DNA of 64,000 nt from Halorussus limi (GTDB lineage: Archaea; Halobacteriota; Halobacteria; Halobacteriales; Haladaptataceae): the NCBI RefSeq assembly GCF_023238205.1, contig NZ_CP096659.1, positions 2,559,626 to 2,623,625 on the forward strand. Direction: 5' to 3'. Numbering within the stretch: position 1 is the first letter of the stretch; each line of letters begins with the position of its first letter. Position numbers and translations under genes: made by a program. Shown piece after piece: positions 1 through 64,000 of the stretch. The notes under the pieces were generated by a model. The model was not told the DNA's origin and did no database searches. It saw nothing but the letters and a program-made list of their open reading frames with translations.

Positions 1-103
1 CGAGGGCCATGCGAAACTTAAACCCGTCGAAGCAGTACCGGGCGGGCCTCACCACCCCTGAGAGGGCCGTAATCAGTTACTTCGGCCGCCACGAACCTCC
101 GCC

Positions 104-844
104 GTGGCCGAACCAGTCTCGATTCCGGTCCTCGTGGCGGTAATCGCCGTCGGACTCGCGGGCGTCCACCTCGCCGCGGGCCGTCTCCACCTCCGGTCGA
201 TTTCCCGAAGCGTCTGGCTCTCCGGCGCGGGGGGCGTCTCCGTGGCCTACGTGTTCGTCCACGTCCTCCCCGAGTTGGAGGAGCGCCAGCACGCCTTCGG
301 CGGCGTCGTCGGCTTCCTCGAACACCACGTCTACCTCCTCGCGCTGGCCGGGTTCACGGCGTTCTACGGTCTCGAACAGGTCGCCCGTCGGTCGAGCGAC
401 CGACGCGACCGCGAAGTCGCGGGAGCCGAGACGACTACGTCCGCGGGCGTGTTCTGGCTCCACGTCGGGTCGTTCGCGGCGTACAACGCGCTCGTCGGCT
501 ACCTGCTCGTCCACCGCGAGGAGAGCGGACTGGCGAGCCTCGGATTCTTCGCGGTCGCCATGGCGCTCCACTTCGCGGTCAACGACTACGGACTCCGGGA
601 CCACCACCGCGAGGCGTACGACCGCGTCGGCCGGTACCTGCTCGCGGGCGGCGTCCTCGCGGGAACCGCCGTCGGCTGGACGACCACGGTCGGGGCCGCG
701 CTGGTGTCCGGGCTGTTCGGGTTCTTGGCCGGCGGAATCGTCCTCAACGTCGTCAAGGAGGAATTGCCCGAGGAGCGCCAGAGCAACGTCTGGGCGTTCG
801 GCGTCGGGTCGGCGGTCTACGCGGCCCTGTTGCTGTTCGTCTGA
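104..844 (+). CDS. ZIP-like polytopic membrane protein
   Basis: A 246-residue integral membrane protein starting at GTG. About seven hydrophobic segments span nearly the whole length, with a charged loop around residues 105-125. The segment HVLPELEE near residue 53 and the HH pair near residue 72 resemble metal-binding helices of ZIP-type divalent metal transporters, but the canonical paired HxxxE motifs are not clear, so transport of zinc or another metal is an inference. An AT-rich patch (agttactt) lies about 25 bases before the GTG, as expected for a leaderless message. It is not obviously co-transcribed with the next gene, which has its own TATA-like element. Confidence 0.6.
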   Translation: MAEPVSIPVLVAVIAVGLAGVHLAAGRLHLRSISRSVWLSGAGGVSVAYVFVHVLPELEERQHAFGGVVGFLEHHVYLLALAGFTAFYGLEQVARRSSDRRDREVAGAETTTSAGVFWLHVGSFAAYNALVGYLLVHREESGLASLGFFAVAMALHFAVNDYGLRDHHREAYDRVGRYLLAGGVLAGTAVGWTTTVGAALVSGLFGFLAGGIVLNVVKEELPEERQSNVWAFGVGSAVYAALLLFV

Positions 845-928
845 GCGACCGGTAGACGCTCGTCGGCGTCGCACTCGGATGTCGGCCAGCCGGAAGTTTT
901 ACGCTGTGTTCGTCCGAAACTCGATACC

Positions 929-1459
929 GTGGACAGCGTCGAACTCAGCACCGTCGTCTACGTGCCGCCCGAGGAGGCCTACGACTTTCTCGTCGATTTT
1001 CAGGGGTACGCGAACTACTCGAAGTACCTCGAACGCGTCGAGCGCAACGGCGACGGCGGTCCCGGGACGGAGTACGACATTCATCTCCAGTGGTGGAAAC
1101 TCGACTACGTCGTGCGGTCGGAGGTGACGGAGTTCGACCGCCCGGAGCGAATCGGCTGGCGCATCACTAAAGACCTACGCGCGCACGGGGAGTGGCGGGT
1201 CGAACCCGAACCCGACGCCGCGCCACCGGACCGCGACTCCGCCTCGCGGGTTCGGCTCGTCATCGAGTTCGACGCCGACTCGGCGAGTTCCGACATGCTA
1301 GACCTGCCCCGACTCGTCTCGCTCGACAGAGTCATCGGCAAGGTCAAACCGCTCGTCCTGAAGGAGGCCGAGCGCGTCGTCGAGCGAATCGTGGCGGACC
1401 TCGAAGGCCAGCACCGCGAGGTCGAGTTGACGCTCCACGAGTCGCCCGACACGGTGTAG
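929..1459 (+). CDS. SRPBCC family protein (START/polyketide cyclase-like)
   Basis: A 176-residue soluble protein starting at GTG. The N-terminus (DSVELSTVVYVPPEEAYDFL) is the first strand and helix of the SRPBCC/coenzyme Q-binding COQ10 fold, followed by alternating strands rich in WWKLDY and ERIGWRI and a long C-terminal helix. Members bind hydrophobic ligands in a cavity; which ligand cannot be read from the sequence. A gttttacgc element about 30 bases upstream is a plausible TATA box. There is no signal peptide or membrane segment. Confidence 0.75.
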   Translation: MDSVELSTVVYVPPEEAYDFLVDFQGYANYSKYLERVERNGDGGPGTEYDIHLQWWKLDYVVRSEVTEFDRPERIGWRITKDLRAHGEWRVEPEPDAAPPDRDSASRVRLVIEFDADSASSDMLDLPRLVSLDRVIGKVKPLVLKEAERVVERIVADLEGQHREVELTLHESPDTV

Positions 1460-1498
1460 CCGGTCCGAAAAATCGAAGCGGAAGCAGCGAACGTCTCG

Positions 1499-2065
1499 TT
1501 ACTCGGCCTGTCCGTAGTCGCCGCCGTACTTCATGAAGAAGTAGGCGAGGCCGAGCGTGAACACCAGCGCCGCCGTCGTGGCGACGCCGAGCGTCTTCGC
1601 GCTGCTCGGGATGGCGGGACCGCCGCCGCCCGTCGAGGCGCCGCCCTCTTGGACGGTGACGGTGCCGACCATCCCGGCGGTCTCGTGAGGCTGACAGTAG
1701 TACTCGTACGTTCCGGTCGTCTCGAACGTGTGGGAGTACTCGTGGCCCGTGTTGTACGTCTTGCTCGGGGCGCCGTCGGTGCCCTGCCAGTTGGCACCTT
1801 CGGGCTGGCTCGACGGGACGACGTTGTGGTTGTCCGACTCCCAGACCCACTTCACCGTCGTTCCGGGGGCGATCGTAACCTCGGCGGGCTCGAACACGAG
1901 GCTCCCGCCGGGACCGACGATGACTTCCTTCGTCCCGCCGCCGCCGGAACTCGTCTCCTGACTCTCGGCCGCGGCGGTTCCCGCCGCGCCCGCGGCCGCC
2001 GCGGTACTCGTGGCGGCCCGCATGAATCCGCGCCGCGTGACCGACTCGCTTCCTTCCGTACTCAT
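1499..2065 (-). CDS. Halocyanin (plastocyanin-like copper protein), membrane anchored
   Basis: A 188-residue blue copper protein that would act as a mobile or tethered electron carrier on the outer face of the membrane. The N-terminus has a Tat motif (TRRGFM, residues 10-15) and an Ala-rich segment. The cupredoxin domain covers about residues 45-138 with type 1 copper ligands His80, Cys124, His127 and Met132 (YYCQPHETAGM). A Gly-rich linker is followed by a C-terminal transmembrane helix at about residues 158-178. The start at 2065 was preferred over an upstream in-frame one because a TATA-like element (aaagtata) lies about 25-30 bases before it. A role as donor to the oxidase encoded 9 kb away is plausible but inferred. 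Confidence 0.88.
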   Translation of the reverse strand: MSTEGSESVTRRGFMRAATSTAAAAGAAGTAAAESQETSSGGGGTKEVIVGPGGSLVFEPAEVTIAPGTTVKWVWESDNHNVVPSSQPEGANWQGTDGAPSKTYNTGHEYSHTFETTGTYEYYCQPHETAGMVGTVTVQEGGASTGGGGPAIPSSAKTLGVATTAALVFTLGLAYFFMKYGGDYGQAE

Positions 2066-2256
2066 ACTCTGGGCTAGCGGTGGCGGGTACTCTATACTTT
2101 CGATACGACCCCACCTTTTTCGTCGTCGGATGTCTTCGCTCGCTGCGGCCACCGCTCCTCGAAGAATGTGAATCAAAAAGGCCGCTCGTTCGATTCGCTC
2201 CCGCTCGCGGTGAAACTATCGGTCGGCGAAACGGACGGGAAAGCCGCGGAAAGTCG

Positions 2257-3297
2257 TTACAGACTGTAGTCGTGGTCGCCCGTCTCGGTGTCGAGGAAGG
2301 CGGTCAGCAGGTCGATGGTCGCCTCCACGTCGGCGTGGTGGACGCTCTCGGTGACCGTGTGGAGGTAGCGCGTCGGAATCGAAATCGCGCCGACGGGCTT
2401 CGCTCCGTGGGTGTTCTGGAACCCGGAGGTGTCCGTGGCCCCGGAGGGGAGCACCTCCAACTGGTGGTCGATGCCCCGGTCCTCGGCGACCGAGCGCATC
2501 CGGCGGTGGACCTTCGGGGTCGTGACGACGCTGGAGTCTTTGAGCTTTATCGCCGCGCCGTCGCCGAGTTCCGTGACGTACTCGCTCTCCTTCGAGACCG
2601 CGGGGATGTCGTTGGCGACGGTCACGTCGAGCGCGACTGCGAGGTCGGGGTCGAGGTCCACGCCGAGCGCGGGCGCGCCGCGGACGCCCAGTTCCTCCTG
2701 AACCGTCGCGCAGAAGTGAATCGTCACGTCGGGGTCCTCGATTCGCTTCGCAGCTTCGAGCATGGCGAACAGACAGACCCGGTCGTCCAGCGCCTTGCCG
2801 GTCACGTTGTCGCCGATTCGCTCGGTGGTCTGTTCCATGCTCACGAGGTCACCGACCGAGACGCGGGCCTCTACCTCCTCGGCGGGTAGTCCGAGGTCGA
2901 TGGTCACGTCGTCCACCGAGAACTCCCCGTCGTCGTCCTTGACGTGGGTCGGAATCGACCCGATGACGCCCGTCAGGTCCTCCTCCTCGGCGTGGACCGT
3001 CACGCGCTGGGCGCGGAGGACCTCGGGGTCCCACCCGCCGAGCGTGTCGATTCGGAGGAAACCGTCGTCGGTGACGTGTTTGACCATGAAGCCGATTTCG
3101 TCCATGTGCGCTGCGACCGCGACCGAGTAGTCGCTGTCGCCCTCCACGGTGCCGACCACGTTGCCCATCGCGTCGGTCCGAACCGAGTCGGCCACGCCCT
3201 CGAACTCCCGGCGGACGAGGTCACGAATCCGGTCCTCGTAGCCGGGGACGCCGCTGGTCTCGGTGAGTTCGCACAGAAGGTCGAAGTCGAAGTCCAT
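2257..3297 (-). CDS. M42 family metallopeptidase (endo-/glutamyl aminopeptidase-like)
   Basis: A 346-residue cytoplasmic aminopeptidase of the tetrahedral (TET) M42 type, which trims peptides released by the proteasome. Metal-ligand motifs are present: His64 and Asp66 in AAHMDE, Asp171/172 in KALDDR, the catalytic Glu pair at 201-202 in QEELG, Asp224 in ALDVT, and a His-containing C-terminal segment (RYLHTVTE). The start at 3297 leaves a TTTAAA box at 3322-3327, 25 bases upstream, so the message is probably leaderless; an upstream in-frame start would lie across that promoter. The gene is single and divergent from the glycosyltransferase gene. Confidence 0.9.
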   Translation of the reverse strand: MDFDFDLLCELTETSGVPGYEDRIRDLVRREFEGVADSVRTDAMGNVVGTVEGDSDYSVAVAAHMDEIGFMVKHVTDDGFLRIDTLGGWDPEVLRAQRVTVHAEEEDLTGVIGSIPTHVKDDDGEFSVDDVTIDLGLPAEEVEARVSVGDLVSMEQTTERIGDNVTGKALDDRVCLFAMLEAAKRIEDPDVTIHFCATVQEELGVRGAPALGVDLDPDLAVALDVTVANDIPAVSKESEYVTELGDGAAIKLKDSSVVTTPKVHRRMRSVAEDRGIDHQLEVLPSGATDTSGFQNTHGAKPVGAISIPTRYLHTVTESVHHADVEATIDLLTAFLDTETGDHDYSL

Positions 3298-3540
3298 ATC
3301 GAACACTGGTCGCCCGCCCGATTTAAACCCGACTATCGCCTCGCCGGCGAGCGTAGCCGCGAGAGCCTCGTTCACGGACCATGAAAATCGTTCACAAGGA
3401 AGGGCGAAACTCTGTAACGGAACCGCTACGCCTCACCCTTCACGGCGTCCGCACCGATTGACTCCTCGGTTGGGTGCGAGTACCGATTCGTCGCCGACCC
3501 CTTCGCGGGCGTTCGGTTCTCCGCCGAACCGGCAGACGAC

Positions 3541-3659
3541 ATATAACAAAGACCGACCCGGTGGAAAGAGACGGCGGAGCGACGCGACCGAACGGCCGGG
3601 CCGCGTCGGCGTTCGACGCGGCCCGGTCGCTCGAACGAGCGCTTCCGGAAACCAAAACG
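3541..3659 (+). promoter_or_regulatory. Promoter and structured 5' leader of the GT2 gene
   Basis: An AT-rich element (acatataaca, around 3539-3548) is the only TATA-like site before the GT2 start and would give a leader of about 85-90 nucleotides, unusually long for this window. The leader holds a perfect 12-bp inverted repeat: 3596-3607 (CCGGGCCGCGTC) against 3615-3626 (GACGCGGCCCGG), with a 7-base loop. With one G-U pair it extends to 15 pairs. The hairpin ends about 34 bases before the ATG and may control translation or termination. Confidence 0.5.
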
Positions 3660-4670
3660 ATGTACGAAGGAAACAAGGTCGGCGTCGTCGTCCCGGCCTA
3701 CAACGAACAGGGATTCGTCGGCGAGGTGATCGACAGCATCCCCCAGTACGTCGACCGCATCTACGTGGTAGACGACCGTTCGACGGACGGAACGTGGCGA
3801 GAGATACGCGACCACGCCGAGCGGGCGAACGCCACTGCAGACACCGCGGACACCGCATCGGCCGCGCCGGTCGCGCCGACGGTCGCAGACGGCGGCGTCG
3901 GGGCCTCGCGCCGCGTGGTCCCGATTCGCCACGAGGAGAACCGTGGCGTCGGCGGTGCTATCAAGACCGGTTACCGACGCGCCAGTGACGACGGGATGGA
4001 CGTGACAGCCGTGATAGCCGGTGACGGTCAGATGGACCCGGACCTACTCGACAGACTCCTCGACCCCATCGTGGAGGGCGGGGCCGACTACGCCAAGGGA
4101 ACTCGGCTTCTCGACCCGGAGTTCCGCGAGGACATGCCGCCGTTCCGGCTATTCGGTAACCAGTTGCTCACGTTCTTGACGCAGTTCGCCAGCGGTTACT
4201 GGCGCACGACCGACCCGCAGAACGGCTACACCGCTATCTCGTGCCGCGCGCTCGACGAACTCGATATAGAGAGTCTCTACGACGACTACGGCTTCGCCAA
4301 CGAACTGCTCGTTCGCCTCAACTGCCACGGCGCGGAGGTAGCCGACGTGGCGATTCCGGCCATCTACGGCGACGAGGAGAGTACGATTCGGTATCGGACC
4401 TTCGTCCCCAAGTTATCGTGGCTGCTGTTATCGAACTTCTGTCATCGACTCCGCGTCCAGTTCGACTCCGGGGCGCGAACGCCCGCGGTCGGCTACGCGC
4501 TCGGCGCACTCGGACTCGTCGCGGCCGTCCTCGCCGGCGTGTTTGGCAGTCTGGGTCTCGGTGCAGGTCTCGTTATCGGCGGCTATCTCGCGCTCGGTCT
4601 CGCTATCCGCCGGGACCGCGACCACAACGACGGGTTGGAGACGCGAGTGACCGACGCGACGAACGAGTAG
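3660..4670 (+). CDS. Family 2 glycosyltransferase with C-terminal membrane hairpin
   Basis: A 336-residue GT-A fold glycosyltransferase of the dolichyl-phosphate hexose synthase type. The nucleotide-sugar site VVVPAYNEQGFV is at about residues 7-18, with VVDDRSTDGTW at about 36-46, and the metal/acceptor motif AGDGQMDPD around 120. The acceptor segment RTTDPQNGYTAIS follows around 183. Two hydrophobic segments near the C-terminus (about 276-320) anchor it to the membrane. A low-complexity Ala/Thr-rich insertion (about residues 60-80) separates the first two blocks. It probably makes a lipid-linked sugar for S-layer glycans. It is convergent with a DUF354 gene of related theme. The ATG at 3660 is where homology begins; the upstream extension is Arg-rich and non-conserved in character. 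Confidence 0.82.
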   Translation: MYEGNKVGVVVPAYNEQGFVGEVIDSIPQYVDRIYVVDDRSTDGTWREIRDHAERANATADTADTASAAPVAPTVADGGVGASRRVVPIRHEENRGVGGAIKTGYRRASDDGMDVTAVIAGDGQMDPDLLDRLLDPIVEGGADYAKGTRLLDPEFREDMPPFRLFGNQLLTFLTQFASGYWRTTDPQNGYTAISCRALDELDIESLYDDYGFANELLVRLNCHGAEVADVAIPAIYGDEESTIRYRTFVPKLSWLLLSNFCHRLRVQFDSGARTPAVGYALGALGLVAAVLAGVFGSLGLGAGLVIGGYLALGLAIRRDRDHNDGLETRVTDATNE

Positions 4671-4706
4671 CGCAGAACGGGGAGTAACGAAGAAGAGAGA
4701 GCCTTT

Positions 4707-5801
4707 TTAGACGGACGCTTCGCGGACCATCCGCTCGTGAGTCCGCTTGGTGGGGAGCGACCGGAGCGCCGTCGAGTCGGTCGCCACCGACACCACGAGG
4801 TCGGTCAGGTTCACCTTGTCGGCGAGGAACGCCTCGCGCTTGCGCGCCCACTCGTCGGCGACGCCCTCGTCGGCGAGCAGTCGGGTCGCGGTCTCGGCGA
4901 CCGCGTCGAACTCCCGGAGGTTGTAGATGAGTCCCTCGCGTTCGAGTTCCGCGAAGTTCCCCATGTCGTCGTCGCCGACGAACGAGTTCGACCGAATCGC
5001 GGGCGTTCCGAGCAGGGCGGCCTCCGTCACCATCGTCTGTGTGTCCGCGACCAGCAGCGACGCCTCCGACAGCGCGTCGTGGAGCAGGGCGGGGTGGAGG
5101 TCGAAGGGTCGGGCGGGGAGCGCCGAGAAGTCCATCGTCCCGCCCTCATCGGAGACGAAGACTGTGGTCTCGTCGGCCAGCGTCTCGACCAGTTCCCGGC
5201 GCTTCGCGGGCGTGAAGCCGTCGTGACCCACGTCGTGGTGGGACCCGAAGGCGTTCAGGCGGACAACGGCGAACTCCTCGTCCGGACCGACGCCGAGTCG
5301 GTCGCGGATGTCGCCACGGGGTTCGTACTCGTCGGGGTGGAGGTAGGCGCACTCCTTGAACCCCCGGAAGACGTGGTGTTTCTCGCCGAGGTCCTTGTCG
5401 AAGGTGTGGGGCGTGAGGTAGGCGTCGGCGAAGGGCCGCGAGATGGCGTGGTCGAGGTGGGTGTTCTCCGAGTCCGTGATGAGGACGACGGGCGTGTCCG
5501 TGACCGCACCGGCGTGGGCGGCGTAGGCCCCGACGCCGAATATCTTGTCCGGGTCGTACTCGCGGGTCTCGCGGACGATGGTGAGGTAGTGGCGCGGAAG
5601 CTGTCGGGCCAGCGAGTACTTGCTGGTCGCCAGTTCGCCGTACACGACGTGGGGGAGGTCGTAGTAGTCGAGCAGATCGAGCGTGCAACCGTAGTCGCGG
5701 GCGAGCAACAGCGTCTCGTGGCCGCGCTCCTCCAACTCCTCGACGGCGTTGCGATAGAGGTGGACGTGAGCGGGCGTGTTGGTGAAGAAGAGGTACTTCA
5801 T
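4707..5801 (-). CDS. DUF354 family glycosyltransferase-like protein
   Basis: A 364-residue protein of the DUF354 family, which has a GT-B/UDP-GlcNAc 2-epimerase-like double Rossmann fold and is found in archaeal surface-polysaccharide loci. The N-terminus (KYLFFTNTPAHVHLYRN) is the first strand and glycine-poor loop. Later come DTPVVLITDSEN around 122 and the C-terminal nucleotide-binding part with LVADTQTMVTEAALLG around 255. No membrane segment is seen. The precise reaction is unknown. It lies tail to tail with the GT2 gene, 36 bases apart, which suggests that both work on glycans. Confidence 0.75.
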   Translation of the reverse strand: MKYLFFTNTPAHVHLYRNAVEELEERGHETLLLARDYGCTLDLLDYYDLPHVVYGELATSKYSLARQLPRHYLTIVRETREYDPDKIFGVGAYAAHAGAVTDTPVVLITDSENTHLDHAISRPFADAYLTPHTFDKDLGEKHHVFRGFKECAYLHPDEYEPRGDIRDRLGVGPDEEFAVVRLNAFGSHHDVGHDGFTPAKRRELVETLADETTVFVSDEGGTMDFSALPARPFDLHPALLHDALSEASLLVADTQTMVTEAALLGTPAIRSNSFVGDDDMGNFAELEREGLIYNLREFDAVAETATRLLADEGVADEWARKREAFLADKVNLTDLVVSVATDSTALRSLPTKRTHERMVREASV

Positions 5802-6009
5802 GTCCCGCGTGGGTATCGCTGTCCCGGGGGCTTTGTTCTGCGGCGCGTTCGCTCGAATCAGACGCCGACAACCGACCGCTCGCCCGACGTACGACCGAGT
5901 TGACCGACCGGTAATCGAACCCTGTTCGACCGCACACCGCGAGAAGGAGACCGGTAGCCGACCAAAACTCGAAACTGCGGACCGAACTCGTCGGAAACGC
6001 CGGGACGTA

Positions 6010-7503
6010 TCAGGACCCGTCCTCGACGCGGACGTTCGCGGGACCGTCGAGACTGAACGCCGTAATCTCGCCGGAGAACCGGTAGCCGTCCGTGCCGCCG
6101 ATGACTCGACCCGAGATGGTACCGTTCGAGATGGTGTCGTGGTCGTTGACCGACCCGAGCGCCGCGCTCTTGCGGGCCGCGCCGCTGACCTCGAAGGTGT
6201 AGTCGCTGGCTCGGTTCGGCCGGTTGCCGCCGTCGATGACCAGTTTGTTCGGCAGCACGAGGTCCGAGACGGTGACCTCGTCGCCCTCCCACCGGAGGGT
6301 CCACTTGCTCTCGTCCAAGTCCATCGAGACCACGTCGCCGTCGACGAGGTAGGAGTCGCCGTAGCCGTTGCCCGCGACGCCGGACACCGTCACCGTGCCG
6401 TCGCCGTTGTCGGTCACGCTGTCGTTGGCCTCGGACTTCACGTCGCCCGCACCGGTGCGCTTCGTGACGCTTCCCTCGGCCGTGAACTCGTAGGAGATGC
6501 TCGACGTGTTCGACCCCGCGACGAGTTCGAGGAGTGCGCCCTCGGCGTCGGACTGAGTAGGGTCAGTGGTCGAGGGACCGTCGGAGCCACCGCTCGCGCT
6601 CGACGTGCCGCTGGCGGCCTCTTCGGCCGTCATGGGCACGCCGGAGGGGACGCGACTCGTGTCGGCGTCCGACCCCCAGCGCGTGTTCTTCGAGATGATG
6701 GTCGGGTCGCCCGCTCTGCTGTCCTGTTCGACTCTGGCGGGCGAACTCCCGATGTCCGAGTCCTTCACCTCGACGGGACCCCACCACGCCCAGACGCCGC
6801 GGGGGTTCTTCGCGCCCGGCGCGGAACAGCCGACGCCGCACCCGCGGGTGCTTCCGCCCTTCACCACGCAGTTCTCGACGTAGCAGGTCCGGCCGTCGAT
6901 GGAACCGACGCGGATGTTGGCGATGTTGTTGCTGTTGAAGTAGCTGTCGTAGACGTTCACCACGCCGCCGTGACTCCCGTGGTACGAGTAGCCCGGGTCG
7001 GTGCCGTAGAGACCGTTGTCGATGAAGTGCTGGATGTTGACGTTCCGGAAGTTCAGCGTCCCGTAGTGGTCGCGGCCGTTGACCCAGATGCCGCCTTTTC
7101 CGGAGCCTTCGGTCTGGCCGTCACCCATGTAGAGGTTCTCGACCGTGGCCGTGCCGCCCTTCGAGACCGCGGGCGTGAACAGGTAGTGACCGCCGGGGTG
7201 GTTGCCCTTGAAGGCGACGTTCCGGACCGTCCAGCCGTCACCGTTCGCGTATATCTTCGCCGACGCGCCGTCGGCGGTCATGTCGATGAGGACGTTCTCG
7301 AACGTCTGGCCGCTCCCGACGCTGAACGTCCGGGTCTCGCCCGCCGAAACCGTGACCGTTCGGTACTCCGCCGCGTCCGTGACACCGGTCGCCAGCGCAC
7401 TGGCGCCGAAGGCGCCGGCGATGCCCGCACCGGCCGCTCCGAGGAAAGACCGCCGGTCTACCGCTCGTTCGCCGCGTTCGCGTGCCGTCTTGTCGCGTGC
7501 CAT
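6010..7503 (-). CDS. Tat-exported right-handed parallel beta-helix protein
   Basis: A 497-residue secreted protein. A Tat motif (DRRSFLG, about residues 16-22) and an Ala/Gly-rich hydrophobic stretch form the signal; there is no lipobox. Residues about 50-300 show the short Asn/Gly/Val-rich repeats of a pectate lyase-like parallel beta-helix, including a cluster of four cysteines near residues 205-225. A Ser/Thr/Asp-rich linker around 305-330 leads to a C-terminal beta-rich domain (about 335-497) like those at the ends of other haloarchaeal beta-helix proteins. It may bind or cleave polysaccharide, but no catalytic residues can be assigned. The promoter is AT-rich, with taatata about 25 bases upstream, so the start is well supported. 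Confidence 0.75.
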   Translation of the reverse strand: MARDKTARERGERAVDRRSFLGAAGAGIAGAFGASALATGVTDAAEYRTVTVSAGETRTFSVGSGQTFENVLIDMTADGASAKIYANGDGWTVRNVAFKGNHPGGHYLFTPAVSKGGTATVENLYMGDGQTEGSGKGGIWVNGRDHYGTLNFRNVNIQHFIDNGLYGTDPGYSYHGSHGGVVNVYDSYFNSNNIANIRVGSIDGRTCYVENCVVKGGSTRGCGVGCSAPGAKNPRGVWAWWGPVEVKDSDIGSSPARVEQDSRAGDPTIISKNTRWGSDADTSRVPSGVPMTAEEAASGTSSASGGSDGPSTTDPTQSDAEGALLELVAGSNTSSISYEFTAEGSVTKRTGAGDVKSEANDSVTDNGDGTVTVSGVAGNGYGDSYLVDGDVVSMDLDESKWTLRWEGDEVTVSDLVLPNKLVIDGGNRPNRASDYTFEVSGAARKSAALGSVNDHDTISNGTISGRVIGGTDGYRFSGEITAFSLDGPANVRVEDGS

Positions 7504-7902
7504 AGCATCTTCAAGGCAAAGTTACTATATTACAAGCTTTACGGTTTCACTTCAATATTGGCTTACCGATTTATGTGGACATTGCGTGTGTGGGAAAACG
7601 CTCCCCGATGACCGTCCGACGGAAAACCACTCGAAGTGCGCGTCGTGTGTCCAAAACGCCGTTAGCGTGCGTTTTTCGCGAGAGAAACAGGTGCTTAACC
7701 GGGGTAAGGACGAGGTAATGGCCGCTTTCCACCCTTCAGACGGTTACGGAATCGCAGGCGTTCCCCGGTAGTTATCGCGCCGAGTCGAGAAGTCGACGCG
7801 TCGCTCGTGGCAGGCCGTGTCGCGACCGCTACTCCAGAAACAGTCAACTAGTTCTCCGTTGTTCCGGAACGCTTTTGCCCGGAACGACACATATCCACGG
7901 AC
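7504..7902. other. Intergenic region between divergent genes; promoters and a possible small transcript
   Basis: No convincing protein gene is seen. The first 70 bases are AT-rich and hold the promoter of the minus-strand beta-helix gene (TATA-like site around 7523-7536). On the plus strand a gatttatg box near 7569 is followed about 100 bases later by a small stem (ACGC/GCGT) and T5 at 7672-7676, which could mark a short non-coding RNA. The right end has a perfect palindrome GTTCCGGAAC at 7861-7870 next to the TATA-like gcttttgc of the following gene. Confidence 0.35.
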
Positions 7903-8166
7903 ATGGCAGACGAAGAAATCGAAGCCGAACTCCGCGAACAGTTCACCGAGGCGTTCGAAGGTGCGGACTACCCGGTCAGCAACCCGATGGACCTCGTTCC
8001 CGCGCTCCCGAACGGACCGGGCACGCGCTTCGAGGCCGGTGACGTGAGCTTCACCGCGATGGAGCTGTCAACGAAGATGTCGGACTCGCAGGACTTCCCC
8101 TACGACGACGTGGACTCCCTCGTGGGCGACCTCATCGAGGGTCTGAAGCAGAAGGACATGATTTAG
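7903..8166 (+). CDS. MTH865 family protein
   Basis: An 87-residue acidic soluble protein with the MTH865-like helical fold: an N-terminal helix (EAELREQFTEAFEGADYPV), the conserved central NPMDLVPALPNGPGTRF segment and a C-terminal helix. The family is widespread in Euryarchaeota and has no established function. The start has a TATA-like element about 28 bases upstream. A perfect 10-base palindrome sits directly in front of that element at 7861-7870 and could be an operator. Confidence 0.85.
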   Translation: MADEEIEAELREQFTEAFEGADYPVSNPMDLVPALPNGPGTRFEAGDVSFTAMELSTKMSDSQDFPYDDVDSLVGDLIEGLKQKDMI

Positions 8167-8457
8167 CTACTCTTCTTCCTCTTCTTCCTCGTCGGGAAGC
8201 GCGACCAGTAGGACCTCCCACACGTCGTACTGCTCGTTGAAGTGGCTGTCGAGGACGCGGTCCTTCTCGCCGATTGGAATCGGCTGTTGCGGGTGGGACA
8301 CTTCGAGCCACGTCACGGTCGGCTCCGTGATGTCCATCTCTGCGATATCGTCGGGCTGGTCGGCGGCCCCGGCCGATTCGTTCACGTTTCGCTCCCCCGG
8401 ACCTGTCGGTATACCTTGACGTTCCACGTAATTCTCCCCCGTCGCCTCGTACCACAC
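8167..8457 (-). CDS. Hypothetical acidic protein with poly-Glu tail
   Basis: A protein of up to 96 residues with no recognised domain. The core (EPTVTWLEVSHPQQPIPIGE through EQYDVWEVLLVALP) looks like a small beta-rich domain and the C-terminus ends in seven consecutive Glu. It ends on the base next to the stop of the convergent MTH865 gene. The start is uncertain: the first in-frame GTG is at 8457, but the TATA-like ataaaa at 8464-8469 is too close to it, so the in-frame GTG at 8427 is a good alternative. Confidence 0.5.
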   Translation of the reverse strand: MWYEATGENYVERQGIPTGPGERNVNESAGAADQPDDIAEMDITEPTVTWLEVSHPQQPIPIGEKDRVLDSHFNEQYDVWEVLLVALPDEEEEEEE

Positions 8458-8534
8458 CGTTCCATAAAACTGTGCTGGGCCGACCCCAGCGACGGTTCGG
8501 AAGCGACAAGTTCCGACCGTTCCAACGTCCGACG

Positions 8535-9959
8535 ATGAGACGGTCGAACGTCCGACTTCTGGCGCGCGCTGCGCTCGCTCTCGTCGCGGGGACGCTCTGG
8601 GCCGGAACCGCGCTCGCCCACGGCGGCGGCCTCCGCGCGGCCGCGGGGAGCCTCTCGGTGCCGACGTGGCTGTTCCTGCTGACGGGCGGCGGCGTCGTCG
8701 GCGCGTCGTTCCTGCTCGCCAGTTTCGTCACCGACCGCGCGTTCATCCGGGCGGTTCACGGCTGGCGGCGGGTCGCGGGCGCGCGACTCGACGCCGTAGC
8801 GACGCTGACCCGCGTCCTCTCTGTCGCGGCCCTGCTCGGCATCGTCGCGGTCGGCTTCCTCGGCCCGGAGACGATGTTCCGGAACGCCGCGATTCTGGTC
8901 GTCTGGGTCGGCTGGTGGGCGGGCTACGTCGCCACGGTGTATCTGGTCGGAAACAGTTGGCCCGCGCTGAACCCGTGGCGCGCCGTCGCCGAGTGGCTGC
9001 CGACGCTCGACCGCGACTACCCCGAGCGACTGGGCGCGTGGCCGAGCGTGGTCGGCATCCTCGCGCTGGTCTGGCTCGAAGTGGTTAGCCCGCTGGCCGA
9101 CGACCCGCGCCTGCTGGCGTGGGTCGTCGTCGGCTACACGGTCTTCACCCTCGCGGGCGCGCTGGTGTTCGGTCCCGACTCGTGGTTCGGCTACGTCGAC
9201 CCGATTGCGCGACTCTTCCGGTACTACGGTCGGGTCGCCCCGATTCAGCGGGTCGAAGACGGCGACGCCGACGGGGACGACGGAACCGGTGCCGACCGCG
9301 GCGTCCGCGGCTTCGAACTCCGACCGCCGGGCGCGGCGCTGACCGACCCGCTTCCGGACGACGGCCGGGACGGAGTCGCCTTCGTGGTGGCGATTCTCTG
9401 GGTCACGACCTACGACGGCTTCGTCGGCACGCAGGTCTGGGTCGGCGCGGCGCGCGCCGCGGTCGGCGCGGGCGTGCCTCCGGTCGTCCTCTATCCGGCC
9501 GCACTGATCGCGGGCTACGCGCTCTTTCTGGGGGCGTGGTGGCTCGCCGCCGGACTGTCGCGCCGGACCGCCGACACCTACCTGACCCCGGACGCCATCG
9601 CGCGCCGGTTCGCGCCCTCGCTGTTGCCCATCGCGGCGGGGTACCACCTCGCGCACTTCCTCGGCCTGTTCGCATCGCTGTCGCCCGCGCTCGTCGCCGC
9701 CCTCTCCAATCCGCTCCAGCCGCCCATCAACCCCTCCGTGGTCGTCCTGCCGGGATGGTTCGGGATGGTCGCCGTGGCGTTCGTCCTCCTCGGGCACCTG
9801 CTGGCGGTCTGGGTCGCCCACGCGAGCGCCTACGAGGTGTTCCCGGGCCGGTTGCAGGCGGTCCGGAGCCAGTACCCCTTCGTCGTCGTGATGGTCCTCT
9901 ACACCATGACCAGTCTCTGGATAGTCTCGGCGCCGAGCGCCGCACCGCCGTTCGTCTGA
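8535..9959 (+). CDS. Large polytopic membrane protein of the oxidase neighbourhood
   Basis: A 474-residue protein with about ten to twelve hydrophobic segments and no family name that I can assign. The N-terminus (RRSNVRLLARAALALV...LAHGGG) looks like a signal sequence or first transmembrane helix with a cleavage-like ALAHG site. Long aromatic helices follow (LVVWVGWWAGYV, ALNPWRAVAEWLP). The ATG at 8535 was chosen because the upstream in-frame stretch is Arg-rich and lacks hydrophobic character. It is followed after 22 bases by the zinc-finger membrane protein gene and lies upstream of coxA, so a role in oxidase assembly or as an accessory subunit is a reasonable inference. Confidence 0.65.
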   Translation: MRRSNVRLLARAALALVAGTLWAGTALAHGGGLRAAAGSLSVPTWLFLLTGGGVVGASFLLASFVTDRAFIRAVHGWRRVAGARLDAVATLTRVLSVAALLGIVAVGFLGPETMFRNAAILVVWVGWWAGYVATVYLVGNSWPALNPWRAVAEWLPTLDRDYPERLGAWPSVVGILALVWLEVVSPLADDPRLLAWVVVGYTVFTLAGALVFGPDSWFGYVDPIARLFRYYGRVAPIQRVEDGDADGDDGTGADRGVRGFELRPPGAALTDPLPDDGRDGVAFVVAILWVTTYDGFVGTQVWVGAARAAVGAGVPPVVLYPAALIAGYALFLGAWWLAAGLSRRTADTYLTPDAIARRFAPSLLPIAAGYHLAHFLGLFASLSPALVAALSNPLQPPINPSVVVLPGWFGMVAVAFVLLGHLLAVWVAHASAYEVFPGRLQAVRSQYPFVVVMVLYTMTSLWIVSAPSAAPPFV

Positions 9960-9981
9960 ACCCACCGCACTGACACCCACC

Positions 9982-10296
9982 ATGACCGACCGACCGACAC
10001 CGACCTACGAGACCGACGTTCCGCCGGGTGAATCGCCCGTCGAGTGTCCCCACTGTGGTCGCCCGCTGGAGAGCGAGCAACTGCTCGTTCTCCACGAGGG
10101 CATCGACCACTGGGAGCGACTCGGCGACGACCGCCGCGAGGAGTTCCGCGAGACCTACCGGCGCGAGAACGACGACCTGCGCACCTTCCGTCTGAAGCTG
10201 CTCGGGTTGCTCGTCGTCGTGTACTTCGCGTTCCTGTTCGTCTACTCGTGGCAAACCACCGACCCGTACAGCGTCATCTCGCTTGTCTTCGTCTGA
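9982..10296 (+). CDS. Zinc-finger membrane protein (oxidase-associated, DUF7410-like)
   Basis: A 104-residue protein combining an N-terminal C2H2-type zinc site (C-x2-C at ECPHCGRP, then H-x4-H at LHEGIDHW) with one C-terminal transmembrane helix (LLGLLVVVYFAFLFVY, about residues 74-89). The topology suggests a cytoplasmic zinc domain tethered to the membrane. It follows the large membrane protein closely, probably in the same transcript, and such proteins recur near haloarchaeal cytochrome oxidase genes. The function is unknown; copper or heme insertion is only a guess. Confidence 0.7.
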   Translation: MTDRPTPTYETDVPPGESPVECPHCGRPLESEQLLVLHEGIDHWERLGDDRREEFRETYRRENDDLRTFRLKLLGLLVVVYFAFLFVYSWQTTDPYSVISLVFV

Positions 10297-10464
10297 GCGT
10301 CGGACCCCTACTCGTGACCACGGGACCGCCGCCCGCCGTACCGACCGCGACCCTCTCGTTCGTTCCGCTCGAAATCCGCCGCATCGAAGACGTTCGGGCG
10401 GCGTTTTACGACACCGCAACTCCGGAGCGGTGCCCTTTAGTCGCTACCTCCCCGAATCGTAGGT

Positions 10465-10824
10465 ATGGACGAGCAACCCGGACTGAGCGACGAGTACCGA
10501 AAGGCGAGTCCGTGGCCGCTGTTCGTCGCCTTCGGTCTCGCCATCTTCGAGGTCGGCATCGTCTGGCCACTCTTCCCCGTCGCGGTCGGCGGACTCCTCC
10601 TGTTCGTCGGGAGCGTCGTCGGCATCCTCCGCGAGTCGGGGTACATCGCCGACCCGTGGAAGGGTCTGGTCACGGCGTCGATACTCTGTCTGGCCGTCGG
10701 CGGCGCCATCGCCTACTTCACGACCGGTTCGATACACCTCCGCGGAGTCGCCATCCTCGTCGGCGGCGTCATCTTCCTCTTCAGCGGAATCTTCGGGTCG
10801 GTCTGGCAACCGACGGCGGCGTAG
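10465..10824 (+). CDS. Small oxidase-associated membrane protein (DUF7541-like)
   Basis: A 119-residue protein with four hydrophobic segments, arranged as a short soluble N-terminus (MDEQPGLSDEYRKASPWP) and two helical hairpins with charged turns. A cctttag element about 27 bases upstream supports a leaderless start at 10465. It lies in a row of small membrane protein genes leading to coxA. I recognise it as a family that accompanies haloarchaeal terminal oxidases; its exact role is not known. Confidence 0.65.
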   Translation: MDEQPGLSDEYRKASPWPLFVAFGLAIFEVGIVWPLFPVAVGGLLLFVGSVVGILRESGYIADPWKGLVTASILCLAVGGAIAYFTTGSIHLRGVAILVGGVIFLFSGIFGSVWQPTAA

Positions 10825-10929
10825 CGACCCTCGAACGGGAACGCGTGCGAGCGGAAGGCGGCGTAGCGCGGCCCGCGCGGCCGAACCGAATCGGCAACCT
10901 ATTTGGGACCCCCGTGGCTATCGTCGTCT

Positions 10930-11163
10930 ATGGCAACCCCCATCTTCGAACGGGAGACGTGGCTCGACATCACGGTTAACATCATCCCGCTCTGCATCAT
11001 CGGCTTCTTCGTCGCGCTGTTCGTCGTCAAGTCGCCGTGGGAGATAGAAGGACTGACCTCCGCCATCGGATTCGCGCTGCTCATCGTCCCCTTCGTCCTG
11101 CTCACGTACCTGACCTACGTCGCGGCCGACCTCATCGAGTCCGCCGAGTCCGGTTCGGAGTAA
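10930..11163 (+). CDS. Small oxidase-associated membrane protein (DUF6684-like)
   Basis: A 77-residue protein with two transmembrane helices (about residues 15-36 and 47-66) and an amphipathic N-terminus starting MATPIFERETWLD. The start at 10930 is supported by a ctatttgg element about 28 bases upstream. It sits directly before coxA, separated by about 150 bases containing strong inverted repeats. It is likely a minor subunit or assembly partner of the oxidase, by context only. Confidence 0.7.
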   Translation: MATPIFERETWLDITVNIIPLCIIGFFVALFVVKSPWEIEGLTSAIGFALLIVPFVLLTYLTYVAADLIESAESGSE

Positions 11164-11191
11164 GCCGACCGTTCTTCTCCCGTCTCGCGGT

Positions 11192-11252
11192 GAGCAACTG
11201 ACAGTTGCTCGAGTTTCGCTCCAAAACTTTGAGATTCGTTATCACGAAACTC
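11192..11252. promoter_or_regulatory. Nested inverted repeats upstream of coxA
   Basis: A perfect 19-base palindrome (GAGCAACTG-A-CAGTTGCTC, 11192-11210) starts 28 bases after the stop of the preceding gene. It abuts a second perfect repeat: GAGTTTCG at 11211-11218 pairs with CGAAACTC at 11245-11252. No T-run follows the first dyad. The coxA TATA-like element (TTTA, 11285-11288) is 33 bases further on. Either a terminator-like RNA structure or an operator for the oxidase gene would fit. Confidence 0.55.
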
Positions 11253-11311
11253 CCCGACGCCGTCGCGGCGTATCCTAACCTTTCTTTACCTTGTAGTCCT
11301 GACGGTCGCGT

Positions 11312-13087
11312 ATGGTAGAAGCCGGGCAAATCGCACTCACCGTCGTCATGGGGCTCCTCCTGTTCGGGGTCGCCACGTTCCTCACTCGCTTAGAGGACTG
11401 GCGCTCCTACACGCCCCTCGCGGGCGGCGGGTACGTCGGCGAACAGACCGGGCAGGCCCACAGCGAGAAGCCTGCCGGAATCGTGCGTTGGCTAACGACT
11501 GTCGACCACAAGGACATCGGTATGCTGTACGGCCTGTACGGCATCGTCGCGTTCGCGTGGGGCGGAATCGCCGTCCTGCTCATGCGCGCCGAACTGGCCG
11601 CACCCGCCGAGAACATCATCGGGGCGAACTTCTACAACGCTCTGCTGACGACTCACGGCATCACGATGCTGTTCCTCTTCGGGACGCCGATTCTCGCGGC
11701 GTTCGGCAATTACTTCATCCCGCTGCTCATCGGCGCGGACGACATGGCGTTCCCTCGCATCAACGCCATCGCATTTTGGTTGCTGCCGCCCGCGGCCGTC
11801 CTCATCTGGGCGGGGTTCCCGCTGGCCTCGCTGACCGATAGCATCGACCCGGCCCAGACGGCGTGGACGATGTACACGCCGCTGTCGGTCGAACAGACCA
11901 ACCCCGGCGTGGACCTGATGCTGCTCGGCCTCCACCTCTCGGGGGTGTCGGCGACGATGGGTGCGATAAACTTCATCGCGACCATCTTCACCGAGCGCGG
12001 CGAAGAGGTGGGTTGGGAGAACCTCGACATCTTCTCGTGGACGATGATTACCCAGTCGGGACTCATCCTGTTCTCGTTCCCGCTGCTGGGGAGCGCACTG
12101 GTCATGCTCCTGCTCGACCGTAACTTCGGCACGATGTTCTTCGCCGCGGAGGGTGGTGGTCCCATCCTCTGGCAGCACCTGTTCTGGTTCTTCGGCCACC
12201 CCGAGGTGTACATCCTCGTGCTGCCGCCGATGGGACTGGTCAGTCTCATCCTGCCCAGATTCGCGGGCCGGAAGCTGTTCGGGTTCAAGTTCGTCGTCTA
12301 CTCGACGCTGGCCATCGGCGTCCTCTCCTTCGGCGTCTGGGCTCACCACATGTTCGCCACCGGCATCGACCCGCGCATCCGAGCGAGTTTCATGGCGGTG
12401 TCGCTTGCAATCGCGGTGCCGAGCGCGGTCAAGACGTTCAACTGGATCACCACGATGTGGAACGGGAAACTGCGTCTGACCGCACCGATGCTGTTCTGCA
12501 TCGGTTTCGTCCAGAACTTCATCATCGGGGGCGTCACCGGCGTCTTCCTCGCCTCCATCCCGGTCGACCTCGTGCTGCACGACACCTACTACGTGGTCGG
12601 GCACTTCCACTTCATCGTGATGGGCGCCATCGCCGTCGCCGGGTTCGCGGGCATCTACTACTGGTTCCCGCTCTACACCGGTCGGATGTACCAGCGCACC
12701 CTCGCCAAGTGGCACTTCTGGCTCACCATGATCGGTAGCAACGTGACGTTCATCGCCATGCTCCTGCTGGGTTACGGCGGGATGCCCCGGCGCTACGCGA
12801 CCTACGTCTTCAGTAACCCGGAGTTGGTCTCGATGTTCACCAACCTGCACATCATAGCGACGGTCGGCGCGTTCATCATGGGCTTCGGCCAACTCATCTT
12901 CGTCTACAACATCGTCACGTCGTGGCTTGAAGGCCCCCACGTCGAGAGCGGCGACCCGTGGGACCTCGAAGACACCGGCATGAAGACCAAGGAGTGGGCG
13001 TGGTTCGAGCGCAAGCGCGAGACGGCCCTCACCGACGGCGGCGAGGAAGTCGCCGCTGACGGTGGCGAGACCGTCGAAGACGAATAG
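11312..13087 (+). CDS. coxA: Cytochrome c/quinol oxidase subunit I, type A1 heme-copper oxidase
   Basis: The 591-residue catalytic subunit that reduces oxygen and pumps protons. All cofactor ligands are visible: His115 and His433 for the low-spin heme, His431 for the high-spin heme, and His296, His345 and His346 for CuB, with the cross-link Tyr300 in GHPEVY. D-channel residues are present (Asp144 in GADDMAFP, Asn133, Asn151, Glu298) as is the K-channel Lys374, so it belongs to type A1 and not to the ba3 class. The C-terminus is an acidic cytoplasmic tail. A TTTA element 24-27 bases before the ATG indicates a leaderless message. Subunit II and III genes are not adjacent. Confidence 0.95.
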   Translation: MVEAGQIALTVVMGLLLFGVATFLTRLEDWRSYTPLAGGGYVGEQTGQAHSEKPAGIVRWLTTVDHKDIGMLYGLYGIVAFAWGGIAVLLMRAELAAPAENIIGANFYNALLTTHGITMLFLFGTPILAAFGNYFIPLLIGADDMAFPRINAIAFWLLPPAAVLIWAGFPLASLTDSIDPAQTAWTMYTPLSVEQTNPGVDLMLLGLHLSGVSATMGAINFIATIFTERGEEVGWENLDIFSWTMITQSGLILFSFPLLGSALVMLLLDRNFGTMFFAAEGGGPILWQHLFWFFGHPEVYILVLPPMGLVSLILPRFAGRKLFGFKFVVYSTLAIGVLSFGVWAHHMFATGIDPRIRASFMAVSLAIAVPSAVKTFNWITTMWNGKLRLTAPMLFCIGFVQNFIIGGVTGVFLASIPVDLVLHDTYYVVGHFHFIVMGAIAVAGFAGIYYWFPLYTGRMYQRTLAKWHFWLTMIGSNVTFIAMLLLGYGGMPRRYATYVFSNPELVSMFTNLHIIATVGAFIMGFGQLIFVYNIVTSWLEGPHVESGDPWDLEDTGMKTKEWAWFERKRETALTDGGEEVAADGGETVEDE

Positions 13088-13148
13088 ACCTCGGAACGAT
13101 TTTCCGCTGTTTTATCGCGTAGCTACGGTCTCGCAGGACCTCCCGTAG

Positions 13149-13562
13149 CTACTGCCGGAACTGGTCGGCGTAGTCGGCGATGTACGCCCGGAGCGTCCGG
13201 GGGTCCCGACCCAGAACCCGCGACACGTCCTCGGTCACGCGGTCCGCGAGACCGAGGCGCGCAGTGGTGTAGATGGCGACCATCACGGCGACGTAGGACC
13301 AGTCGAACCCCCGGCGGTGCATGTGCCACGCGAACTCCGGAATCGAGGAGTCGGCGTACTCAACCGACCGGTTCAGCACCGCGCTGAACACCCCGGCGAC
13401 CTGCCGGTACGTGAGCGCGTCGGGACCGGTCAGGTCGTAGGCGCGGCCGCGGTGACCGCGCTCCGTCAGCGCGACCGCGGCGACCTCGGCCACGTCGCGG
13501 GCGTCCACGAAACTCGTCGCGAGGAGTCGCCCCCTCTCGGACTCGGTGGCGTCGGCGCTCAC
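13149..13562 (-). pseudogene. N-terminally truncated NAD(P)-binding (NmrA/SDR-type) protein remnant
   Basis: A 137-residue open frame matching only the C-terminal half of NmrA-like atypical short-chain dehydrogenases, normally near 280 residues. SFVDARDVAEVAA, AYDLTGPDALTYRQVA and the final helix pair (RVLGRDPRTLRAYIADYADQ) are typical, but the N-terminal Rossmann half with the GxxGxxG motif is missing. The place where it should be is occupied by a 28-residue membrane protein gene whose TGA overlaps this frame's GTG start by four bases (GTGA). It is most likely a decaying remnant, although translational coupling could still express it. Confidence 0.65.
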
Positions 13563-13645
13563 GTCAGAGCCAGTACGATACCCATCGTGAACATGAGAAC
13601 GGCGATTCCCCCGAGGATGTAGGCCAGCATGTCCTTCTCGGTCAT
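13559..13645 (-). CDS. 28-residue single-helix membrane microprotein near coxA
   Basis: A tiny gene with ATG at 13645 and TGA at 13559. The peptide begins MTEKDMLAYILGGIAVLM and continues as one hydrophobic helix rich in Met and Ile, ending ALT. A charged N-terminus followed by one transmembrane span is the form of minor oxidase subunits. It is convergent with coxA and separated from it by the NmrA remnant, with which it shares a GTGA overlap. It is below normal gene-calling length. Association with the oxidase is inferred from position. Confidence 0.6.
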   Translation of the reverse strand: MTEKDMLAYILGGIAVLMFTMGIVLALT

Positions 13646-13705
13646 ACCGGAAGTTGGGCCGTACGGATGAAAAGGCTAATCCTTCCGCCGCTCGGACCCT
13701 CGAAC

Positions 13706-13978
13706 GTGAGCGAGACGTTCCGCGGACGGTCGTTCGTCGTCGGGTTCTACCTGCTCATCGTCGCCATCACCGGCGCGGTCGGCGCGATACTCGGCGTTGT
13801 CGGGCCGGACGACCTCACCGCGGTCAAACTCTTCGGACTGGTCGAACTCCAACCGACGCCGCTCGGTCTCGCGGTCTACGGCACAGTGACGGTGGGACTC
13901 GTGCTCGGGGTCCTGCTGATGCTGGTCGTCGTCGTCTCCAAGGTGGCCGACGCCGAGAGCGCGGGGAACAGGCCCTGA
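13706..13978 (+). CDS. Small two-helix membrane protein (DUF7520-like), oxidase-associated
   Basis: A 90-residue protein starting at GTG (VSETFRGRSFVVGFYLL). Two transmembrane helices lie at about residues 10-32 and 53-77, with an acidic and hydrophobic loop (GPDDLTAVKLFGLVELQPT) between them. The GTG at 13706 was preferred to an ATG 39 bases upstream because an AT-rich patch (aaaaggctaat, 13669-13679) sits at promoter distance. It is divergent from the 28-residue microprotein gene, 60 bases away, and the two may share a regulatory region. Families of this kind accompany haloarchaeal oxidases. Confidence 0.65.
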   Translation: MSETFRGRSFVVGFYLLIVAITGAVGAILGVVGPDDLTAVKLFGLVELQPTPLGLAVYGTVTVGLVLGVLLMLVVVVSKVADAESAGNRP

Positions 13979-13990
13979 ACTCGGGGCGCT

Positions 13991-14392
13991 CTACTCGGTT
14001 TCGGCCCCGCCGGTCACCAGCACCGGCCGGTCGGCCTGAAGGATGACCGACTGGGAGACGCTCCCGAAGATGGCCTTGCCCGCGGGCGAGCGGTTCCGAC
14101 CGCCGACGCAGATGCAGTCGGCGTCCTCGCTCTCGGCGAAGTCGAGGACCGCGGCGGCGGGGTCGCCCGACCGCTCGGAAATCGCCACCTCGATGCCCTC
14201 GTTTTCGAGCAGTTCCTCGGCGCGGCGGACCGACCCGACCTGCGTCGCCGACGCGCCGCCGGGGTTCTCCGTGAAGATGTGGAGCAGGGTCGCCCGGACC
14301 TCCTCGGCCGAGTTGGGGAGGTCGGCGACCGCGGTGGCCTGTCTGCGCGCCCGGTCGGTCTCTTCGTCCACGGCGATGACGACGTGGTACAT
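13991..14392 (-). CDS. Universal stress protein (UspA domain)
   Basis: A 133-residue single UspA domain starting MYHVVIAVDEETDRARR. The ATP-type motif is partly conserved (CICVGGRNRSPAGKAIFGSVSQSV), fitting an ATP-binding Usp with G-x2-G-x9-G(S/T) spacing. The start at 14392 is the conserved MYxxVxVAVD position; six more residues are possible upstream. It stands alone between a convergent membrane protein gene and the pilus module. Confidence 0.85.
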   Translation of the reverse strand: MYHVVIAVDEETDRARRQATAVADLPNSAEEVRATLLHIFTENPGGASATQVGSVRRAEELLENEGIEVAISERSGDPAAAVLDFAESEDADCICVGGRNRSPAGKAIFGSVSQSVILQADRPVLVTGGAETE

Positions 14393-14474
14393 GTTCGATA
14401 CGACGGTCAACGCGGTCTTAGGTGTTCGGCCTGTGAAGCGGGTCAGCGAGGGGGCGACTCGCCTCGTCCCGGAT

Positions 14475-14524
14475 GCCGAGCGAGTTTCGGGACCGGGTCG
14501 CCGAGCGGGTTCCGGGACCGCGTC
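14475..14524. repeat. Two tandem 25-base repeats
   Basis: The 25-base unit at 14475-14499 (starting GCCGAGCGAGTTTCGGG) is followed at once by a second copy at 14500-14524 with three mismatches. It lies between the UspA start and the end of the pilus module and codes for nothing recognisable. Confidence 0.7.
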
Positions 14525-14533
14525 ACCGACCGA

Positions 14534-16711
14534 TTAGGGCAGAAACAGGAACACCGCGTAGGCCACGGCCAGCAGTATCGTCGCGTGCTTCGCGCCGTTC
14601 CGGACGCTCCCCTCGCCCATCTGTCCGGCGACGAGGCCCGAGCAGACCGCCTGGACCAGCGACGTGTGGAAGAACAGCAGGGTGTAGGCTTCGACGTTCA
14701 CGCTCGAAATCTCCGACAACGGGCCGCCGCCGACCGGGGTGCCGCCCGCGGACGCGGCGGCGTCGGTCGGCAGGTTCGGGATGAGGATGCTGTTCAGCGC
14801 GCCGACGATGACGAGGAACACGGCGAACGAGAGGTAGATGATGACGAGGTAGGTCAGCATCTCTTGGCGGCGCTTCCGTTCGAGTCGCCGGGTGTCCTGC
14901 GCGTCGTCGGCCGCGATGCGGAGGACGCGCGCGATATCGCCGCTGGCGTGCATCGCGTTGGCGACGAGCGTGACCGTCCGGGTGACGGTCGGGGTGTCGA
15001 GGCGGTCCTCGAACCGGTAGAGCGCGGTTTCGGCGTCCACGCCCCACTCGATGTCGGTCCAGAGCCGTCGGGCCTCCGCGTCGAGCGCACCGAGGTCGCT
15101 CTGCGAGACCCGCTCGAAACTCTCGACCACCGACATCCCCGCCTCGTTCACGCTCGCGAGGCGGTCGAGGAAGTCCGGAATCGCGGCCTCTATCGCGGCG
15201 GTGCGCCGCCGGTGGAGCTCCTGAACCACGGCGAACGTGCCGACGACGAACAGCGCGGCCTGCACCACGAAGTCGTCGAACACCCGGAGCGTGAGCGTCC
15301 CGTCCGCGAGGTGGGGCCACGACCGGAGCAGAATCGAGAGCAGTCCGAGCGGTACGGTAGCGTAGAGGACGACGACCGGGTTCTCGCGCAGGGTCCGGGT
15401 CGGGTCCGCCAGCGCCTCCCGAAGCCAGCGGACGTTCTCGAAGGCGTCGAGGCGCTCGAAGTTCAGCACCGCCGGGTCGGCGTCGGGGGCCGCGTCGGCG
15501 ACCCCGCTTCCGCCGTCCGGTCGGACGGCGCTCGGAGTCGGGTCCGCGGTCCGGCCGCCGTCCGCGCCCGGGCGCTCGACGCCCGTTCGCTCGGCCGTGG
15601 GCGCGTCCGTGCGCCGGACGCCCGCGAGCGCCGCGGCCGCGAGGTCGATGTCGCGGTCCTCGCGACTCGCCCGGAGCGACTCCGTGATGCTGTCGAGGTA
15701 GATTACGAACCCGACGTTCGCCAGCGGGATGGCGAAGTACGCCAGCATGCGGAGGAGCGGCAGGGTGTCTCCCAGCGCCATCAGCCCCATGATGACGAGG
15801 ATGGTGATGAACAGCAGTGGCGCGACGACGAACACCGAGACGTACCCCTCCGCGAGCGTGGCGAGCAGTTCGAGGAACGCCGCCTGCTGGGCCTCGGCGT
15901 CCTCCTGATACCGCCGGTACTGGGTGTCGAGGTACGACGAGATGCTTCGGCCGCTCTGGAGGACGCTGGCGAGGTTGTCGGCGAACTCGCCGAACTTCTC
16001 GCTTGGCGTGCGCTCGGCGAGGCGCTCGATGGCCGACAGCATGTCCAACCCCGCGTAGTCCATCGCCTTGACCGCGACCGCGACCTCCGCGGCGGCCTCG
16101 CCGAACACCGCCCGGTTGCGCGCCAGCGTCCGGAGAATCTCGGGGAACGCCATCCCGCTCCGCGAGAGCGCGTAGACGAACGCCACGGTCCGAGCGAGGC
16201 TCTCGTCTATCTTCCGCTCGCGGGCGTTCGCCCGGTACGAGAGGTTCTCCCACCGGAGCCAGTAGGTCAGGACGCCCGACGCCACCCCGAGGGTCGCGCT
16301 GGTCGCCAGCAGGAGCGCGAACCACTCGCCCGTAGAGAGGTTCGGGACGACGAGCAGACCGGCGAGGAAGTCGAGTTGCGCGGGCAGGGTCTCGCGCATC
16401 GCCTCGGGCGAGACCCGGAGAACTGCCAGCGCGCCCGCGACGAGGTAGACTCCGGCGATGCTCCCGACAACTGCGGCGTACCCCGCGTACAGCAGGGTCT
16501 TGGCCGCGAACATGCGGTAGGTCTCGCCGGCGTGGACCGACTGGAGGAGTCTGCTCCGACGCGTCCGTCGCCTGCCGCGCTCGGCGACCCATCCGCCGAA
16601 CGCGGTCAGCGCGAGGAAGACGACGAGGCGGTCGGCCCGCCGGGAGACCGGCGCGAGCGCGACCGGGACCGCGGAGAGAGCGACCAGCGCGAGCGCCAGG
16701 AACCCCCACAT
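14534..16711 (-). CDS. Type IV pilus-like assembly membrane protein with two T2SSF domains (PilC/TadC-like)
   Basis: A 725-residue platform protein of archaeal type IV pilus systems. Two type II secretion F domains are arranged in tandem: the first at about residues 175-300 (ALSRSGMAFPEILRTLA, then SGRSISSYLDTQ) and the second at about 530-660 (ASVNEAGMSVVESFERV, then ASGDIARVLRIAA). Each is flanked by hydrophobic helices, and a Pro/Asp-rich linker separates them around residue 400. It starts in a TGATG overlap with the ATPase gene upstream, so both are translated together. The pair resembles haloarchaeal PilB3-PilC3. No pilin-like or prepilin peptidase gene is adjacent. Confidence 0.85.
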   Translation of the reverse strand: MWGFLALALVALSAVPVALAPVSRRADRLVVFLALTAFGGWVAERGRRRTRRSRLLQSVHAGETYRMFAAKTLLYAGYAAVVGSIAGVYLVAGALAVLRVSPEAMRETLPAQLDFLAGLLVVPNLSTGEWFALLLATSATLGVASGVLTYWLRWENLSYRANARERKIDESLARTVAFVYALSRSGMAFPEILRTLARNRAVFGEAAAEVAVAVKAMDYAGLDMLSAIERLAERTPSEKFGEFADNLASVLQSGRSISSYLDTQYRRYQEDAEAQQAAFLELLATLAEGYVSVFVVAPLLFITILVIMGLMALGDTLPLLRMLAYFAIPLANVGFVIYLDSITESLRASREDRDIDLAAAALAGVRRTDAPTAERTGVERPGADGGRTADPTPSAVRPDGGSGVADAAPDADPAVLNFERLDAFENVRWLREALADPTRTLRENPVVVLYATVPLGLLSILLRSWPHLADGTLTLRVFDDFVVQAALFVVGTFAVVQELHRRRTAAIEAAIPDFLDRLASVNEAGMSVVESFERVSQSDLGALDAEARRLWTDIEWGVDAETALYRFEDRLDTPTVTRTVTLVANAMHASGDIARVLRIAADDAQDTRRLERKRRQEMLTYLVIIYLSFAVFLVIVGALNSILIPNLPTDAAASAGGTPVGGGPLSEISSVNVEAYTLLFFHTSLVQAVCSGLVAGQMGEGSVRNGAKHATILLAVAYAVFLFLP

Positions 16712-18369
16712 CAGTCGAACCCGGTCGAGACCTCGGCGTCCAACTCGATGGTGTCCAGCACGCGCTCGGGATGGGAGTAGTACTCGTTTATCATCGCGGT
16801 GAACCGCCGGTAGTCCGAGACGCCTCGCTCGCGGAGGTACTGGAGGACGCGCTCGCGGTTCCGGAGTTCTTCGAGGAGTTCGCTCCGCGACCACCCGCGC
16901 TCGTCCTGAATCTCGTCGAGGACGTTGCTGTCGCTGCTCCGGAAGTCGTCTTCGTTGGCGTTCCACGAGAACGCGGTCGAGTAGTCCAAGTCCCCGGTCC
17001 GCTGGTCGATGCCGTCGATTTCGGCGAGGACGCGGTTCCGGCGCACGCGCTCGTCGCCCACGTAGGTCAGCGTCTGGACCGAGAGGATGTCGAGGCTCTG
17101 AATCATCGCCCGCGGGACGTTGATGGGTTCGTTTTCGAGGCGGTTGATGACCGTCTGGACCGAGTCGGCGTGCATCGTCGAGTAGGTCGTGTGACCCGTG
17201 TTCATCGCCTGAAACAGGGTCATCGCCTCCTCGCCGCGGACCTCCCCGACCACGATGTACTCCGGGCGGTGGCGAAGCGCCGAGCGAAGCAGGTCGTACA
17301 TCGTTATGTCGGCGCTCTCGCCCCGGCGCTCGCGGGTGACCGACGACAGCCAGTTGTCGTGGTAGAGCGCCAACTCGCGGGTGTCCTCGATGGTCAGCAC
17401 CTTCGAGCGCGGCGGGATGAACATCGAGATGGCGTTCATCGAGGTGGTCTTGCCCGAGGCCGTCCCGCCGGCGAAGATGAGCGACTTGTTCGACTCGATG
17501 GCCAGCCAGAGGTACGCCATCTGGTCGAGGCTGAACGTGCCGTACTCCACGAGGTCGATGGGCGTGAACGGTTCCTCGGCGTACTTCCGGATGGTGAACG
17601 CCGACCCGCGGGGCGTCACCTCCTCGCCCAGCGCCAGCTCCGCACGGGACCCGTCGGGGAGGGTCGTCTCGACCACGGGGTCGCCGATGCTGACGTGCCG
17701 GCCCGACTGCTGAGCGAGTCGGACCACGAGGTTGTCCAGTTCCTCCTGAGCGTAGACGACGTTCGTCTCGATGTCGGTGTACTCGTCGTGGTAGACGAAC
17801 AGCGGCAGGTCGTAGCCGTCGCAGGAGATGTCCTCGATGTGCGGGTCGTGCATGAGGGGGTCGAGCTTTCCGAACCCGCGGAACGTCCGGTAGAGGTAGT
17901 AAAACAGGCGGTAGAAGCTCGCGACGTCCACCTCGACGCCGTACATCGACAGGAGTTCTTCGAGTTCGTCTTTCAGCACGGTCTCTGCGGTGGCCGGGTC
18001 GTCGGCGTCCGCCCGAACCTCCCGGCGGTGGACGAGCGAGTCGCGGATGTCCGACAGCAGGCGGTCGAGAAGTTCGGTTTCGAGGTCGTCCAGTTCCGGT
18101 TCCACGACGTGATACAGGTACTCGTTCTCCACGTCGTCGTAGTTGACGGAGACGAACGCGAACGGCGCGTCGACCCAGTAGCGCTCCCGTTCCTCGTACC
18201 CCTCCAATCCCGAGAATGTCGTCAGCGGACCGTGTTCGCCGGGGTCGTACTCCCCGGCGTCGATGGTGGTCCCCCGGAGGACTTCGACGGTCCGGCGGAG
18301 CGTCCGCTGGAACTCCCGGATGCGTATCCGCACGTCGTCGGTCCACTCGGAGAGGGGCGACTGAGACAT
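16711..18369 (-). CDS. Type II/IV secretion-family ATPase (PilB/TadA-like)
   Basis: A 552-residue hexameric motor ATPase for pilus assembly. Walker A is at residues 301-309 (GGTASGKTT), the Asp box at 325-333 (LTIEDTREL), Walker B at about 371-380 (YIVVGEVRGE) and the His box at about 388-400 (NTGHTTYSTMHAD). The N-terminal 280 residues form the archaeal-type N-domain. It is the first gene of a two-gene operon with the double-T2SSF protein. Upstream, a TTTAA element (around 18447-18456) would give a leader of about 50 bases. Confidence 0.9.
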   Translation of the reverse strand: MSQSPLSEWTDDVRIRIREFQRTLRRTVEVLRGTTIDAGEYDPGEHGPLTTFSGLEGYEERERYWVDAPFAFVSVNYDDVENEYLYHVVEPELDDLETELLDRLLSDIRDSLVHRREVRADADDPATAETVLKDELEELLSMYGVEVDVASFYRLFYYLYRTFRGFGKLDPLMHDPHIEDISCDGYDLPLFVYHDEYTDIETNVVYAQEELDNLVVRLAQQSGRHVSIGDPVVETTLPDGSRAELALGEEVTPRGSAFTIRKYAEEPFTPIDLVEYGTFSLDQMAYLWLAIESNKSLIFAGGTASGKTTSMNAISMFIPPRSKVLTIEDTRELALYHDNWLSSVTRERRGESADITMYDLLRSALRHRPEYIVVGEVRGEEAMTLFQAMNTGHTTYSTMHADSVQTVINRLENEPINVPRAMIQSLDILSVQTLTYVGDERVRRNRVLAEIDGIDQRTGDLDYSTAFSWNANEDDFRSSDSNVLDEIQDERGWSRSELLEELRNRERVLQYLRERGVSDYRRFTAMINEYYSHPERVLDTIELDAEVSTGFD

Positions 18370-18669
18370 GGTGGGTCGGAACTCGCGGGCGGCGGAGGCG
18401 TTCGCGGCCGCCCCGACAGTTTACGCGCCACATCACAGCGGTGGTACTTAAATTACCGGTCACGCGACACACCGGCCCGCGCCCGACCGCTCGTGGTTCC
18501 GTCCTCGCACGACCGTTTCGCCCGAACGGTCTGCTTCCCGTCCGCAATCGTCTGCTCGTGCTTCCGCCTGCTACCCGGACTCCGGGGAAGCGAGCGGACT
18601 CGTGTTCGCGGGCGGGCCCGCTTTCGCTCGTCCGGTAGCTTTTACTCCCCTGCTTTCGGTGTGACGCGC
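18370..18669. promoter_or_regulatory. Divergent promoter region between pilus ATPase and a membrane protein
   Basis: There is no gene in these 300 bases. A TTAAATTACC patch at about 18447-18456 is a TATA candidate for the minus-strand pilus operon, and cttttactc at about 18637-18646 is one for the plus-strand gene at 18670. Between them are the inverted repeats GACCGTT/AACGGTC (18511-18517 with 18525-18531) and GCGGGC-GG-GCCCGC (18609-18622). Confidence 0.45.
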
Positions 18670-19170
18670 ATGGTCTGGGTTCGGTCAGAGTACGCGGGCG
18701 AGTTGGCCGTGGTGGCGGCGTGGCTCTCCGCACTCCTCCCGTGGAACGTCACCTACTCGACGCTCTCGGGCGTCGGTAGCGTCCTGTTCGTCCGCTTCCC
18801 GTTCTTTCAGGTCCGGTACGTCTTCGGCATCTCCATCTCGAAGGCCGTCGCGGTCCAGACGCCCCTCGGCGCGCTGGCCTATCAGGAGGGCCACTCGATA
18901 GCGGCCGCGTATCAAGCGTGGACGGTCGGCGCGGCCGTGGTCGCCGCCGCCGTGGTGCTGAGCGTCCTCCTCTACCGGTTCGAGGACCGCGTCGAGGCGA
19001 CCATCGACCCGGTGCGGGCGATGGGCGGCCTGCTCGCGCTCGCGGGCGTCGTCCTCTCGGTGGCGACGTGGTTGCTCTGGACCGGCGCGTTTCCCGGTCT
19101 GCCGATTCCGGTCGGCGTCGCGTTCCTCTACCTGTTCGGCGGGACGCTGCTCGTCGCCCGTCGAGAGTGA
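18670..19170 (+). CDS. Polytopic membrane protein, haloarchaeal, unknown function
   Basis: A 166-residue protein with about five transmembrane helices. It starts MVWVRSEYAGELAVVAAWLS and contains the segment RFPFFQVRYVFG and a paired-helix C-terminal half. A cttttactc element 25-30 bases upstream supports the start. I recognise the type as conserved in haloarchaea (DUF7549-like) but cannot assign a role. It is transcribed away from the pilus operon. Confidence 0.65.
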   Translation: MVWVRSEYAGELAVVAAWLSALLPWNVTYSTLSGVGSVLFVRFPFFQVRYVFGISISKAVAVQTPLGALAYQEGHSIAAAYQAWTVGAAVVAAAVVLSVLLYRFEDRVEATIDPVRAMGGLLALAGVVLSVATWLLWTGAFPGLPIPVGVAFLYLFGGTLLVARRE

Positions 19171-19253
19171 CAGTTCGCCACCGATAGTCCGACGACCGAA
19201 CCGCACTCCGCGGCGCACAGAAGGCTTATAGCCGCGACCACTGACGCGTGAGT

Positions 19254-19409
19254 ATGTTCGGCGACGGCGGCGACGGCGGATTCGGCGGGATGGACGGCGA
19301 TATCACCGGGTCGAACAACTCGCCGCTGCTGACCGACGGCGTGAAGGCGATTCTGGTCCTCGTCGGATTTCTCGTCGCGTTCTTCCTCCTGCTCGTCCTG
19401 CTGGGGTAG
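19254..19409 (+). CDS. 51-residue Gly/Asp-rich single-helix membrane protein
   Basis: A short gene with its own promoter: ttata at 19226-19230 lies 24-28 bases before the ATG. The peptide starts with a Gly/Asp/Phe-rich segment (MFGDGGDGGFGGMDGD) and ends in one hydrophobic helix (ILVLVGFLVAFFLLLVLLG). The clean TATA spacing and protein-like composition support it as a real gene. No function is known. Confidence 0.6.
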   Translation: MFGDGGDGGFGGMDGDITGSNNSPLLTDGVKAILVLVGFLVAFFLLLVLLG

Positions 19410-19571
19410 CGCGGCGACCGCTCGGACGGGACGGACGCGCGGCAGGTACGGTGAGATGCATCACCGGACCGACCGGTTTCTGGCGGAGTAATTCGGACTT
19501 TCTTCGAGCGACGGGGAGACTGCCAGTGGCGTTACGTTCATGACGCGCCGGACCGTAGAGGTGGGTACGGA

Positions 19572-20045
19572 ATGAGGCGCGACTACTTCACGCTGGAGGT
19601 TCGGAACGTCGATTGGGTCGAGGAGGGCGACGAAGCCAAGAAACCGACGGTAAGCATCGACTTCGAGGGCCCCTCCTCGACGCTCCGCGAGCGCCTCACG
19701 GGGACAGACGACGAGCTGCTCGACGCCGAGGAGACCGACGTGGCCTTCCGGTTGCAGGGTCCCGTGGACGACGACGAGACCACGGGCGTCGTCAGCGTTA
19801 CCAACCGCATCACGGGTGACTTCGTGTTGGAACTCAACGAGGACGCCGACGACGTGCTGAAGTTCATCACCGCGGCCCGGGAGTACGGGAAATCGACCGG
19901 TGACATGGACGGACGCTACCACGTCGAAATCAGCATCAACGGCGAACACCTCGTCGAGTACGACAAGAGTACCTTCCTCGTCTACAACGGCGAGGGGAAC
20001 CTCCTCCGCCAACACAGTCTCATCCCGAGCGGCGTCGAACTCTGA
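19572..20045 (+). CDS. Haloarchaeal DUF5793-like protein
   Basis: A 157-residue acidic cytoplasmic protein. It is beta-rich at the N-terminus (RRDYFTLEVRNVDW) and C-terminus (YHVEISINGEHLVEYDKS) with an Asp/Glu-rich middle. No catalytic motif, membrane helix or signal peptide is visible. It belongs to a conserved haloarchaeal family, as far as I recognise it, with unknown function. The ATG at 19572 is the first in frame and the protein looks complete. Confidence 0.65.
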   Translation: MRRDYFTLEVRNVDWVEEGDEAKKPTVSIDFEGPSSTLRERLTGTDDELLDAEETDVAFRLQGPVDDDETTGVVSVTNRITGDFVLELNEDADDVLKFITAAREYGKSTGDMDGRYHVEISINGEHLVEYDKSTFLVYNGEGNLLRQHSLIPSGVEL

Positions 20046-20216
20046 GTCCCCGCCGCCGCTCGTCGGCGACCCTTACCTCCGCTCGACCACTTCGACCGAT
20101 TCGACGCGTACCGACTCGTTAGCTCCCGCTCCGTCTCACGCGACGCTCGTGTTTCGTCGACGGCGGGCCAATCACTCACGGACGGCCCGCCTGCCGACGC
20201 CATCTAATGAGCGGCG

Positions 20217-20330
20217 TCAGAACGACCCGAACAGCAACAGGAACGCGAGTCCGATAGCGGCCAGCAGGACGATGCCCCACAGAACGACGTCGAACAACCC
20301 TTCCGGGTCGGTGATATCCGGAAACTCCAT
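20217..20330 (-). CDS. 37-residue single-helix membrane protein
   Basis: A short gene that starts MEFPDITDPEGLFDVVLWG and ends in one hydrophobic helix with a GSF terminus. The TATA-like element ctaaacc at about 20352-20358, read on the minus strand, is 22-28 bases before the ATG, which supports expression. The acidic N-terminus and single span resemble other haloarchaeal small membrane proteins. It is divergent from the phosphohexomutase gene. Function unknown. Confidence 0.6.
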   Translation of the reverse strand: MEFPDITDPEGLFDVVLWGIVLLAAIGLAFLLLFGSF

Positions 20331-20474
20331 ACCGGGGGATACGACGGACGAGGGTTTAGTCTCACGGGGAGACGGCCCGCTCTCCGTCCCGGTTCCGAGT
20401 CGTGGGGCGACGAGCGCCGGGGCCGTCGCGTCGAATCGCGGAACACTAAGTGTCCCGCCCCCCGAAGTCGAGGT

Positions 20475-21836
20475 ATGAATCTCTTCGGGACCGCGGGCAT
20501 CCGCGGGAGCGCAGTCGAGACGGTGACGCCGGAACTCGCGCTGGCGGTCGGTCGGGCCGCGGGACGCGACGGAGACGAGTTCGTCGTCGCGCGCGACGGT
20601 CGCCAGACCGGGACGGCGCTCGCCGCCGCGATGGAGGCCGGACTCGAGAGCGCCGGGGCCGACGTTCGCCGGGCGGGCCAACTCCCGACCCCGGCGCTGG
20701 CGTTCGCCTCGCGGGGTCGTCGCGGCGCGATGCTGACCGCCAGCCACAACCCGCCGACGGACAACGGCATCAAGCTCTTCGCGGACGGCGAGGAGTACGA
20801 CCGCGACGCCGAACGGACCGTCGAGGACCGGGTCGAGGCCGACGACCCGCCGGTCCCGTGGGACGAGTGGGGCGAGAGCGAGCGCGTGAGCGTCCTCGAC
20901 GACTACCGGGACGCCGTCGTGGAGTACGCGCAGGGGCAGGGCGCACCGCTCGACGGCCTGCGGGTCGTGGTCGACTGCGGCAACGGGATGGCCGCCGTGG
21001 CGACCCCGCAGGTCCTCCGGAACCTCGGCGCGGAAGTCGTCACTCTGAACGCCAACGTCGACGGCCACTTCCCCGGCCGGGAGAGCAAACCGACGCCCGA
21101 GACGCTCGGGGACCTCCGGGAGTTCCTCCGGAACGACCCCGAGGCCGACCTCGGCATCGGCCACGACGGCGACGCCGACCGCATCGTCATCCTCGACGGC
21201 GACGGCGGAGTCGTCCACGAGGACACCGTGGTCGCGGTCCTCGCGGCCCACTACACCGACGCGAGCGACGCGAGCGACCCCGTGGTCGTGACGACGCCGA
21301 ACGCCTCGGGCCGCATCGACGAGCAGGTCGAGGCGGCGGGCGGCCGCGTCGAGCGCGTCCGCCTCGGGGCGCTCCACGAGGGCATCGCCGCGGCGCGCGC
21401 CGACGGCGACGAGGACACCGAGGTCGTCTTCGCGGCCGAACCGTGGAAGCACGTCCACACCCGGTTCGGCGGGTGGATAGACGGCGTGACCAGCGCGGCG
21501 GTCGTCTCTCGCCTCGTGGCCGAGGCGGGCGGTCTCGCGCCGCTCCGGGAACCGGTCACGGAGCGCCCCTACCGGAAGGTCAGCGTCTCGTGTCCCGACG
21601 ACGCCAAGACCGCGGTAATGGACCGACTGGAGACCGCGATTCCCGACCGGTTCCCCGAGGCGGAGGTGGCGACCGAGTACGGTGTCCGGGCGACTCTGCC
21701 CGACGGGTCGTGGGTGCTGGTCCGTCCGAGCGGGACCGAACCCTACGTCCGAATCTACGCCGAGAGCGACGACGTGGACGCGCTGGTGTCGGAGGCGAGC
21801 GAGGTCGTGGAGGACGCGGTCGGCGCGGAGTCCTGA
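20475..21836 (+). CDS. glmM: Phosphohexomutase (phosphoglucosamine/phosphomannomutase family)
   Basis: A 453-residue alpha-D-phosphohexomutase, likely making glucosamine-1-phosphate or another hexose-1-phosphate for surface glycans. The phosphoserine loop is at Ser90 (TASHNPP), the metal loop at Asp231-Arg236 (DGDADR) and the phosphate-binding loop RPSGTEPYVRIY near residue 413. The sugar-specificity loop at 322-326 reads EPWKH instead of the usual GExSxH, so the preferred sugar is uncertain. The promoter has TAAG about 27 bases upstream, centred in the small dyad ACACT-A-AGTGT (20443-20453). Confidence 0.82.
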   Translation: MNLFGTAGIRGSAVETVTPELALAVGRAAGRDGDEFVVARDGRQTGTALAAAMEAGLESAGADVRRAGQLPTPALAFASRGRRGAMLTASHNPPTDNGIKLFADGEEYDRDAERTVEDRVEADDPPVPWDEWGESERVSVLDDYRDAVVEYAQGQGAPLDGLRVVVDCGNGMAAVATPQVLRNLGAEVVTLNANVDGHFPGRESKPTPETLGDLREFLRNDPEADLGIGHDGDADRIVILDGDGGVVHEDTVVAVLAAHYTDASDASDPVVVTTPNASGRIDEQVEAAGGRVERVRLGALHEGIAAARADGDEDTEVVFAAEPWKHVHTRFGGWIDGVTSAAVVSRLVAEAGGLAPLREPVTERPYRKVSVSCPDDAKTAVMDRLETAIPDRFPEAEVATEYGVRATLPDGSWVLVRPSGTEPYVRIYAESDDVDALVSEASEVVEDAVGAES

Positions 21837-21958
21837 AATCGGCCGAGGTTCGGCGGTCGCCGAAAGCGTCGGCGAGGCGTCACCTACGCCGTATTTTCCA
21901 TGGTTTTTGATTGTGAAGCGACGGTTTTATGAGGACCTGCCGAACTGGATACGATAAG

Positions 21959-23059
21959 ATGGTAAAAATCGACGAGGGTAGACGGCGGATGCTCAAAGTA
22001 GGCGGCGCGGGCTTGCTCGGAACGGGACTCGCGGGGTGCATCGGCGGTAGCGGCGGCGGCAGCGGTTCGGACACGACCAACGTCGGGATGGTGTACGCGA
22101 CCGGCGGACTGGGTGACAACTCGTTCAACGACATGGCCCACAAGGGCGTCACGAAGGCCGAGAAGGAGTTCTCGGTGAAGTCGAAGGACACCGAACCGTC
22201 GAGTCCGAGCGACGTGTCGGCGCTCCAGAAGAAGCTCGCCCGGTCGAGCAACCCGGACTACGAACTCATCTGCTGTATCGGGTTCGTCCAGCGGAGCAAA
22301 CTTCAGAAGAACGCCGAGCAGTTCTCCGACCAGAAGTTCATGGTCGTGGACGCGACAGTCGAGAAGGACAACGTCGCCAGCTACCGATTCAAGGAACACC
22401 AGGGCTCGTTCCAAGTCGGGAACCTCGCCGGCCTGCTGACCTCCCGTGACTTCGAGACCACGGCGACGGCCGAGGGCAAGGAAGTGACGGCCTCGACCAA
22501 CGGCGACCTGAAGGTCGGATTCGTCGGCGGCAAGGAGGTTCCGCTCATCAAGAAGTTCGAGGCCGGATTCAAGGCCGGCGTCAAGCACGCCAACTCCGAC
22601 GTGGAAGTCTCCTCCGTGTACGCGGGCACGTGGAGCGACCCGGGCAAGGGTCAGTCCATCGCCAACTCGATGTACGAGAACGGCGCGGACATCGTCTACC
22701 ACGCCGCGGGCGGGACGGGCAACGGCATCTTCAAGGCCGCCCAGAGCAAGGGCCGCTACGCCATCGGCGTCGACTCCGACCAGTCCAAGAGTCTGCCGAA
22801 GTACAGCAACGTCATCCTCGCCAGCATGGTCAAGTACGTCAACGAGGCCGTCTACAAGTCGATCGAGCGCACCATCAACGGTAACTTCGACGGCGGGTCG
22901 GTCCGGCGACTCGGACTGGAGAAGAACGGCGTCGCGGCCGTCTACGGTAACAAGATCGGCTCCAAGATTCCCGACTCCGTCAAGTCGGAACTCGAATCCT
23001 CGCGGAAGAAGATCGTGAACGGCGACATCACGGTCCCGACCAAGCCCGAGAACGTCTAA
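21959..23059 (+). CDS. BMP family nucleoside-binding lipoprotein (ABC transporter)
   Basis: A 366-residue extracellular binding protein of the BMP/Med/PnrA family, which captures purine and pyrimidine nucleosides. The N-terminus has a twin-Arg-like stretch (GRRRMLKVGG) and a lipobox (LAGC, Cys near residue 27) followed by a Gly/Ser linker. The conserved GMVYATGGLGDNSFND opens the mature domain and GFVGGKEVPLIKKFEAGF, DIVYHAAGGTGNG and YAIGVDSDQS follow. A gttttat box about 30 bases upstream supports the ATG at 21959. It heads the transporter cluster and is followed by a close paralogue. Confidence 0.87.
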   Translation: MVKIDEGRRRMLKVGGAGLLGTGLAGCIGGSGGGSGSDTTNVGMVYATGGLGDNSFNDMAHKGVTKAEKEFSVKSKDTEPSSPSDVSALQKKLARSSNPDYELICCIGFVQRSKLQKNAEQFSDQKFMVVDATVEKDNVASYRFKEHQGSFQVGNLAGLLTSRDFETTATAEGKEVTASTNGDLKVGFVGGKEVPLIKKFEAGFKAGVKHANSDVEVSSVYAGTWSDPGKGQSIANSMYENGADIVYHAAGGTGNGIFKAAQSKGRYAIGVDSDQSKSLPKYSNVILASMVKYVNEAVYKSIERTINGNFDGGSVRRLGLEKNGVAAVYGNKIGSKIPDSVKSELESSRKKIVNGDITVPTKPENV

Positions 23060-23151
23060 ACCTCGGTCGTCGACACTTTTCTCTCGGTTTCGGCACAGAC
23101 GGCAAGCAACAAAGCATCGGATTCATCACGTTCGATGGTGACGTGGTGTGT

Positions 23152-24225
23152 ATGCGGGGGAAAGCAAAACAGCGACGTCGGTTTCTGCAAGCACTGGGCG
23201 GGGCGGCCGCGTTCGGGACGGTCGGACGCTTGCAGGACCCGACCAACGTCGGGATGGTGTACGCCACCGGCGGACTGGGGGACAACTCGTTCAACGACAT
23301 GGCCCACGACGGGGTCCAGCGGGCGGCCGAACAACTCTCGGTGAAGTTCCAGAACGCCGAACCCGGGAGTCCGAGCGACGTGGCGACGCTCCAGCGGCGG
23401 TTCGCCCGGTCGCGGAATCCGAACTACGAACTCATCTGTTGCATCGGATTCGTGCAGGCCGACGCCCTCCGTCAGAACGCCCAGCGGTTCTCCGACCAGA
23501 AGTTCATGGTCGTGGACACCGTGGTCGAGATGCCGAACGTCGCCAGTTACGTGTTCAAGGAGCATCAGGGGTCGTTCCAGGTCGGCCACCTCGCGGGCCT
23601 GATGACGACGATGGACTTCAGCGCGGGCGCCGGCCAGACCAACGACCAGACCACGGTCGGGTTCGTCGGCGGCAAGGAGGTTCCGCTCATCAAGAAGTTC
23701 GAGGCGGGATACTTGGCCGGCGTCCAGCACGCGAACCCGGACGTGAACGTGCTGACGGCCTACGCCGGCGCGTGGAACGACCCCGCGCAGGGCCAGTCCA
23801 TCGCCAACTCGATGTACGAGAACGGCGCGGACATCATCTACCACGCCGCGGGCGGCACCGGAACCGGCGTGTTCAGGGCGGCCCAGAGCAAGGGCCGTTA
23901 CGCCATCGGCGTCGACGCCGACCAGTCCAGAAGCCTGCCGAAGTACGCCGACGTGATTCTGGCCAGCATGGTGAAACACGTCGACGAGGCGGTCTTCCGG
24001 TCCATCCGGAACGTCACGAACGGCAACTTCGAGGGCGGAGCGGTCAATCGTCTCGGACTCGAAAAGAACGGCGTCGAGGCGGTCTACAGTTCGGCGCTGG
24101 AGTCCGAGATTCCCCAAGAGGTCAAGTCGGCGCTCCAGCAGTCCGAACAGAAGATAGTGAGCGGCGAGATAACGGTCCCGACCAAGCCGTCTGCGGTCGG
24201 ACGCGAGACGACGACCACTCAGTAG
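23152..24225 (+). CDS. BMP family nucleoside-binding protein, paralogue without lipobox
   Basis: A 357-residue close paralogue of the preceding protein, sharing long blocks such as NVGMVYATGGLGDNSFND and VGGKEVPLIKKFEAGY. The N-terminus carries a Tat motif (RRRFLQALGG) but no lipobox cysteine, so this copy may be released or held otherwise. The ATG at 23152 is chosen; GTG codons at 23143 and 23146 are alternatives. The arrangement shows a tandem duplication, with 92 bases between the genes. It probably shares the ABC ATPase and permeases downstream. Confidence 0.82.
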   Translation: MRGKAKQRRRFLQALGGAAAFGTVGRLQDPTNVGMVYATGGLGDNSFNDMAHDGVQRAAEQLSVKFQNAEPGSPSDVATLQRRFARSRNPNYELICCIGFVQADALRQNAQRFSDQKFMVVDTVVEMPNVASYVFKEHQGSFQVGHLAGLMTTMDFSAGAGQTNDQTTVGFVGGKEVPLIKKFEAGYLAGVQHANPDVNVLTAYAGAWNDPAQGQSIANSMYENGADIIYHAAGGTGTGVFRAAQSKGRYAIGVDADQSRSLPKYADVILASMVKHVDEAVFRSIRNVTNGNFEGGAVNRLGLEKNGVEAVYSSALESEIPQEVKSALQQSEQKIVSGEITVPTKPSAVGRETTTTQ

Positions 24226-24472
24226 CGACCGACCCGAAGACCGGAGGCGGTCGGCGGAGACGATTTCCGAGAGACGCGATATCCGTCGGCAACGATCGAC
24301 GGATGTGGCGACGACCGGCGGGGACGACTGGCGGAGGTGGCGACGGCCGACGGAAGCGACGAAGGGCGGGAGGGAAACGGCGGAGTGCGACTCCGTGAAC
24401 ACCTATTATCCCTGAAATCTCCTTCACAAATCCGGGTCGCTTAAGCGGGCAGGCCAAGAACACCGACCAAAG

Positions 24473-26029
24473 ATGAGCGTAGCCGTCCACCTACAGGGAA
24501 TCACCAAGCGATTCCCCGGCGTCGTCGCCAACGACGAGGTCGACCTCGAAGTCGAGGAGGGAAGCGTCCACGCCCTCCTCGGCGAAAACGGCGCTGGCAA
24601 GACGACGCTGATGAACGTACTGTACGGTCTCTACCAACCCGAGGGCGGGACCGTCAACCTGCACGGCGAACCCCGCGAGTTCGACACGCCGCGGGACGCC
24701 ATCGACGCCGGGGTCGGGATGATTCACCAGCACTTCATGCTGGTCGACACCCTCACCACGGCCGAGAACATCGTCCTCGGCCACGAACCCCGCAAGTGGG
24801 GCGGACTCGCCATGGACCGCGCGCAGGCCAGACAGGACGTTCGGGACCTCAGCGAGCGCTACGGGTTCGACGTCGACCCGACCGCCCGCGTCGAGGACGT
24901 GAGCGTCGGCGTCCAACAGCGCGTCGAGATTCTGAAGGCGCTGTACGGCGGCGCGGACGTGCTGATTCTGGACGAACCGACCGCGGTGCTGACGCCCCAA
25001 GAGGTCGAGGACCTGTTCGGCGTGTTCGACGAACTCGCGGCCGAGGACAAGACCATCATCTTCATCACGCACAAGTTGGGCGAGGCGATGGACGCCGCCG
25101 ACGACATCACGGTCCTCCGGGACGGCAAGAACGTCGGCACCGTGGACGCCGACGCGACGAGCAGGGAGGAACTCGCCGAACTGATGGTCGGCCGAGAGGT
25201 CCTGCTCGAAGCGGACAAGGACCACGTGGAACCGGGCGAGGTGGGCCTGTCGGTGTCTGACCTCCGAGTCACCGACGACCGGGGCGTCGAGCAGGTCGGC
25301 GACGTCGACCTCACCGCGCGCGAGGGCGAGGTGTTCGGCATCGCCGGAGTGGACGGCAACGGCCAGTCGGAACTCGTCGAAGCGATTACCGGCCTCACGA
25401 CGCCGGAGGAGGGGACGGTCTCGATGTACGGGCGGGACGTGACCGACCTCTCGCGGCGCGAGCGCATCGACGCCGGGATGGCCTACGTGCCCGAGGACCG
25501 CCAAGCGCGCGGTCTGGTCATGGAGTTCGACCTCGTGGAGAACGGCCTGCTCGGGAGCCAGCACACCCCCGAATTCGCCGAGGGCGGTCGCATCGACTGG
25601 GACGGCACGCGCGACCACGCCGAGGACATCATCGAGGAGTACGACGTTCGACCGCCGAACGCCGACGCCGAGGCCGAGTCGCTGTCGGGCGGCAACCAGC
25701 AGAAGTTCGTGGTCGGCCGGGAGTTCGCCCGCGACCCGGAGGTCGTGGTCGCCTCCCACCCGACTCGCGGGGTGGACGTGGGGAGCATCGAGTTCATCCA
25801 CGAGCGCATCCTCGACCTCCGGCGCGAGGGCAAGTCCATCCTGCTCGTCTCCTCGAAACTCGACGAGGTCCAACAGCTATCGGACCGACTCGGCGTGATG
25901 TACGAGGGCGAAATCGTGGACGTGGTGGACCCCGACCGCGTGACCGAGGAGGAACTCGGCCTGCTGATGGCGGGCCAGACGCCCGAGGACGCGCCGAGCA
26001 TCGCCGACGCTCCGGGAGGTGAGCGATGA
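24473..26029 (+). CDS. Nucleoside ABC transporter ATPase, two ABC domains
   Basis: A 518-residue ATPase with two fused ABC domains, typical of BMP-type nucleoside (and ribose-type) importers. The first Walker A is at residues 37-45 (GENGAGKTT), with Walker B at DVLILDEPTAVL. The second domain begins around residue 260 with a degenerate Walker A (GVDGNGQSEL) and has the signature LSGGNQQKFVVGRE, as usual for this family. The promoter TTAA lies inside a perfect palindrome CGCTTAAGCG (24438-24447). The stop overlaps the permease start (ATGA). Confidence 0.92.
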   Translation: MSVAVHLQGITKRFPGVVANDEVDLEVEEGSVHALLGENGAGKTTLMNVLYGLYQPEGGTVNLHGEPREFDTPRDAIDAGVGMIHQHFMLVDTLTTAENIVLGHEPRKWGGLAMDRAQARQDVRDLSERYGFDVDPTARVEDVSVGVQQRVEILKALYGGADVLILDEPTAVLTPQEVEDLFGVFDELAAEDKTIIFITHKLGEAMDAADDITVLRDGKNVGTVDADATSREELAELMVGREVLLEADKDHVEPGEVGLSVSDLRVTDDRGVEQVGDVDLTAREGEVFGIAGVDGNGQSELVEAITGLTTPEEGTVSMYGRDVTDLSRRERIDAGMAYVPEDRQARGLVMEFDLVENGLLGSQHTPEFAEGGRIDWDGTRDHAEDIIEEYDVRPPNADAEAESLSGGNQQKFVVGREFARDPEVVVASHPTRGVDVGSIEFIHERILDLRREGKSILLVSSKLDEVQQLSDRLGVMYEGEIVDVVDPDRVTEEELGLLMAGQTPEDAPSIADAPGGER

Positions 26030-27354
26030 GCGACTCCTCGGGCGACGGCCGCGACGCGCCAGACGACGGGTCGGAGTCGTGGCAGACCAGAGCAGACCGC
26101 GCGCTCGCCCGCCTCGTGGACGCCTCCGCCGCCGAGCGCATCCTCATCAGTTTCGCGGCGCTCGCGCTCTCGGTCGTCGTGGGCGCGTTCATCATCCTCG
26201 TCTCCGGGTGGGTCGCGACCTGCCAGTCGCCGTTCTTCGCGCTCGGCGGCGTCGGGTCGTTCTGTTACGACCCCGTCTCGGTGTACCGCGTCATGCTCGT
26301 CGGCGCGGCGTGGCCGCCGTACAACTTCGCCATCACGCTCAAAGAGACCACGCTGCTGCTGTTCACCGGTCTCTCGGTCGCGGTGGCGTTCCGCGCCGGG
26401 ATGTTCAACATCGGGACGCAGGGCCAACTCGTGTTGGGCGCGCTCGGAACCGCGATGTCGGTCCTCTGGGTCGCGCCGTTCGTCCCGGTGGGTGTCCTCG
26501 GCGGACTGGTTCTCATCGCGGTCGGCCTGCTCGTCGGCGCGCTGGTCGGCGGTCTCTGGGGCGCGATTCCGGGCGCGCTGAAGGCCTACGCCGACGCCAA
26601 CGAGGTTATCACGACCATCATGCTCAACTTCGTCGCGTCGGGCGTCGCGTTCACGCTCGTCTCGGAGGTGTTCAAGGACCCCCAGAGCCAGACCGTCCAG
26701 ACCCGGTCGATTCCGGGATTCGCGCAACTGCAGGCGGTCTTCTTCGACAGCACCGTCTTCTCGATGCTCGCGCTCGTCGGCGCGCTCGCGCTCGTCGCGG
26801 GCATCTACTGGATGCTCAACGGCACGTCGTTCGGCTACGACCTCCGGACCAGCGGCGTCCAACCGGAGGCCGCCGAGTACGGCGGCGTCGACTCCAAGCG
26901 CATGATGGTCTCCAGCATGGGCGTGTCGGGCGCGCTCGCGGGTCTCGGCGGCGCGGTCTACGTCCTGATGGTCGCCTCGCGCTGGCAGACAGGCATCCCG
27001 TCGCTGGGTTTCGACGGCATCACGGTCTCCATCCTCGCGGGCAACAACCCGCTCGGCGTGGTCCCGGCCGCGCTGCTGTTCGGCGCGCTGAAGACCGGGA
27101 GCCTCGCCATCGAGTTCCAACTCGCGGTCCCCAAGCAGTTGGTCGGGGTCCTGCGCGGTCTCATCATCCTCTTCATCGCCATGCCGGAGTTCTTCCGCAT
27201 GGTCGGGGCGCGCTTCCGGTTCGGCGACGAACGGCCGACTGTCGCCACCGACGGCGCGGGCGAGACCACGGTCGGTGTGGACGAGACCGCGACTGGCGCG
27301 GGCGAGACGACAGACGGAACTACCGCCGGAGACGAAGGAGGTGACGAGCGATGA
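26026..27354 (+). CDS. Nucleoside ABC transporter permease 1
   Basis: A 442-residue permease of the BPD_transp_2 (ribose/branched-chain type) family with about nine to ten transmembrane helices. The FRAGMFNIGTQGQLVLGALG segment is the family hallmark. The N-terminus (about 45 residues) and C-terminus (about 45 residues, Thr/Gly/Asp-rich) are hydrophilic extensions. Translation is set by a full Shine-Dalgarno GGAGGTGA (26015-26022) just before the ATG, plus an ATGA overlap with the ATPase gene. It is part of the nucleoside import operon. Confidence 0.9.
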   Translation: MSDSSGDGRDAPDDGSESWQTRADRALARLVDASAAERILISFAALALSVVVGAFIILVSGWVATCQSPFFALGGVGSFCYDPVSVYRVMLVGAAWPPYNFAITLKETTLLLFTGLSVAVAFRAGMFNIGTQGQLVLGALGTAMSVLWVAPFVPVGVLGGLVLIAVGLLVGALVGGLWGAIPGALKAYADANEVITTIMLNFVASGVAFTLVSEVFKDPQSQTVQTRSIPGFAQLQAVFFDSTVFSMLALVGALALVAGIYWMLNGTSFGYDLRTSGVQPEAAEYGGVDSKRMMVSSMGVSGALAGLGGAVYVLMVASRWQTGIPSLGFDGITVSILAGNNPLGVVPAALLFGALKTGSLAIEFQLAVPKQLVGVLRGLIILFIAMPEFFRMVGARFRFGDERPTVATDGAGETTVGVDETATGAGETTDGTTAGDEGGDER

Positions 27355-28385
27355 GTTACGCCGAACCCTCTCGTAAACAGCGGTGGCTCGCCGGTGCCGC
27401 GGTGCTGATAGTCGTCGCACTGCTCGCGGTCGAACTGTTCTTCCCGGAGAGTCCGGTGTCCGAAATCGTCCGCATCGTGGACGCGAACTACATCCGGTCG
27501 GTCCTCCGACTCACGGTCCCCATCGCGTTCGCGGCGCTCGGGGGCATTTTCGCCGAGAAGAGCGGCGTCATCAACATCGGGCTGGAGGGCCTGCTCATCA
27601 TCTCGGCGTTCACCTCCGTCGCGGTAGCCGGGACCATCAGCGGCGGGAACCCGACCCAACTCCAACTCTGGATAGGGTTCGTCGCCGCGGTGCTGGCGAG
27701 CGTGCTGTTCGCCCTGCTGTTCGCGGTCGTCTGCATCGAGTTCAAGGCCGACCAAATTATCGCGGGACTGGCGGTGTGGCTCATCGCGCTCGGTCTCGCG
27801 CCGTTCGCCAGCAAGGTCATCTGGGGGCAGGTCAACAGTCCGCCGGTCGCCACGCTCAACAACTTCGACCTCCTCGTCGCCGAGGCGAACCCGCCGGTCG
27901 TGATGATGCTCGTCTCGGTTCCGGCCGCGTGGTACGTGCTGAACCGGACCGCGTTCGGCCGCTGGATAGAGGCCTCCGGCGAGAACCCGAAGGCGCTCGA
28001 CACCGTGGGCGTGGACGTGCGGAAGGTTCGCTACTCGGGCGTCCTGCTCTCCGGGTTCTTCTCGGGTCTCGGCGGTGCCGGACTCGCGCTCGGCCGCGTC
28101 GGACAGTTCATCGGCGGCGGCACGACGATGGTCAACGGCCGGGGTTGGATCGGCATCACGGCCTACCTCTTCGGCAACTACAACCCGCTGGGCGCGTTCG
28201 GCGCGTCGTTCCTGTTCGCCAGCCTCGACGCGCTCCAGATTCGACTCCAGCAGCTCGGCTACTCCGTCCCGAGCGAACTCATCGGCGTCATCCCGTACGT
28301 GACGGTCATCGTCGTGCTGGCGTTCGTCGGCCGCACCCGGATTCCGGACGCGGCGGGCGACCACTACGAGTCGGGCGAGGAGTAG
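27351..28385 (+). CDS. Nucleoside ABC transporter permease 2
   Basis: A 344-residue permease, the second member of the pair, with about nine transmembrane helices. IFAEKSGVINIGLEGLLI is the family hallmark, and the GRGWIGITAYLFGNYNP region near residue 265 matches it too. A complete Shine-Dalgarno GGAGGTGA (27337-27344) lies six bases before the ATG, and the start overlaps the end of permease 1 (ATGA). It ends the transporter operon; a small NDWLG-family gene with its own promoter follows. Confidence 0.9.
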   Translation: MSYAEPSRKQRWLAGAAVLIVVALLAVELFFPESPVSEIVRIVDANYIRSVLRLTVPIAFAALGGIFAEKSGVINIGLEGLLIISAFTSVAVAGTISGGNPTQLQLWIGFVAAVLASVLFALLFAVVCIEFKADQIIAGLAVWLIALGLAPFASKVIWGQVNSPPVATLNNFDLLVAEANPPVVMMLVSVPAAWYVLNRTAFGRWIEASGENPKALDTVGVDVRKVRYSGVLLSGFFSGLGGAGLALGRVGQFIGGGTTMVNGRGWIGITAYLFGNYNPLGAFGASFLFASLDALQIRLQQLGYSVPSELIGVIPYVTVIVVLAFVGRTRIPDAAGDHYESGEE

Positions 28386-28439
28386 CGAGACCCTCCGAGC
28401 GGTCCGGAGTTTTACTATCGTGGGACCGTACGTAGCGGT

Positions 28440-28727
28440 GTGACAATCGAATCCGCGATGGACCGCATCGAAGAGGCCGACGACTCCCGAACCGACGCCG
28501 ACGACCGCGAACAGCAGTACGAGATGTACCGGAAGACGTTCCGGGCGCTCGAAGACATCGAACCGGACGACGACGACGAGGGAATCGCGGTCGTGGCCGA
28601 CTGGATAGTCGAGCAACTGGAGACGACCGGTAAGCGACCGGGGTCGAGGCCGGTCCGCCGCCGGGCGCGCAAGTTCTGCAACCGGAACGGGTACGACGTG
28701 TCCGACAACGATTGGCTCGGAAGCTAA
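28440..28727 (+). CDS. Small NDWLG-motif protein, copy 1
   Basis: A 95-residue acidic protein starting at GTG, with a ttttacta promoter about 25-30 bases upstream. It has an N-terminal helical, Asp/Glu-rich part and a basic C-terminal part with RPVRRRARKFCNRNGYDVS followed by the terminal NDWLGS. A second protein 23 kb away (51989-52288) has the same plan, sharing an ADWI/ATWI helix, an RRVRK-like block, one Cys and the terminal NDWLG. I know no name for this family. The basic C-terminal block could bind nucleic acid, but that is a guess. It separates the importer from cytidine deaminase. Confidence 0.7.
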   Translation: MTIESAMDRIEEADDSRTDADDREQQYEMYRKTFRALEDIEPDDDDEGIAVVADWIVEQLETTGKRPGSRPVRRRARKFCNRNGYDVSDNDWLGS

Positions 28728-28819
28728 CGAGTAGGTCGGGGTAGCGCAGTCGTCGGGCGACCGGAACCGCGACGCGCAGACGGGAGATATTTGACCTGCG
28801 ACCGTCAATCTCCGCCACC

Positions 28820-29206
28820 ATGGACGAACTCATCGAGGCCGCCCGCGAGGTGCAGGGGCGGGCACACGTCCCCTACTCTGACTACACGGTCGGCGCGGCG
28901 CTCCGGACCGCCGACGGGAGCGTCTACGTCGGGTGTAACATCGAGAACGCCAACTACAGCAACTCCCTCCACGCCGAGGAGGTCGCGGTCGCCGAGGCGG
29001 TCAAGGAGGGCCACCGCGAGTTCGACGCGCTAGCGGTCAGTTCCGGCGCTCGGGACGGCGTCACTCCCTGTGGGATGTGCAGACAGACGCTCGCGGAGTT
29101 CTGCGACGACGACCTGCCGGTCGTCTGCGACGAGGGCGACGACCGGACCGAGTACACGCTCGGTCAACTCTTGCCGAACACTATCACCGAGGAGATGCTG
29201 GAGTAG
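28820..29206 (+). CDS. cdd: Cytidine deaminase
   Basis: A 128-residue zinc enzyme that converts cytidine and deoxycytidine to uridine and deoxyuridine. The substrate loop is GCNIENANYSNSLHAEE. Zinc ligands are His51, Cys84 and Cys87 (PCGMCRQ), with catalytic Glu53. Short tetrameric enzymes normally have Cys at the first ligand position (CAE); here it is His (HAE), as in the longer dimeric class. A gatattt box about 28 bases upstream gives it its own promoter. It works with the nucleoside importer upstream and uridine phosphorylase downstream. Confidence 0.92.
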   Translation: MDELIEAAREVQGRAHVPYSDYTVGAALRTADGSVYVGCNIENANYSNSLHAEEVAVAEAVKEGHREFDALAVSSGARDGVTPCGMCRQTLAEFCDDDLPVVCDEGDDRTEYTLGQLLPNTITEEMLE

Positions 29207-29291
29207 CCGGCGAGTAGATTCCGTCGAGAGTTCGGTGCGGGCCGTCGAACGGAGTCGCTCCGGGCGGGGTCGCCCCGAGCGGTGGTACGAC

Positions 29292-30200
29292 TCAAGCCGC
29301 TCGGCGACTCACGAACCCTGCCAGCGCCTCGCGTTTTACGAGCGAGAATCCGACGAGGACGACCAGAAAGCCGACCACCGTCGGCGCGGTCAGCGACTCG
29401 TCGAGCAGGAGCCATCCGGCCACCGCCGTCACTATCGGAACGAGGTAGGAGACGAGGTTGACTTGGACCGGACTGTGGCGCTCCAACAGTCCGAAGTAGA
29501 CGGCGTACGCCGCCGCGGTGGCGACCACCGCGAGGTAGCCCAACGGCAGGAGCACCTGCGGGTCGAGTACGTCGGCGACGCGGGGCGTCTCTCCACCGAC
29601 GAGGCTCGCGCCGTGCATCAACAGCGCGCCGACGGCCATTCCCCACCCGGTCGTCGCGACGCTGTCGGCGGTCGGCGCGGTCCGCCGGAGGAGGACGCTC
29701 CCGAGCGCGACGCTGGCCGCGGAGAGGACGACCAGCAACTTCCCGGTCGTGCCCGCGAGGAGGTTCGCCGGGTCGGGACGCACGACCAGCGCGACGCCGG
29801 CGAGTCCGACGAGGAGGCCGAGCAGTCCGAGCGGCGACAGTCGGTCGTCGGGTAGTAGACTCCGGGCGAATCCCGTCGTCAGCACCGGATTCAGGCTGTA
29901 CAGAATTGCCGCGACTCCGCCGGTCGTGTACTGCTGACCGACGAACAGCAGGCCGTTCGCCGCGGTGATGAGGAACACGCCGATGACGAGTATCGACCGG
30001 TAGTCGCCGCGAGTTCTGGGTAGCCAGCGGTCGCGGGCGACCGCCGCGTACGCGACGAGCAGGACCGCGCCGAAGTCGTATCGCAACGCCGCGAACAATA
30101 GCGGCGGCAGCGAGTCCAGTCCGACTTCGATGGCGACGAACGACCCGCCCCACGCGGCCGCGAGGAAGGCGAACAACCCGGCGTCTCGATAGCGCGACAC
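29292..30200 (-). CDS. DMT superfamily transporter (EamA family)
   Basis: A 302-residue protein with ten transmembrane helices in two EamA repeats (about residues 5-138 and 152-290). AAAWGGSFVAIEVGL opens the first repeat. Substrates of this superfamily include metabolites and amino acids, usually as exporters; none can be assigned here. The GTG start at 30200 was chosen because upstream in-frame codons would run through the divergent udp promoter and gene, and a cttttc element lies about 25 bases upstream. Lying between cdd and udp, it could export nucleobases, but this is speculation. Confidence 0.8.
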   Translation of the reverse strand: MSRYRDAGLFAFLAAAWGGSFVAIEVGLDSLPPLLFAALRYDFGAVLLVAYAAVARDRWLPRTRGDYRSILVIGVFLITAANGLLFVGQQYTTGGVAAILYSLNPVLTTGFARSLLPDDRLSPLGLLGLLVGLAGVALVVRPDPANLLAGTTGKLLVVLSAASVALGSVLLRRTAPTADSVATTGWGMAVGALLMHGASLVGGETPRVADVLDPQVLLPLGYLAVVATAAAYAVYFGLLERHSPVQVNLVSYLVPIVTAVAGWLLLDESLTAPTVVGFLVVLVGFSLVKREALAGFVSRRAA

Positions 30201-30309
30201 GTGGAATCGTTCCCGACCCCCGGAGAAAAGCCCCTCGTTTCCGGTAGCCCGCCCCGATTCCGGCGACGCGACGAACCCTTTAAGCCGCGCCGCCGAGTCA
30301 ACAGACGGC

Positions 30310-31131
30310 ATGACCGGCGACAGCGAAGACCCGAACGACGACGTGCAGTACCACATCGAGGTCGGCGAGGGCGACGTGGCCGACGCCGTCCTCCTGCCCG
30401 GCAACCCCGAGCGCATCGAGAAGATAACCCGGTTCTGGGACTCGGCCGACGAGGTGGCCAAGCACCGCGAGTACCGGACCGTCACCGGCGACTACGAGGG
30501 GACGCCCATCAGCGTGACCTCGACGGGCATCGGGAGTCCCTCGGCGGCAATCGCGGTCGAGGAGTTGGCCCGCGTCGGCGTCGACACGTTCATTCGGGTC
30601 GGCTCCTGCGGCGCCATCCAACCGGAGATGGAGGTCGGCGACCTCGTCATCTCGACCGGTGGGGTCCGTCAGGAGGGCACCAGCGACGCCTACGTCCGGG
30701 AGGACTACCCCGCGGTCGCCGACTACGAGGTCGTCTCCGCGCTCGTCGCCGCCGCCGAGCGCCTCGACTACGACTACCATACCGGCGTCACGATGAGCGC
30801 CGACAGCTTCTACGCCGGGCAGGGCCGTCCCGGCTTCGAGGGCTTCGAGGCGGCCGGGAGCGACGAACTCGTCGAGAACCTCAAGGACGCGAACGTCAAG
30901 AACATCGAGATGGAGGCCAGCGCCATCATGACCCTCGCCAACATCTACGGGCTTCGGGCGGGCGCGGTCTGTTCGGTGTTCGCCAACCGCGAGACCGGCG
31001 AGTTCCTGACCGAGGGCGAGAACCGCGCGGCAGAGACCGCGAGCCTGGCGGTGAAGCTTCTGGCGCAGATGGACCGAGAGAAGGCGGAGGCTGACGTCGA
31101 CCGGTGGCACCCCGGTCTCAGCCTCGACTGA
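30310..31131 (+). CDS. udp: Uridine phosphorylase / nucleoside phosphorylase
   Basis: A 273-residue hexameric nucleoside phosphorylase (PNP_UDP_1) that splits uridine and phosphate into uracil and ribose-1-phosphate. The signature STGIGSPSAAIAVEEL is at about residues 72-87, the phosphate and ribose residues at RVGSCGA, and the active-site NIEMEASAI near residue 198. A TTTAA element about 29 bases upstream supports a leaderless start. With the importer and cytidine deaminase it completes a salvage route from cytidine to uracil. Specificity for uridine over purine nucleosides is inferred from overall similarity. Confidence 0.87.
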   Translation: MTGDSEDPNDDVQYHIEVGEGDVADAVLLPGNPERIEKITRFWDSADEVAKHREYRTVTGDYEGTPISVTSTGIGSPSAAIAVEELARVGVDTFIRVGSCGAIQPEMEVGDLVISTGGVRQEGTSDAYVREDYPAVADYEVVSALVAAAERLDYDYHTGVTMSADSFYAGQGRPGFEGFEAAGSDELVENLKDANVKNIEMEASAIMTLANIYGLRAGAVCSVFANRETGEFLTEGENRAAETASLAVKLLAQMDREKAEADVDRWHPGLSLD

Positions 31132-31154
31132 AACCGGCTCTCGATTCTCGGCGC

Positions 31155-32573
31155 TCAGTCGTCCGCGGCGTCGGGCGACTCGCCGCGGGTACCCTCCGCG
31201 GCGGTGCCGACGTTCTCCCGGAGGTCGGACTCGATTTCCTCGAGCGAACGGCCCTTCGTCTCCGGCACCACGGCGTAGGTGAACACCAGCGCGACCGCAC
31301 TGAGACCGCCGAACAGCCAGAACGTCGCGGCGGTGCCGACGTTCGCGGTCAGTATCGGGAACGTCAGCGAGACCACCAGATTCGCGCCCCAGTTGGCGAC
31401 TGTCACGGCCCCCATCGCGGTTCCGCGGGCCGACAGCGGGTAGATTTCCGAGATGAGGAGCCAGAACACCGGCCCGAGACCGATGGCGAAGAAGGCGACG
31501 TACAGCATCAGGCTTCCGGTGGCGAACCACCCGAGCGCGCCCGAGAAGCCCGGCAGGTAGAATACGCCGCCGAGGACCCCGAGGGTGACGACCATCCCGC
31601 CGACCCCGACGAGCAACAGCGCGCGCCGCCCGACCCGGTCGATGAGCGCGATGGCCACGACGGTCATGACGACGTTGATGACGCCGATGCCGACCGTCGC
31701 CAGAATCGAGGTCGTGCTACCGAAGCCGGTCGATTCGAGCACCGTCGGCGCGTAGTACATGACCGCGTTGATGCCCGTGACCTGCTGGAACACCGCGAGT
31801 CCCAGTCCGACGACCAGCGCGGGACGAAGCCACGGCTGGAGCAGGTCGCGGAGTCCGGTCCCCGACTGTTTTTCGACGGTCGCCTCGATTTCCGACAACT
31901 CCTCCTCGACGCCGCCCTGACGGGTGCGTTCGAGGACCTCCCGCGCCTCGTCGCGGCGGCCGTGCTCGAACAGCCACCGCGGACTCTCGGGCATCTTGAC
32001 CATCCCGACGGCGAGGACGACCGCAGGGACCATCCCGGCCCCGAGCATCCAGCGCCACGCGCCCGCGTCGGCGAAGGCGTAGTTCACGAAGTAGGACGCG
32101 AGGATTCCCACCGTGACCATGAGTTGGTTGAGCGAGGTGAGCGCCCCGCGAATCTTCGGCGGAGCTATCTCCGAGATGTACAGCGGGCCGACGATGGACG
32201 CGAAGCCGATAGCGACGCCGTCGATGAGTCGACCCAGCACCAACACCGGGACGTTCGGCGCGACCGCCATCGTGAACGACCCGATAAAGAAGACCACCGC
32301 GCCCAGCAGGATGAGCCGTCGGCGGCCGATGCGGTCGGCGAGTTTCCCGCCGAGCGCGGCCCCCGCCGCGGCCCCCGCCATCGCGCCGCTGACCACGATG
32401 CCGCGAACCAGCGGCGACATCGCGAACGTCTGTTTGATGTACAGGAAGGCACCCGAGATGATGCCCGTGTCGAACCCGAACAACAGGCCGTTGAGGGCGG
32501 CCAGCGCGGCGGTAACGTAGACGAACGTGTTACGGCCGGCGCCGGCGTCACCCGCGATATCGGTCGTGGACAT
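31155..32573 (-). CDS. Sugar porter family MFS transporter
   Basis: A 472-residue twelve-helix transporter. Sugar-porter signatures are clear: GFDTGIISGAF in helix 1, KLADRIGRRR between helices 2 and 3, PESPRWLFEHGR after helix 6, QQVTGINAVMYYAP in helix 7, DRVGRR and PETKGRSLEEIE at the end. It probably imports a hexose or pentose with a proton or sodium ion. The ATG at 32573 precedes the usual N-terminus. The upstream region is AT-rich and holds the dyad ACTAC-N4-GTAGT, which may be an operator. Confidence 0.9.
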   Translation of the reverse strand: MSTTDIAGDAGAGRNTFVYVTAALAALNGLLFGFDTGIISGAFLYIKQTFAMSPLVRGIVVSGAMAGAAAGAALGGKLADRIGRRRLILLGAVVFFIGSFTMAVAPNVPVLVLGRLIDGVAIGFASIVGPLYISEIAPPKIRGALTSLNQLMVTVGILASYFVNYAFADAGAWRWMLGAGMVPAVVLAVGMVKMPESPRWLFEHGRRDEAREVLERTRQGGVEEELSEIEATVEKQSGTGLRDLLQPWLRPALVVGLGLAVFQQVTGINAVMYYAPTVLESTGFGSTTSILATVGIGVINVVMTVVAIALIDRVGRRALLLVGVGGMVVTLGVLGGVFYLPGFSGALGWFATGSLMLYVAFFAIGLGPVFWLLISEIYPLSARGTAMGAVTVANWGANLVVSLTFPILTANVGTAATFWLFGGLSAVALVFTYAVVPETKGRSLEEIESDLRENVGTAAEGTRGESPDAADD

Positions 32574-32611
32574 GTTTCCCCGAGTCCGACGGTTCTCGTC
32601 GCCGGGTAAGG

Positions 32612-32642
32612 AAACTTTTGAAATAGTTACTACGAATGTAGT
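32612..32642. promoter_or_regulatory. Promoter and dyad upstream of the sugar porter gene
   Basis: An AT-rich stretch (aaacttttgaaatag, 32612-32626) is the likely TATA region for the minus-strand gene. Directly behind it lies the inverted repeat ACTAC (32629-32633) and GTAGT (32638-32642), four bases apart, where an activator or repressor could bind. Confidence 0.35.
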
Positions 32643-32770
32643 CAATTATCGTCTGTTATGGATTCTACCCGAGGGAAGCGGGGTCGGCGAGCGTCGAGTC
32701 GTCTCGGGCGGCGAGTGGAGTCGGGGCTTCGGACGTGCCCACGTTCACGACTCCGCCGCACTCCTCGGCC

Positions 32771-33688
32771 TCACTCGTCGTCTCGGGGCGCGCGGACCGT
32801 CAAGACCGGAACTCCGGACGCTCGGACGAGTTTCGCGGTCGTACTTCCGAGGAAGTAGCGGTCGAACCCGGTCCGACCGTGGGTGCCCATCGCGACGAGG
32901 TCCACGTCGTTCTCCTCGGTGTAGTCGAGGAGGTCCCGCACGGGGATTCCCTGCCGGACCGCGGACACGGCGTCGAGGCCCGCCTCGCGGGCGCGCTCGG
33001 CGACCGCCTCGGTGGCCTTCTCTCCTCGTTCGTCGAGTTGGTCCCCGGTTTCGGTCGTGGGCAACACCTCGGCTTCGGGGACGCCACCGGCGTCGCCGCC
33101 GGCCGCCACGGCCCGGAGGTCGACGACGCTGACCGCGTGGACGGTCGCGTCGTACCGCTGAGCGATGGCGAGACCGTGTTCGACCGCGAGTTCCGCGCAC
33201 TCGCTCCCGTCGGTCGGAATCAGCACGTCCTCGTAGCCGTCGCCGACGACGCTCCGTTCGGTCGCTTGGACAGTGAACACCGGCACGTCCGCGAGGCGGA
33301 CGACGCGTTCGGTCGCGCTCCCGGTGACGTAGCGGTTCAGGCCGGTCCGGCCGTGGGTTCCCATGAACACGAGGTCGGCTTCCTCCTCGGCGGCGTAGTC
33401 GAGGATTGCCTCCGCGGGCCTGCCCCTGACGACCGCCGTGTGAACGTCGTCGTCGGGGGTTGCGAGTCACTCGACCGCCGAAACCGTCTCGCGGGCGCGG
33501 TCTTCGAGTCGGTCGACGAACTCCTCGCTCACGCCGCCGGCGCTCAACAGACCGCCCGCGGACTCCACGTCGACGACGTTGACGAGGTGAATCGTGGCGT
33601 CGAACCGACGCGCGATGTCGAACGCGTGTTCCGCGGCGCGTTCGGCGTGGTCGCTCCCGTCGGTGGGGACGAGAATGGTGTCGTACAT
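32771..33688 (-). pseudogene. Two-domain universal stress protein interrupted by an in-frame TGA
   Basis: The reading frame codes for two UspA domains in tandem, about 305 residues if read through. The first starts MYDTILVPTDGSDHAERAA and the second YEDVLIPTDGSECAELAVE. Both have the GTHGRTG...VP(V)xTV end. After the residues VSAVE a TGA at 33467-33469 breaks the first domain. The same frame then continues with no shift through LATPDDDVHTAVVRGRP into the rest of that domain. A CGA to TGA transition would explain it. Restart at a GTG (33370) could yield a 199-residue product containing the second domain. Sequencing error is an alternative. Confidence 0.8.
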
Positions 33689-33790
33689 GACAGCTATCGC
33701 CACTACGACGGGGTGACTCTTAAGATAGCTGGGGGTTCTCGACGGGAGTCGGCGGTCGAAACCGCAGCGGGCCGAGCGAAAACGAGTCGG

Positions 33791-34933
33791 CTACAGCAGG
33801 TCGGCGTCCACGAGTCGGTCGACGGCCTCGCCGATGCGCTCCTTGCTGTTGGCGTAGGAGATGCGGGCGTACCCCGGCGCGCCGAACGCGCTCCCCGGGA
33901 CGGTGGCGACGTGGGCCTCCTCCAGCGCGTCCTCGCACCACGTCTGGTCGTCCTCGGCGACTTCCATCATCAGGTAGAACGCGCCGTCGGGTTCGGGGGC
34001 CGCGACGCCCTCCGAGTCGAGTCTGTCGAGCAGGAACTCGCGGCGCTCGGCGAACGCCTCGACCATCTCGTCGACCGACTCGTCGGTGTTGCGCAGGGCC
34101 TCGATGCCCGCGTGCTGGACGAAGTTGGTCGCGCACGAGACCGAGTGAGAGTGGAGCTTTCCGGCCTCCGAAATCAGTTCCTCCGGCCCGGCGAAGTAGC
34201 CGAGTCGCCACCCTGTCATCGAGTAGGCCTTCGAGAAGCCGTTGACCGTGACGGTCCGGTCGGCCATCCCGTCGAAGGTGCCGAGACTGGTCGGTTCCGG
34301 CCCGTAGGTAATCTCCTGATAGATTTCGTCGCTGACGACGGTCACGTCGTGTTCGACCGCGAGGTCCCGGACGCCCGCGAGCGCCTCGTCGGAGTAGACC
34401 GCGCCCGTCGGGTTGTTGGGCGAGTTGACCACGAGCAGTTCGGTCTCGTCGGACATCGCGTCGCCGAGTTCGTCGAGCGCGGGTTCGAGTTGGAAGTCGT
34501 GGGGCGCGAGGTCCACTCGGGTCAGGTCCCCGCCGGCGAGTTTGACCATCGCCTCGTAGGAGACCCACGCGGGGTCGAGCAGGACGACCTCGTCGCCGTC
34601 GTCCACGAGGGTCTGGACGGTCTCGTAGAGCGCCTGCTTGGCGCCCGGCGTGACGATAACGTTCTCGGCCTCGTGGTCGAGTCCGTCGGCCCGCAACTTC
34701 TCCGCGATGGCCTCGCGGAGTCCGGCGATGCCGTTCGAGGAGGTGTAGCCCGTGTGGCCCGCGTCCATCGCCTCCTGTCCTGCGTCCACGACGTTCTCGG
34801 GCGTCGGGAAGTCGGGTTCGCCGACGCTCAGGTCCACTACGTCCGCGCCCTCGGCCTCCAGTTCGGCCGCGAGGTTGCTGATGGCCAGCGTCGCGCTCGG
34901 TTCGACTCGTTGGATTCGGTCTGAAAAGTGCAT
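33791..34933 (-). CDS. Class I pyridoxal-phosphate aminotransferase (AspC-like)
   Basis: A 380-residue fold-type I aminotransferase. Asn174 (NSPNNPTG), Asp202 and Tyr205 (SDEIYQ) and the Schiff-base Lys235 (NGFSKAYSMTGWRLGY) are present, and a PGSAFG segment with a following Arg near the C-terminus binds the substrate carboxylate. Aspartate or an aromatic amino acid is likely; the exact substrate is unclear. The ATG is one base after the stop of ribH, so the two are co-translated. Confidence 0.88.
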   Translation of the reverse strand: MHFSDRIQRVEPSATLAISNLAAELEAEGADVVDLSVGEPDFPTPENVVDAGQEAMDAGHTGYTSSNGIAGLREAIAEKLRADGLDHEAENVIVTPGAKQALYETVQTLVDDGDEVVLLDPAWVSYEAMVKLAGGDLTRVDLAPHDFQLEPALDELGDAMSDETELLVVNSPNNPTGAVYSDEALAGVRDLAVEHDVTVVSDEIYQEITYGPEPTSLGTFDGMADRTVTVNGFSKAYSMTGWRLGYFAGPEELISEAGKLHSHSVSCATNFVQHAGIEALRNTDESVDEMVEAFAERREFLLDRLDSEGVAAPEPDGAFYLMMEVAEDDQTWCEDALEEAHVATVPGSAFGAPGYARISYANSKERIGEAVDRLVDADLL

Positions 34934-34934
34934 G

Positions 34935-35336
34935 TTAGAGTTCCTCCGCGAGTTCGACTGCCGCGTCCACCGCTTCCTTGCCCTTCTCCACACGCTCGCG
35001 GGCCTCCGCTCCCGACATCCCCGGTCCGCTCACGCCGAAGGTGACGGGCGTGTCGCGGTCGAGGCTCACGTCGGTCAGGCCCTGTGCGGCGGCGTCGGCG
35101 ATGACGCGGTCGTGTTCGGTGTCGCCGGTCACGATGGTCCCGACCACCGCCACCGCGTCGACGTCCTCGCGCCGGGCCAACCGGTCGGCCGCGAGCGGGG
35201 AGTCGTACGCACCGGGGACGTGGCGAGTCTCGACCACCTCGGCCCCCCGGTCGGCGGCGGCCTCGTGGGCGTGTTCTTCCATCTGGTCGGTTACTTCGCG
35301 GTTGAACCGCGAGACGACGAGACCGAGCGAAACCAT
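34935..35336 (-). CDS. ribH: 6,7-dimethyl-8-ribityllumazine synthase
   Basis: A 133-residue enzyme that joins the ribitylaminouracil and butanone-phosphate precursors in the penultimate step of riboflavin synthesis. The N-terminal VSRFN motif (residues 8-12), HVPGAYDSPLAA, and GTIVTGDTEHDRV with catalytic His75 are present. It is slightly short for the family, as common in archaea. The ATG at 35336 coincides with the start of homology. It forms an operon with an aminotransferase and is divergent from the agl23-like gene. Confidence 0.92.
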   Translation of the reverse strand: MVSLGLVVSRFNREVTDQMEEHAHEAAADRGAEVVETRHVPGAYDSPLAADRLARREDVDAVAVVGTIVTGDTEHDRVIADAAAQGLTDVSLDRDTPVTFGVSGPGMSGAEARERVEKGKEAVDAAVELAEEL

Positions 35337-35415
35337 GTCGGGGTCGAGGTTTGGCCGAGTAAAAGAACTACCGTTCTCCGGAAAACTTGTATCCCTCGGG
35401 ATGGATTCGGAAAAC

Positions 35416-37227
35416 ATGACTGCAGACGAGAAGTCCGCGAGCGCCCGGCGGTGGACGCCGGAGTCCGTGAGCGCGTTCGGGCGGGCGGTCGGGACCCGCA
35501 CCGGGGTCGCGGTGCTGGCGGTGACGCTGCTGTCGCTGTCGCTTCGCTTCTTCGCGCTCGGGTCGCGGGTGTTCCACTGGGACGAGGGCCGGGTCGGCTA
35601 CTGGATTCAGCGCTACGCCGAGAACGGCATCTGGGAGTACCACGCGGTCATCCACGGGCCGTTCCTCTATCACGTCAACAAGTACCTGTTCCAACTGTTC
35701 GGCGCGAGCGACTTCGTGGCCCGGGTGCCGGTCGCGGTGGTGTCGGGACTGCTCCCGCTGACGGCGTGGCTGTTCCGCGAGCGCCTCGGCCGAGTCGAGA
35801 TGATAGGCGTGGGTCTCTTCTTCGCGGCCAACCCCATCATCCTCTACTACTCGCGGTTCATGCGCAACGACGTGCTGCTCGCGGCGTTCATGGTGTACGC
35901 CCTCGCCTTCTACGTCCGCCTGTTCGACACTCACAAGCCGCGCTACCTCTACGCCGGGACGCTGATGCTCGGACTGGCGTTCACCACCAAGGAGAACGTG
36001 CTGGTCTACGTCGTGACGTGGGTCGGCGCGGCGGTCCTACTGCTCGACCACCGACTCCAACTCGTCGCGGGGGCCGACGACCGGAAGGCGTTCCTGCGCG
36101 AACAGGTCCGCAAGACGATGGACTCTCCGCGGGCTATTCGGTGGGTGCTTCACCTCGTCCTCGGTCTCCTCTTCTTCTTCGCGGTGGTCGTCTTCTTCTA
36201 CGCGCCGCGGTCACGGGGCATCCCCGAACCCGGCCTCTGGAAAGCGTTCTCGAACCCCGCCACGTTCCCCGCGGTAATCGAGGAGGCGACGCTCGGGTCG
36301 TGGGAGTCGTTCGTGGGCAAGTGGGGCGAGGGTAACCAGAAGTCGTACCTCGACACGTTCAAGACGCTCGGGGCGGTCCTCTGGAAGAGTTCGGCCGCGC
36401 TGCTGGCGCTGGCGGGCGTCGGCTTCCTCGTCGACCGCTACGTCGGCGACAAGCCCCGCGACGTGGTGGCGTTCACGTTCTACTGGGGGTTCGTCAGCAT
36501 CCTCGGCTACCCCGTCATCGTGGAGAACGCCTTCCCGTGGGAGGTCGTCCACGCGGTGGTTCCGCTGGCGATTCCCGCGGGCGTCGGCCTCGCCGTCCTC
36601 GTCCGGTGGGGAAGCGAAGCGGTGACGGACGGCGACGCCGTGAGCGCGACGCTCGCGGCCCTGCTCGTGTTGCTGGTCTCCGGGCAAGTGGCGACCACCG
36701 CGGCCACCACGACCTACATGCATCCGGCCGACCAGTACCTCGACGACGCCGAATCGGACCGGAACGCGCTCGTCCAGTACGGCCAACCCGCCGAGGGCCT
36801 CCGGCCGACGCTCGAACGCGTGCGCTACGCCGCGACGCACAACGAGGGGACCGACGTGCTGTACTACGGGTCTGACTTCTACGTCGCCAACGAGTCGAAG
36901 AACGACAGGTGGGCCGCGGGTGGCGGGTGGTACGACCGCCTGCCGCTCCCGTGGTACACCGAGATGTACGGCGCGAAGGTAGACAGCACGACCGACTTAC
37001 AGGAGGTCGGGTCGAACCCGCCGCCCGTTGTCGTCGCCCGCGCCGGCGACCGCGAGGCGGTCGCCCAGCGACTCGACGGCTACCGGGCCTTCGAGGAGGA
37101 ACTGACCCTCTGGGGGAGCGAGACGGTCTTCTTCGTGGACGAGGACGCCCTGCCGCCGGGGAGTCGAGGCGGCGGCGCGGCGAACGAGAGTAGCGGTACG
37201 GCGAACGAGAGCGGCGGGTCGAACTGA
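35416..37227 (+). CDS. Agl23-like membrane protein (TIGR03663, flippase activity-associated)
   Basis: A 603-residue multi-spanning protein with a GT-C-like plan. Hallmarks are FHWDEGRVGYWIQRYAENG near residue 50, YHAVIHGPFLYHVNK, NPIILYYSRFMRND and TTKENVLVY, followed by about ten helices and an outer C-terminal domain. The family is associated with lipid-linked oligosaccharide handling in haloarchaeal protein glycosylation. The ATG at 35416 has a TATA-like ttgtat element about 25 bases upstream; ATG 35401, in the same frame, is the alternative. The Gly/Ser/Asn-rich end is unstructured. Confidence 0.85.
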   Translation: MTADEKSASARRWTPESVSAFGRAVGTRTGVAVLAVTLLSLSLRFFALGSRVFHWDEGRVGYWIQRYAENGIWEYHAVIHGPFLYHVNKYLFQLFGASDFVARVPVAVVSGLLPLTAWLFRERLGRVEMIGVGLFFAANPIILYYSRFMRNDVLLAAFMVYALAFYVRLFDTHKPRYLYAGTLMLGLAFTTKENVLVYVVTWVGAAVLLLDHRLQLVAGADDRKAFLREQVRKTMDSPRAIRWVLHLVLGLLFFFAVVVFFYAPRSRGIPEPGLWKAFSNPATFPAVIEEATLGSWESFVGKWGEGNQKSYLDTFKTLGAVLWKSSAALLALAGVGFLVDRYVGDKPRDVVAFTFYWGFVSILGYPVIVENAFPWEVVHAVVPLAIPAGVGLAVLVRWGSEAVTDGDAVSATLAALLVLLVSGQVATTAATTTYMHPADQYLDDAESDRNALVQYGQPAEGLRPTLERVRYAATHNEGTDVLYYGSDFYVANESKNDRWAAGGGWYDRLPLPWYTEMYGAKVDSTTDLQEVGSNPPPVVVARAGDREAVAQRLDGYRAFEEELTLWGSETVFFVDEDALPPGSRGGGAANESSGTANESGGSN

Positions 37228-37317
37228 CCGACCTCGCCCGTCGTCACACCACGTTCTTGTACAACTACCGCCCGAGTTGGCAAATCTTATGCAGGGGCGT
37301 CTACAATCTCCGCCCAG

Positions 37318-38514
37318 ATGACCGACACAGAGACGCTCGGCGTCGTCGGCGGGGGACAGCTCGGTCGGATGCTGGCGGAGGCGGCCGCGCCGCTCGGAGT
37401 CGAGGTGGTCGTCCTCGACCCCACGCCCGAGTGCCCGGCCTCACCGGTCGCTCGCGACCAAATCGTCGGCGACTTCGACGACGAGGACGGCGTTCAGGAG
37501 TTGGCCGCGCGCGCGGACTACTTGACCTACGAAATCGAGTTGGCCGACCCCGACCTGCTGGAGGCGGTCGGAGACGAGTACGACGTGCCCGTCAACCCCG
37601 ACCCCGAGACGCTCCGGACGATTCAGGATAAGTTAGTGCAGAACCGCGCCCTGCGGGACGCCGGGGTTCCGGTGCCCGAGTTCCGACAGGTCGACGACCG
37701 CGAGGACCTGGAGGCCGCGGTCGAGGCGTTCGGCTACCCCGTCATGCTCAAGGCCCGCGAGGGCGGCTACGACGGCCGAGGTAACGTCCCCATAACCGAC
37801 GAGAGCGACGTGGACGAGGCGCTGTCGGCGGTCGAGGGCGGCGCGGTGGTCGAGGAGTTCGTCGACTTCGAGCGCGAGGTGTCGATTATCGGTGTAAAGG
37901 GGACGGACGGCGAAACTGCGACGTTCCCGCTCGGCGAGAACGTCCACCGCGAGGAGATTCTGCGCGAGACGGTCGTTCCGGCCCGGAGCGGCGAGGCGGT
38001 CGCCGAACGCGCCCGCGACGTGGCCGAGGACGTACTGGAGATGCTGTCGGGACGGGGCGTCTACGGCATCGAACTGTTCGAGACGAGCGAGGCGCGGAGC
38101 GCCTCGAACGCAAGCGGTGACGAACCGCGAGCAAGCGAGGGCGAGATTCTGGTCAACGAAATCGCTCCCCGGCCCCACAACTCGGGTCACTACACCATCG
38201 AGGGCGCGCTGACCTCTCAGTTCGAGCAACACGCCCGCGCCGTGACGGGGCGACCGCTCGGCGCGACCGACCTCCGGTGTCCGGTGGTGTCGGCCAACGT
38301 TCTGGGCGACGTGGACGAACGCCGGCGGGCCGAGCCTTCGGGCGACGACGCGATTCTGAGCTATCCGGGCGCGAGTCTCCACTGGTACGGCAAACACGAG
38401 GTGTATCCCCTCCGGAAGATGGGCCACTTCACGCTCGTTCAGCGAGACGGCGAATCGACCGACGAACTGCTCGACGCGGCGAGCGACCTGCGCGAGGAGG
38501 TGACGTTCCAATGA
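37318..38514 (+). CDS. purK: 5-(carboxyamino)imidazole ribonucleotide synthase
   Basis: A 398-residue ATP-grasp enzyme that carboxylates aminoimidazole ribonucleotide with bicarbonate in purine synthesis. VGGGQLGRMLAEAA starts the Rossmann-like domain. The ATP-grasp region has LKAREGGYDGRG, VVEEFVDFEREVS and VNEIAPRPHNSGHYT. Between GIELFE and GEILVNEI there is an extra Ser/Ala/Asp/Glu-rich stretch of about 20 residues that other PurK proteins lack, coded by a palindromic repeat. A cttat element about 30 bases upstream supports the start. It overlaps purE by ATGA. Confidence 0.93.
   Translation: MTDTETLGVVGGGQLGRMLAEAAAPLGVEVVVLDPTPECPASPVARDQIVGDFDDEDGVQELAARADYLTYEIELADPDLLEAVGDEYDVPVNPDPETLRTIQDKLVQNRALRDAGVPVPEFRQVDDREDLEAAVEAFGYPVMLKAREGGYDGRGNVPITDESDVDEALSAVEGGAVVEEFVDFEREVSIIGVKGTDGETATFPLGENVHREEILRETVVPARSGEAVAERARDVAEDVLEMLSGRGVYGIELFETSEARSASNASGDEPRASEGEILVNEIAPRPHNSGHYTIEGALTSQFEQHARAVTGRPLGATDLRCPVVSANVLGDVDERRRAEPSGDDAILSYPGASLHWYGKHEVYPLRKMGHFTLVQRDGESTDELLDAASDLREEVTFQ
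38085..38140. repeat. Palindrome-bearing insertion inside purK
   Basis: The stretch between the conserved GIELFE and GEILVNEI coding parts contains a perfect hairpin: CGAGGCGC (38088-38095), loop GGA, GCGCCTCG (38099-38106). GCAAGCGG and GAGCAAGCGAG runs follow. Such GCGAGC-type low-complexity repeats are common in intergenic haloarchaeal DNA. Here the insertion keeps the reading frame. Confidence 0.55.
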
Positions 38515-39152
38515 GCGACAGCGAACTTCGGCGACTCATCGACGACCTGCGAGCGGAGGCACAGCGAGACAGAGACCCCGAGGAGACGCCGGAAATCGGC
38601 GTCGTGATGGGGAGCGACTCGGACCTCGACGTGATGGCGGGGTCGGAAGACGGACGACCCGGGGCCTACGACGCACTAACCGAACTGGGATTCGAGGAAG
38701 TGACCGACTACGACGACCCGCCCGAGGCGCGGTTCACCTTCGAGACGTACGTGGTGTCGGCCCACCGCACGCCCGAACTGATGTACGCCTACGCCGAGAC
38801 GGCCGAAGAGCGCGGACTGGACGTGATTATCGCGGGCGCCGGCGGCAAGTCCGCCGACCTGCCGAACATGACCGCCTCGCTGGCGTACCCGCTTCCGGTA
38901 GTCGGCGTGCCGGTCCAAGAGAAGTCGCTTCCCTCCGTGGTCGGGATGCCGACCGGCGCACCCATCGTCGCGGTGGACGCGGGCAAGTCGTTCAACGCGG
39001 CGCTGTCGGCCGTCCAGATGCTCTCGCGCCAACACGACGAGTTGCGCGACCGACTGGTCGAGTACCACGACGACTTGCAGGAGGGCGTCGCGGAGGTGTC
39101 GCGACGACTTCACGAGGAGGGAACGCCGGGCTTCCGCGATTCCAGAGAGTGA
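38511..39152 (+). CDS. purE: N5-carboxyaminoimidazole ribonucleotide mutase
   Basis: A 213-residue class I PurE that moves the carboxylate from N5 to C4 of the imidazole, the step after PurK. Conserved motifs: VVMGSDSDLDVM near residue 23, VVSAHRTPELMYAYA near 78, IAGAGGKSADLPNMTAS near 105 and GVPVQEKSLPSVVGMP. It carries an N-terminal extension of about 20 residues and an insertion after GSDSDLDVM (AGSEDGRPGAYDALTEL) compared with short bacterial enzymes. The ATGA overlap with purK couples translation. It has a longer, charged C-terminus. Confidence 0.93.
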   Translation: MSDSELRRLIDDLRAEAQRDRDPEETPEIGVVMGSDSDLDVMAGSEDGRPGAYDALTELGFEEVTDYDDPPEARFTFETYVVSAHRTPELMYAYAETAEERGLDVIIAGAGGKSADLPNMTASLAYPLPVVGVPVQEKSLPSVVGMPTGAPIVAVDAGKSFNAALSAVQMLSRQHDELRDRLVEYHDDLQEGVAEVSRRLHEEGTPGFRDSRE

Positions 39153-39664
39153 CCGACTCGACCCCGACGTAATCGCTCGTTTCGGATTTCAGTCGGTGGC
39201 GCTGGCGTGAGACGACTCCCGTTCGCCTCCGGTTTCGTTTCCCTTCGATTTTCTCCGTGCGTACGAGCGTGACGCCGGCGGTGCCGCGCCCGACCGCAGA
39301 CGACCCCCGGCCGGGCGGTGATTTATATACTCCGCCAACTTCGGGAGGAGGCCGCACGGCGTTGGACCCCGCCGGACCGACCGACGCGAGTCGGCCGAAC
39401 CGACCCCGAACTCGACGCCTTCGACCGTTTCGCACCGCTTTTCCCCGGTTCGGTCGGCTTAATGTCACTGACGTGGTATCGCGCTGTGTCGGTTCCGAAG
39501 ACGCTCCCCGTCGGAACGACGCCTCCGACACGAAATATCCCCTTTCCCGACAGAAAGCGCCAAGCCGACGAACGGGGGTTGAGGCGGCCAGATTCGTCCG
39601 AATCGCAAGAATCAACGCTTATGAGGGTGCGCTCATAATCTCGGGATGGTAGGAGAATATCGGC
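39153..39664. other. Long intergenic region with orphan promoter and possible structured RNA
   Basis: No protein gene with sensible composition is found in these 512 bases. A strong TATA-like element (atttatatac, 39321-39330) has no start codon at leaderless distance. The sequence that would be transcribed rightward from about 39350 has a GNRA-type hairpin (CCGAC-GCGA-GTCGG, 39381-39394) and a perfect 8-base pairing of CCGAACCG (39395-39402) with CGGTTCGG (39446-39453). This fits a non-coding RNA or a long nuo leader. No match to tRNA, SRP or RNase P RNA hallmarks was seen. Confidence 0.4.
39619..39655 (+). promoter_or_regulatory. nuo operon promoter with dyad and Shine-Dalgarno
   Basis: A perfect inverted repeat TTATGAG (39619-39625) and CTCATAA (39632-39638) is separated by six bases. 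Its right arm overlaps the TATA-like CATAATC about 28 bases before the nuoA ATG. AGGAGA (39651-39656) stands about eight bases before the ATG and gives a ribosome site, unusual for a first gene here. Confidence 0.5.
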
Positions 39665-40078
39665 ATGAATCCATGGATAGCTATTGGCGCGTTAGCGCTG
39701 GTGGGGCTGTTGATACCGCTCGGGATGATGGCGGTCTCCAGCCTGCTCCGGCCGACCGTGCCCGAGAAAGGTAAAACCGCCACCTACGAGAGCGGCGAGG
39801 TGCCGACGGGCGGCACGCGAGTCCGATTCAACATACAGTACTACATGGTCGCGCTGCTGTTCGTCGTCTTCGACATCGAGACCGTCCTCATCTTCCCTTG
39901 GACGGTCATCTACAGGAGCGCGGTCTCGATGGAGGGCGTCGGGCTGACGAAGGCGCTGGCCCCGATGCTGCTGTTCATCGCCGTTCTCGTCATCGGTCTC
40001 GGCTGGGCGTGGCGTAACGGTGCCGTACGGTGGGTACGCAATCCCGACCGTTCGCAACGGAGCGTGGAACGACAATGA
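39665..40078 (+). CDS. nuoA: NADH-quinone oxidoreductase-like complex subunit A
   Basis: A 137-residue membrane subunit with three helices (about residues 5-27, 60-82 and 95-115). The conserved loop after helix 1 (KGKTATYESGEVPTGG) has an ESGE motif with Glu/Ser and no Cys, and the helix 2 segment FVVFDIETVLIFPW is the family hallmark. It heads the 11-gene cluster and overlaps nuoB by ATGA. In haloarchaea this complex lacks the NADH module and probably feeds electrons to menaquinone from ferredoxin or another donor. Confidence 0.95.
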   Translation: MNPWIAIGALALVGLLIPLGMMAVSSLLRPTVPEKGKTATYESGEVPTGGTRVRFNIQYYMVALLFVVFDIETVLIFPWTVIYRSAVSMEGVGLTKALAPMLLFIAVLVIGLGWAWRNGAVRWVRNPDRSQRSVERQ

Positions 40079-40776
40079 GCAACGAACCACGGGAAACGAT
40101 TCACGGTAGCACAGATCCGCAGACGAAGACCCGCGAAGCCCGGATGGAGGGCGTGGACAACCGGTTCAACTCGAAGCTTCGAGAGGCGTTCGGCTCCACG
40201 CCGTTCATCCTCACCAAGTTCGACAAGTTCATGAACTGGGTCCGGGGGTCGTCGATGTTCATGCTGCAGTTCGGTATCGCCTGCTGCAGCATCGAGATGA
40301 TGCACACCTACGCGGTCAAGCACGACCTCGACCGATTCGGGTCGGGCGTGCCGCGCGCGTCGCCGCGACAGGCCGACGTGATGATCGTGCCGGGGACCAT
40401 CGTCTCGAAGTTCGCCCCCCGGATGAAGCGCGTCTACGACCAGATGCCCGAGCCCAAGTTCGTCGTGAACATGGGGTCGTGTGCCATATCCGGCGGTCCG
40501 TTCCAGGAGGGCTACAACGTCATCAAGGGCGCCGAGGAGGTCATTCCGGTGGACATCCACGTCCCCGGCTGTCCGCCCCGGCCCGAGGCGCTCATCTACG
40601 GCGTCGTGAAGATGCAGGAGCGCATCGCCAACGGCGAGACGACTCCGGTGACGGTCAAGCCCTACGAACTGGAGCAGTTCGGCGACCTCGAACAGGACGA
40701 ACTCATCGACAAGCTCGCAGACGACATCGACGAGGACACCCTCGTCATGCGCTACAACTGGGCTGATTCACCATGA
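40075..40776 (+). CDS. nuoB: NADH-quinone oxidoreductase-like complex subunit B
   Basis: The 233-residue subunit that carries iron-sulfur cluster N2 next to the quinone site. The four ligands are visible: Cys70 and Cys71 ([12 protein letters not shown]), Cys136 (GSCAISGG) and Cys166 ([11 protein letters not shown]). The N-terminal 40 residues are a hydrophilic extension. The ATG at 40075 is in the ATGA overlap with nuoA. Its stop in turn overlaps the start of nuoCD. Confidence 0.96.
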
Positions 40777-42446
40777 GTTCTCAAGAGAAAGCACCCGAGG
40801 GTGAGCTTCCACAGGTCGAAGGCGTCGACTACGACGCCATCGAGGACCTGCTCGGCGACCGCGTCCTCGGACGTGAGACCCACCTCAACGCCGAGGGATT
40901 CGTCGTCCGGCCGGACGAGGTCGAGGAGACGCTCGAACTCCTCCGCGACGAGGCCGGGTTCGACCACCTCTCGATGCTCACCGCCCAGGACTACGCCGAC
41001 CGCTACGAGAGCATCTATCACCTGACGAAGTACGACGACCGGACCCAAGAGGTCAGCGTGGTCGTCCCCACCGACCCGGAGAACCCGACCAGCGAGTCGG
41101 CGGCGTCGGTGTACAAGACGGCGGAGTGGCACGAGCGTGAGGCCTACGACTTGGTGGGTATCGACTACGAGAACCACCCGGACCTCCGGCGCATCCTCCT
41201 GCCCGAGACGTGGCAGGGCCACCCGCTGAGTTCCGACTACGACCAGGACAAGCCCCAGGTCGTCACGCTGAAAGAGCACGTCAATCCGCTGGCGAACAGT
41301 ACGGACGAGACGACCGAGTCGGACACGATGTTCCTGAATATCGGTCCCCACCACCCAGCGACCCACGGCGTGCTCCACGTCAAAGCGGTGCTGGACGGCG
41401 AACAGGTCGCGGACGTCGAACCCGACATCGGCTACCTCCACCGCTGTGAGGAGCAGATGTGCCAGCAGGGGACGTACCGCCACCAGATCATGCCCTACCC
41501 CGACCGGTGGGACTACTCGTCGGCGGGGCTGCTCAACGAGTGGGCGTACGCCCGGGTGGCGGAGGACCTGAACGACATCGAGGTACCCGAGTACGCCCAA
41601 GTCATCCGGACGATGAGCGCCGAACTGTGCCGCATCGCGGCCCACATGCTGGCGCTCGGTACGTTCTGTCTGGACATCTACGGCGACTTCACGGCCATCT
41701 TCATGTACGCCATGCGCGACCGCGAGAAGGTCCAGAACATTCTGGAGGACCTCACCGGCCAGCGCATGATGTTCAACTACTTCCGACTCGGCGGGGTCGT
41801 CTGGGACCTGCCCGAGCCCCGCGAGGAGTTCTTCGGCAAGATTCGGGACTTCATCGACGACCTGCCCGAAACCCTCGAAGAGTACCACGACCTCATCACG
41901 GGCAACGAAATCTTCCAGACGCGCACCATCGACACCGGCGTCCTCGAACCCGAGACGGCCAAGCAGTACGGCTGTACCGGTCCGGTCGCCCGCGGGTCGG
42001 GCATCGATTACGACCTGCGCCGCGACGACCCCTACGGCTACTACGACGAACTCGACTGGGACGTCGTCACCGAAGACGGCTGTGACAACTTCGCTCGCCT
42101 GCTCGTCCGCATGCGCGAGGTCGAGGAGTCCGCGAAAATCATCAGCCAGTGTGTCGACATTCTGGAGGACTGGCCGGAGGACGAGCGCAACATTCAGGCG
42201 AACGTCCCCCGGACGCTCAAGCCCGACCCCGACACCGAGGTCTACCGCGCCGTCGAAGGCGCGAAGGGCGAACTCGGCATCTACATCCGGTCGGACGGCA
42301 CCGACAAGCCCGGCCGGTTCAAGATTCGGAGCCCCTGTTTCAACAACCTCCACTCGCTGGAGGCGATGGCCGAGGGCGAGTACGTCCCGGACCTCGTGGC
42401 CGCACTGGGTAGCCTCGACGTGATTCTCGGGGAGGTGGACCGCTGA
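40773..42446 (+). CDS. nuoCD: Fused subunits C and D of the NADH-quinone oxidoreductase-like complex
   Basis: A 557-residue fusion. The C part (about residues 30-165) ends with AEWHEREAYDLVGIDYENHPDLRRILLP. The D part (about 185-557) starts with FLNIGPHHPATHGVLH, the quinone-site histidine loop, and ends with FNNLHSL...LGSLDVILGEVDR. IGYLHRCEEQM and CDNFARLLVRMREVEES are also conserved. It holds the quinone-binding pocket together with NuoB. ATGA overlap upstream and TGATG overlap downstream show tight translational coupling. Confidence 0.95.
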   Translation: MSSQEKAPEGELPQVEGVDYDAIEDLLGDRVLGRETHLNAEGFVVRPDEVEETLELLRDEAGFDHLSMLTAQDYADRYESIYHLTKYDDRTQEVSVVVPTDPENPTSESAASVYKTAEWHEREAYDLVGIDYENHPDLRRILLPETWQGHPLSSDYDQDKPQVVTLKEHVNPLANSTDETTESDTMFLNIGPHHPATHGVLHVKAVLDGEQVADVEPDIGYLHRCEEQMCQQGTYRHQIMPYPDRWDYSSAGLLNEWAYARVAEDLNDIEVPEYAQVIRTMSAELCRIAAHMLALGTFCLDIYGDFTAIFMYAMRDREKVQNILEDLTGQRMMFNYFRLGGVVWDLPEPREEFFGKIRDFIDDLPETLEEYHDLITGNEIFQTRTIDTGVLEPETAKQYGCTGPVARGSGIDYDLRRDDPYGYYDELDWDVVTEDGCDNFARLLVRMREVEESAKIISQCVDILEDWPEDERNIQANVPRTLKPDPDTEVYRAVEGAKGELGIYIRSDGTDKPGRFKIRSPCFNNLHSLEAMAEGEYVPDLVAALGSLDVILGEVDR

Positions 42447-43534
42447 TGACCGGGTTCGTCCCGCTACAGTCCGAACCGACCTTGCTCCCCGAGACCATCG
42501 GCAGAGTGCTGTTCGGGTCCGAGTTGGCCGTCTGGCAGGAAGCCATCGCGGCCTTCCTCGGGGCGTTTCTCATCGCGAACATCATGCTGGCGAACGCCGG
42601 GGTCGCCGGTCCGTGGGCCAAGCGGAAGATAACCGCGTCGTTCACCGACCGCATCGCAGTCAACCGCATCGGTCCCGCGGGCCTGCTCATCATCCCGGCC
42701 GCCGCGGTCCAGTTGATGGCCAAGGAGCTCATCATTCCGGACGGCGTCGACCGTCCGGCGTACGACCTCGCGCCCATCGTGCTGGCGTCCTCGGCGCTGG
42801 TCGGGTTCGCGGTCGTCCCGATGGGGTCGATTTTCGGCATCAACCTGCAGTTGGCCGACCCCGAAACCGGGGCCGCCTACATCTTCGCGGCCGCGTCCAT
42901 CGCGACGCTCGGACTGGCGATGGCGGGCTACGCCTCGAACAACAAGTACTCGCTGATGGGCGGTCTGCGCGCCATCGCGCAGAACATCGCCTACGAGATT
43001 CCGCTGGTCGTCACCGCGGCGTCGGTCATCCTGTTCACCGGGACGCTCCAGATGAGCGAGATCGTCGCCCAGCAGGCAGAGCCGCTGGTGACGGTCGCCG
43101 GCATCACCATCCCGTCGTGGTTCGCGTTCGTCAACCCGTTCGCGTTCGTGCTGTTCGTGGTGGCGAACCTCGCGGAGGTCGGACGCAACCCGTTCGACAT
43201 CCCCGAGGCGCCGACCGAGATCGTGGCCGGGTACATGACCGAGTACTCGAGCATCTACTTCGTCCTGTTCTACATGGGCGAGTTCATCCACATCTTCCTC
43301 GGCGGCGCAATCATCACGACCTTCTTCCTCGGCGGCCCCGCAGGCCCGGTGCTTCCCGGGTTCGTCTGGTTCCTCATCAAGATCTGGGCCGTCTTCCTGT
43401 TCACGCAGTGGGCGCGGTCGGCCGTGCCGCGCGTCCGCATCGACCAACTCATCGAAATCGGCTGGAAGGGCATGCTCGTGCTGAGCTTCGCTAACCTCGT
43501 CCTGACGGCCGTCATCGTTGGGGTGATGCTCTAA
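42446..43534 (+). CDS. nuoH: NADH-quinone oxidoreductase-like complex subunit H
   Basis: A 362-residue membrane subunit with eight or nine helices that forms the quinone chamber. Family marks: DRIAVNRIGPAGLLIIPA near residue 70, ANLAEVGRNPFDIPEAPTEIVAGYMTEYS near 245 and the C-terminal RSAVPRVRIDQLIEIGWKG. The start is in a TGATG overlap with nuoCD and the end overlaps the start of nuoI. It converts quinone chemistry into proton movement. Confidence 0.95.
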   Translation: MTGFVPLQSEPTLLPETIGRVLFGSELAVWQEAIAAFLGAFLIANIMLANAGVAGPWAKRKITASFTDRIAVNRIGPAGLLIIPAAAVQLMAKELIIPDGVDRPAYDLAPIVLASSALVGFAVVPMGSIFGINLQLADPETGAAYIFAAASIATLGLAMAGYASNNKYSLMGGLRAIAQNIAYEIPLVVTAASVILFTGTLQMSEIVAQQAEPLVTVAGITIPSWFAFVNPFAFVLFVVANLAEVGRNPFDIPEAPTEIVAGYMTEYSSIYFVLFYMGEFIHIFLGGAIITTFFLGGPAGPVLPGFVWFLIKIWAVFLFTQWARSAVPRVRIDQLIEIGWKGMLVLSFANLVLTAVIVGVML

Positions 43535-43995
43535 TGATCGGAGTCCTCAAGTCAATGGCAACCACGCTGAAGCACGCACTGGACGGGTCCACGTTCACGG
43601 TCGAGTACCCCGACGTGGCACCCGAAGTAAGCCCCCGATTCCGCGGGGTCCACAAGTTCAGCCAAGAGCGCTGCATCTGGTGTCGGCAGTGCGAGAACGT
43701 CTGTCCGAACGACACGATTCAGATCGTTCAGGACGACCAGCGCAACGGCGAACAGTACAACCTCCACATCGGACAGTGCATCTACTGTCGGCTGTGCGAG
43801 GAGGTCTGCCCGGTGGACGCCATCCTGCTGACCGAGAACTTCGAGTTCACGGGCGACACCAAAGACGACCTCGTGTACAACAAAGAGCAGTTGAAGAACG
43901 TCCCGTGGTACAAGGACTTAGACCCCCTCGAATCCCGCGAACCCGACCGCGGCGCGTGGATCGGCGAGGGCGAGGGCGAGGTGGACTATCAGTAG
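43534..43995 (+). CDS. nuoI: NADH-quinone oxidoreductase-like complex subunit I (ferredoxin-type)
   Basis: A 153-residue subunit with two [4Fe-4S] clusters. Cluster ligands are Cys47, Cys50, Cys53 and Cys57 (CIWCRQCENVCP) and Cys82, Cys85, Cys88 and Cys92 (CIYCRLCEEVCP). The C-terminus is acidic. Because nuoEFG are absent it is the likely entry point for electrons from a soluble donor such as ferredoxin, by analogy with related complexes without an NADH module. A gap of 52 bases follows before nuoJ. Confidence 0.95.
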   Translation: MIGVLKSMATTLKHALDGSTFTVEYPDVAPEVSPRFRGVHKFSQERCIWCRQCENVCPNDTIQIVQDDQRNGEQYNLHIGQCIYCRLCEEVCPVDAILLTENFEFTGDTKDDLVYNKEQLKNVPWYKDLDPLESREPDRGAWIGEGEGEVDYQ

Positions 43996-44010
43996 TCCAG
44001 TCTCGAAACG

Positions 44011-44042
44011 TTAAAAGGACGAATACGAGAATTTCAAGGTGA
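44011..44042 (+). promoter_or_regulatory. Internal promoter and Shine-Dalgarno before nuoJ
   Basis: TTAAAA at 44011-44016 would start a transcript near 44040. AGGTGA at 44037-44042 is a Shine-Dalgarno five bases before the nuoJ ATG at 44048. This is the only sizeable gap in the nuo cluster and could allow separate expression of the membrane-arm genes. Confidence 0.4.
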
Positions 44043-44047
44043 CTGAA

Positions 44048-44320
44048 ATGGTATACGAACTACTCACGTTCGGGCTGTTCGCTCTCGTCACGATAGCGAG
44101 CAGTCTGGGCGTCGTCCTGGCGCGGGACGTGTGGCACTCGGCGTTACTGCTGGGTGTCGCGTTGCTTTCCGTCGCGGTTCACTACGTGATGTTACAGGCG
44201 GAGTTCCTCGCAGCGATGCAGGTGCTCGTCTACGTGGGCGGGGTGCTCGTCCTCATCACGTTCGCCGTGATGCTCACGCGCCAGGCCAAGACAGAGACGG
44301 AGGAGGTGACCGACATATGA
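44048..44320 (+). CDS. nuoJ: NADH-quinone oxidoreductase-like complex subunit J, N-terminal part
   Basis: A 90-residue protein with three helices corresponding to the first part of bacterial NuoJ (MLQAEFLAAMQVLVYVGGVLVLITFAVML). The remainder is encoded by the next gene, so nuoJ is split in two, as in other haloarchaea. The ATG at 44048 was chosen over the GTG at 44039 because of the Shine-Dalgarno AGGTGA. The stop overlaps the next start (ATGA). Confidence 0.9.
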   Translation: MVYELLTFGLFALVTIASSLGVVLARDVWHSALLLGVALLSVAVHYVMLQAEFLAAMQVLVYVGGVLVLITFAVMLTRQAKTETEEVTDI

Positions 44321-44757
44321 GTAACAGCGAAATCGACGACAGAGGCCGCAAGTGGCCCGGTGTAGCCGCACTCGCGCTTTTCGCGGTGATGGCGTGGATC
44401 TTCGTCGGCGCGGAGTTCGGCGAGGCCGCCGGCTTCCCCGACGGAGCCTCGATTACCGCCAGCATCGGCTACGCGATGTTCAACATCGGCGCACAGAACG
44501 CCGTGCCGAGCGAGGGAATGCTCGTCACGTTCGAGATTATCGACCTCGTGCTGGTCGCCGCGCTGGTCGGCGCGGTCATGCTGGCCCGGCGCGACGACGG
44601 CGGCGAAATCACGTCCGCCCTGCGCTCGGACGCGGTCGAGCAGGAACCCTCGCCCGGCGACGTCGTCGCCGACGGCGGTGAGAGAACCGACGCTTCTCGA
44701 ACCTCGTCGGACCGGAGGTCCGACGGTGGAACCGAACGCGACGGAGGTGAGCAGTGA
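44317..44757 (+). CDS. NADH-quinone oxidoreductase-like complex subunit J, C-terminal part
   Basis: A 146-residue protein equivalent to the C-terminal two helices of NuoJ (about residues 15-35 and 62-86, around FEIIDLVLVAALVGAVMLAR). It is followed by a hydrophilic, Asp/Ser/Arg-rich tail of about 55 residues that is not part of the usual subunit and looks disordered. It starts within an ATGA overlap with nuoJ and ends in a TGATG overlap with nuoK, which fixes both boundaries. Confidence 0.85.
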   Translation: MSNSEIDDRGRKWPGVAALALFAVMAWIFVGAEFGEAAGFPDGASITASIGYAMFNIGAQNAVPSEGMLVTFEIIDLVLVAALVGAVMLARRDDGGEITSALRSDAVEQEPSPGDVVADGGERTDASRTSSDRRSDGGTERDGGEQ

Positions 44758-45059
44758 TGGTACCGGTACAGTACTACCTCCTGCTCTCGGCCGCCGTCTT
44801 CGCCATCGGCGTGTTCGGCATCCTGACCCGTCGGAACGCGCTGCTGTTCCTGATGAGCGTGGAGTTGCTGCTGAACGCGGCGAACATCAACCTCGTGGCG
44901 TTCTCGAACTTCCACGGCAACCTGACGGGCCAGACGTTCAGCCTGTTCACGCTGGCGCTGGCGGCCGCGGAGGTCGCGGTCGGCATCGGCATCATCCTCG
45001 TGTTGTATCGCAACTTCAAGGACGTGGACGTAACCGAAGCGACGACGATGAGGTGGTAA
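44757..45059 (+). CDS. nuoK: NADH-quinone oxidoreductase-like complex subunit K
   Basis: A 100-residue subunit with three helices. Conserved glutamates in the membrane are visible in LMSVELLLNAANINLVAF (helix 2) and LALAAAEVAVGIGIILVLYR (helix 3), residues that carry protons in the pump. The ATG at 44757 sits in a TGATG overlap with the preceding gene; an in-frame GTG three bases earlier is possible but less likely. Confidence 0.95.
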   Translation: MVPVQYYLLLSAAVFAIGVFGILTRRNALLFLMSVELLLNAANINLVAFSNFHGNLTGQTFSLFTLALAAAEVAVGIGIILVLYRNFKDVDVTEATTMRW

Positions 45060-45063
45060 ACGT

Positions 45064-47112
45064 ATGGCAGCACTCCCCTTCGAACTGGCACCGGCCATCG
45101 CGGCCCTGCCGTTCGTATCGTTCCTGATCGCGTTGCTCGTCGGAGCGTTCGCTCCGCGACTGCTCCCCAAGGGGGGAGCGATTCCGGGCATCCTCGCCAC
45201 GGGTGGCTCGCTCCTGCTGTCGCTGTGGGCGTTCCTGACCGTCTCGGGCGGTAAGACGTACCACGAGTACATCACGTGGGTCGCGGGCGCAGGCGAAGCG
45301 ACGTTCGACCTGCACCTCGGCATCCTGCTCGACCCGCTGTCGACGATGATGCTCATCATCGTCTCGCTGGTCGCGTTCCTCGTCCACATCTTCAGTCTCG
45401 GCTACATGAACGACGAGGGCGAGACGGGTCTACCCCGGTACTACGCCGGTCTGGGCCTGTTCACCGCGAGCATGCTCTCGTTCGTGTTCGCGGACAACCT
45501 GCTCATGGCGTTCATGTTCTTCGAGATGGTGGGCCTGTGTTCGTGGCTCCTCATCGGCTTCTGGTTCCGCGACGACGCACCGCCGAGTGCGGCGAAGAAG
45601 GCGTTCCTCGTGACCCGGTTCGGAGACTACTTCTTCCTCGTCGGACTCGTCGGCGTCTTCGCCACGTTCGGCACGTCGATGTTCATCGGCGGCGAGGGCG
45701 AACACGCGCTTCACTCGTTCCCCCACATGGCCGAACTCGCCCTCCTCGAGGGCGAAACCGCCGGGATAACGACGTATCTCGGTCTCGACCCGCAGGCGTG
45801 GTTCGCGGTTCTGGGCCTGCTCATCCTCGGCGGCGTCGTCGGCAAGTCCGCGCAGTTCCCTCTGCACACGTGGCTTCCCGACGCCATGGAGGGCCCGACC
45901 CCGGTCTCCGCGCTGATTCACGCGGCGACGATGGTCGCGGCGGGCGTCTACCTCGTCGCGCGCATCTACGGGTTCTACGCACTGCTGCCGAACGTGCTGG
46001 CGCTCATCGCGTTCGTCGGCGGCTTCACGGCGCTGTTCGCCGCGACGATGGGCGTCGTCAAGAAGGAGATAAAGCAGGTGCTGGCGTACTCGACCATCTC
46101 CCAGTACGGCTACATGATGCTCGGACTGGGCGCTGGCGGCTACGTCGCCGCCTCCTTCCACCTGATGACCCACGCCTTCTTCAAGGCGCTGCTGTTCCTC
46201 GGTGCGGGGTCGGTCATCATCGCGATGCACCACAACGAGAACATGTGGGACATGGGCGGCCTGAAGGACCGCATGCCCGTGACCTACTACGCGTTCCTCT
46301 CGGGGTCGCTCGCGCTCGCGGGCATCGTCCCGTTCTCGGGCTTCTGGTCGAAGGACGAGATTCTGTTCGAGGCGCTGGCCCGCGGGATGGAGAACCCGAT
46401 TCTCCTCGCCGCGTACGCGATGGGTCTGCTCGCGGTGTTCTTCACCGGGTTCTACACCTTCCGGATGGTCGCGCTGACCTTCCACGGCGAACCCCGGTCG
46501 GACACCGCTCGCGACCCCCACGGCGTGCGCTGGAACGTGAAGGGACCGCTCGCGGTCCTCGGCGTTCTGGCCGCGGTGGCCGGACTGGTCAACATGACCC
46601 CGGTCGCGGAACTGACGGGCCTGCACATCGAGTACCTGCACAACTGGCTCGGTGGCCCGCTCGAAGCGACCTCGGTTCACACCTACACGCACATCCTCGA
46701 AGAGAGCGGCGTCCATCACGCCGAACTGTCGCCCCTCCTGCCGGGTCTGGTCTCGCTGGCGCTCGCGCTCGCGGGCGCCGGACTCGCGTGGAAGCTCTAC
46801 GCGGTGCCGGACCCCGAGGAACACACCGACAAACTCGGTGGGGCGAAGACGGTGCTGTTCAACAACTACTATCAGGACGAGTATCAGGTCTGGCTCGCGA
46901 CCGGCTTCACCCTGCCGCTGGCCCGCGCCGCGGACAAGTTCGACCAGGGCGTCATCGACGGCGTCGTGGACGGCGTCTCCAGCGTGAGCCTGTTCGGCGG
47001 AAGTCGCATCAAGCGAATCCAGACCGGCGTGGTGTCGAACTACGCCTTCCTGCTGACGACGGGCTTCGTCGTCTTACTCGTCGTCATCGGTCTCGTGGGA
47101 GGTTGGTTCTGA
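45064..47112 (+). CDS. nuoL: NADH-quinone oxidoreductase-like complex subunit L (antiporter-like)
   Basis: A 682-residue antiporter-like proton-pumping subunit with about sixteen helices. Marks: FFEMVGLCSWLLIGFWF, GKSAQFPLHTWLPDAMEGPTPVSALIHAATMV, and KKEIKQVLAYSTISQYGYMMLGLGAGG. The C-terminal part contains the lateral amphipathic helix region and a final anchor helix. It begins four bases after nuoK and its stop directly abuts the nuoM start codon. It is the largest subunit in this window. Confidence 0.95.
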   Translation: MAALPFELAPAIAALPFVSFLIALLVGAFAPRLLPKGGAIPGILATGGSLLLSLWAFLTVSGGKTYHEYITWVAGAGEATFDLHLGILLDPLSTMMLIIVSLVAFLVHIFSLGYMNDEGETGLPRYYAGLGLFTASMLSFVFADNLLMAFMFFEMVGLCSWLLIGFWFRDDAPPSAAKKAFLVTRFGDYFFLVGLVGVFATFGTSMFIGGEGEHALHSFPHMAELALLEGETAGITTYLGLDPQAWFAVLGLLILGGVVGKSAQFPLHTWLPDAMEGPTPVSALIHAATMVAAGVYLVARIYGFYALLPNVLALIAFVGGFTALFAATMGVVKKEIKQVLAYSTISQYGYMMLGLGAGGYVAASFHLMTHAFFKALLFLGAGSVIIAMHHNENMWDMGGLKDRMPVTYYAFLSGSLALAGIVPFSGFWSKDEILFEALARGMENPILLAAYAMGLLAVFFTGFYTFRMVALTFHGEPRSDTARDPHGVRWNVKGPLAVLGVLAAVAGLVNMTPVAELTGLHIEYLHNWLGGPLEATSVHTYTHILEESGVHHAELSPLLPGLVSLALALAGAGLAWKLYAVPDPEEHTDKLGGAKTVLFNNYYQDEYQVWLATGFTLPLARAADKFDQGVIDGVVDGVSSVSLFGGSRIKRIQTGVVSNYAFLLTTGFVVLLVVIGLVGGWF

Positions 47113-48642
47113 ATGTGGATTGAAGCACTCATCGCCGTGACGCTCGCGAGTGCGTTCGCAGTCTTCCTCGCCCCGAACAAGGTGGCGGGCAAACTCGCGT
47201 TCGCGCTCAGTCTGCTCCCGCTCGTCGGGAGCCTCTGGATGTACAGCACGTACGAGGCCAGCGGCAACGCCCTCTTGGAGGGCAGCGAACTGGCCTTCGA
47301 ATCGAACTTCGAGTGGGTCACCGCGGGACCCTACGCGCTGAACTGGCACGTCGGTCTCGACGGCATCAGCATGCCGCTGGTCGCGCTGACCACGGTGCTG
47401 ACGTCGCTGGCGCTGCTGGCGTCGTGGACGCCCATCGACGAGCGACAGAGCCAGTTCTACGGGCTGATGCTGTTCCTAGAGGCGAGCCTGCTGGGCGTCT
47501 TCTCGGCGCTCGACTTCTTCGTCTGGTTCGTCTTCTGGGAGATGGTGCTGGTCCCGATGTACGTCCTCATCGGCGTCTGGGGCGGTCCGCGCCGCAAGTA
47601 CGCCGCAATCAAGATGTTCGTCTACACGAACATCGCTTCTCTCGTGATGTTCATCGGGTTCATCGCGCTGGTGTTCGGTCTCGGCGACTCGGTCACGAGC
47701 CTCGACATGCCCGCCATCGCGCAGGCGCTTCGCGCGGGCGAACTCGGTGGTCTCGGACCGCTCAGCGCGGGCACGCTGAAGGTGGCGGCGTTCGTCGCCA
47801 TGTTCGCGGGCTTCGCGGTGAAGGTCCCGGTCGTCCCGTTCCACACGTGGCTGCCGGACGCTCACGTCGAGGCCCCGACGCCGGTCTCGATCATGCTGGC
47901 CGGAGTCCTGCTGAAGATGGGTACCTACGCCCTGCTCCGGTTCAACTTCACGATGCTGCCGAAGGTCGCGCAGAACAACGCCCAGATCATCGCGCTGTTC
48001 GCGGTGATCAGCGTCATCTACGGCGCGATGCTCGCGCTGGCCCAGTCCGACCTCAAGCGCATCGTGGCGTACTCCTCGGTCTCCTCGATGGGGTACGTCA
48101 TCCTCGGACTCGTGGCGTACACGCTGTACGGCATGGGCGGCGCGACCTTCCAGATGGTCGCCCACGGCCTCATCTCGGGCCTGATGTTCATGTCGGTCGG
48201 CGTCATCTACAACACGACCCACACCCGGATGGTCTCTGACATGTCCGGGCTGGCGAGCAAGATGCCGTTCACCGTCGCGGTGTTCGTCGCGGGCGCGTTC
48301 GGTTACATGGGCCTGCCGCTGATGGCCGGCTTCGCCGCGGAGCTGTTCATCTTCCTCGGCTCGTTCGGCGCGTTCGCGGGTTCGGTGTGGTTCACGGCCG
48401 CCGCGATGTTCGGCATCGTCGTGGTCGCGGGCTACCTGCTGTTCGCCATGCAGCGCACGCTGTTCGGGACCTTCGAGTTGGAGACCGACTACGAGGTCGG
48501 TCCGGCCGCGTTCCACGACGTGGCCCCGCTCGTGGTCCTCATCCTGCTGGTCATCCTGCTGGGCGTCGAACCGAGCATCTTCTACACGATGATTCAGGAC
48601 GCAGTGAATCCGCTGGTTCCGGCGGCCGGAGGTGGTGTATAG
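47113..48642 (+). CDS. nuoM: NADH-quinone oxidoreductase-like complex subunit M (antiporter-like)
   Basis: A 509-residue antiporter-like subunit with about fourteen helices. FFVWFVFWEMVLVPMYVLIGVWGG holds the conserved Glu, KVPVVPFHTWLPDAHVEAPTPVS the conserved Lys and His, and QSDLKRIVAYSSVSSMGYV the second Lys. The start follows the stop of nuoL without a gap and the stop is followed directly by nuoN. Confidence 0.95.
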   Translation: MWIEALIAVTLASAFAVFLAPNKVAGKLAFALSLLPLVGSLWMYSTYEASGNALLEGSELAFESNFEWVTAGPYALNWHVGLDGISMPLVALTTVLTSLALLASWTPIDERQSQFYGLMLFLEASLLGVFSALDFFVWFVFWEMVLVPMYVLIGVWGGPRRKYAAIKMFVYTNIASLVMFIGFIALVFGLGDSVTSLDMPAIAQALRAGELGGLGPLSAGTLKVAAFVAMFAGFAVKVPVVPFHTWLPDAHVEAPTPVSIMLAGVLLKMGTYALLRFNFTMLPKVAQNNAQIIALFAVISVIYGAMLALAQSDLKRIVAYSSVSSMGYVILGLVAYTLYGMGGATFQMVAHGLISGLMFMSVGVIYNTTHTRMVSDMSGLASKMPFTVAVFVAGAFGYMGLPLMAGFAAELFIFLGSFGAFAGSVWFTAAAMFGIVVVAGYLLFAMQRTLFGTFELETDYEVGPAAFHDVAPLVVLILLVILLGVEPSIFYTMIQDAVNPLVPAAGGGV

Positions 48643-50136
48643 ATGGCGTTCCAACTTCCGACGTGGATGGCGCTCGGTCCGACGTTCGTGCTCGGACTGA
48701 CCGCCCTCCTGCTGTTGGTCTTCGACAGCATCACCCCGAACGCCACTAGCCGCGGCGTGCTGTCCGGGACCGCGACCCTCGGGTCGCTGGTCGCGGTCGG
48801 TCTCTCGGCGTGGTACCTGCTGGCCGGCACGGGCGCGGAGCCGATTCGGCTCTACCAGAACTCGCTGGTCGTGGACACGATGACGCTGTTCTTCGCGTTC
48901 GTGTTCTCCAGCGTGACGGCGCTGGTGTCGGTCGCCAGCTACGACTACCTGCGCGACCACTCGTATCAGGCCGAGTACTACGCGCTGGTGACGCTCGCCG
49001 CCACGGGGATGACGCTGATGGCCGCCGCGAACAGTCTCGCGGTCGTGTTCGTCAGCCTCGAACTCGCCAGCCTCCCGTCGTACGCGCTGGTCGCCATCCT
49101 CAAGAAGAACCGCGGGAGCGTCGAGGCCGGACTGAAGTACTTCCTCGTGGGCGCGCTGTCGTCGTCCATCTTCGCGTACGGCATCAGCCTCGTCTACGGG
49201 GTCACGGGTTCGCTGCTGCTCCCCGAAATCGCCAACAACCTCGCCGCCCCGGAACTGACGGGCGTGCTGGGTCTGGGCATCATGATGGTGCTCGGCGGCT
49301 TCGCGTTCAAGACCGCCTCGGTGCCGTTCCACTTCTGGGCGCCCGAGGCCTACGAGGGCGCGCCCGCGCCCATCTCGGCGTTCCTCTCGTCGGCCTCGAA
49401 GGCCGCCGGGTTCGCCGTGGCGTTCCGCGTGTTCCTCGTCGCGTTCCCCATCGAGCAGTTGGTCACGGGCGCGGCCGCGAGCGTGGACTGGGTCCTCGCG
49501 GCCCAGATTCTCGCGGTCGTGACGATGACGCTCGGTAACTTCGCGGCGGCCACGCAGGACACGGTCAAGCGCATGCTCGCGTACTCGTCTATCGGACACG
49601 CGGGCTACGTCCTCATCGGTCTCGCCGCGCTGTCGGGCGGGAACAACGAGTTCGTGCTGGCCGGCGGCATGTCCCACCTGCTCGTCTACGGGTTCATGAA
49701 CACGGGCGCGTTCCTGTTCATCGCCCTGACCGAGTACTGGTCCATCGGCCGGAACTTCGAGGACTTCAACGGACTGGCCTCGCAGGCACCGTTCGCCTGC
49801 ACGGTCATGACCGTGTTCCTGTTCAACCTCGCGGGACTCCCGGTCGGCGGCGGCTTCATGAGCAAGTACTTCCTGTTCGGGGCCGCGGTCGGCGCCGGAT
49901 TCTGGTGGCTCGCCGCCGTGGGTGCCATCAACAGCGCGGTGTCGCTGTACTACTACTCGCGAGTCGTGAAGGCGATGTGGATCGAAGACGCCTCGGGCGA
50001 GTTCGACATCGAGTCCAAGCCCGTGGGCCTCTATGCCGCGCTGGCGGCCGCCGCCGTCGTCACCGTCCTGCTCCTGCCCGGATTCGGTCCGGTCTGGCAG
50101 TACGCGACCGACGCCGCCGCGGCGCTCGTGGCGTAA
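48643..50136 (+). CDS. nuoN: NADH-quinone oxidoreductase-like complex subunit N (antiporter-like)
   Basis: A 497-residue antiporter-like subunit with about fourteen helices, last in the cluster. Marks: FVSLELASLPSYALVAILKK with its conserved Glu, FKTASVPFHFWAPEAYEGAPAPI and TQDTVKRMLAYSSIGHAGYVLIG with conserved Lys. It ends at 50136 and a T-run follows about 45 bases later. Confidence 0.95.
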   Translation: MAFQLPTWMALGPTFVLGLTALLLLVFDSITPNATSRGVLSGTATLGSLVAVGLSAWYLLAGTGAEPIRLYQNSLVVDTMTLFFAFVFSSVTALVSVASYDYLRDHSYQAEYYALVTLAATGMTLMAAANSLAVVFVSLELASLPSYALVAILKKNRGSVEAGLKYFLVGALSSSIFAYGISLVYGVTGSLLLPEIANNLAAPELTGVLGLGIMMVLGGFAFKTASVPFHFWAPEAYEGAPAPISAFLSSASKAAGFAVAFRVFLVAFPIEQLVTGAAASVDWVLAAQILAVVTMTLGNFAAATQDTVKRMLAYSSIGHAGYVLIGLAALSGGNNEFVLAGGMSHLLVYGFMNTGAFLFIALTEYWSIGRNFEDFNGLASQAPFACTVMTVFLFNLAGLPVGGGFMSKYFLFGAAVGAGFWWLAAVGAINSAVSLYYYSRVVKAMWIEDASGEFDIESKPVGLYAALAAAAVVTVLLLPGFGPVWQYATDAAAALVA

Positions 50137-50179
50137 CCTCACGACTCCCGACGGTCGCACGCTCGGCTTTCGCGGTTCG

Positions 50180-50185
50180 TTTTTT
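50180..50185 (+). terminator. T-run terminator after the nuo operon
   Basis: TTTTTT lies 44 bases downstream of the nuoN stop. Archaeal RNA polymerase terminates at short T-runs without a required hairpin, and this is the longest in the gap. The other 230 bases up to the next gene show nothing but a TATA-like site at 50384-50392. Confidence 0.5.
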
Positions 50186-50418
50186 CGGACGCCGATTTCT
50201 CCGACAGCGACGGGAGTCCGATTCCCGAACTCGGTGCTGTCTTTCGACGTCGGTTTCACGTTTAGGGCCGACTCCGCGTCAACGACCGTCACCGTCTCGT
50301 TCGCCACTACTCGTCCTCGTTTCGACCCCGACCGGATACGGCACGAACGACCGAAAGTCGGCCGGAGACGGAGCGTAGACGGTAGACTTTAGGCCGCGCA
50401 ACAGAAATTCCGGGTAGA

Positions 50419-51909
50419 ATGGTTTCGCGGCTGGTACTCGGGTGTGGAACCGTCGGTCAGACCCTCGTGGAGGCGATAGCCGACGGCGAACACGACATGC
50501 GGGTCGTCGACGACGCCGAGAACCGCGTCGACGCGCTCCGAGAAGAGGGCGTGTCGGCGACGCTCGGCGACCCGACCGACCCCGAGACCGTACGCGAGAG
50601 CGTCGAGGGGGCCGAGGTGGTCGTGGTCGCCGACCGGGACTCCGAGACCAACCGTCGGGCCGCCGAACTCGCGGCGGAGTTGTTCCCCGAAGCGTACGTC
50701 ATCGGCTACCTCGGCGAGGAGTGCGACGCCGACCGCCGCGAGGCGATAGCCACGCTGGCCGACCACGTCATCGACCCGACCGACGCGCTGGTCGAGCAAG
50801 TGCTGGCGGTCACGCTCGGCGACTACGCGATTCGGACCGCCAACCTCCGGCGGGCGATTCGGCGCATCGACGGCACCCTCGCGGTGTTCATGCACGACAA
50901 CCCCGACCCCGACGCCATCGCCAGCGCGGTCGCGCTCTGTCGCGTGGCCGAGGAAATCGGCGTCGAGGCCGTCCCCTGCTACTTCGGCGACATCTCCCAC
51001 CAAGAGAACCGGGCGTTCGTCAACCTGCTCGAACTGGACCTCCGGAACTTCGCGTCCACCGAGGACGTGGACTTCGAGGAGTTCGGCGGCATCGCGCTGG
51101 TGGACCACTCCCGTCCCGGCGTCAACGACCAACTGCCCGCCGACACCGTCGTGGACATCGTGGTCGACCACCACCCGCCGAAGGAACCCCCGGAAGCCGA
51201 GTTCGTGGACCTCCGGAGCGACGTGGGCGCGACCTCGACCCTGCTGGCCGAACACATCCAGCGCCTCGGCATCGACCTCACCGAGTCGGTGGCGACCGGC
51301 CTGCTGTACGGCATCCGCGTGGACACCAAGGACTTCTCCCGGGAGGTCTCGACCGCCGACTTCGAGGCGGCCTCCTACCTGCTGCCCCACGCCGACGTGG
51401 GCACGCTCGACCGCGTCGAGAGTCCGTCGGTCAGTCCCGACACGCTGGCGACCATCGCGCGGGCCATCCGGAACCGCCGGGTAGAGGGGACGGTGCTGGC
51501 GACCTGCGTCGGGTCGCTGGCGGACCGCGACGCCCTCGCGCAGGCGGCCGACCACCTGCTCAACATGGAGTCGATAACCACGACGCTCGTCTACGGGTTC
51601 CGCGAGGGCACGGTCTACGTCTCGGCCCGCGCCCGCGGCACCGACATCGACCTCGGCGAGACGATGCGCTCGGCGTTCGACCAGATCGGGAGCGCGGGCG
51701 GCCACGCCGACATGGCGGGCGCCCAGATTCCGCTCGGACTGCTCGGCGAGGTTGAAGACGAGGAGGAGGCGTCGCTGACCAGCGTCGTCAGCGACGTCAT
51801 CACCGACCGGTTCTTCGAGACGATTCAGTCGACGCCGGGCAACGACGGCGAGTACGCCCACGGCGGCGACGCGAGTTTCGAGGCGACCGTCGTGGACCCC
51901 GAGGACTGA
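50419..51909 (+). CDS. RCK/TrkA-N and DHH-DHHA1 phosphoesterase fusion
   Basis: A 496-residue soluble protein. The first 115 residues form an RCK/TrkA-N Rossmann domain (LGCGTVGQTLVEAI; nucleotide-binding Asp near VVDD). The DHH domain follows with DNPDPDAIAS (160-169), the DH pair 229-230 and DHH at 250-252. A DHHA1 domain ends with GSAGGHADMAGAQIP near residue 420. Such enzymes cleave phosphodiesters of nanoRNA or cyclic dinucleotides, and the RCK part could sense NAD or cyclic di-AMP. The substrate is not known. A TTTAGG element 27-30 bases upstream supports the start. It has no operon partner. Confidence 0.85.
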   Translation: MVSRLVLGCGTVGQTLVEAIADGEHDMRVVDDAENRVDALREEGVSATLGDPTDPETVRESVEGAEVVVVADRDSETNRRAAELAAELFPEAYVIGYLGEECDADRREAIATLADHVIDPTDALVEQVLAVTLGDYAIRTANLRRAIRRIDGTLAVFMHDNPDPDAIASAVALCRVAEEIGVEAVPCYFGDISHQENRAFVNLLELDLRNFASTEDVDFEEFGGIALVDHSRPGVNDQLPADTVVDIVVDHHPPKEPPEAEFVDLRSDVGATSTLLAEHIQRLGIDLTESVATGLLYGIRVDTKDFSREVSTADFEAASYLLPHADVGTLDRVESPSVSPDTLATIARAIRNRRVEGTVLATCVGSLADRDALAQAADHLLNMESITTTLVYGFREGTVYVSARARGTDIDLGETMRSAFDQIGSAGGHADMAGAQIPLGLLGEVEDEEEASLTSVVSDVITDRFFETIQSTPGNDGEYAHGGDASFEATVVDPED

Positions 51910-51988
51910 CGGTCTGTCGACCCCGTCGACCGACGCCACCGCGGAAACGCCCACCAAGTTTTCCCCCGAAAACGCCCTCCCGTCTAGC

Positions 51989-52288
51989 GTGAGCATCAAA
52001 CAGTCGATGCGCGACATCGACCGCGCCGTCGGAGACGTTCTCGGAAACCACGGGAGGTACGAGGCCGAGAGGGGAGGCCGGTCCCAACGCCGGGCCTACG
52101 AGAAGACCATCGAGGAGGTCCGCGAAGTCGCGGGCGAGACCGAGGCCGAGCGACTCGCGACGTGGATAGAGACGACGGTTCGAGACAAAAAGAAACTCCC
52201 GTCGAGCAGGCGGGTCCGCAAGGAGGGCGCGGAAATCTGTCGAGACGTCGGCGTGTCCGTGTCCACGAACGACTGGCTCGGCGCGTAG
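51989..52288 (+). CDS. Small NDWLG-motif protein, copy 2
   Basis: A 99-residue protein starting at GTG, with a gttttcc element about 28 bases upstream. It has the same plan as the protein at 28440-28727: a first helix (SIKQSMRDIDRA), a central helix with RLATWIETTV, a basic RRVRKEGAEICRDVG block and the terminal VSTNDWLGA. The basic part with one conserved Cys and the invariant NDWLG end define the family. It stands between the DHH protein and acs. Function unknown; I cannot name the family. Confidence 0.7.
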   Translation: MSIKQSMRDIDRAVGDVLGNHGRYEAERGGRSQRRAYEKTIEEVREVAGETEAERLATWIETTVRDKKKLPSSRRVRKEGAEICRDVGVSVSTNDWLGA

Positions 52289-52367
52289 CAACCGCGTGAC
52301 GAAGTCACCCGGTCTGCCGTCGGAGCATTCCGGCCGAAAGCCCGACCGCGCTCGAATCTCGCCGCCG

Positions 52368-54359
52368 TCAGTCCCCGGCGACCTTCTGCTGGATGTCCTC
52401 GACGACCCCGGGGTTGCGAAGCGTGGAAGTGTCGCCGAGGTCCTCCTCGTTGGCGATGTCCTCCAGCAGTCGGCGCATGATTTTGCCCGAGCGAGTCTTG
52501 GGGAGTTCGGGAGTGAACACGACCTGTTCGGGGCGGGCGATGGGACCGATGGCGTCCTCGACGCCTTCGACGATTCGGTCGCGCATCTCCTCGTCCTCGT
52601 CGTAACCGTCCTCGGTGATGACGTAGGCGTACACCGCCTCGCCCTTCACGTCGTGCTTCCCGCCGACGACGGCGGCCTCGGCGACGCCCTCGACGCCGAC
52701 GATTGCTGACTCTATCTCCATCGTACCGAGGCGGTGACCCGAGACGTTCAACACGTCGTCGACGCGGCCGAGTACCGTGATGTAGCCGTCTTCGTCTATC
52801 TTCGCGCCGTCTTCCGGGAAGTAGACCCAGTCGTCGGGGTCGTCCGAGTCGGTGTCGGAGTACTCCGCCCAGTACTCGTCGATGTATCGCTCGTCGTTGT
52901 TGTACAGCGTCCGGAGCATCCCCGGCCACGGTTTCTGAACCGTCAGATAGCCCGCCCGCCCGGCATCCACCTCGTCGCCGTTGACGTCGACGACCTGCGC
53001 GTCCACGCCCGGGAGGGGCGGTCCCGCGCTTCCGGGTTTCATCGTCTTGACGCCCGGCAGGGTCGTGACCATCATTCCGCCGGTCTCGGTCTGCCACCAC
53101 GTGTCCACGACCGGACAGGACTCGTCGCCGACGTGTTGGTAGTACCACTTCCACGCCTTCGGGTTGATGGGTTCGCCGACCGTACCCAGTAGGCGCAGAC
53201 TCGACAGGTCGTGCTGGTCGGGGTACTCCGAACCCCACTTCATGAATGCTCGGATGGCGGTCGGCGCGGTGTAGAGTTGGGTCGCCTCGTACTCCTCGAT
53301 TATCTCCCAGAGTCGGTCGCGCTCGGGGTGGTCGGGCGTGCCCTCGTACATCATCGTGGTGGTTCCGAGCGCCAGCGGACCGTAGACGATGTAGGAGTGG
53401 CCGGTAATCCAGCCGATGTCCGCGGAACAGAAGTACGTGTCCTCGGGTTTCACGTCCAGCACCGCTTGGGAGGTCCACGCGGTCCACGCGAGGTAACCCC
53501 CGGTGGTGTGCTTGACGCCTTTCGGTTGTCCCGTCGTGCCCGAGGTGTACATCAGGAACAGCATGTCTTCGGCGTCCCGCGACACCGGGTCTATTTCAGC
53601 GCCCTCCTGCTCCTCGACGAGGTCCTGATAGTAGTGTTCGTTCGATTCGAGGTCGTGACCGTGGCCGTGGTCGCCGAGTCGGTCCACGACCACCACGTCC
53701 GAGACGTCGTGACCTACGTCGCCGAGGCCCTCGCGGGTCTTCTCGTAGTGGTCCAAGGCGTCGCCCCGCCGGAAGTAGCCGTTGGCGGTCACGAGGTACT
53801 CGGAGTCCGCGCTCTCCATCCGAGTCGCGAGGGCGTCCGCGGAGAAGCCTGCGAAGACGACCGAATGGGGCGCGCCGATGCGGGCGCACGCCAGCATCGC
53901 GATGGGGAGTTCGGGAATCATCGGCATGTACATCGTCACGACGTCGTCCTCGCCGACGCCCATTTCTCGGAGTGCGGCCGCGAACTCGTTGACCTCGCGG
54001 TGCAACTCCTCGTAGGTGTAGGTCCGGTTCTCTTCGTCTACCGGTTCGCCGACCCACTCGATGGCGGCCTCGTCGCCGCGCTCGTCCAAGTGCCGGTCGA
54101 GGCAGTTCGCCGAAGCGTTCAGTTTCCCGCCCGTGAACCACTCGTAGAACGGCGGGTTCGAGTCGTCCAGCACCGTGTCGTACTCCTCGTCCCAGTCGAG
54201 GAGTTCGGCCGCCCGCTCCCAGCACTCGGGCCAGTTCTCCTCGAACTCGTCGTAGACGGAGTCGTCGGAGACGTTCGCCTGCGCCACGAACTCCTCGGGC
54301 GGCTCGAACTCGTCCTGTTCTTCGAGCCGTGCTTCGAGTTCGGCGGTATCGTCTGGCAT
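52368..54359 (-). CDS. acs: Acetyl-CoA synthetase (AMP-forming)
   Basis: A 663-residue enzyme that activates acetate to acetyl-CoA through acetyl-AMP. Motifs: P-loop-like YTSGTTGQPKGVKHTTGG near residue 290, the TWWQTETGG substrate loop near 437, DVLNVSGHRLGTMEIE near 545 and the catalytic Lys in PKTRSGKIMRRLL near 627, the site of regulatory acetylation in bacterial enzymes. N-terminal ACS domain is complete (DDSVYDEFEENWPECWERAAELLDW). A TTTATT element about 30 bases upstream is the likely promoter. Confidence 0.95.
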   Translation of the reverse strand: MPDDTAELEARLEEQDEFEPPEEFVAQANVSDDSVYDEFEENWPECWERAAELLDWDEEYDTVLDDSNPPFYEWFTGGKLNASANCLDRHLDERGDEAAIEWVGEPVDEENRTYTYEELHREVNEFAAALREMGVGEDDVVTMYMPMIPELPIAMLACARIGAPHSVVFAGFSADALATRMESADSEYLVTANGYFRRGDALDHYEKTREGLGDVGHDVSDVVVVDRLGDHGHGHDLESNEHYYQDLVEEQEGAEIDPVSRDAEDMLFLMYTSGTTGQPKGVKHTTGGYLAWTAWTSQAVLDVKPEDTYFCSADIGWITGHSYIVYGPLALGTTTMMYEGTPDHPERDRLWEIIEEYEATQLYTAPTAIRAFMKWGSEYPDQHDLSSLRLLGTVGEPINPKAWKWYYQHVGDESCPVVDTWWQTETGGMMVTTLPGVKTMKPGSAGPPLPGVDAQVVDVNGDEVDAGRAGYLTVQKPWPGMLRTLYNNDERYIDEYWAEYSDTDSDDPDDWVYFPEDGAKIDEDGYITVLGRVDDVLNVSGHRLGTMEIESAIVGVEGVAEAAVVGGKHDVKGEAVYAYVITEDGYDEDEEMRDRIVEGVEDAIGPIARPEQVVFTPELPKTRSGKIMRRLLEDIANEEDLGDTSTLRNPGVVEDIQQKVAGD

Positions 54360-54509
54360 AGGTTCGTCCTAATACTCACTCAGAAGAGCAATAAAGGTTG
54401 GTGAGGGTTAGCATACCAGAACGCGCGGAAAGCGCGGCGTTCCGGAACGCAGGACGCGACTCTCCTCGATTACGTACCGCCTGCGTGACCGGTTTCGGTC
54501 CCGCGTCGT

Positions 54510-54728
54510 TCAGTTCAGCGCGTCCACTTCGTCGGTCAGGTCCTCCGGCCCGTCCACCGGGCCCCTGACGAACAGGCCGTGAGCGATGAGCAGGGCCGCC
54601 GTCAACCCCGCGAGGGTGACGGCCGTCGGGAGCGCGAGCGAAGTCAGGAGGCCGATTGCGGCCCCCACGGCCATCGTGGCGAAGATGGCGACCAGCACGA
54701 GGTCGTAGTACTGGACGGTGTAGTTCAT
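54510..54728 (-). CDS. Two-helix small membrane protein
   Basis: A 72-residue protein starting MNYTVQYYDLVLVAIF. Two hydrophobic helices (about residues 8-30 and 36-54) are followed by an acidic cytoplasmic tail (GPVDGPEDLTDEVDALN). It lies 95 bases downstream of the methylmalonyl-CoA mutase gene on the same strand. The composition and clean ends suggest a real gene of a conserved haloarchaeal kind, but I know no function. Confidence 0.6.
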   Translation of the reverse strand: MNYTVQYYDLVLVAIFATMAVGAAIGLLTSLALPTAVTLAGLTAALLIAHGLFVRGPVDGPEDLTDEVDALN

Positions 54729-54823
54729 GCCAGAGCTAGCGGGGTCCACTCGGAAAAGGGTTCGCCGGAGTCGGCGGGTCGCGTGACCGCCGGAGTTCGC
54801 GTCAGTTCGGTCCGTGTCGAGGC

Positions 54824-56524
54824 TCAGACGGCGTTGACCGTCTCCTGATAGCTGCCGTACTCGGCCTCGAACACCTGCATGATTTCGCCCATCGTCGCGT
54901 AGGCCTTCACCGCGTCGACGATAGCGGGCATCACGTTCTCGTCGGCGTCGATGGCGTCCTGAATGTCGTCGAGTGCGGCCTCGACCGCCTCGTCGTCGCG
55001 TTCCTCCTTGACCTCGGCGAGTCTGTCGAGTTGGCGCTGTTGGGTCTCCTCGTCCACCTTGAGGATGTCCGGTCGGGTGTCCTCCTCGATTTCGTACTTG
55101 TTGACCCCGACGACGGTCTCCTCGCCCTCCTCGACGCGCTCCTGATACTCGTAGGAGGCGTCCTGAATCTCGCGGTGGAAGTAGCCCTGCTCGATGCCTT
55201 CGAGGACGCCGTCCCGGACCGAACCGTCGCCCATCTCCTTTATCTCCTCGATGTAGGCCATCGCCTTCTCCTCGGTCTCGTCGGTCAGGCTCTCGACCGC
55301 GAACGACCCGCCGAGCGGGTCCACGATGTCGGCCGCGCCCGACTCCTCGGCGATTATCTGCTGGGTCCGGAGCGCGACCCGGACGGCCTTCTCGGAGGGG
55401 AGCGCGAGCGCCTCGTCGAAGCTGTTGGTGTGGAGGCTCTGGGTACCGCCCAGCACCCCGGCGAGCGCCTGAATCGTCACCCGCACTACGTTGTTCAGGG
55501 GCTGTTGGGCGGTCAGGCTCTGGCCCGCGGTCTGGGTGTGGAACTTGAGTTGCTTGCTCGCGTCCTTCTCCGCGCCGTACCACTCGTCCATGACGTTGGC
55601 GTAGATGCGCCGGGCCGCGCGGAACTTCGCGACCTCCTCGAAGATGGAGTTGTGGGAGTTGAAGAAGAAGGAGAGTTGAGGCGCGAACTCGTCGACGTCG
55701 AGGCCCCGGTCGAGACAGTCCTCGACGTAGGCGAAGCCGTCGGCCAGCGTGAACGCGAGTTCCTGAATCGCGGTCGAACCGGCCTCCCGGATGTGGTAGC
55801 CCGAGATGGAGACCGGCTTGATGTTCGGGGTCTCCTCGACGGCGAACTCGATGGTGTCGGTCACGATGTCGAGGCTCGGTTCCGGCGGAATCACCCACTC
55901 CTTCTGGGCGATGAACTCCTTGAGCATGTCGTTCTGAAGGGTACCCCGAATCTCCTCGCGGGGGACGCCCTGCTGGTCGGCCAGCGCGATGTACATCGCG
56001 TAGATGACCGGCGCGGAGGGGTTGATGGTGAAGGAGGTAGAGACCTCGCCGAGGTCGATGCCGTCGAACAGAATCTCCATGTCGCGGAGGGTGTCCACCG
56101 CGACGCCCTCCTTGCCGACCTCGCCGTCCGAGAGCGGGTCGTCTGAATCCTTGCCCATCAGACTCGGCATGTCGAACGCGGTCGAGAGCCCGGTCTGGCC
56201 CTCGTCGATGAGGTAGTGGAAGCGCTCGTTGGTTTCCTCGGCGGTGCCGAACCCGGCGAACTGGCGCATCGTCCACGTCCGGCCGCGGTACATCGTCGGG
56301 TACGGGCCGCGGGTGTACGGTTCCTCGCCCGGGAATCCGACGTCCTCGCCGTAGTCGAGGTCGGCCACGTCGTCGGGGGTGTAGAGGCGGTCCACTTCGA
56401 GGTTCGACACGGTGGCGAACCGGTCCTTGCGCTCGCCGTACGCGTCGAGTACGGGACCGAGGGTCTCTTCCTCCCACTCCTCCTTCGCGTCGCGTATCTC
56501 CGCGAGGTCGTCCTCGTCGTACAT
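54824..56524 (-). CDS. Methylmalonyl-CoA mutase, large (catalytic) subunit
   Basis: A 566-residue TIM-barrel catalytic subunit of the B12 enzyme interconverting methylmalonyl-CoA and succinyl-CoA. Recognisable parts: YTRGPYPTMYRGRTWTMRQFAGFG, STAFDMPSLMGKDSDDP, VSISGYHIREAGSTAIQEL and NNVVRVTIQALAGVLGGTQSLHTN. The cobalamin-binding domain (DxHxxG) is absent, as in archaeal and Pseudomonas-like two-subunit enzymes, so a small subunit must be encoded elsewhere. A cttcattatcc element about 25-30 bases upstream supports the start at 56524, and the small palindrome GCAAT-A-ATTGC lies between it and the ATG. Confidence 0.93.
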   Translation of the reverse strand: MYDEDDLAEIRDAKEEWEEETLGPVLDAYGERKDRFATVSNLEVDRLYTPDDVADLDYGEDVGFPGEEPYTRGPYPTMYRGRTWTMRQFAGFGTAEETNERFHYLIDEGQTGLSTAFDMPSLMGKDSDDPLSDGEVGKEGVAVDTLRDMEILFDGIDLGEVSTSFTINPSAPVIYAMYIALADQQGVPREEIRGTLQNDMLKEFIAQKEWVIPPEPSLDIVTDTIEFAVEETPNIKPVSISGYHIREAGSTAIQELAFTLADGFAYVEDCLDRGLDVDEFAPQLSFFFNSHNSIFEEVAKFRAARRIYANVMDEWYGAEKDASKQLKFHTQTAGQSLTAQQPLNNVVRVTIQALAGVLGGTQSLHTNSFDEALALPSEKAVRVALRTQQIIAEESGAADIVDPLGGSFAVESLTDETEEKAMAYIEEIKEMGDGSVRDGVLEGIEQGYFHREIQDASYEYQERVEEGEETVVGVNKYEIEEDTRPDILKVDEETQQRQLDRLAEVKEERDDEAVEAALDDIQDAIDADENVMPAIVDAVKAYATMGEIMQVFEAEYGSYQETVNAV

Positions 56525-56528
56525 GGTT

Positions 56529-56539
56529 GCAATAATTGC
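56529..56539. promoter_or_regulatory. Small dyad before the methylmalonyl-CoA mutase start
   Basis: GCAAT-A-ATTGC lies between the TATA-like cattat (about 56544-56554) and the ATG at 56524, where transcription of a leaderless message would begin. It could be a repressor site. Confidence 0.3.
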
Positions 56540-56666
56540 TCGAAGGATAATGAAGTTGCGTGAATTGGCGCCCGGGCGAAGCGGACGACCGCCGCGAAGC
56601 GAGTGACACGGGCGAAGCGGGCGAAACGTGCGAGAGAGCGACACGTCGGCGAGCGAGCGCCGACGC

Positions 56667-57446
56667 TCAGTACTCGCCCAGCACGCCGCGCTCGCGTGCC
56701 TTCCGCTGGATGACTCGGAAGACGCCGTAGCCCAGACCCAGATAGACGACGCTGACCGCGACGAGCAGACCGAGGTCCGCGGCCGGAATCTCCAGCAGGC
56801 TCTCGTCCGCGCCCATCGCCTCGCGGAGGAGGTAGCTCCCGAGCGAGAACGGCGCGAACCGGAGGACGGGGAACTGCTCGACGGGCGCCGCCACGAGCGC
56901 GACGAACGCGAACTGCATGAGTCGGAAGGCGCTCTCGATTCGCTTGTAGAGCAGGGCGAGACCGCCGAAGACGTATCCGAGTCCGACCGCGGGCGCGAGG
57001 GTCAAAATTAGAATCGGCGCGACGGTGACGAGGTCGAAACTCAGCGTGACGCGGGTCGTCGCCAGCATCAGGACGAGGAGTATCGTCGAGAGGAACAGGC
57101 TCACGAAGACGTTCACGACCGTCTTGACCCCCACGATGCGGTCGAACCCGAGCGGCGACATGTAGAGTTGTTCGAGCGTCCCCCACTGGGCCTCCTGCAT
57201 GATGTCGTTCGCGATGGAGGAGTAGGCGCTCATGATGAGCATCCAGAGGAAGTAGCCCACGACGATGCCCTCGATGGAGCGAGTGATGGCCGCGCCCGCG
57301 ATCTGCCGGCCGCCGAAGAACATCACCGCGAACAGCAGGTACATGCTGACGATTTGGGAGAGCGTGTTGACGAGGTAGCGCCGCATCAGGGTGACGGACT
57401 TGAGGAACGACGCGCGACCGAACAGGTAGAGGTGGTGGAGGTTCAC
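56667..57446 (-). CDS. ABC-2 type transporter permease
   Basis: A 259-residue membrane protein with six helices of the ABC-2/NatB kind. It opens MNLHHLYLFGRASFLKSVTLMRRYLVNTLSQIVS with the cytoplasmic coupling helix before helix 1, has the long charged loop EAQWGTLEQLYMSPLGFDRIVG and ends in a short basic tail. The partner ATPase is encoded immediately upstream with an ATG overlap (57443-57446). It likely exports a drug, polysaccharide or other compound; none can be named. Confidence 0.85.
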   Translation of the reverse strand: MNLHHLYLFGRASFLKSVTLMRRYLVNTLSQIVSMYLLFAVMFFGGRQIAGAAITRSIEGIVVGYFLWMLIMSAYSSIANDIMQEAQWGTLEQLYMSPLGFDRIVGVKTVVNVFVSLFLSTILLVLMLATTRVTLSFDLVTVAPILILTLAPAVGLGYVFGGLALLYKRIESAFRLMQFAFVALVAAPVEQFPVLRFAPFSLGSYLLREAMGADESLLEIPAADLGLLVAVSVVYLGLGYGVFRVIQRKARERGVLGEY

Positions 57447-58468
57447 GCTCGACCCTCCGCGAGTAGGGCGGCGTCCTCCGGTTCGCCCTCGGGGTCGTCC
57501 CCGTCGTCGCCCGTCACTTCGAGGAACACGTCTTCGAGGTCGGGTTGGACGACCGACACCGACCGGGGCGTCAGGTCGAACTCTTCGAGCGTCCCCATCA
57601 GGTCGTGGACGCGCTCGCGGTCGGCCATCGAGACCTCACAGACCGTCCAGTCGCCGCGCTCGCGCCACTCGTCCACGTCGAACTCGCGTTCGAGCGCCCG
57701 CCGTGCCGTCGTCGAGACCGCGTCCTCGACGACCACCTCGTAGGCCTGCGACCGGAACAGTTCCACCAGTTCCGTGACCTGTTCGTCGGTGACTATCTCG
57801 CCGTCGTCCATGATGATGACGCGGTCACAGAGGTCCTGCACCACGTCCATGTCGTGGCTGCTCAGGACGACCGTCCTGTTCTCTCGGGTCACGAGGCGTT
57901 CGAGTTCCCGCCGGAGGTCGTGGGAGGCCTCCACGTCGAGACCCAGCGTCGGTTCGTCCAGAAAGAGGACGGGCGTCCGGCGGACGAGCGCGCAGGCGAG
58001 GGCGGTCTTCTGCTTCATGCCCCGCGAGAGGTCCTTGACGACCTCGTCGGCCTTGTGGTCGATGTTCAGCAACGCCATCAGTTCCTCGTGTTCCTCGCGG
58101 CGCTCTCGCGGGTCGATTCCCTGTAGGGACGAGAAGAACGAGAGGTTCTCTCGGACCGTCAGCCGCCAGTAGACGTTCCGCGCGCCTTCGAGGACGGCGC
58201 TCACGTTCTCGTAAATCTCGCCGCCGGCATCGTCGACGTTCACGCCGTCGACTTCGATTTCGCCTTCGTCCGGCAGGACGACGCCGAGAATCGACTTGAT
58301 GGTCGAGGTCTTGCCCGCCCCGTTGGGGCCGAGCAGACCGACGACGGACCCGCGTTCGACCTCGAACGACACGTCGTCGACAGCGACGACGCTCCCGTCG
58401 CCGTACGTCTTCCGCAGGCCCTCGACCGAGAGGACCGCCTGTTTCTGTCGCTGTTCCGTCGTATCCAT
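57443..58468 (-). CDS. ABC-2 type transporter ATPase
   Basis: A 341-residue ATPase of the NatA/CcmA type. Walker A is at residues 47-54 (GPNGAGKT), the signature at LSRGMKQKTALA, Walker B at PVLFLDEPTLGL and the switch His in VVLSSHDMD. An extra C-terminal region of about 100 residues follows the ABC domain. The ATG at 58468 has TTTTACG about 25-30 bases upstream, which argues for a leaderless start over the ATG seven codons earlier. It forms an exporter with the permease downstream. Confidence 0.9.
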   Translation of the reverse strand: MDTTEQRQKQAVLSVEGLRKTYGDGSVVAVDDVSFEVERGSVVGLLGPNGAGKTSTIKSILGVVLPDEGEIEVDGVNVDDAGGEIYENVSAVLEGARNVYWRLTVRENLSFFSSLQGIDPRERREEHEELMALLNIDHKADEVVKDLSRGMKQKTALACALVRRTPVLFLDEPTLGLDVEASHDLRRELERLVTRENRTVVLSSHDMDVVQDLCDRVIIMDDGEIVTDEQVTELVELFRSQAYEVVVEDAVSTTARRALEREFDVDEWRERGDWTVCEVSMADRERVHDLMGTLEEFDLTPRSVSVVQPDLEDVFLEVTGDDGDDPEGEPEDAALLAEGRA

Positions 58469-58711
58469 ATCCGTGAGAAACGAACACAAGGGCGTAAAAT
58501 TTTCCCATCTAATATTCTTATTTATCGGGAGATGGTTGCGGCCCCAGTACGCGAGACTCTCGGTCGGCGACGGACCGACGCGCCCGTAGCGGCGTAGCGG
58601 TGCCGCAACGGTCGCAACACCGCCGAGACCACGTGGGAACAGTCCAAGCGTCAGAACGAAGTCGAAACCGGGCCGAAGCGTCGCGGACGAGTCGGGGTAC
58701 GGTGTCGGCGT

Positions 58712-59539
58712 CTACTGCAGTCGCTTCGTGGTCTCCACGAGGGGATGGCGGGCGTAGTCCACGACCTTCACGTCGTCCAACCCGTCCAGCCCCTCCTTCT
58801 CGGCGGTCTTCTGCATCCCGAGTTCCACGTCCTCGTCCACGAGGATGACGTAGGCGTCCATCTCGTCGATGTCTATCTTGTCGGCGGCCATCACCCGATG
58901 GTGACCGTCGGCCAGCAGGAAGTCGCCCTCGGGACTGTTCGGCGCGCAGTCGATGACGACGAGGGGTTCGGCCAGTCCGCGTTCGAGTTCGTAGGTCCGG
59001 CCCTCTAGCTCGTCGGCGTAGACCTTCCCCTGCGTCGGGGTGAGTTCGTCCAGCGGGACCTCTCGGCGGGTCTGCTCGACTTCGGTGTCGTGGATGGATT
59101 CGAGAGTCCGCATGAGTTTCCCGACCTTCTCGGGGGTCGCGCGCTCGATTTGGGACCGAATCACGTCGGTGTTCGAGATGATGCCCACGAGGTTGCCCGC
59201 GTCGTCCACCACGGGTAACTTCTGGATGCCCGACCGGAGGATGACGCGGGCGGCGTCGTTCACGTCCATGTCGGGGTGGGCGACGATGAGGTCTTGGCTC
59301 ATCACCTTGAATATCGGCTCCCCGTCGTCGGCCAGCAACAGGTCGCGGGCGCTGACGAACCCCTCGACCCGTCGGCCGTCGCAGACCGGGTAGCCGTTGT
59401 GTTTGTCGCTCTCGGCGATGCGACGGGCCACTTCCTCGACGGTGGCGTCGGGCGACACCGTCGCGACGTCGCGGGTCATGTAGTCTTTGACTTTCGGCTT
59501 GCCGTCGGTCGTGCCGCCGTCCGCTGCCGCCACGTCCAT
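58712..59539 (-). CDS. Paired CBS domains fused to a ParB-like domain
   Basis: A 275-residue soluble protein. Two CBS domains (about residues 18-72 and 78-131) bind adenine nucleotides in related proteins. A ParB/sulfiredoxin-like domain follows (about 158-232) with the hallmark DGHHR at 211-215. The C-terminal 40 residues (KTAEKEGLDGLDDV) are extra. The DGHHR motif is shared with archaeal SerK, an ADP-dependent serine kinase, so a nucleotide-regulated small-molecule kinase or phosphotransferase is as plausible as a DNA-partition role. The ATG at 59539 is where homology starts. It is divergent from an acyl-CoA ligase gene, 94 bases away. Confidence 0.75.
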   Translation of the reverse strand: MDVAAADGGTTDGKPKVKDYMTRDVATVSPDATVEEVARRIAESDKHNGYPVCDGRRVEGFVSARDLLLADDGEPIFKVMSQDLIVAHPDMDVNDAARVILRSGIQKLPVVDDAGNLVGIISNTDVIRSQIERATPEKVGKLMRTLESIHDTEVEQTRREVPLDELTPTQGKVYADELEGRTYELERGLAEPLVVIDCAPNSPEGDFLLADGHHRVMAADKIDIDEMDAYVILVDEDVELGMQKTAEKEGLDGLDDVKVVDYARHPLVETTKRLQ

Positions 59540-59633
59540 GCGTGCAACGAACGCGCCGGCCGGTGAAAAGGTTTCCCGGTGGCCGACCGACGCCACCACA
59601 ACGTATATCACGAAAGTAGATGATTTTCACCGT

Positions 59634-61247
59634 ATGCACAAGCCGTTGCTCGTGACGGACTTCCTCGACAGGGCGCGGGAGTACTACGGCGACGAGGAGG
59701 CGGTCGTCGCCACCACCGGCGAGCGATTCACCTACGAGCAGTTGGGCGAACGCGCCGACCGACTCTCGGCCGCGCTCGCCGAACGGGGCGTCGAGAAGGG
59801 CGACCGCGTGGCCGTGCTGGACCCCAACACCCACTACCACCTCGAATCCGCCTACGGAATCATGCAGTTGGGCGCGGTCCACACGCCGCTGAACTACCGC
59901 CTGACCGCCGACGACTTCGAGTACGTGCTGAACGACGCGGGCGTGGACGCCGTAATCGCCGACTACGAGTACGCCGAGAAAATCGAGGCGATTCGCGACG
60001 ACGCGCCGACCGAGACGTTCGTCACGAACGACGCCGGCGAAGTCGAGGGCGACTGGGAGGACTTCGAGGAGGTGATTCGAAGCGCAGACCCCGACGACTA
60101 CCGCCGACCGGAGATGGACGAGGACGACGTCATCACCATCAACTACACCTCCGGGACCACGGGCGACCCGAAGGGCGTGATGCGGACCCACCGGACCGAG
60201 ACGCTCCACGCCTACCTCATCACGGTCCACCAAGAGATTCGAGACGACGACGTGTACCTCTGGACCCTGCCGATGTTCCACGTCAACGGGTGGGGCCACA
60301 TCTACGCCGTCACGGGGACGGGCGCGACCCACGTCTGCACGCGCGGCGTGAACGCGGCCGAAATCTTCGACGTGGTCGTCGAGGAGGACGTGTCGTACAT
60401 GTGCGCCGCGCCGACCGTCCTGAACCGCCTCATCGACTACCACGAACAACACGGGGTGGAGACGGCGGGCGAGAACTCGGTCCGCATCGCCACCGCGGGG
60501 TCGGCCCCGCCGGAGGCGACCATCCGGACCGTCGAGGACGAGTTCGGATGGTATCTCAAGCACGTCTACGGCGCGACCGAGACCGGGCCGCTCGTGACCA
60601 CCTCCGACGCGCGCAGACTCCTGCCCGAGGGCGAGGAGCGTTTCGCGCTGAAGAAGCGCCAAGGAATCCCCTACCTCGGGACAGAGGTCGCGGTCGTGGA
60701 CGAGGACGGCGACGACGTGCCCCGCGACGACGCGACCCTCGGGGAAATCGTGGTCCGGGGCAATCAGGTCATGGAGGGGTACTGGGAGAAACCGGAGGCG
60801 ACCGAGGAGGCGTTCTCGCGCCGGCGCGAGGGCTGGTACCACACCGGCGATTTGGCGGTCGTGGACGAGAACGGGATGGTTTCGATTCAGGACCGCAAGA
60901 AGGACATCATCATCTCGGGCGGCGAGAACATCTCCAGCATCGAACTCGAAGACACCCTCTTCGACCACGAGGCGGTGGCCGACGTGGCCGTGATTCCCGC
61001 GCCGAGCGACGAGTGGGGCGAGACCCCGAAGGCGTTCGTCGTCCCGGCCTCCGGCGACCCCGACGACCCCGGCGTCACGGGGGACGAACTCCGGGCGTTC
61101 GCCGAGGACCGGTTGGCCTCCTACAAGGCGGTCCGGCGCGTCGAGTTCGTCGAGACGCTGCCGACGACGGCGACCGGGAAGGTCCAGAAGTACGAACTCC
61201 GCGAACGCGAGTGGGACGAGGAAGACCGGATGGTCGGCGAGGGGTGA
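59634..61247 (+). CDS. Acyl-CoA synthetase / long-chain fatty acid CoA ligase family
   Basis: A 537-residue AMP-forming ligase. Motifs: YTSGTTGDPKGVMRTHR near residue 178, YGATETGPLVTT near 317, GWYHTGDLAVVDENGMVSIQDRKKDII near 397 and the catalytic Lys in PTTATGKVQKYELR near 518. It activates a carboxylic acid to its CoA thioester; medium- or long-chain fatty acid is the family guess and the exact acid is not readable. A TATAT element (59603-59609) about 28 bases upstream supports the start. It is single and followed by a regulatory gap. Confidence 0.88.
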   Translation: MHKPLLVTDFLDRAREYYGDEEAVVATTGERFTYEQLGERADRLSAALAERGVEKGDRVAVLDPNTHYHLESAYGIMQLGAVHTPLNYRLTADDFEYVLNDAGVDAVIADYEYAEKIEAIRDDAPTETFVTNDAGEVEGDWEDFEEVIRSADPDDYRRPEMDEDDVITINYTSGTTGDPKGVMRTHRTETLHAYLITVHQEIRDDDVYLWTLPMFHVNGWGHIYAVTGTGATHVCTRGVNAAEIFDVVVEEDVSYMCAAPTVLNRLIDYHEQHGVETAGENSVRIATAGSAPPEATIRTVEDEFGWYLKHVYGATETGPLVTTSDARRLLPEGEERFALKKRQGIPYLGTEVAVVDEDGDDVPRDDATLGEIVVRGNQVMEGYWEKPEATEEAFSRRREGWYHTGDLAVVDENGMVSIQDRKKDIIISGGENISSIELEDTLFDHEAVADVAVIPAPSDEWGETPKAFVVPASGDPDDPGVTGDELRAFAEDRLASYKAVRRVEFVETLPTTATGKVQKYELREREWDEEDRMVGEG

Positions 61248-61582
61248 GAACAGGGCGTCCGAGTCGAGTTCGGACAGACGGGGTCCCCGACGACCGGCGA
61301 GGACCGAACAGCGCCTTCCGGTTGCAGTGGCCGTGGGAGGCGAGTCACCGTCGGCGCCCGCGAACTCGCCGTAGTTGTCCGCGGGCGGGAACGTCGTCCG
61401 GAGCGGCCGGACCGAAACCGCCCGCGGAAAATATTGGTACGTTAACAAACCCTATTATGGGGAAAATATTGCGGCCTCACCCAGTTAATGCTTCGGTACT
61501 CGGGAAAAGACGAGATATTTTACACTTCCGGCGCCGGAATATTCCCGTATGATTATTAATGATGTTCACGTTCCGTGATAGC
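61248..61582 (+). promoter_or_regulatory. AT-rich regulatory region before the amide/amino-acid ABC operon
   Basis: No gene is seen in the 335 bases before the start at 61583. The right half is unusually AT-rich. GGAAAATATTG occurs twice, at 61426-61436 and 61461-61471, 35 bases apart. A perfect palindrome GGAATATTCC lies at 61536-61545. TATA-like elements are gatatttta near 61513 and gattattaat at 61551-61560; the latter is 25-30 bases before the ATG at 61583. Together they suggest an inducible, regulated promoter. Confidence 0.5.
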
Positions 61583-62911
61583 ATGGCACGGAGAGAAAAA
61601 TCGGACGTGTCGCGCCGAGACGTCGTGAAGATGGCCGGAGCGTCGGGCATCGCCGGATTGGCGGGGGTCACCGGGAGCGCGAGTGCACAGGAGTATCCGC
61701 CCATCGGGAACTTCCCGATTCAAGGAGAGGCAGCGACGTTCGGGTTCACGGTACCGCAGTCGGGGCCGTACTCCTCGGAGGGGCAGGACGAGCTCCGGGC
61801 GTACAAGCTCGCGGTCGAACACCTCAACAGCGGGGGCGGTTGGGTTGACAGCTGGGACGGCCTGTCGGGCAACGGCGTCCTCGACAAGGAGATAGACTTC
61901 GTGTCGGGCGACACGGCGACTGACGCCGACCAGGCCCGCCAAACGGCTCGGCGGATGATTCAACGCGATCAGGCCATCATGCTGTCCGGCGGCTCGTCGA
62001 GCGCGGTCGCCATCGCGATTCAGGAACTGTGCCAACGTGAGAAGGTCCAGTATCAGTGTTGTCTCACACACTCGAACGAGACTACGGGCAAGAACTGCGT
62101 CCGGTACTCGTTCCGGGAGATGTTCAACGCCTATATGACCGCGCAGGCGCTGGTACCGCCAGTCACGAAGGAGTACGGCAACGATCAGCAGTTCTACCAA
62201 CTGTACGCTGACTACACGTGGGGCAAGACCGTCGAGTCGTCGGTCCAGAAGTTCTTCAGCGAAGCCGGCTGGAGCCAGATCAACAGCGTGGCGACGCCAC
62301 TAGGAACCAAGGACTTCTCGTCGTACCTCTCGCAGGTACCCCGACAGGAGACCGACGTACTGTTCCTCGACCACTACGGTCTCGACGGCGCGAACTCGCT
62401 GAGTCAGGCCATCTCCATGGGTCTGGACAACGACATGGAAATCATCGTGCCGCTGTACAACCGTCCGATGGCGCAGGCCGCGGCCGGAGCCATCGAGGGC
62501 GTCTTCGGCACCGTCGCTTGGGACTCCCAGATCGACAACAAGCCGTCGAACGACTTCACGCAGGCATTCCAAGACAAGTACGCGCGCATCCCGTCCGGAC
62601 CGGCCCAACTGGCCTACGCTCAGACGCTTCAGTACGCGGCCGCGGTCGAGCGTGCGGGCACCTTCTATCCGCCGGAGGTCATCAAACAACTGGAAGGTTA
62701 CGAGTACGACAACTTCGGAATGGGTCCGGAACTGATGCGCAAGTGCGACCATCAGGCCCTGCGCGCGGTGCCCGTCGTGAAGGGGCTACCCGAGGACCAA
62801 CAACAGCAGGGTCAGTACTTCGAGATCGTTAACCTCACCCCCCGGGACCAGATCGGCTACGCCTGCGACGAGGGCCCGGCCGCCCGTTGCGACCTCGGAT
62901 CGTACGAGTAG
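61583..62911 (+). CDS. ABC transporter substrate-binding protein (LivJ/Peripla_BP_6 type)
   Basis: A 442-residue Tat-exported binding protein. The Tat motif SRRDVVKMAG follows a short n-region and the signal ends near SASAQEY; no lipobox is seen. The mature part shows the type I binding-protein fold (FGFTVPQSGPYSSEG, LAVEHLNSGGG, MLSGGSSSAVA). Seven cysteines are spread over the mature domain (LCQ, QCC, KNC, KCD, ACD, RCD), unusually many for a haloarchaeal exported protein. Substrates of the class are branched-chain amino acids, amides or urea; none is certain. Starting at 61583 places the TATA-like gattattaat at leaderless distance. Confidence 0.85.
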   Translation: MARREKSDVSRRDVVKMAGASGIAGLAGVTGSASAQEYPPIGNFPIQGEAATFGFTVPQSGPYSSEGQDELRAYKLAVEHLNSGGGWVDSWDGLSGNGVLDKEIDFVSGDTATDADQARQTARRMIQRDQAIMLSGGSSSAVAIAIQELCQREKVQYQCCLTHSNETTGKNCVRYSFREMFNAYMTAQALVPPVTKEYGNDQQFYQLYADYTWGKTVESSVQKFFSEAGWSQINSVATPLGTKDFSSYLSQVPRQETDVLFLDHYGLDGANSLSQAISMGLDNDMEIIVPLYNRPMAQAAAGAIEGVFGTVAWDSQIDNKPSNDFTQAFQDKYARIPSGPAQLAYAQTLQYAAAVERAGTFYPPEVIKQLEGYEYDNFGMGPELMRKCDHQALRAVPVVKGLPEDQQQQGQYFEIVNLTPRDQIGYACDEGPAARCDLGSYE

Positions 62912-62993
62912 AGAGCGAGGCGGGTAGCACGCCCCTTCGGGGGTTCAAACGAGGGAACTAACCTTTATGTTTGCGAGAGAATATCACACGAAC

Positions 62994-63056
62994 ATGGTGG
63001 GGAATCGAACTGCGACGGAATCGAACGGAGGAGGAGACCGTGAGCGTCCTCGCTGA
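62994..63056 (+). CDS. Possible 20-residue leaderless upstream reading frame before livH
   Basis: The TATA-like ctttatg (62963-62969) would start transcription almost exactly at the ATG 62994. This frame codes for a short Arg/Gly/Glu-rich peptide (MVGNRTATES...) and stops with TGA at 63054-63056, inside livH. It contains the livH Shine-Dalgarno. It may regulate or couple translation of livH; it may also be chance. Confidence 0.3.
   Translation: MVGNRTATESNGGGDRERPR
63027..63036 (+). promoter_or_regulatory. Shine-Dalgarno that sets the livH start
   Basis: The run GGAGGAGGAG stands four to eight bases before GTG 63040. It supports that start over the TTG at 62971 in the same frame, which would add Arg-rich residues not seen in the family. 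Confidence 0.65.
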
Positions 63057-63975
63057 GGTGGTGACGGTCCTGTTGAACGGACTGCAGCAGGGCGCGATAT
63101 ACGTACTGGTCGCCATCGGTCTCTCCATCATCCTCGGGACGCTGAAGTTCGTCAACTTCGCGCACGGCGCGCTCTACCTGATAGGGACGTACGCCGGTCT
63201 CCTGATAACGCTCGAGATAAACGTGACCGACGGGAAACTCGCCGACTGGGGGTACGCGACCATCGGTCTGGGATGGGGCTTTCTGGCCGCGCTGATCATC
63301 GTCCCGATTATCGTGTTCGGGGTCGGCCTGCTGATGGAGCGGTTCGTCGCGAGACCCTTCTACGACCGGCCCGACACCGACCAGATTCTGCTGACCTTCG
63401 GTCTCGCCATCGTGATCCAAGAGGTGTTCAAAATCCTGTTCGGCGGCCAGAGCTACAACTTCGCGCGCCCGGGGTGGGCCAGCGGACAGGTCGGACTCCC
63501 GATAATCGGGACGTTCCCCGAGTGGCGACTCTACATCATCGGCATCACGGCCGCCGTCGTGGTGCTGGTGTACGGACTCATCGAGTACACCGACTTCGGA
63601 CTGGTCGTGCGCGCGGGTACCCGAGACGCCGAGATGGTCGAACTGCTCGGCATCAAACTCTCGCGGCCCTACCTGATGGTGTTCGGCGTCGGCGCGGCGC
63701 TGGCGGGCGTGGCGGGCGTCGTCGGCGGCCCGCTGTACGCGGTCAACCCCAACATCGGGACCGAGGTGCTGGTCCCCTCGTTCCTCGTCGTGGTCATCGG
63801 CGGGGTCGGGTCCATCGCGGGCGCGGTCCTCGGGGGCATCCTCATCGGCGAGACGCTGGCCGTCTTGGTCGCCGTCGCGCCCCAGTGGTCGCAGGTCGGC
63901 ATCTACGTGCTGGCCGCAGTCGTCCTGCTCGCACGGCCGCAGGGACTGCTCGGATCCGAGGAGGTGGCGCCGTGA
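63040..63975 (+). CDS. livH: Branched-chain amino acid/amide ABC transporter permease LivH-like
   Basis: A 311-residue membrane protein with about eight helices of the BPD_transp_2 family. Marks: LNGLQQGAIYVLVAIGLSII, LGTLKFVNFAHGALYLIG and the loop FGLVVRAGTRDAEMVELLGIKL before the second half. The GTG at 63040 has a strong Shine-Dalgarno. It follows the binding-protein gene by about 130 bases with its own TATA-like element, and overlaps the next gene by GTGA. Confidence 0.9.
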   Translation: MSVLAEVVTVLLNGLQQGAIYVLVAIGLSIILGTLKFVNFAHGALYLIGTYAGLLITLEINVTDGKLADWGYATIGLGWGFLAALIIVPIIVFGVGLLMERFVARPFYDRPDTDQILLTFGLAIVIQEVFKILFGGQSYNFARPGWASGQVGLPIIGTFPEWRLYIIGITAAVVVLVYGLIEYTDFGLVVRAGTRDAEMVELLGIKLSRPYLMVFGVGAALAGVAGVVGGPLYAVNPNIGTEVLVPSFLVVVIGGVGSIAGAVLGGILIGETLAVLVAVAPQWSQVGIYVLAAVVLLARPQGLLGSEEVAP

Positions 63976-64000
63976 GCGACGAACCCACCGAGACCCCCGA
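63972..64000 (+). CDS. Start of next gene, probably LivM-like permease (partial)
   Basis: Only the first nine codons lie in the window: GTG start in a GTGA overlap with livH, then an acidic Ser/Asp/Glu/Pro/Thr-rich beginning. A LivM-type second permease is expected from operon order; the sequence seen is too short to confirm. Confidence 0.4.

Follow-up and report, generated by a model that had tools for sequence, protein, structure and literature searches.

We found that the window, by which we mean the whole 64,000-nucleotide stretch of Halorussus limi DNA that was analysed, carries a conserved haloarchaeal membrane peptide gene at the locus of the oxidase gene coxA, and that the product belongs to no known family. 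Three observations, a conserved helix face, a peptide gene that is single in nearly all genomes and a presence and absence that match those of coxA, lead us to favor the reading that this microprotein is a small single-helix accessory subunit of the haloarchaeal A-type heme-copper oxidase, or a close assembly or stability partner that would associate with it physically; we consider this reading reasonably probable. The composition of haloarchaeal terminal oxidases is poorly defined, and a class-wide 28-residue gene that follows the oxidase and has no family model suggests an overlooked piece of the enzyme or of its assembly line. The features of the locus are listed in Table 1.

Table 1. Features of the microprotein locus, in window coordinates
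Feature	Position	Strand	Basis or remark
Microprotein gene, single helix, 28 aa, ATG start	13559..13645	-	ORF and conservation
TATA-like TTTT box, -28..-25 from the microprotein ATG	13670..13673	-	Distance compatible with a leaderless transcript
18-bp element GGATGAAAAGGCTAATCC, near-invariant in the family, divergent promoter of microprotein and DUF7520	13665..13682	.	
NmrA-family gene, Rossmann half deleted, 137 aa	13149..13562	-	Outside the conserved unit
coxA, A-type heme-copper oxidase subunit I, convergent neighbour	11312..13087	+	PF00115, E 8e-149
DUF7520 gene, divergent neighbour	13667..13978	+	PF24364, E 5e-25
DUF6684 gene, same cluster	10903..11163	+	Profile match
DUF7541 gene, same cluster	10465..10824	+	Profile match

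The minus-strand frame of the microprotein encodes MTEKDMLAYILGGIAVLMFTMGIVLALT, in which a charged N-terminus (TEKD) is followed by about 20 hydrophobic residues. It is flanked by coxA on one side and by the DUF7520 gene on the other, so the preliminary description, which had placed a frame of 28 residues with a charged N-terminus and one predicted transmembrane helix between these two genes, was right on this point. A search of 59 genomes gave a peptide match in 39 of them at E ≤ 10, the weakest being chance matches. At E < 1e-4, the genus contributed 18 genomes with a match, the rest of the family 10 and a different family a single one; the peptide was thereby present in all 18 same-genus genomes (the window's own included) and in all 10 of the other family genomes sampled. 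When 196 genomes were searched across the phylum, the 21 matches all fell within the window's own order. Nearly all genomes with a match had one peptide copy. Within the genus, pN/pS was 0.26 (dN/dS about 0.18), compared with a mean of 1.02 and a minimum of 0.48 in 300 shuffles of the alignment columns, and the mean number of distinct bases at codon positions 1, 2 and 3 of the genus alignment was 1.67, 1.22, and 2.63, respectively. These results indicate that the frame is a real protein gene under purifying selection and not a chance ORF.

The distribution of the peptide was compared with that of coxA in 242 Halobacteria genomes with a completeness of 90% or more, with cut-offs of E ≤ 0.05 for the peptide profile and E ≤ 1e-150 for close coxA. 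The profile matched in 166 genomes and coxA in 168; both were found in 155 and neither in 63, while 11 had the profile match only and 13 had coxA only, counts in which kinship is ignored. Among the 11 profile-only genomes, eight (those of genus g7 and G069) had matches that were internal pieces of long ORFs and were rejected as chance; G153 lay outside this check, and in G079 coxA was present in fragments only. Genome G091 is a true exception, with the peptide and without coxA of the window type. The 13 coxA-only genomes were searched again, and seven had a clear divergent peptide beside coxA. In G121, a piece of a divergent peptide beside coxA was cut by the contig end, and five genomes of family f8 had weaker candidates near coxA (two scoring below 0.01, one scoring 0.24, and those at L168 and L172 recognized by eye only).

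Family f8 was also counted separately, in 116 genomes at least 95% complete. With a coxA cut-off of E ≤ 1e-190, picked after the list was seen, 56 genomes had both genes, three the peptide only, nine coxA only and 48 neither (Fisher p 1.5e-19, kinship ignored). At a coxA search cut-off of 1e-120, the numbers, worked by hand, were 57, 2, 11, and 46, respectively. The peptide gene and coxA are mostly unlinked in this family, yet they co-occur, and in genera g10, g35, and g42 some members lack both while others have both. The peptide thus shows the genomic co-occurrence beyond linkage that would be expected of a small subunit of an oxidase. The unlinked co-occurrence and the joint absence are our strongest argument for a functional link to the oxidase and not one of mere location.

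The surroundings of the peptide gene were surveyed at 105 loci, one in each of 105 genomes. Within 1.5 kb, DUF7520 was found at 92, coxA at 85, DUF6684 at 15, DUF7541 at 13, and nmrA at eight, the first 30 loci having been read to no more than 1.5 kb on either side. Non-conservation of the peptide at this position in relatives, which the preliminary description took as counting against its reading, is clearly contradicted by the count for coxA. The usual order is usp, DUF7520 (divergent), peptide, coxA (convergent), DUF6684, and DUF7541, so that the peptide gene is usually convergent with coxA and not in an operon with it; the coxA of the window carries the sequence GHPEVY, which we take to be the A-family motif. 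Five loci of the 105, from genera g49 and g31, have only the peptide gene inverted in place, so that it runs with coxA, and both its position between coxA and DUF7520 and its protein are retained. The 20 loci without a near coxA belong mostly to family f8; of the others, one ends with its contig and a few have only DUF7520. At most f8 loci, no coxA separates DUF6684 from the peptide gene, which remains with DUF6684 and DUF7541, and several have no detectable DUF7520 nearby. In this family, the order DUF7541, DUF6684, microprotein, and sometimes DUF7520 was kept without coxA at L190, L194, L124, L126-L129, and L131-L138, and the genomes of these loci have a coxA-like ORF elsewhere, with a longer open frame of about 760-780 aa in most.

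A second coxA in the window's own genome (L205, contig C2 of G000, 8164-9903) is 82-83% identical to that of the window. The microprotein, DUF6684, and DUF7541 were not detected near this second copy, and the genome carries one peptide gene.

This arrangement also bears on the reading that the microprotein works with a different membrane protein of the cluster (DUF7520, DUF6684, or DUF7541), for instance to deliver heme or copper while the oxidase is being made, and is never part of the oxidase. We judge it unlikely, with enough in its favor to be weighed seriously: DUF7520 is the commonest near neighbour, ahead of coxA, and has a divergent promoter in common with the peptide gene, the peptide gene stays with DUF6684 and DUF7541 in f8 where coxA is missing between them, and the C2 coxA lacks the peptide. 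Nevertheless, the presence of the peptide still follows that of coxA in the genome, and the f8 loci without a detectable DUF7520 argue against DUF7520 as the partner. Taking the oxidase reading further, we tentatively suggest that the microprotein is an undescribed subunit of the aa3-type oxidase throughout the Halobacteria, within a haloarchaea-specific set (the peptide, DUF7520, DUF6684, and DUF7541) that would replace helices of the bacterial oxidase complexes and would be needed even when the catalytic gene is relocated; we would put this slightly below an even chance. Such a grouping turns four unknown families into one defined and testable set.

Conservation along the helix was examined in 94 distinct sequences. 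For residues 6-26 it had a helical periodicity with its moment peak at 100 degrees, and this 100-degree moment was matched by none of 20,000 shuffles. Positions L11, A15, M18, G22, and L25 were among the most conserved and lie on the same side, so the microprotein has a single hydrophobic helix with one conserved face, a pattern that packing of the helix against a protein would produce. Of the 11 loci without an aligned ATG or GTG, ten were read, and these have in-frame upstream starts that give N-terminal extensions of 5-24 residues, several of which carry RR directly ahead of the helix. This placement of RR suggests an N-terminus on the inside, and the microprotein probably forms a single transmembrane helix in that orientation. 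Among the f8 loci, L126, L129, and L132-L136 have extensions of 11-24 residues that are mostly acidic, with RR at or near the end before the helix.

For the favored oxidase role, the microprotein would be inserted in the membrane as a single helix, and its conserved face (L11, I14/A15, M18, G22, and L25) would pack against a membrane partner. The likeliest partner would be CoxA, or CoxA together with DUF6684, DUF7541, and DUF7520. That the peptide is translated, how it sits in the membrane, which protein it binds and how it affects the oxidase are steps that we infer. On the other hand, the size and composition of the microprotein, with a short charged start and one helix, resemble those of stress or toxin-like hydrophobic peptides (type I toxins or membrane-depolarizing peptides), one of which could have come to a stable locus by chance. 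This reading was rejected as very improbable on the grounds of the one copy in nearly all genomes with a match, the stable core respiratory locus, the conserved helix face and the co-occurrence with coxA.

The upstream region was compared at the 94 of 105 loci in which the aligned first residue of the microprotein is ATG or GTG. A TTWT or CTTT sequence lay at -33..-22 in 87 of these 94 loci, compared with zero to three in seven control windows of equal size, and TTTT began at -28 or -29 in 69 of them. Published work on Haloferax volcanii identifies the haloarchaeal TATA box as TTWT and counts 72% of the protein-coding transcripts as leaderless (PMC4983044). Together with this pattern, the spacing of the box in most loci makes it probable that the microprotein gene has a TATA box of its own, which drives a leaderless transcript. 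The microprotein gene also illustrates well how an archaeal gene this short can carry a recognizable leaderless promoter.

With a conserved divergent promoter in the same region, the conservation could be read as that of regulatory DNA or RNA and not of a protein. We rejected this reading, to which we give almost no weight, on codon phase and pN/pS: substitutions at the third codon position dominate, pN/pS is far below the shuffles, and the conserved 18-bp element stops short of the microprotein start codon. The first codons of DUF7520 (MKRLI) overlap this near-invariant element and a GTG at the position of 13706 is kept in relatives, so the true start of DUF7520 is possibly GTG 13706 and not ATG 13667.

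Small subunits of other oxidases were then compared with the peptide. Subunit IV of bacterial aa3 oxidases is a one-helix accessory subunit of an A-type oxidase, and membership in this family was rejected, as there was no match over cut-off to its family profile. CydX, the 37-aa small subunit of the cytochrome bd oxidase, is also a single helix below 40 aa at an oxidase locus that is often unannotated and has its conserved residues on one helix side (PMC4325964). It differs in that the bd oxidase is not a heme-copper oxidase and that CydX is encoded with cydAB, whereas the microprotein gene has a separate promoter and in most loci converges with coxA. The YxxWxxG motif of CydX, with its conserved Trp, is absent, and there is no Trp in the window peptide or as the commonest residue of any column in 94 sequences. 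With the motif and Trp missing and coxA in place of cydAB as the neighbour, the peptide is not a CydX-like protein.

Subunit IIa/CbaD of the ba3-type oxidases is likewise described as a protein of 34-78 aa with one transmembrane helix that is linked to the oxidase, overlooked by annotation and found in haloarchaea (PMC3128077). The same source places it with B-type oxidases, directly upstream of subunit II, and gives it a PxGT motif and Trp, none of which the window peptide has (PMC3128077). The window peptide instead adjoins a coxA of the A type that has no neighbouring coxB, and about 50 kb separate the locus from the closest PF00116 match. Membership in CoxIIa/CbaD was therefore rejected on the missing motif, the A-type coxA neighbour and the lack of a Pfam match. 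No Pfam or NCBIfam family exceeded its cut-off for the window peptide or for divergent members. A PDB profile search with the peptide returned only flotillin (E 1.3-3.4), and tblastn with one divergent member against plasmids gave no match. Literature searches, which covered few subscription papers, found no description of the peptide, and a search on DUF7520, DUF6684, DUF7541, and "cox cluster protein" found no paper. By analogy, the microprotein resembles CydX and CoxIIa in size and, probably, in role, and belongs to neither.

On the side of coxA, the microprotein TGA (13561-13559) overlaps the GTG (13562-13560) of the NmrA-family ORF by four bases, GTGA. This ORF matched positions 169-282 of 287 in TIGR03649 (E 3e-18, below the cut-off), and it lacks the N-terminal Rossmann half, with the VTGATGxVG of the relatives, that an NmrA-like protein has. 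Both the overlap and the missing half had been noted in the preliminary description; its suggestion that the remnant may have been fused to this locus is not supported. Intact NmrA-family genes were found in four genomes of the genus, G010, G008, G007, and G011 (309, 294, 298, and 284 codons, respectively; that of G008 matches PF05368, E 3e-24), and all four start at a GTG overlapping the peptide TGA. The overlap is thus ancestral in the group and the pair was inherited, and the window copy has an internal in-frame loss of about 157 codons: ATSFVDAR begins at codon 15, compared with codon 172 in G008. This overlap would also suit a role of the microprotein as leader peptide or in translational coupling of the downstream NmrA gene. 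As the main role of the microprotein, such coupling is refuted by distribution and hardly credible, since the eight loci with similarity to the window NmrA near the peptide are all in the genus and the other loci, as in most relatives, have the peptide without NmrA. The NmrA remnant is incidental to the microprotein and plays no part in the link to the oxidase.

The NmrA copies of G005 and G002 (L008) are frameshifted and deleted, and G014 (L004) has weak C-terminal similarity only; no recognizable NmrA gene was found in the remaining same-genus loci that were read. Judged from these reading frames, the NmrA gene is decaying repeatedly within the genus. Over its C-terminal 122 codons, the remnant had a dN/dS of 0.22-0.34 against the intact copies, and the value between intact copies was 0.14-0.36. 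In addition, the deletion in the window copy could have come about through a short repeat, GCGACG, and the same-genus genes at L001, L008, and L149 (L011) are broken in at least three ways, which suggests repeated loss.
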